Shown here in pieces: positions 1-42,755 of a DNA stretch of 42,755 nucleotides. Position 1 is the first letter of the stretch, and each line of letters starts with the position of its first letter. The stretch comes from Frankia nepalensis. Lineage in GTDB: Bacteria > Actinomycetota > Actinomycetes > Frankiales > Frankiaceae. The notes under the pieces were generated by a model that was not told the DNA's origin, searched no databases, and saw nothing but the letters and a program-made list of their open reading frames with translations. A program made the position numbers and the translations under genes. The stretch is from positions 22,411 to 65,165 of the forward strand of contig NZ_JADWYU010000135.1 of assembly GCF_016786325.1 (NCBI RefSeq), in the 5' to 3' direction.

Positions 1-110
1 GGCACCCCCCCCCCCCCCCGGCGGGGGGCCCGGGTCTCCGCCCCGCGGGCCCCCCGGGCGGAACACCAGACCAAGCCCGGGCATCGGCCCTGGGTACCGA
101 GGGATGTCTC
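1..110. other. G/C homopolymer-rich edge sequence
   Basis: The window opens with a run of 15 C residues (5-19), then G-rich and C-rich blocks that can fold on each other. No reading frame is supported here. Such a tract at the very edge may be a real hairpin or a contig-end sequencing artefact. The promoter and ribosome binding site of the first gene must lie here or further upstream; GAGGG at 99-103 is the only Shine-Dalgarno-like string close to the start at 111. Confidence 0.5.
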
Positions 111-1229
111 ATGTCGTTCCGGTGGGGGATCGCGGGCACCGGTGCCATCGCGCGCGGGTTCGCCGAGGCGCTGGGCCGGTTGCCGGACGCCGAGCTGGTG
201 GCCGTCGGGTCGCGCCGGCAGCAGACGGCCGACGAGTTCGGCGAGCGGTTCGCGGTCCAGCCGTCCCGCAGGTACGCCTCGTACGAGGAGCTGGCGGCCG
301 ACGACGGCGTCGACGTCGTCTACGTGGCGACCCCGGCCTCGCATCACCATCGCCACACGCTCCTGTTCCTGCGCGCGGGCCGAGCGGTGCTGTGCGAGAA
401 GCCGTTCGCGCTCGACGCCGTACAGGCAGCCGAGATGGTCGCGACGGCCCGCGACGAAGGCCAGTTCCTGATGGAGGCGATGTGGAGCCGGTTCCTGCCC
501 GCCTACGTCAGGATCCGGGAGCTGGTCGCGGCGGGCGCCATCGGCACCGTGCTGGCCGTCGACGGCGACTTCGGCTTCCGACTGCCACCGACGCCGGATG
601 ACCGGCTGTTCGACCCCGCCCGGGGCGGCGGCGCGCTGCTCGACCTCGGCGTCTACCCGGTCTCGCTGGCCAGCATGCTGCTCGGCGAACCGGACCAGGT
701 CAGCGCCGTCGGCCAGGTCGGCGCCACCGGCGTCGACGAGCACGTCGCCATCCTCATGGGCTACCAGTCAGGCGCCGTGGCGCTCGCCAAGGCGTCCCTG
801 CGGGCGGGCCTCAGCTGTACCGGCCGGATCTCGGGCACGGCCGGCAGCATCGAGCTGCCCGCGTTCATGCACTGCCCCGACGAGCTGGTCGTCCACAGCC
901 GGTCCGGCACCGAGCGCCTGCGCCTGCCGGCCGCCCTCGACCCCGCGGACACCGCCGACGCGGCCGCGGGTGGCGACGGGCCACACGACCGGGCCGGCGG
1001 CGGCCTGCACCACCAGGCTCGACACGTCCATGAGCGGATCCGCGCGGGGCGCCTGGACAGCGACGTGATGCCACTGGACGAGTCCGTGTCGGTGATGCGG
1101 ACGCTCGACGCCGTGCGCGCGCGGATCGGCCCGCGCTACCCGACCAGCGATCTCGAGATCCCGCGACCAGCCACGACGATCCCGCATTCGCCGGGCGCCC
1201 CGCGATCTGGAGGGGACATTCACCCATGA
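111..1229 (+). CDS. Gfo/Idh/MocA family sugar oxidoreductase
   Basis: NAD(P)-dependent oxidoreductase of 372 residues, in the family that oxidises or epimerises sugars and inositols. The N-terminal Rossmann fold shows GIAGTGAIARGF at residues 6-17. The family motif EKP is at 96-98, where Lys97 is the expected catalytic lysine. The C-terminal substrate domain has the conserved DLGVYP string near residue 180 and ends in the usual VMPLDES...MRTLD block. Its stop overlaps the GH3 start by 4 bases (ATGA), so the two are probably translationally coupled. The context suggests processing of a monosaccharide released by the glycosidases downstream. The substrate cannot be told from sequence; glucose-fructose, xylose or dihydrodiol dehydrogenase-like activity are all possible. 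The Ala/Gly-rich stretch around residues 285-300 looks like a linker insertion. Confidence 0.88.
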   Translation: MSFRWGIAGTGAIARGFAEALGRLPDAELVAVGSRRQQTADEFGERFAVQPSRRYASYEELAADDGVDVVYVATPASHHHRHTLLFLRAGRAVLCEKPFALDAVQAAEMVATARDEGQFLMEAMWSRFLPAYVRIRELVAAGAIGTVLAVDGDFGFRLPPTPDDRLFDPARGGGALLDLGVYPVSLASMLLGEPDQVSAVGQVGATGVDEHVAILMGYQSGAVALAKASLRAGLSCTGRISGTAGSIELPAFMHCPDELVVHSRSGTERLRLPAALDPADTADAAAGGDGPHDRAGGGLHHQARHVHERIRAGRLDSDVMPLDESVSVMRTLDAVRARIGPRYPTSDLEIPRPATTIPHSPGAPRSGGDIHP

Positions 1230-3613
1230 CCGCCACCACGTGGACGCCTGAGAAGGTCTCGGAGCTGGTCTCCCAGCTCACGCTGGAGCAGAAGGTCGCC
1301 CAGCTCACCGGGTTCGCCGTCACTGACCTCGTCGTACGACGGCCTGGCGGCGACTCGGGTCAGGCGGGCCCGGACATCGACGTCGACCGGCTGCCAGCCC
1401 TGCGGCCCCACGGCGTGGGGCACCTGTCGCTGGCCTGGTTCCTCGGGCGTGACGCCGACAGCCTGCGGTCCGATCTCGCGCGCGTCCAGGCCGCCGTCCG
1501 GGAAGTGTCGCCGTTCGGGATCGGCGCGCTCGTGCACTTCGAGGCGATCAGCGGCCTGCTGCACAGCTCGGGCCCGCAGTTCCCGACCGCCTGGGCGCAG
1601 GCGGCCACCTGGGAACCCGCGCTCGTGGCGCGCGCCGCGGCCGTGACGGCGGCGCGGATGCGCGCGGCCGGGATCCACCACGCGCTGTCCCCGGTCATGG
1701 ACCTCGCCCGGGACCCGCGCTGGGGCCGGGTTCACGAGACCTACGGAGAGGACCCCGAACTCGCCGCGCGGTTCTCCGTCGCGTTCGTGCGCGGCATCCA
1801 GGGCACCGACGGCGCGTCGGGCGTGCTGGCCACGGGCAAGCATTTCGTCGGCTACGGCGCCTCCGAAGGAGGCCTCAACCAGGCCGTCACCCAGCTGGGC
1901 CGGCGCGCACTTGTCGACGAGTACGCCGAGCCATTCCGCCGCGCGATCGCCGAAGCCGACCTCGCGAGCGTCATGAACTCCTACAACGAGATCGACGGCG
2001 TTCCGTGCGTCGCGGACCGCTGGCTGCTCACCGAGCTGCTGCGCGACCAGCTCGGCTTCACCGGCGTCGTCGTCAGCGACTACGACTCCGTGACCCTGCA
2101 GACCCGGTTCTTCCACACCGCGGACGCGCCGGCGCAGGCCGCCGTCCAGGCGGTCAGCGCCGGCCTCGACGTCGAGCTCCCCGGCGACACGAACTACTCC
2201 CACCTGGTCGAGGAGGTCCGCGGCGGCCGGCTCGACGAGCGGGTCATCGACCTCGCCGTCACCCGCGTCCTCGCCGCCAAGGCCCGCGCCGGACTCATCC
2301 CAGGCATGACGACGCCCCGTTCAGACCCCGCGCCCGCGACGCCGGAGCCCGGCGAGGCCGCGACGGTACGCCGCGCCATCGCCGAACGGGGCCTGATACT
2401 GCTCGACAACGACGGGACACTGCCGCTCGCGCCGCGAAGCGGCCGCGTCGTCGTGGTCGGCCCCGCGGCCGACGAACTGCGCATCCACTTCGGCGCCTAC
2501 ACCTCGGTCTCGAACGCCGAGGTCCCCATGGGAATGATCGCGGTGATGACCGGGCAGATCCCCGGCGTCGACCCGGCGACCTTCGTGTTCACCGACATCT
2601 TCCAAACCCGGATGCCGGGCCTCGACGAACGTTTCGAGGCCGAGGCACGACGGATCCACCCGGACATGCCCACCGTGGTCGACGCCCTGCGCCGCCTCGA
2701 CCCCGCCATCGAGCACTTCCCGCTCGGACGGTTCGAGACGGACCCCGACCATCCGCTGGACCCGTTCATAGTCGAACAGGCGGTGGCCGACGCCGACGTC
2801 GTCATCGCCGTGGTCGGCGAACGGACCGGCTGGGTCGGCAACAACACCGCCGGCGAAGGCCAGTCGACCGCCGAGCCCGCGCTGCCCGGCGACCAGGAGA
2901 CGCTCGTCGCCCAGCTGGCGGCCACGGGGAAGCCGCTGGTGACCGTCGTCGTCTCCGGGCGGCCGCTGCTGCTCGACGCGGTCGCGCGGGCATCGAACGC
3001 GGTCCTGCTCGCGCCGCTGCTCGGCGAGGAGGCGGGCCCGGCGATCGCCGGCGCGGTCTTCGGCGCGCTCAACCCGAGCGGCAAGCTGCCAGGCACGTTC
3101 CCCCGCCACCTCGGCCAGCTGCCGATCTACCACGGGCACCACCACGGCAGCGGCTACCACCACCCCACCGGCACCCGGCACGGCTACAACGACCTCGCCG
3201 ACCCCGGCCCGCTGTACGTGTTCGGCCACGGCCTGTCCTACAGCACCTTCGACGTCGCGCTCGACGACTCCACCGGGCCCGCGGTCGAGGAGACCGACGG
3301 GCTCATCCGCGCGCGGCTCGTCGTGACGAACACCGGCACCGTCGACGGTGAGACGGTCGTGCAGCTCTATGCCCGCGACGAGGCGGCCGCCGTGGTCCGC
3401 CCGGTCCGCCAGCTGATCGGGTTCGCCCGCCTCGCGCTGCCCGCGGGCGAAACCACGACGGTCACCCTCGAAGCCCCGGTCGAACGGCTCTTCTACACCC
3501 AGGCCGACGGCACCCGGGGCATCGAGGCCGGCGACGTCACCGTGCTGGCCGGGTTCAGCAGCGACGACGTCCGCTGCGCCGGCACGATCACGCTCCCCGC
3601 GTTCACCGCCTGA
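1226..3613 (+). CDS. Glycoside hydrolase family 3 (beta-glucosidase/beta-xylosidase)
   Basis: A 795-residue exo-acting retaining glycosidase that removes beta-linked glucose or xylose from the non-reducing ends of oligosaccharides. The N-terminal TIM barrel contains DPRWGRVHETYGEDP at about 163-177, GKHFVGYG at 204-211 and the nucleophile motif VVSDYDS, with Asp285 as the expected nucleophile. A GH3 C-terminal alpha/beta domain follows (about 385-650). A fibronectin-III-like domain closes the protein (GETVVQLY...RQLIGF, about 695-780), as in bacterial beta-xylosidases and beta-glucosidases. No signal peptide, so probably cytoplasmic. The start at 1226 is supported by GGAGGGG at 1209-1215 and the ATGA overlap with the previous gene. 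The GH43 gene two positions downstream makes beta-xylosidase activity plausible, but family 3 specificity cannot be read from motifs. Confidence 0.95.
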   Translation: MTATTWTPEKVSELVSQLTLEQKVAQLTGFAVTDLVVRRPGGDSGQAGPDIDVDRLPALRPHGVGHLSLAWFLGRDADSLRSDLARVQAAVREVSPFGIGALVHFEAISGLLHSSGPQFPTAWAQAATWEPALVARAAAVTAARMRAAGIHHALSPVMDLARDPRWGRVHETYGEDPELAARFSVAFVRGIQGTDGASGVLATGKHFVGYGASEGGLNQAVTQLGRRALVDEYAEPFRRAIAEADLASVMNSYNEIDGVPCVADRWLLTELLRDQLGFTGVVVSDYDSVTLQTRFFHTADAPAQAAVQAVSAGLDVELPGDTNYSHLVEEVRGGRLDERVIDLAVTRVLAAKARAGLIPGMTTPRSDPAPATPEPGEAATVRRAIAERGLILLDNDGTLPLAPRSGRVVVVGPAADELRIHFGAYTSVSNAEVPMGMIAVMTGQIPGVDPATFVFTDIFQTRMPGLDERFEAEARRIHPDMPTVVDALRRLDPAIEHFPLGRFETDPDHPLDPFIVEQAVADADVVIAVVGERTGWVGNNTAGEGQSTAEPALPGDQETLVAQLAATGKPLVTVVVSGRPLLLDAVARASNAVLLAPLLGEEAGPAIAGAVFGALNPSGKLPGTFPRHLGQLPIYHGHHHGSGYHHPTGTRHGYNDLADPGPLYVFGHGLSYSTFDVALDDSTGPAVEETDGLIRARLVVTNTGTVDGETVVQLYARDEAAAVVRPVRQLIGFARLALPAGETTTVTLEAPVERLFYTQADGTRGIEAGDVTVLAGFSSDDVRCAGTITLPAFTA

Positions 3614-3680
3614 CCACCGCCGGGGCCGGCCACGGCACGACCGCCGGAGCCGCCCACGCGGACCGACCCACCCGCACCGG

Positions 3681-3873
3681 GTGGCGCGAGAGCGGAGCCG
3701 AGAAGGAGAGGAACGACACCATGCCGCCCGGTTCGCGTCGAGTTCGAGCCGGGCTCTCGCCATGGGCATCTGAACGAGCCGTTCACCGTGGCCGGCGAAC
3801 GGAGCCCGGACCGGATGACCACCTGGCCGACCGCCGCGGTGGCCTGATGCGTTCGACCCGCGGTCCGAACGTC
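3681..3873 (+). pseudogene. Relic copy of the downstream esterase gene (leader plus last 39 codons)
   Basis: Bases 3681-3725 align without gaps to the leader of the esterase gene at 8082-8126 (34 of 45 identical by hand count), including a purine-rich Shine-Dalgarno region and ATGCCG. Immediately after, bases 3726-3873 align to the 3' end of the same gene (8979 to about 9122) at about 90 percent. Read in the esterase frame the tail encodes PVRVEFEPGSRHGHLNEPF and onward, matching residues 279-317 including the catalytic histidine region and the stop. Similarity continues about 25 bases past the stop. The middle roughly 830 bases of the gene are absent. This is best read as a second esterase gene with a large internal deletion. 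Most early differences are third-codon changes, so the copy was probably once under selection. A 63-codon ORF at 3721-3912 is in a different frame and is not a gene. Confidence 0.85.
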
Positions 3874-3908
3874 ATCCGCTGCCCCCGCATGAGACGAGGC
3901 CCAGCACT

Positions 3909-5378
3909 GTGAACGTGAACCCGATCCTGCCCGGCTTCCATCCGGACCCGACGATCTGCCGGGTGGGAGACGACCACTACCTCGCCACCTCCAGCTTCGA
4001 GTACTTCCCGGGCGTGCCGATCTTCCACAGCACCAACCTGACCGACTGGGAACAGATCGGCAACGTGCTCACCCGTCCCACCCAGCTGAACGTGACCACC
4101 GGCCTGGCCGGCGCGAGCGCGGGCATCTACGCGCCGACGCTGCGCCACCACGACGGCCGGTTCTGGCTGATCACCACCAACCGGGCGGACATCCGCAAGG
4201 GCCACCTGCTCGTGCACACCGACGACCCGGCCGGCGCCTGGAGCGAGCCGACCTACGTCGACGGGGCGATCGGCATCGACCCAGACCTGGCCTGGGACGT
4301 CGACGGCACCTGCCACGTCAGCTGGACCATGCCGGGCGCGGGCATCCTGCAGGCGGCCCTCGATCCTGGCAGCGGCAAGCTCCTGACCGAGCAGCGAACG
4401 CTGTGGCGCGGCACCGGCCTCGCTCATCCCGAGGGCCCGCACCTGGTCCACCACGATGACTGGTGGTACCTGGTCATCGCGGAGGGCGGCACGGAACGCG
4501 GCCACGCCGTCTCGGTAGCCCGCTCCCGCACCATCACCGGACCCTTCGTGGCCAACTCCGCCAATCCCATCCTGACCCGGGCCGGTACCGACCACCCGGT
4601 CCAGAACACCGGCCACGCGGATCTGGTCGAGCTTGCCGACGGAACCTGGGCGATGGTCCACCTCGGGGTCCGTCCCCGCGGCACCACCCCGCAGTTTCAT
4701 GTCAACGGGCGGGAGACCTTCCTGGCCGGCGTCGACTGGGTCGACGGCTGGCCCACCGTCGTCGAGGACCGGTTCGCGCCCGAGGCGGCGGCGACGTCCT
4801 TCGTCGATGACTTCTCCGCCTCGTCCCTGCATCCCCGCTGGATCTCTCCCGGCACCGACCCCGCCACCTTCGTCCGGCGCCGCGCCCAGGGCGGGATCAC
4901 CCTCGCCGCCGGCCGGGCGGCGGACGCGCGCGAGGCGCGGCACCTGCTCGCGGTACGCGCCCGGGACCTGGAGTGGCAGGCGACCGCGGCCGTTCCCGAC
5001 GGAGACGCCAGCCTGACCGTCCGCATCGACGACGCGCACTGGGCCGCCGTCCAACGACAGGGCCGGACCCTCACCGCGCGGATGGTGATCGGCCCCCTCG
5101 ACCAGACGCTCGCGACGGAGAACGAGATCGAGCCGCGGCACCCCCTCGCCATCCGCGCTGTCGCGAAGCCCGACGCCTTCAGCCTGCGCCAGGGGCCCGA
5201 CCTGCTCGAGCTCGGTCACGTCCGTGACGGCGACTTCCAGGTCCTGGCCACCGTCGACGGCCGGTACCTGTCCACCGAGGTCGCCGGCGGGTTCACCGGA
5301 CGCGTCATCGGCGTCGAGGCGTTGGGCGCCGGCGCCACGCTGACCCGTTTCGTCTACCAGCCAGCCGTGTCGAGCTGA
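3909..5378 (+). CDS. Glycoside hydrolase family 43 (beta-xylosidase/alpha-L-arabinofuranosidase)
   Basis: A 489-residue inverting glycosidase. The five-bladed propeller opens with NPILPGFHPDPTI, as in XynB-type GH43. The likely catalytic triad is visible: Asp13 in HPDPT (general base), Asp124 in GIDPDL (pKa modulator) and Glu175 in HPEGPH (general acid). From about residue 298 a beta-sandwich domain of the beta-xylosidase C-terminal type follows (SFVDDFSASSLHPRW...), which in this subfamily contributes a loop to the active site and favours exo action on xylo-oligosaccharides. No signal peptide, so probably intracellular hydrolysis of imported xylo- or arabinoxylo-oligosaccharides. The GTG start at 3909 places the PILPGFHPDP block at the N terminus as in homologues; no strong Shine-Dalgarno sequence is seen. 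The gap upstream (3614-3908) holds the esterase relic. Confidence 0.94.
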   Translation: MNVNPILPGFHPDPTICRVGDDHYLATSSFEYFPGVPIFHSTNLTDWEQIGNVLTRPTQLNVTTGLAGASAGIYAPTLRHHDGRFWLITTNRADIRKGHLLVHTDDPAGAWSEPTYVDGAIGIDPDLAWDVDGTCHVSWTMPGAGILQAALDPGSGKLLTEQRTLWRGTGLAHPEGPHLVHHDDWWYLVIAEGGTERGHAVSVARSRTITGPFVANSANPILTRAGTDHPVQNTGHADLVELADGTWAMVHLGVRPRGTTPQFHVNGRETFLAGVDWVDGWPTVVEDRFAPEAAATSFVDDFSASSLHPRWISPGTDPATFVRRRAQGGITLAAGRAADAREARHLLAVRARDLEWQATAAVPDGDASLTVRIDDAHWAAVQRQGRTLTARMVIGPLDQTLATENEIEPRHPLAIRAVAKPDAFSLRQGPDLLELGHVRDGDFQVLATVDGRYLSTEVAGGFTGRVIGVEALGAGATLTRFVYQPAVSS

Positions 5379-5495
5379 CCCGCATCCCGTGGAGCCGAGC
5401 TTCGCCGTCGCGGACGCCGTCGTTCGGCCCGGCCACCAGCGCCGCCCAGGCGGACCAGCCGCCACGTCCGCGACCTACCCCAGGAGCGAGGTCCC

Positions 5496-7997
5496 GTGTC
5501 CCGTTCGTGGAACGCCAGCTTCATCGCCGCGCCGGCCCGCCCCACCGGGCAGGCCCCGGCGCCGGCGCCGTACCTGCGGCGCGAGTTCACGGTCGGCCCC
5601 GGCCTGCGGTCGGCCACCCTGCACGTTACCGCGCTGGGGCTCGTCGAGGCCTATCTGAACGGGAGCCGGGTCGGTGACGAGGTCCTGGCCCCGGGGTGGA
5701 CGTCCTACCGGCATCGGATGGTCGTGAGCAGCCACGACGTCGCAGACCTGCTGGTCGAGGGCACGAACGCGCTCGGCGCGATCCTGGGCGAGGGCTGGGC
5801 GGTGGGCCGGCTGACCTGGGAGGAAGGCCGACGGGGCGTGTGGGCCGATCGCCCGGCCGGGTTCCTGCGGCTCGACCTCGACTACGGCGACCGGGTCGAC
5901 GTGGTGGGCAGCGGCGCCGACTGGCGGGCCGGTACCGGCGCGATCCTGGCCGACGGCATCTACGACGGCGAGACCTACGACGCGCGGCACCACCCGGACG
6001 GCTGGGACGAGCCGGGCTTCGACGACTCCGGCTGGGCGCCGGTCGAGGTCGTCGAGCACGACCTCGACACCCTGATCGCTCCGGAGGCGCCGCCGGTCCG
6101 GCGGATCGAACAGCTGGCGCCGGTCGAGATCCTGACCACCCCGGCGGGGCGGACGGTCGTCGACTTCGGGCAGAACCTGGCGGGCTGGGTCCGCCTCACC
6201 GTCCGCGGCGAGGCCGGGACGACGATCACCCTGCGGCACGCCGAAACGCTGATCGACGGCGAGGCCGACTTCCGCACCAACCGGACCGCGCTCGCCACCG
6301 ACCGGTACACCCTGCGCGGCGTCGCCGACGGGGAGACCTGGGAGCCGCGGTTCACCTTCCACGGGTTCCGCTACGTCGAGGTCGACGGCTGGCCCGGACC
6401 GCTCGACGCCGGCGCGCTGCGGGCGGTGGTCGTGCACAGCGACCTGGTCAGGACCGGCTGGTTCGAGACCTCGAACGAGCTCGTCAACCAGCTGCACCGC
6501 AACGTCGTCTGGTCCATGCGCGGCAACTTCGTCGGGGTGCCGACCGACTGCCCGCAGCGCGACGAGCGCCTCGGCTGGACCGGTGACCTCAACGCGTTCG
6601 CCCTCACCGCCGCGTTCCTCTACGACGTCCGCGGCGTGCTCGGCTCGTGGCTGGCCGACCTCGCGGCCGAGCAGCGCGAGAAGGGCTACGTCCCGCTCGT
6701 CGTCCCGGACGCGCTCGGCATGCCCATCACCACGCCCACCGCGCTGTGGGGGGACGTCGCGGTCAGCCTGCCCTGGGCGCTCTACCAGGAGTACGGCGAC
6801 GCCGACATCCTCGCCCGCCAGTACACCTCCATGACCGCGTTCGTCGACAGCGCCGAGAGCATGCTCGACGAGCGGGGCCTGTGGAACTCGGGTTTCCAGT
6901 TCGGGGACTGGCTCGACCCGGACGCGCCGCCCACCAACCCGGCGGGCGGCAAGACGGACGCCTACCTCGTCGCGACCGCCTACCTGTGCAGGACGACCAG
7001 CGAACTCGCCCAGGCGGCCGACGTCCTCGGCCGTACGGACGACGTCGCCCGATACTCAAGGCTGCACCAGCGTGTTCGCGCGGCGTTCCGCGACGAATGG
7101 GTCACCCCCACCGGCCTGGTCGCGAACGACACCGTCACCGCCTACGCCCTGGCCATCTGCTTCGACATCCTCCGCCCCGCGCAGGAGAAACGGGCCGGGC
7201 GCCGGCTCGCCGAGCTCGTCGCCAGAGCCGACCACCGCATCAGCACCGGCTTCGCCGGCACACCCCTGGTCGCCCACGCGCTGAGCCGCACCGGCCACCT
7301 CGACACCGCCTACAAGCTGCTGCTCCAGACCGAGTGCCCGTCCTTCCTTTACCCGGTGACCCAGGGCGCGACGACGATCTGGGAGCGCTGGGACGCGATC
7401 AGGCCGGACGGGGCGCTGCACGACACCGGCATGACCTCGCTCAACCACTACGCCCTCGGGGCCGTCGCCGACTGGCTGCACCGCGTCGTCGGCGGCCTGC
7501 AACCGGCCGAGCCGGGCTACCGCCGCATCCGGATCGCCCCACAGCCCGGCGGCGGGCTCACCCACGCCACCGTCACCCACGACACCCCCCATGGACAGGC
7601 GCACGTCGCCTGGCGCCTGGACGTCGACGGCCACATGACCGTCGACGTCACCATCCCGGCCGGCACCGCCGCCGACGTCGTCCTGCCCCGCCATCCGGAC
7701 GAGCTCACCGCCCACGTCGGCGCGGGCAGCCACCATTGGGAGTACGACCTCCCGGCGGCCACCCGGCCCGCCTACACCCTCGACACCCCGCTGAAGGTGC
7801 TCTTCCACGACCAGGACACCTGGGCCGCGCTGCACTCCGCGCTGCGCCGGCACCTGCCGCAGTTCGGCGACGCCGACAGCGGCACCGAACCATCCCTGCC
7901 AAACCTGCGAACCCTCCTGGCGTACTTCCCCGAGCAGGCACCGGCCATGGAACGTGACCTGCTCGCCGTCCTCATGACACCCGCGGCCGGTGAATGA
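5496..7997 (+). CDS. Glycoside hydrolase family 78 alpha-L-rhamnosidase
   Basis: An 833-residue inverting alpha-L-rhamnosidase that releases L-rhamnose from pectic, flavonoid or saponin glycosides. N-terminal beta-sandwich domains (about 1-340) precede the (alpha/alpha)6 barrel, which begins near DCPQRDERLGWTGD (351-364) containing the expected general acid Glu357. The expected general base is Glu630 in TTIWERWD. A C-terminal beta domain follows. After it comes an extension of about 80 residues (about 752-833), predicted mostly helical, beginning near YTLDTPLKVLF and not part of the minimal GH78 fold. The GTG start at 5496 has AGGAGCGAGG just upstream. No signal peptide. The 117-base gap to GH43 (5379-5495) shows nothing specific. 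Its place here widens the substrate range to rhamnosylated plant material. Confidence 0.95.
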   Translation: MSRSWNASFIAAPARPTGQAPAPAPYLRREFTVGPGLRSATLHVTALGLVEAYLNGSRVGDEVLAPGWTSYRHRMVVSSHDVADLLVEGTNALGAILGEGWAVGRLTWEEGRRGVWADRPAGFLRLDLDYGDRVDVVGSGADWRAGTGAILADGIYDGETYDARHHPDGWDEPGFDDSGWAPVEVVEHDLDTLIAPEAPPVRRIEQLAPVEILTTPAGRTVVDFGQNLAGWVRLTVRGEAGTTITLRHAETLIDGEADFRTNRTALATDRYTLRGVADGETWEPRFTFHGFRYVEVDGWPGPLDAGALRAVVVHSDLVRTGWFETSNELVNQLHRNVVWSMRGNFVGVPTDCPQRDERLGWTGDLNAFALTAAFLYDVRGVLGSWLADLAAEQREKGYVPLVVPDALGMPITTPTALWGDVAVSLPWALYQEYGDADILARQYTSMTAFVDSAESMLDERGLWNSGFQFGDWLDPDAPPTNPAGGKTDAYLVATAYLCRTTSELAQAADVLGRTDDVARYSRLHQRVRAAFRDEWVTPTGLVANDTVTAYALAICFDILRPAQEKRAGRRLAELVARADHRISTGFAGTPLVAHALSRTGHLDTAYKLLLQTECPSFLYPVTQGATTIWERWDAIRPDGALHDTGMTSLNHYALGAVADWLHRVVGGLQPAEPGYRRIRIAPQPGGGLTHATVTHDTPHGQAHVAWRLDVDGHMTVDVTIPAGTAADVVLPRHPDELTAHVGAGSHHWEYDLPAATRPAYTLDTPLKVLFHDQDTWAALHSALRRHLPQFGDADSGTEPSLPNLRTLLAYFPEQAPAMERDLLAVLMTPAAGE

Positions 7998-8122
7998 CGA
8001 CCGCCGGTGCCCACGGAACGCACAGCCGTCCGGTGACGAAATCGATGTCCGCTGGCCTTGGTCCACAGTTCACCGATCTCAGCTGGCGCGAAATCAGCAC
8101 TGAGAAAGAGGAGAGCGACAGC

Positions 8123-8155
8123 ATGCCGTACCGCTGGAGGCACCGTGACCGCTGA
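8123..8155 (+). other. Possible 10-residue upstream ORF overlapping the esterase start
   Basis: ATG at 8123 sits 7 bases after GAGGAGAG (8108-8115), a better Shine-Dalgarno arrangement than that of the esterase GTG itself. The frame encodes MPYRWRHRDR and stops at 8153-8155, eight bases inside the esterase reading frame. It may be a translated leader coupling ribosomes to the esterase start. Alternatively it marks an old ATG start knocked out of frame by a one-base indel. The ATGCCG and the purine-rich stretch before it recur in the relic at 3681-3726. Confidence 0.4.
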
Positions 8156-9098
8156 GACTGGCGCCGAGCGAAACCAGTCATCCTTCGCGGGCTACGTCCG
8201 GTTCCTGGAGACGGCGAGCCCCGAGGTGGTCGCCGAGCGGATACCGCGGGGCCCGGACACCGCGGCCCTCACGGCCCACTATCCCGAACTGGGCCGGGTC
8301 GAGGTACACGACGTGACTGTCGACGGCGCCGGACGGATGCCGGCCCGGCTCTACCGCGAGCCGGGCCACGCGACGGGCTCGGCGCTGGTCTGGGCACACG
8401 GCGGCGCCTTCGTCGGCGGGGACCTGGACATGCCGGAGGCGAACTGGGTCGGCCTGACCCTGGCCTCGCGGGGAGTCCCGGTGCTGTCGGTCGAATATCG
8501 CAAGTGCCTTCGCGGTGTTCATTTCCCGGCGCCGTCCGACGACCTCCTCACCGCCTGGTCGTGGGCCGTCGAGCACGCCGGGGAACTCCAGGCCGAATCG
8601 GCGGGACTTCACCTCGGCGGGGCCAGCGCGGGCGGGAACCTGGCGGCGGGGGTGACCAAACGGCTTCGCGACGGTGCTGGACCGCTGCCCGCGTCCCTGC
8701 TGCTCGTGTACGCCGTCCTGCACGCCCGGCTGCCGCCAGCGAGCGCGGATCTACGTGCCAAGACGGAAGCCGGGCAGGATCTTTTTCCCACCGCGGACAT
8801 GGCTCCCGAGATCAACCTGAACTTCACCGGCACCACGGCGGCGCTGGCGGACCCGTATGCCTTCCCCGCCAACGGCGACGTCGCCGGACAGCCACCGGTG
8901 TACGTGCTCAACTCCGACGCGGACTTTCTGCGCGCCTCCGGAGAGGCATATGCCGCGCAACTGGCGGCGGCCAGCGTCCCGGTCCGCGTCGAGTTCGAGC
9001 CAGGCTCCCGCCACGGGCATCTGAACGAACCCTTCACGGTGGCCGGCGAACGCAGCCTGGACCGGATGACCGCCTGGCTGGCCGCCGCGGCGGCCTGA
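8145..9098 (+). CDS. Alpha/beta hydrolase, HSL-family carboxylesterase (probable acetylesterase)
   Basis: A 317-residue alpha/beta hydrolase of the hormone-sensitive-lipase type. It has the HGG oxyanion motif at 85-87 (WAHGGAFVGGD), the nucleophile elbow GASAGGN with Ser161, an acid in LNSDADF (Asp258 most likely) and the histidine in GSRHGHLN (His290 or His292). The family hydrolyses short-chain esters. In a cluster with GH3, GH43, GH78 and GH1 the likely task is deacetylation of xylan- or pectin-derived oligosaccharides in the cytoplasm. The start is GTG 8145 behind GGAGG (8136-8140), with a short 4-base spacer; an in-frame extension to TTG 8058 lacks family similarity. A relic of a close paralogue lies at 3681-3873. 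The 208-base gap to GH1 (9099-9306) shows no gene. Confidence 0.9.
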   Translation: MTAETGAERNQSSFAGYVRFLETASPEVVAERIPRGPDTAALTAHYPELGRVEVHDVTVDGAGRMPARLYREPGHATGSALVWAHGGAFVGGDLDMPEANWVGLTLASRGVPVLSVEYRKCLRGVHFPAPSDDLLTAWSWAVEHAGELQAESAGLHLGGASAGGNLAAGVTKRLRDGAGPLPASLLLVYAVLHARLPPASADLRAKTEAGQDLFPTADMAPEINLNFTGTTAALADPYAFPANGDVAGQPPVYVLNSDADFLRASGEAYAAQLAAASVPVRVEFEPGSRHGHLNEPFTVAGERSLDRMTAWLAAAAA

Positions 9099-9306
9099 TG
9101 CGTTCGACACGCGGTCCGACGTCGCCGGCGGAGTCCTCGCGGGTCCGGCGGACGCGCGACGCCGAGCGCGTGTCCGATCCACGTCACCCGGCCGCCGGCC
9201 CCGAAAGACAGCGGACGAGCCACCGCGCCCCCTCCACCGAGGCGTCCCACCGCGACCGACCCGACGTCCCCCGCCTTCCCCGCGTGATATCAGGAGGTTC
9301 GCTGAC

Positions 9307-10539
9307 ATGAGTCAGTTTCCCGACGGTTTTCTCTGGGGCGCCGCGACCGCCGCCCACCAGGTCGAGGGCGGCAACGTCAACGCCGACCTGTGGCCCAGTG
9401 AATGGGCCCCGGGATCGCATTTCGCCGAGCCGTCCGGCGACGCGGTCGACCACTACCACCGCTATCCGGAAGACATCGCGACCCTCGCCGGCCTGGGATT
9501 GAACGCCTACCGGTTCGGGGTCGAGTGGGCGCGGATCGAGCCCGAGGAGGGCTTCTTCTCCCGGGCGGCGCTCGACCACTACCGGCGGATGGTCGGCACC
9601 TGCCTGGAGCACGGCGTCACTCCCATCGTGACCTACAGCCATTTCACGACGCCCCGTTGGTTCGCCGCGGCCGGCGGCTGGAACGGCACCGCCGCCGTCG
9701 ACCGGTTCGCCAGGTACGCCGCCCGGGTCACCAAGCACCTCGGCGACCTGGTGCCCTGGGTGTGCACCTTCAACGAGCCGAACGTGATCTCGCTGATGGT
9801 CCACCTCGGCGTCGTCCCGGCCGCCGCCCGCGAGGACGGCCTCGGCCTGTCGGATGCCGCCGACGGCCAGCGGGCCCCGTCGGGTGGCCAGTCGAGTTCA
9901 GGCGGGAGCTGGCCGGTCCCCAGCGTCGAGGTGATGGCCGCGGCGCACCGCAAGGCCGTCGAGGCGATCAAGTCCGGGCCGGGTAGCCCCGCGGTCGGCT
10001 GGACTCTGGCGCTCATCGATCTCCAGCCCGCCGACGGGGGAGAGCAGCGCTCGGCCGCTGTCCGTCAGGCGGCTGAGCTCGACTGGCTCGAGGTGTCCCG
10101 CGACGACGACTTCGTCGGCGTCCAGACCTACACCAGGGAACGCATCGGACCGGACGGCGTCCTGCCGGTTCCGGACGGGGCCGCGACGACGCAGACCGGC
10201 TGGGAGGTGTACCCCCAGGCGCTCGGGCACACGGTCCGGCTCGCGGCCGAGCACGCCCGGGTGCCTGTCCTGGTCACCGAGAACGGCATCGCCACCGCCG
10301 ACGACGACGCGCGCATCGCCTACACCGCCGCCGCCCTCGAGGGACTGGCCGGGTGTGTCGCCGACGGCGTCGACGTGCGCGGCTACCTCCACTGGTCGCT
10401 GCTTGACAACTTCGAGTGGACGTCCGGCTTCGCGATGACGTTCGGACTGATCGCCGTCGACCGGGCCACGTTCGCCCGCGCCGTGAAGCCCTCCGCCCGC
10501 TGGCTTGGCCAGGTCGCCCGCGCGGGCCGCCTTTCCTGA
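9307..10539 (+). CDS. Glycoside hydrolase family 1 beta-glucosidase
   Basis: A 410-residue retaining beta-glycosidase. The family signature FPDGFLWGAATAAHQVEGG is at the N terminus. The acid/base is Glu157 in CTFNEPN and the nucleophile is Glu325 in VLVTENG. The terminal aglycone-site block LLDNFEWTSGF is present. At 410 residues it is shorter than the usual 440-470, with reduced loops between the acid/base and the nucleophile. A Ser/Gly-rich insertion (PSGGQSSSGGS, about 197-207) lies in that stretch. ATG 9307 follows AGGAGG at 9292-9297. No signal peptide, so it probably finishes cytoplasmic breakdown of imported beta-glucosides. It is the last intact gene of the saccharification cluster. 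Confidence 0.94.
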   Translation: MSQFPDGFLWGAATAAHQVEGGNVNADLWPSEWAPGSHFAEPSGDAVDHYHRYPEDIATLAGLGLNAYRFGVEWARIEPEEGFFSRAALDHYRRMVGTCLEHGVTPIVTYSHFTTPRWFAAAGGWNGTAAVDRFARYAARVTKHLGDLVPWVCTFNEPNVISLMVHLGVVPAAAREDGLGLSDAADGQRAPSGGQSSSGGSWPVPSVEVMAAAHRKAVEAIKSGPGSPAVGWTLALIDLQPADGGEQRSAAVRQAAELDWLEVSRDDDFVGVQTYTRERIGPDGVLPVPDGAATTQTGWEVYPQALGHTVRLAAEHARVPVLVTENGIATADDDARIAYTAAALEGLAGCVADGVDVRGYLHWSLLDNFEWTSGFAMTFGLIAVDRATFARAVKPSARWLGQVARAGRLS

Positions 10540-10583
10540 CCGAAGGACAGAGCAGAATCGGCCGCGGATCGGCAGGGGGCGCG

Positions 10584-10740
10584 TCAGCCTCTGGCCGGGA
10601 GCTTGACGGGCGTCGGCATCGCGAGGGCGTGCAGGCCGGCGCGGATCCGGTCGAGCGGCATGCCGCGGGCGGCCGTCGTAGGCCTTGTCCGCCGGTCGGC
10701 CCTTCGCCCACGGCATCCCGTAGTCGCCGCCGGCCGGGCG
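10584..10740 (-). pseudogene. Unidentified gene remnant, minus strand, with probable frameshift
   Basis: On the minus strand one frame reads GDYGMPWAKGRPADKAYDGR. A one-base shift then continues as RGMPLDRIRAGLHALAM and ends PTPVKLPARG before TGA at 10584-10586. The composition is protein-like, unlike random high-GC frames, but I do not recognise the family. It abuts the acyl-CoA dehydrogenase relic, so 10540-11028 appears to be a patchwork of gene debris with no intact gene. Confidence 0.3.
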
Positions 10741-10741
10741 C

Positions 10742-10920
10742 TCCGTGGAGGTGGCACTCGGAGCCGTCGGGGTCCACGGCGGCTACGGCTACTCGACCGA
10801 GTTCGACGTCGAGCGCCACTTCCGGGACGCGCCTCTGATGATCGTCGGTGAGGGCGCCAACGAGATTCAGCGCACCATCATCGCCGAGCGGCTCGTCGCC
10901 CGGGGAGGACTGCCGCGAGG
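10742..10920 (+). pseudogene. C-terminal remnant of an acyl-CoA dehydrogenase
   Basis: The frame beginning SVEVALGAVGVHGGYGYSTE, followed by RHFRDAPLMIVGEGANEIQR and IIAERLVARG, is the C-terminal helix bundle end of an acyl-CoA dehydrogenase. It includes the GYGYSTE loop and the GEGANEIQR motif near the FAD and adenine contacts. Nothing upstream of about 10742 belongs to the family, so roughly the first 320 codons are missing. Past about 10920 the frame drifts into unrelated residues. The last about 55 codons are well preserved, so truncation looks fairly recent. It is non-functional as it stands. Confidence 0.85.
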
Positions 10921-11028
10921 AAACTCCACGTCTCGAGATAGGGATTCATGGACCTGTCTGGCGTGGGCGGGTGAAGTACCCATCTGCGTTACGGCGACCA
11001 GGCTGAGGCCACGGGCGCGGCCGCCGGA

Positions 11029-11712
11029 CTACGGCGTCCGAGTGCCCGGGGTCATGAGCCCGTGTTCGTAGGCGAACACGACGAGCTGGGCGCGGTCGTG
11101 GGCGTGCACCTTCGTCATGGCCCGGTTGACGTGGGTCTTGGCGGTGGCGGGGCTGATGACCAGGTGGTCGGCGATCTCCTCGTTGGACAGGCCGCGGGCC
11201 ACCAGCACGGTGATCTCACGTTCGCGCGCGGTGAGTTCGTTCATCCCGGGGAGGGCGGCGTCGAGGTGCGCGGTGGAGCTGGCCAGGAACCGCTTGACCA
11301 GGGCCGTGGTCGCGGTGGGGGAGAGCAGCGACTCGCCCGTGGCCACGGTCCGGATGGCGTCCAGGAGGGCCGCCGGCGCGACTCCCTTGCCGAGGAAGCC
11401 GCTGGCGCCCGCGCGCAGGGCGGCGAGGACGAGCTCGTCGGTCTCGAAGGTGGTCAGGACGAGGATGCGCACGCCGGCGAGGGCCTGGTCGGAGGTGATC
11501 TGGGCGGTGGCGCCGATGCCGTCGAGTTCGGGCATGCGGATGTCCATGAGGACGACGTCGGGGACGGTCTGGCGTACCACCGCGACGGTCTCGACGCCGG
11601 TGCCGGCCTCGCCGACGACCTCCATGCCGGGCGCGGCGTCGAGCAGCAGCCTGAAGGTGGCGCGCAGCAGCTCCTGGTCGTCCGCGAGCACGATCCTGAT
11701 CGGGGCGGTCAC
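11029..11712 (-). CDS. LuxR/NarL-family response regulator
   Basis: A 227-residue regulator with a receiver domain (acidic pair Asp11/Asp12, phosphoacceptor Asp57 in VVLMDIRMP, Lys109 in FLGKG) and a C-terminal LuxR-type helix-turn-helix (LTAREREI...GLSNEEIADHLVIS...THV, about 160-215). The GTG start at 11712 overlaps the stop of the kinase gene by 4 bases (GTGA), so the pair is translationally coupled. It is the third gene of an MMPL-kinase-regulator operon and probably controls that exporter in response to a lipid, envelope or compound signal. Confidence 0.95.
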   Translation of the reverse strand: MTAPIRIVLADDQELLRATFRLLLDAAPGMEVVGEAGTGVETVAVVRQTVPDVVLMDIRMPELDGIGATAQITSDQALAGVRILVLTTFETDELVLAALRAGASGFLGKGVAPAALLDAIRTVATGESLLSPTATTALVKRFLASSTAHLDAALPGMNELTAREREITVLVARGLSNEEIADHLVISPATAKTHVNRAMTKVHAHDRAQLVVFAYEHGLMTPGTRTP

Positions 11713-13094
11713 GGCCTGGGCTCCTTGGTGTCGGGCGGGTTGCTCTCGGGCGCGGCGGCGTCCACGTCGGGGACGGCTGGGTCGTGGGTGGGGTGTCGTG
11801 CGCCGGCGGGTAGCGCGGCGGTGACGAGGTAGCCGCCGTCGCCGGTCGGACCGGCGTCGAAGGTCCCGCCGGCGGCGCGGGCCCGTTCACGCAGGCCGAT
11901 CAGCCCGTGCCCGGTGCCGGCCGGGTGCCGCTGGCCTGGCCGGACCGAACGGGTGTTGCGGATCTCGAGTCTCAGCTGGCTTCGCGTCCAGCACAGGGTG
12001 AGGTCGACGGGCGCGCCGGGCGCGTGCTTGGTGGCGTTGGTGAGGGCCTCCTGGATGATCCGGTAGGCGGCCAGGTCGCTCTGGTGGCCCAGCGCCACCG
12101 GTTCGCCGAGGACGTCGAGCGTCACGGGCGTGCCCGCGTCGCGCAGCCGCTCCAGCAGGCTGTCGAGCCTGTCCAGCCCGGCCACCGGTGCCAGCGAGCG
12201 GGCGTCGAGCGCCGCGGCGCCGGTACGGGGCACCTCGCCGCCGGCCGCCCCGGGTCGCCCCTCGTCGAGGGCGTCGGTCTCGTCGGGGTCGCCGCGCAGG
12301 AGAAGGAGCGTCGCCCGCAGGTCGTCGATCGCCGCCGAGGTGTGCTGGGTGATGCCGCGCAACGCCTGGCGCGCGGCCCGCGGATCGACGTCGAGCAGGT
12401 AGTCGGCGACCCCGGCCTGGGCGTCGACGAGGGCGAGTTCGTGGGCGAGGGTGTCGTGCAGCTCGCGCGCGATGCGCAGCCGCTCGCCCAGCACCGCCTG
12501 CCGGGCCTGCTCCCGGGCAGCGCGGGCGCGCTGTGCCCGCGCGTCGCGCCGAGCGCGCGTCGCGACACCCAGGCCCGCGGCGATGACGACGACCTGGACC
12601 ATGACGAGATCGGTGCCCGCCAGCCGGAGCGGTTGGAAGAGCAGCGCCGCGACCAGGAGCACGAACGCGGCGACGGCGCCCGCGAGCCATCCGTCCCGCT
12701 GGCGGCGACGGGTCGCGACGGTGTGGACCGCGAGCATCGTGGCCAGCGGGATGGGCTGGTAGGCGGCGACGGAAAGACCCCCGGGCAGGTCGGAGCCGAG
12801 GTCGTGCATGACGGCGAGCTGGCAGACCTCGACGGCCACGACCGCCGCCAGGGCCGGTTCGGGCCAGTAGGTCCGGACCAGGAGCGGCAGCCAGGAGACG
12901 ACGGTGAAGACCAGGCGCTGCGTCCCGGGGAACGCGGGCTCGGAGGTGCGGACCACGACCGTGGTCACCATCGCCGCCAGCGTCGCGACCGTGACGGCGA
13001 CGTCCCACCGGGTAGGAGGCCGGCTCTCGCTGAGCAGGCTTCGCCACCCGGTGGTGTCACCGGATCTCCCGGCGGGGGATCGGTTGGTCGTCAC
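11709..13094 (-). CDS. Sensor histidine kinase, NarX/DesK-like (HisKA_3)
   Basis: A 461-residue membrane kinase. Four to five hydrophobic segments lie in residues 32-180 (for example VAVTVATLAAMVTTVVV and WLAGAVAAFVLLVAALL). A HisKA_3 dimerisation helix follows with the phosphorylated His213 in RIARELHDTLAHE. An ATPase domain follows: the N box is in IIQEALTNATKHA, and GTGHGLIGLRERA is the G2 region. No extracytoplasmic sensor domain is evident, so it may sense within the membrane. GTG 13094 lies 10 bases after the MMPL gene stop (13105), and its own stop overlaps the regulator gene. The C-terminal tail after the ATPase domain is Pro/Asp-rich. Confidence 0.93.
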   Translation of the reverse strand: MTTNRSPAGRSGDTTGWRSLLSESRPPTRWDVAVTVATLAAMVTTVVVRTSEPAFPGTQRLVFTVVSWLPLLVRTYWPEPALAAVVAVEVCQLAVMHDLGSDLPGGLSVAAYQPIPLATMLAVHTVATRRRQRDGWLAGAVAAFVLLVAALLFQPLRLAGTDLVMVQVVVIAAGLGVATRARRDARAQRARAAREQARQAVLGERLRIARELHDTLAHELALVDAQAGVADYLLDVDPRAARQALRGITQHTSAAIDDLRATLLLLRGDPDETDALDEGRPGAAGGEVPRTGAAALDARSLAPVAGLDRLDSLLERLRDAGTPVTLDVLGEPVALGHQSDLAAYRIIQEALTNATKHAPGAPVDLTLCWTRSQLRLEIRNTRSVRPGQRHPAGTGHGLIGLRERARAAGGTFDAGPTGDGGYLVTAALPAGARHPTHDPAVPDVDAAAPESNPPDTKEPRP

Positions 13095-13104
13095 GGCTCC
13101 TCGG

Positions 13105-15375
13105 TCATCGCCGGTCGGCCGCCGCCGACGCGTGGCCGGTGGCGCCGACGAGATCGCCCGCCGGGTGCGCGTCGACCTGGCCGGACGGTGCCCTGACCTC
13201 GGCGGGCGATGGCGCGACCTCCTCGGCGGGTCCTTCGATCGCCAGGCGCGGGGTGACGCGCTCGGCCCAGCGAGGGTATGCCCACACCCGGTCGCCGATC
13301 ATCCGCAGGAGCGCCGGGACGAGGACCATGCGCACGACGAAGGCGTCCACGACCACCGCCAGTGCCAGGCCCACGCCGATGCAGGACACGATCCGCTGGC
13401 CGCTGAACCCGAACGAGGAGAACACGCACAGCATGATCACCGCGGCGGTGGCGATGACCTTGGCGGTCTCGGCGACGCCCACGCGGATCGCGTGCGCGTT
13501 GTCGCGGGTGTGTGCCCATTCCTCGCGCATGCGGCTCACCAGGAACACCTGGTAGTCCATCGACAGGCCGAACATGACGCCGACGATCATGACCGGGACG
13601 ATGTAGGAGATCGGCGCGCCGTCCCCGACGCCGAGCAGGTCGCTGCCCCAGCCCCACTGGAAGATCGCGGTCAGCGCGCCCAGGCCCACGGCGATCGTCG
13701 CCAGGTTGCTGACCGCCCCGACCAGGGGCACGAGCACGCTGCGGAACGCGAGCACCAGCAGCAGGAACCCGAGGCCGGCGACGAGCGCGAGGTAGAGCGG
13801 CAGCCTGCTCATCAGCGCGTCCGCGACGTCGATGTCGGTGGCGGTCCTGCCTCCCACGTACACCTCGAGGTGGCTGCCGGCCTCGGCGTTCGGGATCACG
13901 TCCCGCCGCAGGTGGTGCACCAGGTCGACGGTCGCCTCGGCCCCCGAGCTGCTCGACGGCGTTACCCGGACGACCTGGACGCCGTCGCCGGCCGGCTCGC
14001 CGGCCGAGACCGAGGCGACGTCGGGCACCGCCGGCAACTGGCTGACCAGCGCGTCCAGGGCCCGCACGGAGCCCGCGTCGGGAGTCTCGGCCACCAGCAC
14101 GAGGGTAGCGTCGACGCCGCCGCCGAACGCGGGGCTCATCAGCTCGTAGTACTGACGCGACGCCGAGCCGGCGGGGTCGCTGCTCGCGTCGGCCTCGCCG
14201 ACCCGCATCGACAGCACCGGGATCGCGAGCGCGGCCAGCACCACCAGAGCGAGTACCGCCATCGGCTTCGGGACCCGGGTGACGAGTCCGGCCCACGCGC
14301 GCGCCGGCGCGCGGCGGTGCCGCTTCCTCGCGCGCATCCCCGTGGCCGCCGGAACCGTCCCGCCGGCCAGCAGGAGGCGGCGCTGGCGCCTGGACAGCAC
14401 GCGCTGGCCGAGGACGGACAGCAGCGCGGGCAGCAGGGTGATCGCCGCCAGCACCGTGAACGCCACGGTGACCGCGGCGGCCTGGCCCATGCCGGTGAGC
14501 ACCCCCATGCCGACCACGAACATCGCCAGCAGCGCGGCGATCACCGTCAGGCCCGCGAAGATGACCGCCCGGCCGGAGGTGTTCCCGGCCTGCCCGACGG
14601 CCTCGGTCACCGACGCTCCGGCGAGCAGGGCCTTGCGGTGCCGGTCGACGATGAACAGCGCGTAGTCGATGCCGACTCCCAGGCCGATCAGCGACCCCAT
14701 CGTGATCGACTCACTCGACAGGTCGACGACGTGGGAGCCGACCATGACGAACAGCAACGAGGCGACGACACCGACCACGCCGGTGATGATCGGAAGCGCC
14801 GCGGCCCACGCGGAGCGGAACATGAGCAGCAGGACCAGCAGCGCCGCCAGGATGCCGACGGCCTCGGCGATGCCGCCGGCCTTGGTCTCGGGGGCGAACG
14901 CCTGGCCGCCGGTCTCGACCTGAAGCTGGTCGCTCTCGATCGACTGGGCGATCTTCTGGACCTGGGCGACCTCGACGTCGTCGGTGACGGTCACGTCGGC
15001 GTAGGCCGTGTTCTGGCCGGTGTTGAGCCGCGCGCTGAGCCGTGATGGGTCGTCGGCGGCGTAGGGGCTGGCGACGGCCTCGACCCCGGGCAACGACGCG
15101 ATCTTCGCCAGCATGTCGGTGACCTCGCCGCGCACCTCGGCCGAGTCGACGGCCTGCCCGGCGGTGTGCCAGACGACGCGGCCGGTCTCGGTCGAGCCGG
15201 CGGAGGGGCCGAGCAGTGTGTAGGCGTGTGCCGACTCGCTGTCGGGAAGGTCGGCGACGGTCCTGAAACTGGACCCCATGCCGACGACGAGGCCGATCAG
15301 GACGACGACGGCGCCGGCCCACGCCCCGAGAACGACGAAGCGATGGCGTGCGCACCATCGGGCAAGAACGGACAC
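13105..15375 (-). CDS. MMPL-family RND transporter
   Basis: A 756-residue membrane transporter of the MmpL/HAE2 type, which exports lipids, lipopeptides or drugs using the proton gradient. It begins with a cytoplasmic segment and TM1 (FVVLGAWAGAVVVLIGLVVGM), then a periplasmic loop. Two MMPL domains each carry a cluster of helices (about 170-340 and 505-690); GLGVGIDYALFIVDRHR and FGLSMDYQVFLVSRMREEW are the paired TM4/TM10-type motifs with conserved Asp-Tyr. A basic cytoplasmic loop (RKRHRRAP, about 348-355) separates the halves. GTG 15375 is used. It heads an operon with a kinase and regulator, which suggests feedback control of export. The substrate is unknown. Confidence 0.93.
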   Translation of the reverse strand: MSVLARWCARHRFVVLGAWAGAVVVLIGLVVGMGSSFRTVADLPDSESAHAYTLLGPSAGSTETGRVVWHTAGQAVDSAEVRGEVTDMLAKIASLPGVEAVASPYAADDPSRLSARLNTGQNTAYADVTVTDDVEVAQVQKIAQSIESDQLQVETGGQAFAPETKAGGIAEAVGILAALLVLLLMFRSAWAAALPIITGVVGVVASLLFVMVGSHVVDLSSESITMGSLIGLGVGIDYALFIVDRHRKALLAGASVTEAVGQAGNTSGRAVIFAGLTVIAALLAMFVVGMGVLTGMGQAAAVTVAFTVLAAITLLPALLSVLGQRVLSRRQRRLLLAGGTVPAATGMRARKRHRRAPARAWAGLVTRVPKPMAVLALVVLAALAIPVLSMRVGEADASSDPAGSASRQYYELMSPAFGGGVDATLVLVAETPDAGSVRALDALVSQLPAVPDVASVSAGEPAGDGVQVVRVTPSSSSGAEATVDLVHHLRRDVIPNAEAGSHLEVYVGGRTATDIDVADALMSRLPLYLALVAGLGFLLLVLAFRSVLVPLVGAVSNLATIAVGLGALTAIFQWGWGSDLLGVGDGAPISYIVPVMIVGVMFGLSMDYQVFLVSRMREEWAHTRDNAHAIRVGVAETAKVIATAAVIMLCVFSSFGFSGQRIVSCIGVGLALAVVVDAFVVRMVLVPALLRMIGDRVWAYPRWAERVTPRLAIEGPAEEVAPSPAEVRAPSGQVDAHPAGDLVGATGHASAAADRR

Positions 15376-15460
15376 GGAACTGCCTTTCGGAAGCTCGAAT
15401 GTGGCAGTTCACGGTCCCGCCAAAGCGGACCTGCGACGTCCGCCCACCGCCGTCATCCGC

Positions 15461-15500
15461 GCATACCACGACCGCGGTACGCCAGCCCGCGGCCGTATGC
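15461..15500. promoter_or_regulatory. Interrupted dyad upstream of the MMPL operon
   Basis: GCATAC (15461-15466) and GTATGC (15495-15500) are exact reverse complements, and a CCGCGG lies inside each arm. The dyad sits in the 154-base gap between the ABC exporter stop (15530) and the MMPL start (15375). It could be an operator for the MMPL-kinase-regulator operon or a terminator-like fold for the ABC operon. There is no T tract. Confidence 0.35.
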
Positions 15501-15529
15501 CGTCGGAGGATGTTGTTTCCACTTCGCGT

Positions 15530-17503
15530 TCAGGCTGGCGTTCCAGTTCGGCGCTGCATAAAGATCTTCGTTGTCGCGTCGTCGAACTGCGCCATGTGCA
15601 GGCGTGCGTAGGCGCCGCCGTGGGCGAGGAGCGTGTCGTGGGTGCCCTGTTCGACGATGGCGCCGTCGTTCATGACGACGATGGTGTCGGCGTCGCGGAT
15701 GGTGGACAGGCGGTGGGCGATGACGAACGCGGTGCGGCCGTGGCGTAGTCGGGCCATGGCCTGCTGGATGAGGATCTCGGTGCGGGTGTCCACGGAACTG
15801 GTGGCTTCGTCGAGCACGAGGATGGCGGGGTCGGTGAGGAACGCGCGGGCGATGGTGAGCAGTTGTTTCTCGCCGGCGCTGAGGACGGCGTCGTCGTCGA
15901 TCATGGTGTCGTAGCCGGCGGGCAGGGTGCGGATGAACCGGTCGGCGTGGGCCGCTCGCGCCGCGTCGACGATCTGGTCGCGGGTGGCGTCGCGGGCACC
16001 GTAGGCGATGTTGTCGGCGATGGTGCCGCCGAACAGCCAGGTGTCCTGCAGGACCATGCCGACACAGGACCGCAGGAGCGGTCGGGGCAGGGTGGCGATG
16101 TCGACGCCGTCGAGCGTGATGCGTCCCGCGTCGAGGTCGTAGAACCGCAGGAGCAGGTTGACCAGGGTGGTCTTGCCGGCTCCGGTCGGGCCGACGATGG
16201 CGACGGTGTGCCCGGGCTCGGCGGCCAACGACAGGTTCTCGATGAGCGGCCGGGCGGGGGAGTAGCGGAAGGTCACGTCCTCGAAGGCCACCCGGCCGGT
16301 GACCGGTGTCGCCAGAAGGTTCGGCTCGGCGGGGTCCGGCGTCTGCTCGGGCGCGTCGAGGATCTCGTAGATCCGCTCGGCCGAGGCGAGGCCGGACTGG
16401 ACCATGCCGGCCATGCTGGCGAGGTAGACGAGCGGCTGGCTGTACTGGCGGGAGTACTGGATGAACGCCTGGATGTCGCCGACCGTCAGCGCGCCGGCGG
16501 CGATCCGGATTCCGCCGACGACCGCGACGAGGACGTAGTTGAGGTTGCTGAGGAACACCATGGCCGGTTGCAGGGCACTGGAGGCGGCCTGGGCCCGGTG
16601 GGTCGTCTCGGCCAGCGCCTCGTTGCCCTTCGCGAAGACCTCCGCCGCCTGTCGTTCACGCCCGAAGGCTTTGACCACCGCGTGGCCGGTGTACATCTCC
16701 TCGATATGGCCGTTGAGGAGCCCGGTCTGCCTCCACTGCTCCAGGTAGCGCGGCTGTGCCCGCTTGCCGATCAGCACGACGACGAGCAGGGACAGCGGGG
16801 CGGTGACGAGCGAGATCAGCGCCAGCAGCCAGGAGACCCAGAACATCGCGGCCAGCATGCCCACGATGCTGAACAGCGGGATGACGAGCTGGCTGAGCGT
16901 CTGCTGGAGGCTCTGGCTGAGGTTGTCGATGTCGTTGGTGACCCGGCTGAGGACGTCGCCGCGGCGGTGCTCGTCGAAATAGGAGACGGGTACCCGGGAG
17001 ATCTTCACCTCGATGTCCTGGCGAAGGTCGCGGATGACGCGCTGCACGGCGAGGTTGGCCAGCCAGCCCTGGACGAAGGCACAGAGCCCGGCGCCCAGAT
17101 AGACCAGCGTCGCGTACAGCAGCGTGTGCCCGAGGGCGGCGGTGTCGATGCCGCGGCCGGGGACGAAGTCCACGGTGCCGAGCATCCGCGCGAGGGTGCC
17201 GTGGCCCTGCGCGCCCAGGTCGTCGACGACCTCGGCCCGGGTGGTGCCCGCGTCGAACTGACGCCCGATCGCGCCGGCCAGGACGAGGTCGGTCGCGCGG
17301 CCCAGCAGCAACGGCCCGGCGGCGCTCAGCACGACGCTCACGATGGCGAAGGCGCCCGTGCCCGCCAGCAGCCCGCGCTGGCCGCGCACCGCGCGCCAGA
17401 GGCGACCGGCCACGGCACCGGTGTCGGTGGACCGGTCGGGCCGCCGGGGCACGGGGATCGCGGCGGCCGCCGCGCGGTCGGGGGACCGTCTGGTCCGGCT
17501 CAT
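15530..17503 (-). CDS. ABC exporter half-transporter, subunit with intact ATPase site
   Basis: A 657-residue half-exporter with a 60-residue basic, Pro-rich N terminus, six transmembrane helices (about 70-370) and one nucleotide-binding domain. Walker A is GPTGAGKTT, Walker B is ILVLDEATSSVD with the catalytic Glu, and the H-loop is IAHRLST. Its own signature loop is altered (LSAGEKQ instead of LSGGQ). Paired with the upstream subunit, its Walker motifs face that subunit's canonical LSGGQ and make the competent site. The ATG at 17503 overlaps the upstream stop by 4 bases. The open frame continues upstream to 19246, but that part is a shadow of the neighbouring gene. Resembles heterodimeric multidrug exporters of the TM287/288 or TmrAB type. 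Confidence 0.93.
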   Translation of the reverse strand: MSRTRRSPDRAAAAAIPVPRRPDRSTDTGAVAGRLWRAVRGQRGLLAGTGAFAIVSVVLSAAGPLLLGRATDLVLAGAIGRQFDAGTTRAEVVDDLGAQGHGTLARMLGTVDFVPGRGIDTAALGHTLLYATLVYLGAGLCAFVQGWLANLAVQRVIRDLRQDIEVKISRVPVSYFDEHRRGDVLSRVTNDIDNLSQSLQQTLSQLVIPLFSIVGMLAAMFWVSWLLALISLVTAPLSLLVVVLIGKRAQPRYLEQWRQTGLLNGHIEEMYTGHAVVKAFGRERQAAEVFAKGNEALAETTHRAQAASSALQPAMVFLSNLNYVLVAVVGGIRIAAGALTVGDIQAFIQYSRQYSQPLVYLASMAGMVQSGLASAERIYEILDAPEQTPDPAEPNLLATPVTGRVAFEDVTFRYSPARPLIENLSLAAEPGHTVAIVGPTGAGKTTLVNLLLRFYDLDAGRITLDGVDIATLPRPLLRSCVGMVLQDTWLFGGTIADNIAYGARDATRDQIVDAARAAHADRFIRTLPAGYDTMIDDDAVLSAGEKQLLTIARAFLTDPAILVLDEATSSVDTRTEILIQQAMARLRHGRTAFVIAHRLSTIRDADTIVVMNDGAIVEQGTHDTLLAHGGAYARLHMAQFDDATTKIFMQRRTGTPA

Positions 17504-19236
17504 GCCGCGTCCGCCTCGGTGAGCTGGGACAGCACGATCTCGCGGTAGGTCGGGTTGGCGGCGAGCAGTTCCGCGTGGGTGCCGGTGCCGACGACCTGGC
17601 CCTCGTCGAGGACGACGATGCGGTCGGCGCCGCGGATCGTGTTCACGCGCTGGGCGACGATGAGGACGGCCGCTTCGGCGGTCTGGCGGGCGAGCGCGGC
17701 CCGCAGCCGTGCGTCGGTCGCGTAGTCGAGGGCGGAGAAGGAGTCGTCGAACAGGTAGACCTGGGGCCGGGCGACCAGGGCGCGCGCGATGGCGAGCCGT
17801 TGGCGCTGGCCGCCGGAGAGGTTCGTGCCGCCCTGGGTGACCGGTGCGTCGAGGCCCTGGGGGAGCGCCTCGACGAACGCGCGTGCCTGGGCGATGTCCA
17901 GTGCCCGCCACAGGTGGTCGTCGGTGGCGTCGGGGTCGCCGTAGCGCAGGTTGGTGGCGACGGTTCCGGAGAAAAGGTAGGGGCGCTGCGGGACGTAGCC
18001 GACCGTGCGGCTCAGCAGCGCCCGGTCGAGGGACCGCGCGTCGACGCCGCCGACGAGCACCGCGCCGGTGGAGGGGTCGGCGAGCCGGGGGATGAGGCTG
18101 AGCAGGGTGCTCTTGCCGCTGCCGGTGCTGCCGATGACCGCGACGGTCTCGCCCCGGTCGGCGGTGAGGCTGACGCCGGCGAGGACGGGCGCCTCCGCGC
18201 CCGGGTAGCGAAATCCCACGTCGCGCAGCTCGACGCGCCCGGGGCGGGGGAGCGCGGCGACCGCGGCCGTCGCGGGCGGGACGGCGGTGCTGGCGGTGTC
18301 GAGGACCTCGCCGACGCGCCGGGCGCAGACCTGCGCGCGGGGCAGCATCCGCAGCAGGTAGGTCATCATGACGGCCGCGCCGAGGATCTGCAGGACGTAG
18401 CCGAGGAACGCCGACAGCGCGCCGACCCCGATCGCGCCGGTCTCGACCCGCGCGGCGCCGAACCAGACCACGGCGACGCTGGCGACGCTGGCGACCGCGG
18501 TGACCAGGGGGAACATCAGCGCCGTGAGCAGGCCGACGCGCGCCGAGGTGTCGGTGAGCAGGTCGTTCGCCGCCTCGAAGCGCGCGTGCTCGCGCTCCTC
18601 CTGGACGAAGGCGCGGATGACCCGCAGCCCGATGATCTGCTCGCGCATGATCCGGTTCACCGAGTCCGTCGTGTCCTGCAGGGTGGCCGACAGCGGCGTC
18701 ATCCGGCGCAGGACCACGAAGGCCAGCCCGGCGAGCACCGGCGCGACGACCACGAGCAGCAGCGACAGCGGCGCGTCCTGGGCGAGGGCGAACACGATCC
18801 CGCCGACGAGCATGATCGGCGCGGTGACCATGAACGTGAGCGTGATCTGGACGAGCATCTGGACCTGCTGGACGTCGTTGGTCGTGCGGACGGTCAGCGA
18901 CGCGGCGCCGAACCGGTTCAGCTCGCGCGCGGAGAAGGACTGCACCCGGTCGAACAGGGCCGTGCGCAGGTCGCGGGCGAGGAACGAGGCGACCCGCGCC
19001 GCGACCCGCGCGGCGCCGACCGCGCACGCGAGCTGCGCGAGCGACACGGCGGTCATGAGCGCGCCGAGGCGCCAGACGTGGCCCGTGTCGCCGGCGAGGA
19101 CGCCGTTGTCGATCACGTCGGCGCTCAGGTCGGGCAGGTAGAGGGCGGCGGCGGTCTGGGCGACCTGAAGAGCCGCGACGACCGCGAGCGCGCGTCGGTA
19201 CGGGCGTGCGTAGGGCAGGAGCAGACGAAGCAGCAC
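17500..19236 (-). CDS. ABC exporter half-transporter, subunit with degenerate ATPase site
   Basis: A 578-residue partner of the downstream half-exporter, with six helices in residues 1-310 and one nucleotide-binding domain. Walker A is GSTGSGKST and the signature is the canonical LSGGQRQRLAIARAL. Walker B ends LFDDSFSALD, so Asp replaces the catalytic Glu, and the H-loop reads VAQRVNT, so Gln replaces His. These changes and the partner's altered signature all fall on the same composite site, as known for asymmetric heterodimeric exporters. The GTG start at 19236 follows GAGG with a 4-base spacer. The operon is divergent from a MarR-type gene, which probably represses it. Confidence 0.94.
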   Translation of the reverse strand: MLLRLLLPYARPYRRALAVVAALQVAQTAAALYLPDLSADVIDNGVLAGDTGHVWRLGALMTAVSLAQLACAVGAARVAARVASFLARDLRTALFDRVQSFSARELNRFGAASLTVRTTNDVQQVQMLVQITLTFMVTAPIMLVGGIVFALAQDAPLSLLLVVVAPVLAGLAFVVLRRMTPLSATLQDTTDSVNRIMREQIIGLRVIRAFVQEEREHARFEAANDLLTDTSARVGLLTALMFPLVTAVASVASVAVVWFGAARVETGAIGVGALSAFLGYVLQILGAAVMMTYLLRMLPRAQVCARRVGEVLDTASTAVPPATAAVAALPRPGRVELRDVGFRYPGAEAPVLAGVSLTADRGETVAVIGSTGSGKSTLLSLIPRLADPSTGAVLVGGVDARSLDRALLSRTVGYVPQRPYLFSGTVATNLRYGDPDATDDHLWRALDIAQARAFVEALPQGLDAPVTQGGTNLSGGQRQRLAIARALVARPQVYLFDDSFSALDYATDARLRAALARQTAEAAVLIVAQRVNTIRGADRIVVLDEGQVVGTGTHAELLAANPTYREIVLSQLTEADAA

Positions 19237-19321
19237 GGGGCCTCACAACGGCCGTCGGGGAAGCGCCCGGACCGGGGGTGTGGGCCGGGCGCCTGCGAGA
19301 CTAGGCCAGCGAGGCGGGTTC

Positions 19322-19349
19322 CATCAAGATAGATGCATCATGATTGATG
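19322..19349. promoter_or_regulatory. Candidate MarR operator, 28-base dyad in the divergent promoter
   Basis: Outer arms CATCAA (19322-19327) and TTGATG (19344-19349) are exact reverse complements, and the core GATGCATC (19332-19339) is a perfect 8-base palindrome. All share one centre at 19335.5. The element is AT-rich against a GC-rich background and lies between the divergent ABC exporter and MarR genes, 10 bases before the MarR ATG. Size and symmetry suit a dimeric winged-helix MarR protein. Binding here could block both promoters. Confidence 0.65.
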
Positions 19350-19359
19350 TAAGGTTGGC

Positions 19360-19911
19360 ATGGACGGATTCGAACTGTTCCAGCTCGGTCGCCGGCTGAT
19401 GAAGCTCGGCGAGCAGGCGATCCCGGAGATCGGGCTCCACCAGATGTCCGCTCCGACGCGCGCGGTCGTGTTCGACGTCTTCGGGAACCCGGGGAGCTCG
19501 ATCTCGGACATCACCGCCCGGGTCCGGTTCCCGCAGAGCCAGGTCTCGGCCTGCGTGGCCCGCCTGCGCGAGGCCGGCGCCGTCGAGACGTTCACCGATC
19601 CCGCCGACCGCCGCCGGACCCTCGTGCGCCCCACGGACGAGGCCCTGCGGCGCGCCGAGAACCGCCCCCCGGCCGAGATCGACGAGGCGCTCGCCGGGGC
19701 GATCGGCAGCACCGACCCGGCCGAGATCCAGCGCGTGAAGGACGCCCTCGAGGCACTGGCCGACCTGCTGGGGCCCCGCGACCCAGCCGGCGAGGTCGCC
19801 GCGGGTCCGGCCGGGACGCGGCGAGCAGGAGGCGACGTTCGCGTGCACCCCGCGGGTGGAGGCGATCCCGCGCCGGCCGCGGCGGGTGTTCTGGGTCCGC
19901 CACCTCGATAG
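19360..19911 (+). CDS. MarR-family transcriptional regulator
   Basis: A 183-residue protein whose residues 25-95 form a winged helix: ISDITARVRFPQSQVSACVARLREAG is the helix-turn-helix and ETFTDPADRRRTLVRPT is the wing with the DxRxR-type motif of MarR proteins. Flanking helices would form the dimer interface. The C-terminal 40 residues are Gly/Pro-rich and look disordered. It is divergent from the heterodimeric ABC exporter across 123 bases that hold a palindrome, the usual arrangement of a drug-responsive repressor beside its pump. The ATG at 19360 lacks a strong Shine-Dalgarno sequence. The gap that follows (19912-20122) contains only a 7-base inverted repeat, CCCAGGC/GCCTGGG, at 19922-19959. 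Confidence 0.85.
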   Translation: MDGFELFQLGRRLMKLGEQAIPEIGLHQMSAPTRAVVFDVFGNPGSSISDITARVRFPQSQVSACVARLREAGAVETFTDPADRRRTLVRPTDEALRRAENRPPAEIDEALAGAIGSTDPAEIQRVKDALEALADLLGPRDPAGEVAAGPAGTRRAGGDVRVHPAGGGDPAPAAAGVLGPPPR

Positions 19912-20122
19912 TCCAGCTCCTCCCAGGCCCGGGCCGACTTCTGGCATCCCATGCCTGGGTGGCCGACACCCGGTGAGCTCCGAGACCGGCATCGGCGGTC
20001 GAGGACGGCAGTGATCCATCATCCGGTCGTGTGCCGGTCACGCGCGGACCGCGGTGACGGTCCGCTCGTACAACACACCCGCCGCTGGTAGCCTGCCGCC
20101 CGGTAGGCGCATACTGGAGCCA

Positions 20123-20344
20123 ATGACCAAGTCAGCGGTACCCAAGCGCCGTCTGAGCACCAGCCCCTTCAAGGATCCGGTGACTCCGGCGTGTGACCGG
20201 TTCGCCGTGGGCGACCGAGTCACCCACGACACGTACGGTCTCGGCCAGGTGATCGGGGTCGAGGAAGACATCGCCGTGCTCGTCGATTTCGGCTCCCAGC
20301 AGGAACGCATCCCGACTCCGTTCAGCAAGATGTCCCATCTCTGA
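20123..20344 (+). CDS. Small stand-alone PcrA/UvrD C-terminal (Tudor-like) domain protein
   Basis: A 73-residue protein with a basic N-terminal tail (MTKSAVPKRRLSTSPFKDP) and a compact beta domain, GDRVTHDTYGLGQVIGVEED, followed by IAVLVDFGSQQERIPTP. This matches the pattern of the C-terminal Tudor-like domain of PcrA/UvrD helicases (GDRVxHxxFGxGxVxxVE...VxVxF), which binds RNA polymerase. Here it has no helicase attached. Small proteins of this sort are common but uncharacterised in actinomycetes; a role in binding RNA polymerase or nucleic acid is inference. The ATG at 20123 is preceded by GGAG (20116-20119); an in-frame GTG at 20054 would add residues without family character. A GC hairpin (20391-20406) follows. 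Confidence 0.75.
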   Translation: MTKSAVPKRRLSTSPFKDPVTPACDRFAVGDRVTHDTYGLGQVIGVEEDIAVLVDFGSQQERIPTPFSKMSHL

Positions 20345-20390
20345 CGACAAGAGCTTCGGCGCGCCCGAAGACTCTGCGTCCGCGGTCGGA

Positions 20391-20406
20391 GGCCCGCTTG
20401 CGGGCC
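20391..20406 (+). terminator. Possible GC hairpin after the small Tudor-like gene
   Basis: GGCCCG and CGGGCC pair around a CTTG loop, 47 bases after the stop at 20344. There is no U tract, so intrinsic termination is only a possibility. Confidence 0.3.
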
Positions 20407-20422
20407 GCGCACCGCGAGCGCC

Positions 20423-20775
20423 ACCTCCGACGAGGACGGCACCGCTGCGTCGCAGGTGGTCGACCGGGGGCCGCGGCGGTGAACCGCGTACATCTGTGAC
20501 GCGGCCGGCGATGTGCTGCCCGCCGTGTCCGGAGCCGACGGCACCTCGACCACGGCGCGCACCAAGTACACGTACGACGACGCGAACCGGCCCCTACGGT
20601 CACCGTGTTCGGCGACGGCACCGACCGGCTCACCAGGGCCGTCCTACGTGACCAGCGCGGGTTTGCCGTCAGTTTGGTCGACCCCCGGGGACATACGTCG
20701 GGTGGCGCGCCGGATTCGGACCATGTGACCGACCAGGTCACGGATCCCGCTGGCCGCACGGTCCAGGCGATCTGA
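20423..20775 (+). pseudogene. Decayed RHS/YD-repeat gene fragment
   Basis: Three stretches read like successive RHS/YD repeats: TSDEDGTAASQVVD, then after an in-frame TGA YICDAAGDVLPAVSGADG and KYTYDDANRP. A frameshift near 20595 then gives GDGTDRLTRAVL, SLVDPRGHTSGGAP and DQVTDPAGRTVQAI before a stop at 20773-20775. The YxYDdaNR, VDPRGxT and DPAGR cores are typical of the repeats that encapsulate toxins in RHS and teneurin-like proteins. Only about 115 codons remain, with at least one stop and one frameshift, so this is debris from a large polymorphic-toxin or wall-associated protein gene. No toxin tip or immunity gene is seen nearby. Confidence 0.75.
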
Positions 20776-20814
20776 CCGCCTGTCCAGGTCGAACAGAACG
20801 GCGCGGCCGCCACC

Positions 20815-20940
20815 ACTGACCGGCCCTCGGCCGAGGTCGGCGGCGTCGGAGCTGGCGGCCTCGTGGCTGGCGATCCCGTGGACGCTGGCGAGGAGTTCCA
20901 GGTTGTAGGGGGATTCGAAGCCCTCGGATCCGATGGCCGG
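20815..20940 (-). pseudogene. Short unidentified coding remnant, minus strand
   Basis: The minus-strand frame contains GFESPYNLELLASVHGIASH, preceded by a stop. The pattern GFExPYxLELLAxVHxxA reminds me of a block near the C terminus of some macrodomain (DarG-like) proteins, but I cannot confirm this without a search. The fragment is too short to function. With the RHS relic it fills the gene-free stretch 20345-21001. Confidence 0.25.
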
Positions 20941-21001
20941 TCATCAGCTGACCTGGTCGGGGTTCGGGGTCGCTTGTCGGACGCCCCGCGTTACGAGTGG
21001 G

Positions 21002-21967
21002 TCATCGGCCATCGGGCCGGGATACACCGACGTCACCGATCACCGTGGCGCTGTCTGTGCTCGGATGCGGTCGGCTTGATGCGGGGGCGGTCATGTCGAG
21101 CAGCAGCATGGCGTCGTGGTCGGGGGTGCCCGGTTCGGCGGTGTAGATGCCCATGCGCTGGCCCGGGGTGCCTTCGAGGGCCAGGCCCTGGAAGGCGAGG
21201 GTGATCGTACCGACCTGGGGATGCTGGAAGGTCTTGGTCGTGATCTTGCGGCCGGTGACCTCGTAGCGCTCCCACAGCCTGGCGAAGTCCGGGCTCTTGA
21301 GGAGAAGCTCGCCGACAAGCTGGGTGAGGTCGGGGGCGTCGGGGTCGGTGCCGGCCAGGGCGCGCAGGCGGGCGACGCAGCCGCGGATTTGGTTGTCCCA
21401 GTCGGGGAAGACCTCGCGGGCGTTGGGGTGGAGGAAGAGGTAGCGGGCGAGGTTGCGCTGGGTGGCCGGCCAGTTGTCGATGCCGGCGTACAGGGCGAGG
21501 CCGCCGGGGTTGTGGGCGAGGACGTCCATGCTCCGGCTGACGACGTAGGCCGGGTTGGGGCGCAGGGCTTCGAGCACCAGTTTCAGGTGCGGGCGCACGG
21601 TGCGACCAGGCGCTTGCGGGGCCTGGGGCCCGTAGTGGGCGGCGCGCACGGCGAGGTCGCGCAGGTGCTGGTGCTCGGCGTCGTCCAGCTGCAGGGCGCG
21701 GGCCAGAGCGTCGATCACGGCCGGGCTGGGGCGGGTTTCCCGGCCGCGTTCCAGACGGGTGTAGTAGTCGATGCTGACGCCCGCGAGCGTGGCCAGCTCC
21801 TCGCGGCGCAAGCCGGGGGTGCGGCGCACACCAGGGCCGGGGGTCAGACCGGCCGACCGGGGGCTGGTCTGGGTGCGGCGGGCGCGCGGGAAGCGTCCCA
21901 GCTCGTCGCCGCCGCTTTGCTGCTCGGGTGCCACTACGCCAGTGTCTCTCCGCCATCGGTGCGCCAT
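21002..21967 (-). CDS. XRE-family regulator with MmyB-type ligand domain
   Basis: About 321 residues. The N-terminal helix-turn-helix (RRTPGLRREELATLAGVSID followed by YYTRLERGRE) is the hallmark of actinobacterial MmyB-like regulators. The PAS-like ligand domain (about 125-285) contains VVSRSMDVLAHNPGGLALY and RNLARYLFLHPNAREVFPDW, matching MmyB, which binds a fatty-acid-like ligand. It is divergent from the DUF2255 and alcohol dehydrogenase genes and probably controls them; MmyB regulators commonly sit beside oxidoreductase genes. The start is uncertain: ATG 21967 is chosen, and GTG 21934 would also leave the full domain. The C-terminal 30 residues are low complexity. The 269-base divergent gap contains CCTGCC/GGCAGG arms at about 22024-22053 but no clear promoter. 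Confidence 0.88.
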   Translation of the reverse strand: MAHRWRRDTGVVAPEQQSGGDELGRFPRARRTQTSPRSAGLTPGPGVRRTPGLRREELATLAGVSIDYYTRLERGRETRPSPAVIDALARALQLDDAEHQHLRDLAVRAAHYGPQAPQAPGRTVRPHLKLVLEALRPNPAYVVSRSMDVLAHNPGGLALYAGIDNWPATQRNLARYLFLHPNAREVFPDWDNQIRGCVARLRALAGTDPDAPDLTQLVGELLLKSPDFARLWERYEVTGRKITTKTFQHPQVGTITLAFQGLALEGTPGQRMGIYTAEPGTPDHDAMLLLDMTAPASSRPHPSTDSATVIGDVGVSRPDGR

Positions 21968-22236
21968 GCCTGTCCAGGGGGCCCTGTCGCACCCCGGCTG
22001 GATACCCCCCGTCACGTCTCGGCCTGCCTGGAACAGGTGTGAACGGGCAGGGTTGAGTGTGTCGCCTCATGGTCGCCAGCGAGCGCCTGTGCTCCTGGCG
22101 GCCCGTGGTCCTGCTACGGAGCCGCTCTGGACGCTCTCGATGGCCTGCCTCCCGCGGGCGGGTGACGGTGGACGTGACGGACGGCGACACGGCCGGTGCG
22201 GAAGCCCGGCTCCCGGCCTCGCATACCGAAAAGGTG

Positions 22237-22614
22237 ATGACGATGGTGGACTGGAACGGCACGGACCTGGAGACGATCGCCGCGGCCGAGGAGCTGCGCC
22301 TTGCCTCCGAACGGGTCGACGGCACCCTGCGCGATCCGGTGACCATGTGGGTGGTCCGCTCCGGCGACCAGCTCTACGTCCGCTCGGTCAAGGGCCCCGA
22401 CGGCCCCTGGTACCGGGGCGCGCAGTCCCGTCGCCAGGGCCGCGTCGCCGCCGGCGGCGTCCGGCAGGACGTCACCTTCCGCCCGGCCGACCCCGGCGAG
22501 TACCCGGGCGTGGACGCCGCCTACCGCGAGAAGTACGGGCGCTACCCGAGCATCGTCGAGCACGTCCTGACCGATGCCGCCCGAACCTCCACCCTGCGCC
22601 TCGAACCGCGCTGA
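22237..22614 (+). CDS. DUF2255 family protein
   Basis: About 125 residues matching the DUF2255 pattern: W-x-G-T-D-L near the N terminus, EELRLASERVDGTLRDPVTM, WVVRSGDQLYVRSVKGPDG, a GGVRQDVTF strand and YREKYGRYPSIV near the end. The family is a small beta-barrel of the FMN-binding split-barrel type with no proven activity; members are often annotated as F420- or FMN-related by analogy only. Two in-frame ATGs occur, 22237 and 22243; AAGG at 22231-22234 is better spaced for 22243. It is the first gene after the divergent MmyB regulator and precedes an alcohol dehydrogenase by 81 bases, so co-expression is likely. Confidence 0.85.
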   Translation: MTMVDWNGTDLETIAAAEELRLASERVDGTLRDPVTMWVVRSGDQLYVRSVKGPDGPWYRGAQSRRQGRVAAGGVRQDVTFRPADPGEYPGVDAAYREKYGRYPSIVEHVLTDAARTSTLRLEPR

Positions 22615-22695
22615 CCGCGCCCGGCCGCCCGCACCAGCGCGGCCTTCACTTCCGGCTCACAGAGCTACCGCGAGCCCCGAAAGGCGAGATCTTCC

Positions 22696-23733
22696 ATGCG
22701 TGCCACCTTCATGTACGGGCCCGGAGACGTGCGGGTCGAGAACGTCCCAGGCCCCACGATCGTCGAGCCCACGGACGCGATCGTCCGGATCACCCTGGCC
22801 TGCGTCTGCGGCTCCGATCTGCATCCCTACCGCTCGATGGACAAGACCGATCAGGGCGTGCCGATGGGGCACGAGTTCCTCGGCGTGGTGGAGGACACCG
22901 GCTCTGACGTGCGCGGCCCGCGGCGTGGCGACTTCGTGGTCTCCCCGTTCGCGTTCGCCGACAACACCTGCCCGATCTGCCGGGACGGCTTCCACACCGC
23001 CTGCCCGCACGGCGGCTGGTACGGCGCCGGCGGTGTCGGGGGCGCGCAGGCCGAGGCCGTGCGCGTACCCCAGGCTGACGGCACCCTGGTGAAGATCCCC
23101 ACCGATGTCGACACCGCGCTCCTGCCCTCGCTGCTCGCCCTGAGCGACGTCTACCTCACCGGCTACCACGCGGCCCACATGGGCCGGGTCGAGCCCGGCA
23201 AGACCGTGACCGTGATCGGCGACGGCGCCGTGGGCCTGTCCGCGGTGCTGGCCTCCCGCCGGATGGGCGCCGAGAAGATCATCCTGATGGGCCGCCACGC
23301 CTCCCGCACCGACCTGGGCCGGGAGTGGGGCGCCACCGACGTCGTCGCCGAACGCGGCGAGGAGGGCGTCGCCACGGTGATGGAGCTGACCGGCGGTGAG
23401 GGCTCCCACGTCGTGCTGGAAGCCGTCGGCCTGATGCCCGCCTACGAGCAGGCCTACGGCATCGTGCGCCCCGGCGGGATCATCTCCCGCGTCGGCGTCC
23501 CGCAGTACGAGCAGGCCCCGGTCGGGTTCGGGTCACTGTTCGGGAAGAACGCCCAGCTGGCCGGCGGCCCCGCTCCCGTGCGCGCCTACCTCGAACCCGC
23601 CCTCGAGGACGTGCTCGCCGGCCGCATCGACCCGGGCAGGGTCTTCGACGCCGAGGTCGCCCTGGACGAGGTCGCCGACGCCTACCGGGCCATGGACGAG
23701 CGCAGCCGCCTGAAGGTGCTGGTGCGCCCGTGA
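22696..23733 (+). CDS. Zinc-dependent alcohol dehydrogenase (MDR family)
   Basis: A 345-residue medium-chain dehydrogenase. Catalytic zinc ligands are Cys38 (CGSDLHPY) and His59 (GHE). The structural-zinc loop has Cys92, Cys95 and Cys103 (CPICRDGFHTAC) and lacks one of the four classical cysteines. The NAD(P) fold carries VIGDGAVGLSAV at 174-185. The family oxidises primary or secondary alcohols or polyols. The stop overlaps a GTG start of the next, decayed, gene by 4 bases, showing that the ancestral operon ran on into a carboxymuconolactone decarboxylase-like gene. Divergent MmyB control is likely. The substrate is unknown. Confidence 0.93.
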   Translation: MRATFMYGPGDVRVENVPGPTIVEPTDAIVRITLACVCGSDLHPYRSMDKTDQGVPMGHEFLGVVEDTGSDVRGPRRGDFVVSPFAFADNTCPICRDGFHTACPHGGWYGAGGVGGAQAEAVRVPQADGTLVKIPTDVDTALLPSLLALSDVYLTGYHAAHMGRVEPGKTVTVIGDGAVGLSAVLASRRMGAEKIILMGRHASRTDLGREWGATDVVAERGEEGVATVMELTGGEGSHVVLEAVGLMPAYEQAYGIVRPGGIISRVGVPQYEQAPVGFGSLFGKNAQLAGGPAPVRAYLEPALEDVLAGRIDPGRVFDAEVALDEVADAYRAMDERSRLKVLVRP

Positions 23734-23980
23734 CGGCCCGCAAACCCAACGCCGCGGCCACCGCCGCGCACGAGCGCCTGTTCCCCGGCCATGTCTCCCC
23801 GCGCTCGGCGGGGCGGACGCCCAGGTGAAGGGCCACGTCGCGGCCAACCTCCACGTCGGCAACACCCGTACCACCCTGATCGCCGTCCTGACCGGCCTGC
23901 TGCCGTTCATCGGCTACCCCCGGACCCTCAACGCCCTGGCCGCCATCGACGCCGTCACCCCGGCCGGCGGCGCCCCGCCC
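23730..23980 (+). pseudogene. Decayed carboxymuconolactone decarboxylase-family gene
   Basis: GTG 23730 overlaps the dehydrogenase stop by 4 bases and opens a frame with NAAATAAHERLFPGHVS, which resembles the N terminus of CMD-family proteins. It hits a stop at about 23828. In another frame, from about 23816, the typical CMD C terminus appears: GHVAANLHVGNTR, then LTGLLPFIGYPRTLNALAAI. The central catalytic region (the CxxxH helix) is missing, so an internal deletion that also shifted the frame has destroyed the gene. CMD proteins are AhpD-like peroxidases or decarboxylases often found with SDR and alcohol dehydrogenase genes. Confidence 0.75.
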
Positions 23981-23993
23981 CGAGGGAAAACGC

Positions 23994-24385
23994 ATGACCA
24001 CCCGTACCTGGCTCATCACGGCGTCAGCAGTGGCTTCGGCCACGCCCTGACCACCCAGCTGCTGGAACGCGCAGACCGCGTCATCGGCACCGTCCGCAAC
24101 CTGGACAAGGTCGCCGACCTGCGCGAGAAGTACCCCGACACCTTCGACGCGCAGATCCTGGACGTCACCGTCACCGCCGCCGTGCGCACGACGGTGGACG
24201 TCGCGTTCGCCGCCGGCCGCGTCGACGTGATCGTCTCCAACGCCGGCTACGGCCTGTTCGGCGCCGCCGAGGAGATCACCGACGCCCAGGTCGACCACAT
24301 CATCGCCACCAACCTCACCGGCTCCATCACCCTGATCCGCGCCGCGCTGCCGCATCTGCGCGCCCAGGAGACCGGATTGAACATT
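23994..24385 (+). pseudogene. Frameshifted and truncated short-chain dehydrogenase/reductase gene
   Basis: ATG 23994 begins MTTRTWLIT, a normal SDR start. The frame breaks at about 24021, where one base seems to be missing in the first glycine of the cofactor motif. In the shifted frame the SDR continues cleanly: GVSSGFGHALTTQLLERADR, then DVIVSNAGYGLFGAAEEITD and IRAALPHLRAQE. Similarity stops at about 24380, before the catalytic Ser and YxxxK, so about half of the gene is lost. The sequence from there to about 24600 shows no recognisable gene. The cause of the truncation is not visible; no insertion-sequence end is evident. Confidence 0.82.
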
Positions 24386-24603
24386 GCGCATGGAGCGCGG
24401 ACGCCCGACGGGCGGTCATGGCTGGAGAAAAGGGCCTGTACTGTTTCGACCTGCTGCGGCCCGCGGATCGGTAGCACGTTCCCACGTCGCCGCGTCCGTC
24501 CCCGGTAAGGCATACAACTTCTTCAGCGCGATCCCCGTTCGGGACCCGGAGCGGGTCCGGGAATCCGCGACGAGCCCGGTCGGTCACGGGCGCAGGGGTG
24601 GCG

Positions 24604-24732
24604 TCAGAACCGGTCGCCGAGACCGAGGCGGTCGTGTGTCTTGCGGGCGCGCCGGTCTTGTGCGCTGGCCGCGTAGCGACCGTCCGTGTTTGGGAGTGTG
24701 GTGTTGATGTCTCGGGTTCTGGGGCGCGTCAC
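24604..24732 (-). CDS. Candidate 42-residue small protein coupled to the response regulator
   Basis: GTG 24732-24730 overlaps the TGA (24731-24729) of the response regulator gene in the GTGA manner used elsewhere in the window. The 42 codons encode a hydrophilic, Arg-rich peptide (MTRPRTRDINTTLPN... ending THDRLGLGDRF) without cysteines, membrane segments or a recognised domain. Existence is inferred from the start-stop overlap and non-random composition only; it is too short for codon statistics. If real, it would be made with the regulator and could act with it. Confidence 0.4.
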   Translation of the reverse strand: MTRPRTRDINTTLPNTDGRYAASAQDRRARKTHDRLGLGDRF

Positions 24733-25163
24733 CGTCGGGGGAGTCGGACGAGGCCGAGGTAGAAGTCGTCGATGGTGTGGACGGTGTCGAGGAAGGCGTC
24801 GAGGTCGGTGGGTTTGCTGACGTAGGCGTTGGCGTGCAGTTCGTAGCTGGACGCGACGTCGTCGGGGGCGTCGGAGGTGGTGAGGATCACGACCGGGATG
24901 CGGTGCAGGTCGGGGTCGGCTTTGATCGCGGCGAGGGTCTCGCGGCCGTCCATCCTCGGCATGTTCAGGTCGAGGATGATCAGGTCGGGACGGCGCCGGG
25001 CCGGGTCGCGCAGGTATTCCAGTGCCTGGATGCCGTCGCTGACCTGGTGCAGTCGTTGACCGAAGCCGCGGACGAGGAACGCTTCCTCGATGAGAAGGGC
25101 GTCACCGGGGTCGTCCTCGACGAGCAGGACGTCGTAGGGGCGGCTCGGCGCCGCGGCGGTCAT
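24729..25163 (-). CDS. Single-domain response regulator (Rcp1/CheY-like)
   Basis: A 144-residue stand-alone receiver domain. Acidic residues Glu16, Asp17 and Asp18 are in LLVEDDPGDALLIEEAF. The phosphoacceptor is Asp65 in LIILDLNMPRMDG, Thr is in ILTTSD, and Lys is in YVSKPTDL. The expanded first loop and the alpha-4/alpha-5 face are of the Rcp1 type that partners phytochrome-like histidine kinases. No output domain, so it probably works by protein-protein contact or phosphotransfer. It is divergent from a kinase whose dimerisation helix (FAYVASHDLQEPLRKV) is also of the phytochrome-partner class. ATG 25163 is chosen; an upstream in-frame start at 25238 adds Pro-rich residues without homology. 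Confidence 0.93.
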   Translation of the reverse strand: MTAAAPSRPYDVLLVEDDPGDALLIEEAFLVRGFGQRLHQVSDGIQALEYLRDPARRRPDLIILDLNMPRMDGRETLAAIKADPDLHRIPVVILTTSDAPDDVASSYELHANAYVSKPTDLDAFLDTVHTIDDFYLGLVRLPRR

Positions 25164-25265
25164 CAAGGCCGGGGTCTCCCTCAGCTGTGGGGGTGGAGCC
25201 GTCGGGGGTGCGTCATCATTGCACGCCCTACCCGCCATCTGTGGTGATCATGACCGGCGAAGGCA

Positions 25266-25280
25266 GGCAGGCCACCTGCC
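25266..25280. promoter_or_regulatory. Small perfect dyad in the divergent regulator/kinase gap
   Basis: GGCAGG and CCTGCC flank CCA at 25266-25280. The gap 25164-25464 (301 bases) between the divergent regulator and kinase genes contains no supported gene and must hold both promoters. This dyad is the only clear structure seen there. Confidence 0.3.
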
Positions 25281-25464
25281 GTTGCGATGCGCGTGCGGCG
25301 GTCACCGCCGGGCGCCCGCGCGCATGGTCCGGGGCCGGGGATGGTGTGCCGCTGTGGGGCTCCCGGCGAGTGGACGTGGCGGGGTGGAGTCCAGACTCCT
25401 GGCGAACCGCTACGGGCGTCAGCGCGTGGGCGGGCAGGCGTGCGACGGGCGGAGGGCAGGGATC

Positions 25465-27093
25465 GTGGTGGTCGAGGAGGCGGTCGTCGAAGGGGGTGGC
25501 GGGCCATCGGCCGAGCCCGCGGGGGCGCCGGGGCGGGCGTCTGGGTGGACGACGAGCCGCTGGTTGTCGGTGGGGGTCGGCGCCGCGCTCACCGTGCTGG
25601 TCGTGCTGGGCGTGCTCGGGGGGTGGCTGCTGGCGCACGGGACGGCGGTGAACCAGCGGCTGATCAACCGGAGCACCCCGGCGCTGATCGGCGCGGTGCG
25701 GCTGGACAACGCTCTGATCAACCAGGAGACCGGGGTCCGCGGCTACGGGATGACCGGCCGGTCCGAGTTCCTGGAGCCCTACCACCTCGGGGTCGCGGCG
25801 CAGGACCGCACCGTCGCGGATCTGCGCCGGCTACTGACCGCGGAAGGGGTCGGCGCCGCGGCCCTCGACGCCGTGCTCGCCCGGGCCGCCGACTGGCACC
25901 GGGTATACGCGGACCGGGTCGTGGCCGCGCCGCCCGGCCAGCCCGTCGAGGTCGCGACCACGCAGGCCGCCACGGGCAAGGCCGCGTTCGACGCGCTGCG
26001 CGCGGCCAGCAACGCCCTGCAGGGCGAGCTCACCGCCTCCCGCGCCCAGGCGGGCGCGGATCTGGTGCACGTACGGACCGTGCGGAACTGGACCTTCTCC
26101 GCGATCGCCGCCGTGATCCTCGCCGGCGCCGTCCTGGCCTTCGTGGGACTGCGCCGCGCGGTGTCCGGGCCGCTGTCCCGGCTCGCCGCCGACGCCACCC
26201 GGGTCTCGGCCGGCAGCTTCGACCATCCCATCCAGCCCAGCGGCCCGGCTGACATCCAGACGGTGGCGGGCGCGGTCGAGCGGATGCGCCGCCGCCTCGC
26301 CGCCGAACTGCAAACCTCCGAACAGGCCCGCCACGTCCTTGACCGCCAGGCCGAGGAACTGCGCCGGTCCAACACCGACCTCGAACAGTTCGCCTACGTC
26401 GCCTCCCACGACCTGCAGGAGCCCCTGCGCAAGGTGATCAGCTTCTGCCAGCTGCTGGAACGCCGCTACACCGGCCAGCTCGACGACCGCGCCGACAAGT
26501 ACATCGCGTTCATCGTCGACGGCGCGGCGCGGATGCAGAAACTCATCCAGGACCTGCTCGCGTTCTCCCGCGCCGGCCGCGCCGGCACCGCGATCGAGCC
26601 CGTCGACCTCGAACAGGTCTATCACCGGGCCGTCGACAGCCTCACCCTGACCATCGACGAGACCGACGCCCAGCTCTCCCACGACCCGCTGCCCACCGTC
26701 CCGGGCCATGGCGCGTCCCTGGAGATGCTGCTGACCAACCTGCTGGGCAACGCCCTGAAGTTCCGCCACCCGGAACGCACCCCGGTCATCCATGTCGGAG
26801 CCGACCGCGACGGCGACACGTGGCGCCTGTCGGTGACCGACAACGGCATCGGGATCGACCCGCAGTTCAGCGAGAAGGTCTTCGTCATCTTCCAACGACT
26901 CCACAGCCGCGACGCCTACCCCGGCACCGGCATCGGCCTCGCCCTCTGTCGCAAGATCGTCGAGTTCCACGGCGGACACATCGACCTCGACAACGGCTAC
27001 ACCGACGGCACCCGCATGATCCTCACGCTGCCCGTGGCGGGCTCCATCACCCCGGCCGCGCTCATCCCCGCCAGCCGCCAGGACGACTCCTGA
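25465..27093 (+). CDS. CHASE3-HAMP sensor histidine kinase
   Basis: About 542 residues from GTG 25465, which follows GGAGG at 25451-25455. TM1 is at about 39-62 (VGVGAALTVLVVLGVLGGWL). An extracytoplasmic CHASE3 domain follows (LIGAVRLDNALINQETGVRG then YGMTGRSEFLEPYH). TM2 is FSAIAAVILAGAVLAFVGL. A HAMP domain and a coiled coil follow, then a HisKA helix with the phosphorylated histidine in YVASHDLQEPLRK. The ATPase domain has LLTNLLGNALKFRHPE (N box), DNGIGIDPQFSEKVF (G1/F) and GTGIGLALCRKI (G2). The likely partner is the divergent single-domain regulator at 24729-25163. The CHASE3 ligand is unknown. Confidence 0.93.
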   Translation: MVVEEAVVEGGGGPSAEPAGAPGRASGWTTSRWLSVGVGAALTVLVVLGVLGGWLLAHGTAVNQRLINRSTPALIGAVRLDNALINQETGVRGYGMTGRSEFLEPYHLGVAAQDRTVADLRRLLTAEGVGAAALDAVLARAADWHRVYADRVVAAPPGQPVEVATTQAATGKAAFDALRAASNALQGELTASRAQAGADLVHVRTVRNWTFSAIAAVILAGAVLAFVGLRRAVSGPLSRLAADATRVSAGSFDHPIQPSGPADIQTVAGAVERMRRRLAAELQTSEQARHVLDRQAEELRRSNTDLEQFAYVASHDLQEPLRKVISFCQLLERRYTGQLDDRADKYIAFIVDGAARMQKLIQDLLAFSRAGRAGTAIEPVDLEQVYHRAVDSLTLTIDETDAQLSHDPLPTVPGHGASLEMLLTNLLGNALKFRHPERTPVIHVGADRDGDTWRLSVTDNGIGIDPQFSEKVFVIFQRLHSRDAYPGTGIGLALCRKIVEFHGGHIDLDNGYTDGTRMILTLPVAGSITPAALIPASRQDDS

Positions 27094-27197
27094 GCCGACC
27101 GCTCTCCGTCGCAGGGTCTCCGCCGGCGACGACGGCGCGTCGGCGGACCCGGGTCGTCCACAACGGCCGGTCCGGCGGCGGCATTCGAGAACCCGGG

Positions 27198-27226
27198 TGG
27201 CCGGGGGTCGGGAACACCCCCGGCCA
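27198..27226. terminator. Strong bidirectional hairpin between convergent genes
   Basis: TGGCCGGGGGT (27198-27208) and ACCCCCGGCCA (27216-27226) form a perfect 11-base stem around a 7-base loop. It lies midway in the 165-base gap between the convergent histidine kinase stop (27093) and lcp stop (27259). It lacks a long T run, as is common in actinomycete terminators. Confidence 0.7.
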
Positions 27227-27232
27227 GCCCAC

Positions 27233-27268
27233 GACGGGTCAGGACGGGTCAGGACGGGTCAGGACGGG
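27233..27268. repeat. Tandem 10-base repeat spanning the lcp stop codon
   Basis: Three exact copies of gacgggtcag (27233-27262) plus a partial fourth. On the minus strand each copy supplies CCTGA, so the lcp stop at 27259-27261 is followed by further TGA trinucleotides every ten bases. Probably slippage expansion of the region at the stop codon. Confidence 0.8.
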
Positions 27269-28470
27269 CGGTTGATCTGCGGGATCTCGATGCTGATCGT
27301 CTGTCCCTCGGACAGGAACAGCAGGGCCAGCTTGCGGAGGAACTCGTCGAAGAGCCAGTAGGCCTGCGGCACCAGCGGGAGGGGTAGCAGGCCTTCCCGG
27401 ACGGCGATGAAGGGGCCCCAGGCCGTGCGCAGGAGCGTGTCCCAGACCGGGTCGCGGGGGATGTCCAGCCAGCCAGCGATCTTGTCGCCGAGCATGAACC
27501 GTGTGAACGAGCCGAGGATGGGCTTGCTGAGGATGCCGGCGTCAATCGTGGCGCCGAGGCTGAGGAGGATGTCGGCGAGGACCTTGCCCTCCGGTGTCGG
27601 GGCCAGCACCGGATCCAGGACCTGCTTGGCCTGGGAGTCGGCCTCGGACCAGGACGCGGGGATGTACTCGTCCTTGATGCCGAGCATGTGCGCGCCGACC
27701 TGCCACGAGTGCAGGAAGGCCGTGGACTCGTTGGCAGGGATCGGCACCTTCCACGCGGTCAGCTTCTGCATGACGGTCGTGGGCAGGCTGTGCCAGGTGA
27801 CCATCATGTCGGCCTGGCTGATCGGGATGTCCTCGGGGGCGGCGCCCGACCACTCCGGCGACTGCGGGAGCAGGTGCCGTACCGCCGCGTGCACCAGCCG
27901 GGTCTTCACACACGTCACGATCATCTCGCCGTCGGGGGCGAAAGCATTCCGGGTCCCGATGTCATATCCGAGCTTGGCGGTCTTGGAGATGCGGTCCTTC
28001 ATGTCCGCGCCGCCCTTGGAGTAGTAGACCGCGCGCGCCTCCTTCGGGATGACCGTACTCATCATGCCGCTGGCCAGCCCGTACAGCACACCGAGGTAGA
28101 GCCCGCGCTTCTCGTTGAACTGGTACGCGGTCGCCAGCATGCCCTGGTTGGTCCACGGCGGCAGCTGCCGCGCCTGCTCCATGAAGTCCCGCAGGTCCGC
28201 GGGTAATCCGGCCGGCAGGGGCTGACCGTTCTTCGTCCAGGTCCGCAGCAACTCGTTGACCCTCGGCACGTCACCCCGGTCGAGCAGCGACGCGACCAGC
28301 GGGTCGGCCTCCGGGTCCCAGACCCACCGCGGGTCGGTTCCGGCGCCCGCGCCCGCCACCGACCCCGCGGCCGACCAGGTCCACGGCACGGGCGCCGTGA
28401 CACTCAGGGCGCCGAGGGCGCCCAACGCCCCACCCACCGCCAGGATGTTGCGCCTGCTGATTTTCTCCAT
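27259..28470 (-). CDS. lcp: Latex-clearing protein (rubber oxygenase Lcp), copy 1
   Basis: A 403-residue secreted b-type haem dioxygenase. Lcp enzymes cleave the double bonds of poly(cis-1,4-isoprene) endo-wise into oligomers with aldehyde and ketone ends. A Tat signal is at the N terminus (ISRRNIL followed by Gly/Ala/Leu-rich residues to about 28). The mature protein starts near AGAGTDPRWVWDPEADPLVA, and the DUF2236/MpaB-Lcp domain fills the rest. Residues matching the functional set of Lcp-K30 (Arg164, Lys167, Thr168, His198, from memory) are Arg160, Lys163 and Thr164 in DRISKT and His194 in RLVHAAVRH, all with the same offset of 4. The length matches Lcp-K30 (about 410). ATG 28470 follows GAGGAGGAG. 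Divergent from a TetR gene. Confidence 0.9.
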   Translation of the reverse strand: MEKISRRNILAVGGALGALGALSVTAPVPWTWSAAGSVAGAGAGTDPRWVWDPEADPLVASLLDRGDVPRVNELLRTWTKNGQPLPAGLPADLRDFMEQARQLPPWTNQGMLATAYQFNEKRGLYLGVLYGLASGMMSTVIPKEARAVYYSKGGADMKDRISKTAKLGYDIGTRNAFAPDGEMIVTCVKTRLVHAAVRHLLPQSPEWSGAAPEDIPISQADMMVTWHSLPTTVMQKLTAWKVPIPANESTAFLHSWQVGAHMLGIKDEYIPASWSEADSQAKQVLDPVLAPTPEGKVLADILLSLGATIDAGILSKPILGSFTRFMLGDKIAGWLDIPRDPVWDTLLRTAWGPFIAVREGLLPLPLVPQAYWLFDEFLRKLALLFLSEGQTISIEIPQINRPS

Positions 28471-28621
28471 GCTGCCGCTCCTCCTCGAGGTCGTTCGATG
28501 CCAGCCGGAAACCTGGTGCAATGAAACAAAAACAGAGTCCGTGTATCATTGGGTCATGGCGTGTAGATGATCAAAAGGCTCGTCGCGACGGCGACCGTTG
28601 AGGAAGAACCAGGAGGTGACC
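28471..28621. promoter_or_regulatory. Divergent lcp/tetR promoter region with TGTATCA element
   Basis: This 151-base gap is AT-rich for the window. TGTATCA (28542-28548) recurs in inverted orientation, TGATACA (33370-33376), 46 bases upstream of the second lcp start. CAATGA (28519-28524) and TCATTG (28546-28551) are reverse complements around it. TATCAT (28544-28549) would also pass for a -10 box of the TetR gene. The shared heptamer is a candidate half-site for the TetR protein or a common promoter element. Confidence 0.4.
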
Positions 28622-29299
28622 ATGGAACCCTCGCTGTCCGCGTTCATGACACCGGGCTCGGAGTCGGTGCTGCAACGCGCGTACACCGACGCCGTCGAAC
28701 GGGTCGACGACACAGAGGAGACTCGGGCGCGGATTCTTGACGCGGCGTATGAGCAGTTCTGCCGGATGGGTATTCAGCGGTCGACGATGGAGGATGTGGC
28801 GCGGCGGGCCGGGGTTTCGCGGATTACCGTCTACCGCCGGTTCACGACCAAGGACGTGCTCGTCGAACAGGTGGTGCGACGCGAGTTCCGCCGGTACTTC
28901 GACCAGTTCCTCGTCGACATCCGACAGGCCAAGACCGTCGCCGACCGTCTGGTGCTCGGCTTCGTGAGCTCGTTGCGCGCCGTCCGGAGAAATCCGCTGA
29001 TCGGTGGTCTGATCGCCACGGAACCCGACCTGTTGGTGGCCTCGGTGGTCGGCGACGGTGGGCAGACCCTCGCGACCGTACGGCAGTTCCTCGCCGGTCA
29101 GCTGCGCCGTGAACAGCGCGCGGGTGCGGTGTCCAGCGACCTGGACACCGACCTCGCGGCCGAGCTGATGGTTCGGGTGTCCGCTTCCTTTCTGGTGATA
29201 CCCAGTTATGTCGTCGATATCGACGACGACGAGCAGATGGCCGCGGTCGCCCGCCGGTTTCTCGTGCCCCTGCTGAAACCAGCAGGTGACGAGGACTGA
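28622..29299 (+). CDS. TetR-family regulator of the rubber degradation locus
   Basis: A 225-residue regulator. After a 30-residue N-terminal arm, the helix-turn-helix spans about 36-80: RARILDAAYEQFCRMG, then STMEDVARRAGVSRITVYRRF. The C-terminal helical domain (90-225) would bind a ligand and dimerise. ATG 28622 is set by a near-perfect Shine-Dalgarno sequence, AGGAGGTGA at 28611-28619. It sits between and divergent from lcp copy 1, and ends 14 bases from the convergent oxiA stop. TetR proteins named LcpR are known beside lcp genes in rubber degraders, so repression of lcp and oxi genes, relieved by an isoprenoid breakdown product, is the likely role. The ligand and operator are not shown by sequence. 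Confidence 0.9.
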   Translation: MEPSLSAFMTPGSESVLQRAYTDAVERVDDTEETRARILDAAYEQFCRMGIQRSTMEDVARRAGVSRITVYRRFTTKDVLVEQVVRREFRRYFDQFLVDIRQAKTVADRLVLGFVSSLRAVRRNPLIGGLIATEPDLLVASVVGDGGQTLATVRQFLAGQLRREQRAGAVSSDLDTDLAAELMVRVSASFLVIPSYVVDIDDDEQMAAVARRFLVPLLKPAGDED

Positions 29300-29313
29300 C
29301 CGCCGGATCCCTC

Positions 29314-29790
29314 TCACATGTTCGCGGCACCGGCTTTGACGGCTTCACGGATGCGGAAGTAGGTGCCACAGCGGCAGATGTTGCGTAGGCCGTCGAGGTC
29401 GTCGTCCGTGATCGCACGTCCTTGGGCGGCGACCCGGCGGACCAGCGCCACCGCCGCCATGATCTGGCCCGGCTGGCAGTAGCCGCACTGGACGACATCG
29501 TGGTCGAGCCACGCCTGCTGCATGGGATGCAACTCCCTGCCGACCGTGGCCGGCAGTCCTTCGATGGTGGTGACCTCGTCGGCTGGCTGGAGGTCCTTGA
29601 CGGGGATCGCACAGGGGTTGACCTCCTTGCCGTTGAGGTGGCTCGTGCAGGCCTTGCAGACGTTGATGCCGCAGCCGTACTTGGGGCCGGTGATGCCGAG
29701 GACGTCGCGTAGCACCCACAGCAGGCGCACATCGTCGGGGACATTGACGGTGACCTGCTCGCCGTTGACACGGAAAGTGCGCTCGGGCAC
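29314..29790 (-). CDS. oxiA: Two-[2Fe-2S] small subunit of molybdenum hydroxylase (OxiA-like)
   Basis: A 158-residue electron-transfer subunit of the xanthine-oxidase family. The N-terminal plant-ferredoxin-type cluster is bound by Cys40, Cys45, Cys48 and Cys60 (YGCGINVCKACTSH...NPC). The C-terminal helical cluster is bound by Cys102, Cys105, Cys139 and Cys141 (QCGYCQPG...ICRCGTY). It resembles the IorA subunit of isoquinoline 1-oxidoreductase. In Streptomyces K30 an equivalent pair, OxiA/OxiB, lies beside lcp and oxidises aldehydes released from rubber. The start lies 15 bases after the oxiB stop (29806), so the two form one operon. No FAD subunit gene is present, as expected for the IorAB type. 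The electron acceptor is unknown. Confidence 0.92.
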   Translation of the reverse strand: MPERTFRVNGEQVTVNVPDDVRLLWVLRDVLGITGPKYGCGINVCKACTSHLNGKEVNPCAIPVKDLQPADEVTTIEGLPATVGRELHPMQQAWLDHDVVQCGYCQPGQIMAAVALVRRVAAQGRAITDDDLDGLRNICRCGTYFRIREAVKAGAANM

Positions 29791-29805
29791 GGGCGTCTCC
29801 CAATC

Positions 29806-32094
29806 TCAGCGGGCATGGCTCAGGCCGTCGGTCGGTGACGGGGGAACAGGCGGGACGGTTGGCTTGGGCTCGAAGGAGAGCGTGCCGTGGTTGATCGGGA
29901 AGCTGGTCGGCATGGTCCCGGTCGCGCGGCCGTAGGCGCAGGCCACGGCGGCCATGGCCGGTGCGACGCCCAGTTCCCCCGCGCCGCCCGGCTGCTCCGA
30001 GGTGCTGGGCATGACGATGATCTGGAGGGCGAGGGGCGTGTTCCACTGCCGCGTGTAGAAATAGTTGTCCCAGCTGGCTTCCAGAAAGTACCCGTCGCGC
30101 AGGTGCAGGCTGGAGGTCAGGGCCAGCGCGATGCCGTCGGAGATGCCGCCCATCATCTGGGCTTCCAGGCCGCGCGGGTTGACGGCCAGGCCGACGTCCA
30201 CGGCGAAGACGGCCCTGGTGACCCGCGGCCCGGCGACGCCCTCGCGGATGGGCCGGTTGACCGTCTCCGGCCGGCAGTCGATCTCCACCAGCGCGGCACT
30301 GACGGACTTGTACTCGGCATGGAAGGCGATGCCCTGGGCCGTGCCGGCCGGCAGGGCCCGACCCCACCCGCCCACCTCGGCGACCTTGTCCAGGACCGCC
30401 CTGGAGCGGTCATCGCGCAGGAAGTCGCGCCGGAACCGGTAGGGGTCCTTGCGCATCCGCGCGGCGAGCTGGTCGACGATCAGTTCGCGGGCGCAGGCGA
30501 CGTCGGGCGAGTAGACGTTGCGCATGCTGCCGGTGTTGAAGCCCTTGTCGGTTTCGGACAGCAGCTGGCTGGTTGCCCCGAAGTTGTAGGGCATCGTCTG
30601 ACTGAGCAGGAAGAAGGTCTCGGAGAATCCGATGTCGCCCACCGGCAGTTGCGCGGCGGTGGCCGTGATGATCTCGCCGAGCCCGTGGCCGAGGTCGGTG
30701 GCTACGCTGGTGTGCCGCTGTTCGTAGCCGAGCACGGTGCCACCGAGGTAAGAGACGCGCACTCGGGAGGTGGCCATCGGGTGGACGCGGCCCTGGCGAG
30801 CGTCGTCGGCACGGTGCCACATGAGCCTGACCGGTTTGCCGATCTTCTGCGACACCTCGGCGGCTTCCAGCGCGGCGTCGAAGAACAGCTTGCGCCCGAA
30901 GGAACCACCGCCCTGGACGACGTGCACGGCAACCCTGGACGGCGCCAGGCCGAGCTTCGCGGCGATGGTCCGCTGGGCAACGATCGGCGACTTCAACGCC
31001 GACCAGATCTCGGCACGGTCGGCCCGGACATCGGCGATGGCGCAGTTGGTTTCCAACGCACTGTTGCCGCGGAAGTAGAAGGTGAACTTCCCTTCCACAG
31101 TCGGCGTCAGCGGCGGCAGCCCGAGAGACAGCTCCGCACGCTCCAACTCTCGACGCACGATCTCGTCGGACTTTCCCGCCGCGGTACCGGGTTTCCAGGA
31201 GACACGCAGTGCCCGCACCGCATCGATGCACTGGCCGAAGGTCTCGGCGCGCACCGCCACTCCGGTGGAGATCACCACGACATCGGTGACCCCCGCCATC
31301 GCGCGCACCTCGGCGAGGTTGGCCACCGAGCCGACCTTGCCGTTGAGGGTCGGCGCGCGGCACACCATCGTGGGCTTCGCATCCGGCACGTCGAGGTCCA
31401 TCGCGAACTTCTTGCGTCCGGTGACCGCGTCCAGCGCGTCGATCCGGCTGTGCGGCTTGCCGATCACGGTGAAGCTCTCGCGTGGCGTGAGCTCGACGGA
31501 TACCTGCTCGATTCGTACGCTCGCGGCTTTGTCGGCCAGCGCGCCGAACCCGATGCTCCTGCCGGAACGATCGACGATCATGCCGTCGCGCACGGACAGG
31601 TCCGTGACCGCGGAGCCAAGCTCGATCGCCGCCGCCTCCAGCAGCCGGCGCCGGGCGATCGCGGCGGCGACCCGGATCGGCGTGTAGGTCGCGAAGGTCG
31701 TGTTCGACCCACCGGTGAGCTGGTTGAACACCAGCTCCGGCCGGGCGTCGGCCAGGGTGACCCGCACCCGGTCCAGCGGTACCGAGAGTTCCTCGGCGAT
31801 CAGCATGGCCGTCGAGGTGGTGATGCCCTGTCCCACCTCGGCCCTGGGCAGTGCGAACGACACCATCCCGTCCTGGCCGACCCCGACCGAGATCAGACCC
31901 GAGGTCGGCGCCGCCGCCACGGTCATCAGGTCGTTGAGGTCGACTATGTCAGTAATACCGGGCGACGGCAGCTGAAACTCGGCCGAAGACGCCGCCGCGA
32001 CCGTCGGCCTCAGACCGATCTCCGCCGCCGTCACCAGCGTCGGCGCGGCGAGCACATACCCGAGGAACCGTCGCCGCCCAATGGACTCGCGCAT
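29806..32094 (-). CDS. oxiB: Molybdopterin-binding large subunit of molybdenum hydroxylase (OxiB-like)
   Basis: A 762-residue catalytic subunit of the isoquinoline 1-oxidoreductase beta (IorB) class. It opens with a twin-arginine signal, IGRRRFLGYVLAAP, so the assembled enzyme is probably folded with its cofactor, then exported with the small subunit or membrane-anchored. Molybdopterin-contact motifs include VGQGITTSTAMLIAEEL near residue 95 and GGGSFGRKLFFDAALEAAEV near 400. The expected catalytic Glu is in GGAGELGVAPAMAA near residue 710. It would oxidise aldehyde ends of oligo-isoprenoids made by Lcp to carboxylates before uptake and beta-oxidation. It starts 9 bases after the lcp copy 2 stop. 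Molybdenum cofactor maturation genes are not in the window. Confidence 0.93.
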   Translation of the reverse strand: MRESIGRRRFLGYVLAAPTLVTAAEIGLRPTVAAASSAEFQLPSPGITDIVDLNDLMTVAAAPTSGLISVGVGQDGMVSFALPRAEVGQGITTSTAMLIAEELSVPLDRVRVTLADARPELVFNQLTGGSNTTFATYTPIRVAAAIARRRLLEAAAIELGSAVTDLSVRDGMIVDRSGRSIGFGALADKAASVRIEQVSVELTPRESFTVIGKPHSRIDALDAVTGRKKFAMDLDVPDAKPTMVCRAPTLNGKVGSVANLAEVRAMAGVTDVVVISTGVAVRAETFGQCIDAVRALRVSWKPGTAAGKSDEIVRRELERAELSLGLPPLTPTVEGKFTFYFRGNSALETNCAIADVRADRAEIWSALKSPIVAQRTIAAKLGLAPSRVAVHVVQGGGSFGRKLFFDAALEAAEVSQKIGKPVRLMWHRADDARQGRVHPMATSRVRVSYLGGTVLGYEQRHTSVATDLGHGLGEIITATAAQLPVGDIGFSETFFLLSQTMPYNFGATSQLLSETDKGFNTGSMRNVYSPDVACARELIVDQLAARMRKDPYRFRRDFLRDDRSRAVLDKVAEVGGWGRALPAGTAQGIAFHAEYKSVSAALVEIDCRPETVNRPIREGVAGPRVTRAVFAVDVGLAVNPRGLEAQMMGGISDGIALALTSSLHLRDGYFLEASWDNYFYTRQWNTPLALQIIVMPSTSEQPGGAGELGVAPAMAAVACAYGRATGTMPTSFPINHGTLSFEPKPTVPPVPPSPTDGLSHAR

Positions 32095-32103
32095 TTCGCT
32101 GGC

Positions 32104-33324
32104 TCAGCTCGGACGATTGCCCGTGGGGATGACGATTTTTGTCTCCTGCCCCTTGGTGAGGAAGAACAGGACGTACTGCCGCAGGGCCTCGTCGACGGTC
32201 CAGGCGATCGACGGCACCAGCGGTAACGGGATGAGCCCCTCCCGGACCTTCACCAGTACCGGCCACACGCTCTTGATCGTCGCCTCCCAGAACGGCTCGC
32301 GCGGGATCTGGTCCCAGTCGGCCACCTGTTCACTGACCAGGAACCGGGCCAGCGCGTTGACCAGGGGCCGGCCGACGCCACCCGGGCTCACCTGTTCGGC
32401 GAGCTGGCGCAGCAGGATGTCGGTCAGCTCCACGCCTTCGGGTGTCGGCCCCATGTTCGGCGGCAGCACCAGGTCCGACTGGGAGTTGGCCGTGTCCCAC
32501 GTGGCGGGGATGTACTCGTCCCGGACGCCGAGCAGGTGCGCGGTCACCTGCCACACGTGCAGGTAGGCCGCGGAGTCGGCCGCGCTCATCGGGATCTTCC
32601 ACTCCCGCATCTTGCCCATGGCGTAGGTCGGCAGGGTGTGCCAGGTCACCAGGATGTCCTCCTGGCTGATGGGGATGTCGCCGGACCAGTGGGGCGACTG
32701 TGGCAGCAGGTGCCGCACCGCCGCGTGCGTCAGCCGGGTCTTCACCGCGTTGACGATGCAGTTGCCGTCCGGCCGGTACGCGTTCAGCGCGCCGACGGCG
32801 AAGCCCAGAATGCTCGTCTTGGCAACCCGGTCCTCCATGTCCGCGCCGCCCGCCGAGTAGTAGACCGAGCGCGCCTCCTTGGGAATGGCGGTGCTCAGCA
32901 TCCCACCGCCGACACCGTTGAGCAGGTTGAGATAGAGCCCCCGCGACTTGTTGAACTGGGCGGCGGTCTCCAGCTTGGCCCGGTCCGCCCACGAGGGCAG
33001 CTGACGGGCGTGCTCGATGAAGTCCCGCAGATTCTCCGGTAACCCGTCCGGCAGCGGCTGGCCGTTGCGGTTCCAGTCCCATAACAGCTGGTTGACCTGG
33101 GGCACCAGGCCGCGGTCGAACAACGAGGCGACCACCGGATCGGCCTCGGCATCCCATACCCACCGTGGGTCGGCACCTGTGCCGGTACCGGCCACCGATC
33201 CACTGGCCGGCCACGTCCACCCCCCCGCGGCGCGCGCCTGCGTCGGCGTGACCACGCCCAGCGCACCGAGCGCGCCTAGGGTGCCGCCCGAGATCAACAC
33301 CTTGCGCCTGCTCAGGTCCACCAT
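32104..33324 (-). CDS. lcp: Latex-clearing protein (rubber oxygenase Lcp), copy 2
   Basis: A 406-residue paralogue of copy 1, more than half identical by eye. Tat signal DLSRRKVLISGGTLGALGAL; mature region from about residue 32. The haem-site residues are conserved: Arg166, Lys169 and Thr170 in DRVAKT and His200 in RLTHAAVRH, each offset by 2 from Lcp-K30 numbering. Both copies share PRWVWD, PIPKEAR/AIPKEAR-type and LLPQSP blocks and end in NRPS. ATG 33324 follows GAGGGAG with suitable spacing; the longer frame to 33555 lacks a signal-peptide start. It is first in an lcp-oxiB-oxiA operon (9 and 15 base gaps), so this copy is probably the one co-expressed with the aldehyde oxidase. The promoter lies in 33325-33420, which carries TGATACA at 33370-33376. 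Confidence 0.92.
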   Translation of the reverse strand: MVDLSRRKVLISGGTLGALGALGVVTPTQARAAGGWTWPASGSVAGTGTGADPRWVWDAEADPVVASLFDRGLVPQVNQLLWDWNRNGQPLPDGLPENLRDFIEHARQLPSWADRAKLETAAQFNKSRGLYLNLLNGVGGGMLSTAIPKEARSVYYSAGGADMEDRVAKTSILGFAVGALNAYRPDGNCIVNAVKTRLTHAAVRHLLPQSPHWSGDIPISQEDILVTWHTLPTYAMGKMREWKIPMSAADSAAYLHVWQVTAHLLGVRDEYIPATWDTANSQSDLVLPPNMGPTPEGVELTDILLRQLAEQVSPGGVGRPLVNALARFLVSEQVADWDQIPREPFWEATIKSVWPVLVKVREGLIPLPLVPSIAWTVDEALRQYVLFFLTKGQETKIVIPTGNRPS

Positions 33325-33684
33325 GTCCCGAACTCCCTCATGAGCCGCACCGTGCGCGCGGTGACACCGTGATACATAGCATGTAGCTGCGTATCTTCGC
33401 AAGCTGTTCAGTCGGCGCGGCAGCGCGTCCACCTGGCTGGTGTTTGTTTCGGCAAATATGTCGGCGGGCGGAAGGTCCTCGACCGTGAGAGGCGCCGGTC
33501 GTGTCCTCGGCGGCCGCGCCCGGTCGGCGGCGGCGAGCACCTTCTGGACCGGCATGCTGGATATCCGGGTGACGCCCTCCAGAAAACCGCGCGGTCCCCC
33601 GGCTCATCCAGGCGTCATGCGCCAAGGCATGTGGCGTCGAGGCGTAGGCCGATGGTCCGAATCCGGGTTCTGGCCCGATACAGG

Positions 33685-33804
33685 GTGCAGGGGCGCGGGC
33701 AGGGCGCGGTCGGCGGGCTGGAACTGGATGCGTTGGCCGTCGAGTTGGCGTTGCGGCACGGTGATCTGGCGGCGCGGAGTGAGGATCTCGACGTCCTTGT
33801 CACG
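33685..33804 (-). pseudogene. Transposase remnant (integrase-core type)
   Basis: The minus-strand frame reads RDKDVEILTPRRQITVPQRQ, then QRIQFQPADRALPAPLH. This is a mutated form of the N-terminal block RDKDxEILxLRHQxxVLQRQ...F.PADRALLAALLH of a transposase family common in actinomycetes. Only about 40 codons remain, with Leu-to-Pro changes, and no catalytic DDE residues or terminal repeats are seen. It is a dead insertion-sequence fragment. Apart from it and the lcp promoter, the stretch 33325-33873 shows no supported gene. Confidence 0.7.
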
Positions 33805-33873
33805 GGCCCCGTGCGCGGCGGGCGCGGCGGCGCGAACGCGTGGGAACTTGTGGCTGCGTGCAGACTTGGGCGC

Positions 33874-34629
33874 GTGACCGCGACCGCTCCCCCCGAACCC
33901 GTGACCTGGTCCGACAGGCTGCGTGCAGTGATCTTCGACCTGGACGGCACACTGTTCGACCACGAGAGCTCCGCCGTCGCCGCGCTGCGCCAGTGGGTAC
34001 CGCGGCTCGGCGTCGAGACCGTTACCGATGTGCTGCTGGCCGCCTGGTTCGAGGCCGAGGACCGGCATTTCGGCGCGTGGCAGAACGGTCTGATCAGCTA
34101 CGTCGAGCAGCGCCGCGCCCGGTTGCGCGACTTCCTGCCGCACGTCGGCCACCGCCCCGGCACGGACGCCGAGCTCGATCGGCACATCGCCGACTACCTC
34201 ACCTGCTACGCGTCGACCTGGCAGCGGTTCGACGACGTCGACGCGGCGCTGACGGCGGTGGCCCGGGCGGGACTTGCGACCGCGGTGCTCACGAACGGCA
34301 TCGACCAGCAGCAGTTCGCGAAGGTCGAGGCGATCGGTCTCGCGGGGCGGGTCGGACCGGTCTTCACCGCGGAGGCGATCGGCGTCGCGAAGCCCGCGCC
34401 GATCACCTACCTCACCGTCTGCGAACGCCTGGGCGTGCCTGCGGAGGCGGTGCTGCACGTCGGTGACCGCCACGACCTCGACGTGCTGGCGCCGCGCGCC
34501 GTCGGGTTGAACGCCGTCCATCTCGACCGCACCGGCCGCGGCCCGCTCGATGAACCGCACCGGATCACCTCCCTCGCCGAGCTCGGCCGCTTCCTGCCGC
34601 CAGCCGCCGTCGGCTCGGCGGCGAGCTGA
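33874..34629 (+). CDS. HAD-superfamily hydrolase
   Basis: About 251 residues. Haloacid dehalogenase-type motifs appear in order: motif I VIFDLDGTLFD (Asp22 nucleophile, Asp24 acid/base), motif II VLTNG, motif III Lys in GVAKPAP and motif IV GDRHDLDVL. The helical cap lies between motifs I and II, making it a subclass I phosphatase or phosphoglycolate-phosphatase-like enzyme of unknown substrate. GTG 33874 is chosen because upstream codons of the open frame (from 33631) overlap the transposase remnant. GTG 33901 is an alternative. No clear Shine-Dalgarno sequence is seen, so leaderless translation is possible. It is not evidently part of the rubber locus. Confidence 0.88.
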   Translation: MTATAPPEPVTWSDRLRAVIFDLDGTLFDHESSAVAALRQWVPRLGVETVTDVLLAAWFEAEDRHFGAWQNGLISYVEQRRARLRDFLPHVGHRPGTDAELDRHIADYLTCYASTWQRFDDVDAALTAVARAGLATAVLTNGIDQQQFAKVEAIGLAGRVGPVFTAEAIGVAKPAPITYLTVCERLGVPAEAVLHVGDRHDLDVLAPRAVGLNAVHLDRTGRGPLDEPHRITSLAELGRFLPPAAVGSAAS

Positions 34630-35006
34630 CGGTCTGTCGTCGAGCCTTGGTTGTGGTCGATCTTCATGAATGGGCGAGAGGCGAGATCGACCCGTTCTGG
34701 GCGACGATCGGTCTCCACTGACCCTTGTTCATGTACTGGTTCGAGGATGGATCCTCCGAAATGAATCCGGATCTTGCTGGCGACCGTAACGCCGGGGCGG
34801 CGACTCCGGCGGCACACGCGATACCGGAAAGTTTTCCAGACCGACAACAACTCCCTCATGCCGATCATCGGGCGCCGATGGGTCAGGTCGTGTTCGCCGC
34901 GGCCGTCGGTATTCGGTTTTGTCGCGTGCCGGCGCGGGGTCTCCTCGAGCGGGACGTGACAGTAGTAGGCGTGGGTCGGGCCGGGCCCAGCGGTCATCAA
35001 CGAACA
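34630..35006. other. Gene-free stretch with a 9-base inverted repeat
   Basis: This stretch has lower GC than its surroundings and no frame I can assign to a family. A minus-strand frame across it (35000 down to 34407) runs antisense into the HAD gene and is not convincing. GGTCGATCT (34655-34663) and AGATCGACC (34684-34692) form a perfect 9-base inverted repeat with a 20-base spacer, 26 bases after the HAD stop. This could be a terminator-like fold or a leftover of mobile DNA. Confidence 0.4.
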
Positions 35007-35027
35007 CCCTGAGCCGCGGGCTCAGGG
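35007..35027 (-). terminator. Hairpin terminator overlapping the FtsX gene stop
   Basis: CCCTGAGCC (35007-35015) and GGCTCAGGG (35019-35027) form a perfect 9-base stem with a 3-base loop, and the permease stop codon (35022-35024) lies within the stem. It ends the leftward ABC/FtsX operon. No T tract. Confidence 0.6.
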
Positions 35028-36965
35028 CTGGCCACGGCGGCGGGTCGGCAGGGTGCCCGCGAGGGCGGCCGCGATCGCCAGGGCCGCGCAGGTCGCCGCG
35101 ACGGCGAGCAGCGGCAGCCACGGGATCGACATCGCCACCGAGACGTGGGCCTCGGGGTGGGCTCGCGCCAGGTCCCGGGCGGTGGCCTGGCGGATGAGCC
35201 AGCCGAGGAAGCCGGTGGTGAACGCCCCGATCAGCAGAGCGGCGGTGCCGACCAGCCCGGCCGTCCAGACCGCCAGCCGGCGCTGCTGGCCTTCTGTGGC
35301 GCCGAGCAGGCGGACCAGGTCGTGCTGACGGCGACGCTGCGCGGCACCGATCAGGGTGGCGTTGACGATCGCGATGGCGGCGTAGACGCCGGCGGGGCCG
35401 AGCAACACGACGATGCCGACGTTGTTTGCCGCCCGGGTGGCGGCGTCGACCTCGTCGATCCACGCCTCGGCCGACAGGACGCGGCTGCCGGTGCCGGCGA
35501 GCGCGCCCTCGAGCGAGGCGCGGGCCGCGTCGGCGGACACGCCCGCTCGCGGTATCACGAACAGCAGATCGGGCTCGAGGCCCGCGAGGCCGCCGGTGAA
35601 CAGGTCGGCGGGGATGAGGCGCTCGCCGTACAGGTCGGGAGCGTCGGGCACGACGGCGACGACCCGCAGCGCGACGTCGCGGCCGGCGAGGCGCCCACGT
35701 ACGGTGTCCCCTGGTTCGAGGCCGAGGTCGGTCACCAGGGTCTCGGTGACGGCGATCGTCTCGCCGCGCAGGTCGGCGAGGTTCCCGCGGACGGCGCGCA
35801 GGCCACGCGCCGCCGCGGCGGCGCGGACGTCGACGACGTCCACGTCCTCTCCCTCCAGCGCGTCGCCGTCATGCTCGCCGGCGGGGGCCTCGCCGGTCAG
35901 GTGCCGGCGGGCGTCCACGACGGCCACCGTCGGATCGGCGGCCACGGCCCGCGCCGCCGCGGGGCCCCCGGGTTCGACGACCAGCGGCGCGGCGAGCTGG
36001 GCGCGGTCCTGGGCCACCGTCCAGTCGGCGGTGAAGCTGAGGGTGACCAGCAGCGACCCGGCGATCGCGGAGATGGCGACGATGGGCGCGGCCAGCGCCG
36101 CGGTGGTGCGCGCCGAGGCGCGCAGCTCCTGGGCCGCCAGATGCGCGGCGACGTGGCGAGCCGTGAACGGCCGGGCGAGCAGCCCGGCGAGCCAGGGGAA
36201 CAGCGCCGTGCCAAAGCACATCACGCCGACGACGAGGACCTCGGGCAGCAGGACGCCCGCGAGCAGCGCGAACAGCGGCGGCAGGTCGCGGGCGAGCGCG
36301 CCCGTGACCGCCACGGTGGCCAGGCAGACGGTGCCGACGACCAGCTGGACGACGGTGGGCCGGCGGCGCGTGACGGCCGCCTCCGCCAGGGCCGCGATCG
36401 GCGCGATGCGCGCGGCCCGCCGGGCTGAGCGCCAGGCGCCGAGCAGCGCGACCGCCGCCCCCGCCGGTGCCGCGATCGCCCATGCCAGCCAGGGCGTCGG
36501 GGTCCGCAGGCGCAGGGTGGTGATGTCCAGGCCCCGCAGAAGGGCCGGCAGGGCCGGTGCGAGGACGGTACCCAGCAGGCACCCGGTCACGACCGCGGCC
36601 AGCGCGACGACCGCGGACTCGGCGAGCACCATCCGGCGGACCTGCGCCGGTGTCGCGCCGAGCAGGCGCACCAGGCCGAGTTCGCGGCGGCGGGTGGCGA
36701 CGACGAACCCGAACGTGCTGCCGACGACGAACAGGGCCATGAACACGGAGACACTCGCCATGATCCCGAACATCGCGGAGAGATCGGCGAGCTGGGTCCG
36801 GTCGGCGTCGGTGACGCCGGGCTGGCCGGAGGTGGCGGCGACGAAACCGACCAGCGACACGGTCACGGCGATGAGCAGGACACCGAAGGTGAGCGCGACG
36901 AAGGCGCCCGCGTAGGCAGGCCAGGAATGGCGCACGGTCTGGCGGCTCAGCCGGGTGGACGTCAT
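35022..36965 (-). CDS. FtsX-family ABC transporter permease
   Basis: A 647-residue permease with two FtsX-like modules. A first helix (YAGAFVALTFGVLLIAVTVSL, about 19-39) precedes FtsX domain 1 with helices at about 65-180. Central helices (about 215-260) follow, then a large extracytoplasmic segment (about 320-500), and FtsX domain 2 with three helices (VGIVVLLGPAGVYAAIAIVN; the WTAGLVGTAALLIGAFTTGF region; PWLLAVAATCAALAIAAALAG-like end). RELGLVRLLGATPAQVRRM and HDLVRLLGATEGQQRRL are the paired coupling motifs. The ATG at 36965 overlaps the ATPase stop by 4 bases. Such MacB-like systems usually resist antimicrobial peptides or cell-wall stress rather than import. Confidence 0.93.
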   Translation of the reverse strand: MTSTRLSRQTVRHSWPAYAGAFVALTFGVLLIAVTVSLVGFVAATSGQPGVTDADRTQLADLSAMFGIMASVSVFMALFVVGSTFGFVVATRRRELGLVRLLGATPAQVRRMVLAESAVVALAAVVTGCLLGTVLAPALPALLRGLDITTLRLRTPTPWLAWAIAAPAGAAVALLGAWRSARRAARIAPIAALAEAAVTRRRPTVVQLVVGTVCLATVAVTGALARDLPPLFALLAGVLLPEVLVVGVMCFGTALFPWLAGLLARPFTARHVAAHLAAQELRASARTTAALAAPIVAISAIAGSLLVTLSFTADWTVAQDRAQLAAPLVVEPGGPAAARAVAADPTVAVVDARRHLTGEAPAGEHDGDALEGEDVDVVDVRAAAAARGLRAVRGNLADLRGETIAVTETLVTDLGLEPGDTVRGRLAGRDVALRVVAVVPDAPDLYGERLIPADLFTGGLAGLEPDLLFVIPRAGVSADAARASLEGALAGTGSRVLSAEAWIDEVDAATRAANNVGIVVLLGPAGVYAAIAIVNATLIGAAQRRRQHDLVRLLGATEGQQRRLAVWTAGLVGTAALLIGAFTTGFLGWLIRQATARDLARAHPEAHVSVAMSIPWLPLLAVAATCAALAIAAALAGTLPTRRRGQP

Positions 36966-37747
36966 CGCTCCAGCTCGCTCATCGCGGTCGCGATCCGCGC
37001 GGGATCGGCGTGGCGCAGCTGCCCCACGACGCGGCCGTCGGCCAGGAACAGCACCTCGTCCGCGTAGGAGGCGGCGAGCGGGTCGTGGGTCACCATGACG
37101 ACCGTCTGGCCGGCGTCCGCGAGGGAGCGCAGCAGCTCCAGCACCATGCGCCCGGAGGCCCGGTCGAGCGCCCCGGTCGGCTCGTCCGCGAACAGCACCG
37201 CGGGCCGGCCGTACAGCGCCCGCGCGATCGCCACCCGCTGCTGCTGGCCGCCGGAGAGCTCCGTCGGGCGTCGGCGCGCGAGGCCCCGCAGGCCCACCCG
37301 GTCCAGCGCGTCGAGCGCGGCGGCGCGGTCGACCTGCCGGCCCGCCAGTCGTGCTGGAAGCGTGATGTTGTCGAACGCCGTCAGCGCGTCGAGCAGGTTG
37401 TAGGACTGGAAGACGAACGCCAGCGACGTCCGCCGGAACCTGGTCAGCCTTGGCTGGTCGAGCGCACCGAGGTCGGTGCCGTCCACGATCACCCGGCCTC
37501 GGCTGGGCCGGTCGAGACCGGCCGCGATCTGCAGCAGCGTGGACTTGCCGGAGCCGGATGGGCCCATCACGGCCGTGAAGGTGCCGCGGCGGAAGGCGTG
37601 GGTCACCCCGCGCAGGGCGTGGACCTCGCCTGAACGGGAGCGGAACGTGCGGCTGATGCCGTCGAGCGCGACGGCTATCGTCGCGTCGGGCGCCGGGGGT
37701 GTCCCGGGAGGCGCGGCGGCGAGCGGTGTCCGCGGGCGTGGCGTCAT
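36962..37747 (-). CDS. ABC transporter ATP-binding protein (MacB/LolD type)
   Basis: A 261-residue ATPase with Walker A GPSGSGKST, Q-loop FVFQSYNLLDALTA, signature LSGGQQQRVAIARAL, Walker B VLFADEPTGALD and H-loop MVTHDP. The Q-loop and ADEPTGALD patterns are those of the MacB/LolD/FtsE group. It pairs with the overlapping FtsX-type permease to form a mechanotransmission exporter. The N-terminal 25 residues are Pro/Ala-rich. It is divergent from a kinase/regulator pair across 107 bases that contain a perfect dyad, the standard layout of a cell-envelope stress module. Confidence 0.95.
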   Translation of the reverse strand: MTPRPRTPLAAAPPGTPPAPDATIAVALDGISRTFRSRSGEVHALRGVTHAFRRGTFTAVMGPSGSGKSTLLQIAAGLDRPSRGRVIVDGTDLGALDQPRLTRFRRTSLAFVFQSYNLLDALTAFDNITLPARLAGRQVDRAAALDALDRVGLRGLARRRPTELSGGQQQRVAIARALYGRPAVLFADEPTGALDRASGRMVLELLRSLADAGQTVVMVTHDPLAASYADEVLFLADGRVVGQLRHADPARIATAMSELER

Positions 37748-37800
37748 GATCCCACCTCACCGCCCAGGACGCGCCGGAACACGGGCCCCCGCACCACGGT

Positions 37801-37824
37801 CGGGGTAGCGCCCGCGCTACCCCG
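37801..37824. promoter_or_regulatory. Perfect 24-base dyad, candidate response-regulator operator
   Basis: CGGGGTAGCG (37801-37810) and CGCTACCCCG (37815-37824) are exact reverse complements around CCCG, centred at 37812.5 between the divergent ABC and kinase genes. LuxR-type regulators bind such dyads as dimers. A TANNNT-type -10 box, TACGCT (37843-37848), lies 6 bases before the kinase ATG, so that transcript may be leaderless. Confidence 0.6.
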
Positions 37825-37854
37825 GGGGTCGGGTTGACCTTCTACGCTCGGGTC

Positions 37855-39141
37855 ATGGGCTCGTCCGGCGGCGCGTGGGCCGCGGTGCGCGGACGGCCCT
37901 GGCGCTTCCTGTTCTCGCGGTGGCCCTGGCTGTCGCTCGTCTACCTCGCCTCCAGCGTGCCCGTCGGGCTCGGCTGCCTTGTCGTCCTCGCGCTGGTGGT
38001 CGGGCTCGGCGTGCTGACAGCGGTCGTCGTCGTCGGCCTGCTGCTCCTGGCCGGCGTGCCGCTGTTCACGGCTGTCATCGCGGCCATGGAGCGGGCGCGG
38101 CTTCGGCTGGTGCTGCCGCGCGAGGCGGCCGGTCCCCGCGCGACGACCCGGGCGGCGACGCGGGCCACGACGTGGGAACGCCTGCGCGCCGGGCGGCGGG
38201 TGCCGGCCAGCTGGTCGGAGATCGGGTACTCGGTGCTGCTGGCCAGCGTCCTGTGGCTGGTCGACGCGACGGTGCTCCTGTTCGCCGTCGCGGTCCCGGT
38301 CGTGCTGCTGCTCGCGCCCGTCCTCGTGCGCGACGACCGCGTCGAGGTCTCGGGCTGGTCGATCGACTCCCCTGGCGAGGCCTGGTTCGCCGCCGCCGGG
38401 CCCGGGCTGGTCAGCCTCGTCGTCGCGGCCTACGTGGTCACCGCGCTCGCGTGTGGGCAGGCGGCCCTGACCCGTCTCCTGCTCGATCCGCCCGAAGCAC
38501 GGCTGACGGCCGCCGTCGCCGAGCTGCGCAGGTCCCGCGCCGGGCTCGTCGGCGCGTTCGAGGCCGAGCGGCGCCGCATCGAACGCGACCTGCACGACGG
38601 CGTCCAGCAGCGCCTGGTCGGCCTCACGATGACCCTCGGGCAGGCCGAGCTGGAGGCGCCCGACGGCCCGGCGCTCGACCTCGTGCGCGCGGCGCACGCG
38701 CAGGCCGAGGGCGCGCTTGACGACCTGCGCGCCGCGATCCGCGGCATCCACCCACGCGTCCTCAGCGACCACGGCCTCGTCGCCGCGATCCACGAGATCG
38801 CCGACCGCTCGCCCGTGCCCGTCGACGCCGACCTGCTCCTGCCCAGCCGGCTGCCGGCGCCGGTCGAGGCGGCCGCCTACTTCGTCGTCAGCGAGGCCCT
38901 CACCAACATCGCCCGGCATGCCCACGCGCGGTCGGCGCGGATCCATGCCTGGACGTTCGGCGACCGGCTCGTCCTCACGGTGGTCGACGACGGCGCTGGC
39001 GGCGCCGATCCGGCGGCCGGCTCAGGGCTCGCCGGCCTCGCCCTGCGCGTCGAGGCGCTCGACGGGACCTTGTCGGTCGCGAGCCCGGCCGGCGGGCCGA
39101 CGGAGGTCAGAATGGAATGCCCGATCGGTACCGACCCGTGA
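37855..39141 (+). CDS. Sensor histidine kinase with integral membrane sensor domain
   Basis: About 428 residues. The N-terminal half carries paired helices (LSLVYLASSVPVGLGCLVVL and LTAVVVVGLLLLAGVPLF; then SVLLASVLWLVDATVLLFAV and a helix before about residue 200). This matches the membrane 'sensor' domain found beside FtsX-type ABC systems in actinomycetes. The HisKA_3 helix has the phosphorylated His247 in RIERDLHDGVQQRL. The ATPase domain shows VVSEALTNIARHAHA, VVDDGAGGADP and SGLAGLALRVEAL. ATG 37855 is chosen over an upstream TTG at 37834. The stop overlaps the regulator start by 4 bases. It probably senses envelope stress or a peptide antibiotic and controls the divergent ABC pair. Confidence 0.92.
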   Translation: MGSSGGAWAAVRGRPWRFLFSRWPWLSLVYLASSVPVGLGCLVVLALVVGLGVLTAVVVVGLLLLAGVPLFTAVIAAMERARLRLVLPREAAGPRATTRAATRATTWERLRAGRRVPASWSEIGYSVLLASVLWLVDATVLLFAVAVPVVLLLAPVLVRDDRVEVSGWSIDSPGEAWFAAAGPGLVSLVVAAYVVTALACGQAALTRLLLDPPEARLTAAVAELRRSRAGLVGAFEAERRRIERDLHDGVQQRLVGLTMTLGQAELEAPDGPALDLVRAAHAQAEGALDDLRAAIRGIHPRVLSDHGLVAAIHEIADRSPVPVDADLLLPSRLPAPVEAAAYFVVSEALTNIARHAHARSARIHAWTFGDRLVLTVVDDGAGGADPAAGSGLAGLALRVEALDGTLSVASPAGGPTEVRMECPIGTDP

Positions 39142-39902
39142 CCGACGACCCGCGCCGACACGATCTGGGAGGGCCGGTGGGCGAAGATCCACATACCAAG
39201 GGCTGGCCGGCCCACCGCCCGCCGGCCCACCGTTCGCTGGTCCGCCGGCCGCTGCGCCTGGTCCTCGCCGAGGACGCGGCACTGCAGCGCGAGGGTCTGG
39301 TCGGCATCCTCGAACGGGCCGGTCACGAGGTGGTGGCAGCGGTGGGGGACGCCCACGCGCTGCTGACATTCACCGCGAACACCCACCCGGACGCCGTCAT
39401 CACCGACATCCGGATGCCGCCAGACCACTCCGACGAGGGCCTGCGCGCCGCGGCCGAGATCCGGTCCGCCCACCCGCAAACCGCGATCATGGTGCTGTCG
39501 GCCTACGTCGCCGACGCCTACGTCGCAGAACTCCTCGACTCGGCGCCGGGCGGCGGCATTGGCTACCTGCTCAAGGACCGCGTGGGCCATGTCCGCGAAT
39601 TCCTCGACAGCCTCGACCGGGTCGCGTCCGGCGGGACGGTGGTCGACCCGGAAGTGGTCCGTCACCTGCTGCGCCGGCGGCGCCGGGACGGGCCGCTGGC
39701 CACGCTCACCGACCGCGAACGCGAGGTGCTCGCGCTCATGGCCGAGGGCCGCACCAACGCCTCGATCGCCGACAAGCTGGTGGTCAGCGAGGCGGCGGTC
39801 CGCAAGCACGTCGGCAACATCTTCGCCAAGCTCCCACTTGACCCCCACTCCGACCGGCGCGTCTCCGCCGTCCTCGCCTACCTCCGTGGCGCCGCCAACT
39901 AG
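39138..39902 (+). CDS. LuxR-family response regulator paired with the membrane kinase
   Basis: About 254 residues. A 40-residue His/Pro-rich N-terminal arm precedes the receiver domain (LRLVLAEDAALQREGLV, phosphoacceptor Asp90 in AVITDIRMPPDHSDEG, Lys in YLLKDRV). A LuxR helix-turn-helix follows (LTDREREVLALMAEGRTNAS, then IADKLVVSEAAVRKHVGNIF). The GTG at 39138 gives the GTGA overlap with the kinase stop; an in-frame ATG at 39117 lies inside the kinase gene. It is the likely ligand of the dyad at 37801-37824. The stop at 39902 is 24 bases from the convergent stop of the next gene. Confidence 0.94.
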   Translation: MTDDPRRHDLGGPVGEDPHTKGWPAHRPPAHRSLVRRPLRLVLAEDAALQREGLVGILERAGHEVVAAVGDAHALLTFTANTHPDAVITDIRMPPDHSDEGLRAAAEIRSAHPQTAIMVLSAYVADAYVAELLDSAPGGGIGYLLKDRVGHVREFLDSLDRVASGGTVVDPEVVRHLLRRRRRDGPLATLTDREREVLALMAEGRTNASIADKLVVSEAAVRKHVGNIFAKLPLDPHSDRRVSAVLAYLRGAAN

Positions 39903-39926
39903 AGGTTGTCGCGTACCCTGCCGGGC

Positions 39927-40976
39927 CTACAGCGCGGAACGCGGCAGCGGCGGGCTGCCGCGCCCTCCACTTGGCTGGCTGTAGGTCGTGGAAGCGCTGA
40001 ACAGGCTGTGGTCACCGAGTTCGCAACCGCGCCCGTAGACGCCGACCGCCAGCGGGCCGAGCTGGGCGACGGCCGCCCAGGCGTCGCCGAGGCGCCGGAC
40101 GCGGAACTCGGCCCGGTCGTCGTTCACCGTGATCGTCAGCGTGGGCCACGACCGCGGCCAGTCGTCCAGTGGTGCCGCGGCGCGGCGGAAGTCCTCCTCG
40201 GCCCGGCCTCTGGCGGCGTCGCGTGGGAACGCCAGGCCCAGCGCGCCGACCTGGCTGTCGATCGCGGCGTCGGATGCGGCCTCCTGGGGGCCGTGTGGCC
40301 CGTGCCAGTGGCTGCCGAGCCCGCGCCAGGTCGACACGACGAGGGTGCCCCCAGCCGGTGTGCGGTGGCCGAAGCTCAGATGCCACAACGGCTGGTCGGG
40401 CGCACCGCGCACGGTGCCCCACCCCTCGACCCACCGCTGCTCGAACCTTCGCTGCTCGACGGGGTCCTGGGACGCGCCGTAGACCGGGAAGTCCAGCTCC
40501 CACGGCGGCTCGGGCATCACGCCAGGACCTCGCAGATCGGCCAGGTACAGCGCCCCATACCCCCGGTCCCACTCATCGGCGTCAGGCATCCTGATCTGTC
40601 GGCGCAGTTCCCACGCCGCCTCGCCGACATAGGCCGGCCCCAGCCCCGCGAGCTCCTTGGCGGCGTCCATGTTCTCAAACAGGTCGACGTAGCCCCGGTA
40701 CTCGTTGATCATCAAACGCAGGCCGTAAGCGGCATACGTGACGTACTTCCCTCCCAGCCCGGCCAGCAGGCGCGCACCCTCGATACGGACGCCCATGCCA
40801 AGGCGGTAGTTGGTAAGGACATGCAGCCTGATCTGTTCGACGGCCTCGGCGACGTACGCTGGCCCCAGCTCGATCAGCTGCCGGGCGCCGACGACCGTCG
40901 CCTCGGGATCGGCCCGCCAGGGCGTGTTCAACAGCTCACGCGCCCGCCGTACTTCCGCGTCCGGGCGGTCGGCCAC
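39927..40976 (-). CDS. Unrecognised protein with N-terminal helical repeats
   Basis: About 349 residues, no family recognised. Residues 15-160 contain three or four related helical units built on A-x-x-L-x-x-LGPAYVxEAxxxLR: ARQLIELGPAYVAEAVEQIR, ARLLAGLGGKYVTYAAYGLR, AKELAGLGPAYVGEAAWELR and a weaker ALYLADL unit. They recall HEAT/ARM-like solenoids used as binding scaffolds. The C-terminal half (about 190-349) is predicted beta-rich, with aromatic strands (LWHLSFGHRTPAGGTLVVST, LTITVNDDRAEFRVRRLGDA), and looks like a separate domain. No signal peptide or membrane segment. GTG 40976 is chosen because GAGGAGGG lies just upstream. Convergent with the response regulator gene and divergent from the EAL gene. 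Confidence 0.75.
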   Translation of the reverse strand: MADRPDAEVRRARELLNTPWRADPEATVVGARQLIELGPAYVAEAVEQIRLHVLTNYRLGMGVRIEGARLLAGLGGKYVTYAAYGLRLMINEYRGYVDLFENMDAAKELAGLGPAYVGEAAWELRRQIRMPDADEWDRGYGALYLADLRGPGVMPEPPWELDFPVYGASQDPVEQRRFEQRWVEGWGTVRGAPDQPLWHLSFGHRTPAGGTLVVSTWRGLGSHWHGPHGPQEAASDAAIDSQVGALGLAFPRDAARGRAEEDFRRAAAPLDDWPRSWPTLTITVNDDRAEFRVRRLGDAWAAVAQLGPLAVGVYGRGCELGDHSLFSASTTYSQPSGGRGSPPLPRSAL

Positions 40977-41271
40977 GGCACCCTCCTCGACGCATCCGGG
41001 CGGTCGAACGACGGAATCGTCCACACGCATCGCCGCGCTCGACCCTCAGGCTGCCCGAGCCCGCGGCTCGTGAGGGCAGGGTAGTCGTTCCGACGCGCCG
41101 GTTGCGCCGGCCCGGTTGCGTGGAAATCCGCGCCAAGGCCGTTCTCTTATCCCCGGAGTCCTGGTGTCTCGCTGCTCGTTCGCGTCGTCGTCGGGGCTGG
41201 CCGGCTCTGCCGGGGAGGCGGAGGCCGGCCGGTGGGAGAATGGTCGCGGGCCATGACGATCCTGGGCAGGT

Positions 41272-42591
41272 ATGGCTGAGAATTATGCGGGCAGGCTTCT
41301 GTACGAGACGAAGTCTGCGGGCGAAAGGCCATCATTTGACGCCGGGGAGGGGGATGTCGTGAAAGACGAGACATTCGGACCCTCAGCCAAGGTGCTTGAG
41401 CCGGACGATAAGGTGATGGAACTACTCGACGTGCTTCGTCGGCATTTAAGTATGGATGTCGCGGTTCTGGGTATGTGGGACAAGGACCTGCTGGTTGTGC
41501 AGGTCATCAGCGGCGACGGATCGAGTTTTGGGCTGGCGCCGGGGGTGACGATCCGGCGGAGCAAGGAACTGTACGAGGACCTACGGGCCCTCGGGCTGCC
41601 CTCGGTGTCGGCCGACACGAAGAGAGACGCGCACGCGGCCACGGCCCCGATGGTAAGGAATCTTGACGTCGGGTCCTACGCGTCGGCCGAACTCGTCGAC
41701 AGCCACGGACAGTTGTACGGGCTGCTCTGCTGTCTGGCCCATCAACCCCATCCTGGAATCCGTGAGCGTGACTGTCACTTCGTACGCATGGTGGCCGAGT
41801 TCCTCCAGGACTCACTGATCGACCTACGACGGATGTGGGAGACGCGCAGTCGGGCGTCCCGCGCGATCTGCGGTCTCATCGATGGCGGCGGTCCCCGGAT
41901 CGTGTACCAGCCGATCGTGCGACTCGGCAGCGGCGCTCTCGTCGGCGTCGAGGCCCTCTCCCGGTTCCCTCCACGATGCGGCGACGAGGTCCACGACACT
42001 CCGGGCTGGTTTCGCTCTGCCTGGCTCGTCGGTCTGGGCATCGACTTGGAGATGGCCGCGATCCACCACGCCATCGAGGAGCTTCCCGGCCTTCCCCCCG
42101 GGATCAGACTCGCGCTCAACGCATCCCCCAGCACCGTCACTGGCGGCCTTGTCGAACTCCTCTGCGACCTTCGCGACCCGTACCGCGTAGTCATGGAGGT
42201 CACGGAGCACGAGAACTGCGCGGGCAATCCCGACCTTGTGCGTGCCATCGACTGCCTGCGCGACCTTGGCGTGCGCATCGCGGTGGACGACACCGGCGCC
42301 GGCTACTCCGGTCTCGAGCAACTCCTCCGACTTCGGCCAGACGTCATCAAGCTCGACTACCTCATCACCCGCGGCATCGACCGCGACCTGGCCCGCCGCA
42401 CGATCGCCACCGGACTTGTCCGCTTCACCGAAGAGATCGGCGGAGCCGTCGTCGCCGAAGGCATCGAGACCATCGCCGAACGCGACGCCGTGGTCAGGGC
42501 CGGCGTCCCCTACGGACAGGGCTACCTCTACGGCAAACCAGCTCCCATAGCCGTCATCACGGAACGACGCCGTCTGGCACCAGCGATGTGA
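41272..42591 (+). CDS. GAF-EAL cyclic-di-GMP phosphodiesterase
   Basis: A 439-residue protein predicted to hydrolyse cyclic di-GMP to pGpG. A GAF-like sensor fold spans about 45-185 (LLDVLRRHLSMDVAVLGMWD, ending VRMVAEFLQDSL). The EAL domain spans about 205-430 and keeps the metal and catalytic residues: Glu227 in VEALSR, Asn283 in LNASPS, Glu309 in MEVTEHE, Asp339-Asp340 in VDDTGAGYS, Lys360 in VIKLDY and Glu396 in AEGIET. No GGDEF domain, so it is a pure phosphodiesterase. Cytoplasmic. The start is either ATG 41272 or GTG 41359; the latter has a strong GGGGAGGGGG upstream and would not touch either domain. Upstream, 41031-41271 holds a hairpin around CGAGCC/GGCTCG and no gene. Confidence 0.92.
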   Translation: MAENYAGRLLYETKSAGERPSFDAGEGDVVKDETFGPSAKVLEPDDKVMELLDVLRRHLSMDVAVLGMWDKDLLVVQVISGDGSSFGLAPGVTIRRSKELYEDLRALGLPSVSADTKRDAHAATAPMVRNLDVGSYASAELVDSHGQLYGLLCCLAHQPHPGIRERDCHFVRMVAEFLQDSLIDLRRMWETRSRASRAICGLIDGGGPRIVYQPIVRLGSGALVGVEALSRFPPRCGDEVHDTPGWFRSAWLVGLGIDLEMAAIHHAIEELPGLPPGIRLALNASPSTVTGGLVELLCDLRDPYRVVMEVTEHENCAGNPDLVRAIDCLRDLGVRIAVDDTGAGYSGLEQLLRLRPDVIKLDYLITRGIDRDLARRTIATGLVRFTEEIGGAVVAEGIETIAERDAVVRAGVPYGQGYLYGKPAPIAVITERRRLAPAM

Positions 42592-42704
42592 AAGGTCAGC
42601 CATCCGGACGGCCCCTCGTCAGCGCTACGGCGGGCGGAACATCACGAGAACGCCAACATCACGACCGTCAAGTTCCCTCTGAGTCCTCCGGGCCCTTCGG
42701 CCGG

Positions 42705-42725
42705 CCGCGCAAGCGCGGAAATTTT
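42705..42725 (+). terminator. Intrinsic terminator after the EAL gene
   Basis: CCGCGC (42705-42710) and GCGCGG (42713-42718) pair closely, followed by AAATTTT. This is the only hairpin in the window followed by a T run. It lies about 115 bases after the EAL stop. The remaining bases to 42755 show no gene. Confidence 0.45.
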
Positions 42726-42755
42726 GGGGGTGGCTCGTTCGGGTGGTCTGTCCGG

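Follow-up and report, generated by a model that had tools for sequence, protein, structure and literature searches.

The window, by which we mean the whole 42,755-nt stretch of Frankia nepalensis DNA analysed here, very likely carries a cassette for polyisoprene degradation of the known lcp-oxiAB kind that is complete, has a split layout and was probably acquired horizontally. The locus is a genuine, complete member of the lcp-oxiAB rubber system; its enzymes are of known kind, and its split layout, in which lcp2-oxiB-oxiA and tetR/lcp1 are separate units, is the less usual form. Its genes and candidate control sites are as follows.

27259..28470, minus strand: lcp1, latex clearing protein of the lcp1-type, 403 aa (Pfam PF09995, PDB 5o1l match, LcpK30 residues)
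28514..28547, minus strand: operator-like palindrome 1, between lcp1 and tetR (PWM 31.8)
28622..29299, plus strand: tetR, LcpR-like TetR-family regulator, 225 aa from ATG (Pfam TetR_N, E = 2.2e-13 for the 233-aa reading)
29314..29790, minus strand: oxiA, [2Fe-2S] subunit of a molybdenum hydroxylase (Pfam Fer2 and Fer2_2)
29806..32094, minus strand: oxiB, molybdopterin subunit (Pfam MoCoBD_1 and MoCoBD_2)
32104..33324, minus strand: lcp2, latex clearing protein of the lcp2-type, 406 aa, heading lcp2-oxiB-oxiA (PF09995, PDB 5o1l match)
33362..33395, minus strand: operator-like palindrome 2, upstream of lcp2-oxiB-oxiA (PWM 31.8)
27259..33403, no strand: whole cassette, with limits set by blastn similarity to Actinophytocola algeriensis (83.4% over 6193 columns)

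The initial annotation had placed oxiA, oxiB and tetR between two lcp genes, and open reading frames together with Pfam bear out this order and orientation. It had also read lcp2 as the head of an lcp-oxiB-oxiA operon, and with gaps of 9 nt (lcp2-oxiB) and 15 nt (oxiB-oxiA) these genes appear operon-like by spacing. Standing alone, as had been noted, lcp1 diverges from tetR across 151 nt and is apparently its own transcription unit; oxiA and tetR are convergent, 14 nt from stop to stop. For lcp1 we prefer the ATG at 28470, which has GAGGAG ahead of it, to the TTG at 28521 in the open reading frame list, and for tetR we take the ATG at 28622 (AGGAGG ahead) in place of the listed TTG at 28598. 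Scans returned one promoter-like site, at 28521–28549 on the plus strand over operator 1 (0.4 expected), and one terminator-like site (2.5 expected), both unconvincing. By Pfam and gene order the [2Fe-2S] and molybdopterin subunits of OxiAB are encoded together downstream of lcp2, and oxiA homologues of 64–93% identity directly follow oxiB in the related loci that have the pair; the OxiB N terminus carries a Tat-like RRRFLG, identified by eye. The regulator has a TetR_N domain and its gene is divergent from an lcp. Among the best 80 of 138 matching loci, a tetR homologue lies divergent and directly ahead of an lcp in 75/80 (76 regions).

Judged from their protein sequences, both outer genes encode genuine LcpK30-type rubber oxygenases, for which we predict cleavage activity. 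A family profile search finds Pfam MPAB_Lcp_cat in both (E = 2.1e-16 and 4.3e-11). For each protein, the only PDB sequence matches at E ≤ 0.001 are the "rubber oxygenase" entries 5o1l and 5o1m (open/closed states of LcpK30), so that the best match, 5o1l (E = 3.9e-158 for lcp1 and 1.2e-151 for lcp2), is LcpK30 and not a non-Lcp MpaB. Identity to LcpK30 extends over the whole chain (402 columns), at 58.0% for lcp1 and 57.2% for lcp2. The alignment confirms the Arg-x-x-Lys-Thr motif and haem-ligand His that had been annotated in two Lcp paralogues at offsets of −4 (lcp1) and +2 (lcp2) in the N-terminal half: R164/K167/T168/H198 of LcpK30 correspond to R160/K163/T164/H194 in lcp1 and R166/K169/T170/H200 in lcp2. 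LcpK30 E148 is E144 in lcp1 and E150 in lcp2, and R195 and R202 are retained in both. In LcpK30, H198 is the proximal haem ligand and K167 is distal; R164, T168 and E148 are likewise kept in both copies. Whole-chain identity and these residues together lead us to reject a non-Lcp MpaB identity. For the Tat signals proposed for both copies, the candidate motifs are SRRNIL and SRRKVL, which are pattern matches only. In NCBIfam neither Lcp is assigned to a family, and TetR, OxiA and OxiB are without a match over its cut-off. The genome measures 10.7 Mb and is 96.8% complete; a protein search of it returned two Lcp matches only and no third Lcp, and two further PF09995 genes lie outside these matches.

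By identity and tree position, lcp1 and lcp2 are old paralogues. Their proteins share 58% identity and fall in separate groups on an Lcp tree of 171 rows (FastTree; 56/164 inner branches weak), where lcp1 joins the lcp genes adjoining tetR in other loci. The smallest starred sets on this tree hold 3, 7 and 27 rows for lcp1 and 3, 7 and 9 rows for lcp2 with zero overlap, which together with the 58% identity rules out a recent lcp duplication in this lineage. The tree leaves out L094 (a short row), L102 and L103 (24% matches) and L001, L002, L085 and L086 (repeats of the window), and its rows L087, L095, L088 and L101 are probably the same strains as L004 and L006, counted twice. Across loci with the gene set (41 lcp1-type and 42 lcp2-type rows), 39 positions are type-specific, each fixed at ≥85% within its type, and 7/39 fall in residues 131–144. 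Three of them, S138/G, S233/T and A169/S in K30 numbering, are invariant in every row and stand in the published pocket/tunnel list, with the K30 letter being that of the lcp1-type. Enrichment of type-specific positions in the tunnel/pocket is not significant (7/39 vs. 42/376 overall; P = 0.18, Fisher's exact test), taking as the list 42 residues from the available text of PMC11095694. An lcp1-type and an lcp2-type gene occur together in the 40 loci with the full five-gene set, which span several families among the best 80 of 138 loci. The list of 39 positions makes the keeping of two Lcps by many rubber degraders testable by mutagenesis.

To describe gene layout we used the same best 80 of 138 matching loci, a biased sample ranked by lcp2 similarity and drawn from one-genome-per-species contigs, with layouts called from matches of ≥150 bits within the retrieved stretches. 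The initial annotation had treated two lcp genes beside oxiAB and a regulator as unusual, but 73/80 of these loci have two lcp genes and such loci are also published. The order tetR(-) lcp lcp oxiB oxiA occurs in 53/80 loci and, with a second tetR, in two more. Other loci read lcp lcp oxiB oxiA with no tetR detected (4/80), tetR and two lcp with no oxiAB detected (8/80, some near a contig end), tetR and one lcp (6/80), or tetR, lcp, oxiB, oxiA (1/80); L006 reads lcp lcp oxiB oxiA tetR(-), and L065 is arranged differently. The window's order, lcp oxiB oxiA tetR(-) lcp, is found in 3/80 of these best-ranked loci, and in 4/80 when L055, the same with an extra tetR, is included. Actinophytocola algeriensis (L003), Pseudofrankia asymbiotica (L004) and Amycolatopsis acidicola (L023) share this order with an operator-like site per lcp, at DNA identities to the window's cassette of 83%, 91% and 77%, respectively. 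Tamaricihabitans halophyticus (L055) also has the order and an operator-like site per lcp, and differs by its additional tetR before lcp2. Layout has changed at least three times on a concatenated tree of the five proteins, as gains or losses, where L006 (no lcp1 beyond tetR) and L055 (extra tetR) are labelled rearranged and L065 and three loci with swapped type order are labelled tandem. The open-access literature searched, in searches not aimed at layout, yielded no description of the split layout.

One TetR probably controls both lcp units, since the same operator-like palindrome lies ahead of each and the genome search finds only these two. We built a 34-column PWM from 76 tetR-lcp intergenic regions of 75 loci, with the window excluded and the related Pseudofrankia L004 included. 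Its top sites in the window, 28514–28547 and 33362–33395, both score 31.8 (training range 27.7 to 53.0), and the next scores, 6.4 and 4.9, belong to opposite-strand overlaps of the same two sites. Across 200 first-order resamples of the window the maximum was 4.3; these resamples and the genome search rule out a chance origin. In that search, a profile of 84 operator rows (both window sites included) recovered only the two window sites at E ≤ 10, with E = 0.0088 for 28514–28547 and 0.00215 for 33362–33395, among the 150 of 288 candidates scored. On lcp2-side sites outside the training set the PWM gives 29.7 (L003), 36.4 (L004), 26.2 (L023) and 23.1 (L006). An operator-like site also lies between the two lcp genes of four tandem loci (L013, L019, L024 and L028; gaps of >34 bases examined), so the lcp2 operator-like site exists outside split loci.

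At a PWM threshold of ≥20, the 80 loci (1,638,942 bases) contain 82 distinct-sequence sites ahead of an lcp and 1 elsewhere, after removal of opposite-strand mirror hits and repeats of one sequence. The sole site away from an lcp lies ahead of an AMP-ligase/acyl-CoA dehydrogenase pair in Actinophytocola algeriensis; so sharp a profile is usable to seek rubber-induced genes in other genomes, and already points to this acyl-CoA ligase/dehydrogenase pair. The PWM consensus, GATACACAGATGCACTATGTGTTTCACCGTATCA, is by eye like the VH2 lcp2 palindrome quoted in PMC7413915. The next-best TetR match in the genome reaches 58.8 bits (33%) vs. 464.3, among the 150 of 215 candidates scored. The operators are conserved sequence, through which the regulator would bind and repress. 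One-regulator control is not certain, because the available text on Actinoplanes sp. OR16 (PMC7413915) has its authors proposing another palindrome for their regulator, and has the regulator of a distant lcp3 also binding the lcp1 region.

The whole cassette, with both operators, was probably acquired horizontally from a Pseudonocardiaceae-like source, a direction that we infer. This reading draws on DNA similarity to the distant Actinophytocola that ends at the cassette limits and on the grouping of the five proteins. The blastn alignment with A. algeriensis begins at 27259, where the lcp1 stop codon has its last base, and ends at 33403, a short way beyond operator 2; Amycolatopsis acidicola matches over 27259–33405 (77%) and Pseudofrankia over 27169–33483 (91%). 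Within the reach of this comparison (~10 kb each side of lcp2 per relative; the A. algeriensis locus is 21 kb), the only match of >60 bits outside the cassette in the three relatives is one 67-column piece shared with A. algeriensis, at 11171–11235 of the window. Frankia EI5c matches over 28610–33330, with lcp2-oxiB-oxiA-tetR, no lcp1 beyond tetR, a weak operator remnant (PWM 15.8) and other lcp genes elsewhere in its genome. The five-protein concatenated tree, of 42 rows and made by a quick method, unites the window with Pseudofrankia, Frankia EI5c and Actinophytocola algeriensis (SH-aLRT 100); a wider group of eight rows around them (support 94) also takes in three Pseudonocardiaceae and one Micromonosporaceae. 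Within the family, an lcp2 of ≥84% identity is present in 3/35 genomes and any Lcp in 9/35, the genome under study being counted in both.

G+C content of the cassette is 0.680 vs. 0.724 for the rest of the window. This is weak evidence for transfer, since third-position G+C of the lcp genes (0.91–0.94) is like that of neighbours and the window is also low at 40–42 kb (0.686). We looked for an empty site through the genes on either side, for a histidine kinase and a HAD protein, and found none in the 7 other genomes of the genus, where their best full-length matches reach ≤49% and ≤40% identity, respectively. We rejected a transferred island with recognisable ends: the only repeats near the cassette are the similarity between lcp1 and lcp2, short pairs and, at 27230–27268, a tandem repeat of 10 bases. 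These comparisons suggest transfer of the cassette between actinobacterial families as a single unit, both control sites included. A complete rubber-degradation cassette is shown in a Frankia/Pseudofrankia-family genome; Lcp in Frankiaceae is not itself new, since Frankia lcp gene counts are tabulated in the available text of PMC8235351.

By active-site residues and homology, Lcp1 and Lcp2 would be exported b-type haem dioxygenases of the LcpK30 family that cut cis-1,4-polyisoprene extracellularly and release oligo-isoprenoids that bear aldehyde and ketone groups at their ends. OxiAB, whose export would depend on the Tat signal of OxiB, may oxidise the aldehyde ends to acids, as the K30 and OR16 papers lead us to expect, and the acids could then pass to beta-oxidation. 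The single lcp-linked TetR would bind the same operator before tetR/lcp1 and before lcp2-oxiB-oxiA (OR16 gel shifts are the nearest data), keeping both units off without rubber until a rubber-derived signal frees both. With two promoters under one regulator, the split would leave the ratio of Lcp1 to Lcp2/OxiAB not tied to one transcript. A bolder version, which we consider rather unlikely, sees a self-contained mobile two-promoter rubber regulon in which one repressor and two copies of one operator keep the two old Lcp types together. Their haem pockets would be lined differently (138 G instead of S, 233 T instead of S, 169 S instead of A), so that they supply OxiAB with different oligomer lengths, and the split would allow the two to be tuned apart.

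The initial annotation had offered a division of labour in which one copy is an inducible endo-cleaver and the other an oligomer trimmer; we regard this, with the two under different control, as improbable. The copies do appear as separate transcription units and belong to two old types that differ at the 39 fixed positions, S138/G, S233/T and A169/S included, and purified OR16 Lcp1 and Lcp2 are reported to differ in activity (4.02 and 1.17 U/mg) and in optima (PMC7413915). However, the operator-like site common to both units speaks against differently controlled copies, and in OR16 the tandem lcp1 and lcp2 are described as co-transcribed and both rubber-induced (22.2-fold and 17.1-fold; PMC7413915). 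Trimming by one copy has no sequence support: neither copy has lost the LcpK30 active-site residues, LcpK30 is reported as an endo-type dioxygenase (PMC5522427), and the tunnel/pocket shows no significant excess of type-specific positions. The endo/trimming split does not follow from the facts on which it was proposed; some Lcp specialisation may still exist, given the 39 positions and the OR16 activity difference.

A simpler possibility, not our preferred one although the likeliest of the alternatives, is that the second copy merely adds enzyme and the split is a neutral rearrangement. The shared active site fits this, as do the repeated layout changes on the concatenated tree and the Frankia EI5c cassette, which has no lcp1 beyond tetR in a genome with other lcp genes; yet mere dosage would not predict the pairing of an lcp1-type with an lcp2-type gene in 40/80 loci of the best 80 of 138, across several families. 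Far less probable is that the two proteins are general DUF2236/MpaB-type oxygenases acting on isoprenoids other than rubber. MpaB proteins belong to the same Pfam family, NCBIfam places neither of the two, and the Lcp search did not pick up two further PF09995 genes in the same genome, but 57–58% whole-chain identity to LcpK30, the full residue set and the oxiAB and tetR context all argue against it. We retain a complete lcp-oxiAB rubber cassette in a split layout as the preferred reading.

Known rubber-degradation loci resemble the window in content and differ from it in arrangement. In Actinoplanes sp. OR16, tetR is described as divergent from a single lcp1-lcp2-oxiB-oxiA transcript, and its regulator as binding the region upstream of lcp1 (PMC7413915). 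Both loci thus hold a pair of lcp genes together with oxiB, oxiA and a TetR gene in divergent orientation, but the OR16 report gives a tandem lcp1-lcp2 with a third lcp elsewhere, whereas in the window lcp1 lies beyond tetR and lcp2 has its own operator-like site. Streptomyces sp. K30 has, in the available text (PMC9108482), the same lcp-oxiB-oxiA order as the window's lcp2-oxiB-oxiA and like active-site residues; it is reported with a single lcp, to which the window adds a second lcp and tetR. Streptomyces sp. AC04842, Dactylosporangium sp. AC04546 and Microtetraspora sp. AC03309 are reported with lcp-oxiB-oxiA, TetR genes nearby and 2–3 lcp genes (PMC9108482, PMC11169899, PMC8538451), and in AC04842 a TetR gene is listed adjoining oxiA, as in the window. 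As far as these sources describe them, AC04546, AC04842, CFMR7 and AC03309 have tandem lcp genes or one lcp beside oxiAB; AC04842, AC04546 and AC03309 carry a tandem pair or a second lcp on another scaffold, in contrast to the window, where an lcp lies on both sides of oxiAB and tetR.

The tree of Lcp (latex clearing protein) sequences contains a distinct clade of nine rows with support of 100, which includes L092, L093, L097–L101 and the Lcp at L006:8308 of Frankia EI5c. All eight rows listed by name belong to Frankiaceae, the family of the window's genome, or to Frankia EI5c, and the seven whole-genome rows of the clade share 47–51% identity with lcp2.

Other features of the window lie at one end of the rubber-degradation cassette and in a separate region:

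27230–27268: short tandem repeat with the 10-base unit CAGGACGGGT, spanning the lcp1 end of the cassette
1226–7997: carbohydrate-degradation genes, encoding a family 3 glycosyl hydrolase and an alpha-L-rhamnosidase

The Pseudofrankia asymbiotica cassette is flanked by an aldehyde dehydrogenase gene (PF00171; L004:16830–18299) beyond lcp1 and by an AMP-binding gene (L004:6558–8462) before lcp2; these flanks are not common to this locus and the window.

Operator-like sites, 34-base palindromes found before lcp units, also occur at further positions. At one Actinoplanes locus an additional site (L016:8649–8682) lies closer to tetR, and by eye two others (L040 and L044) likewise have a second site closer to tetR; these loci are perhaps under double control. 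The Actinophytocola xinjiangensis genome carries a strong operator match (L113:1501–1534, E 4.4e-4) ~83 kb from its lcp site, and a bacterial-globin ORF (PF01152) starts five bases after it. Actinophytocola algeriensis has a third site beyond lcp1 (L003:19942–19975, score 37.9), directly 5′ of an AMP-binding ligase gene that is followed by an acyl-CoA dehydrogenase gene; here the rubber regulon has probably been extended into beta-oxidation.
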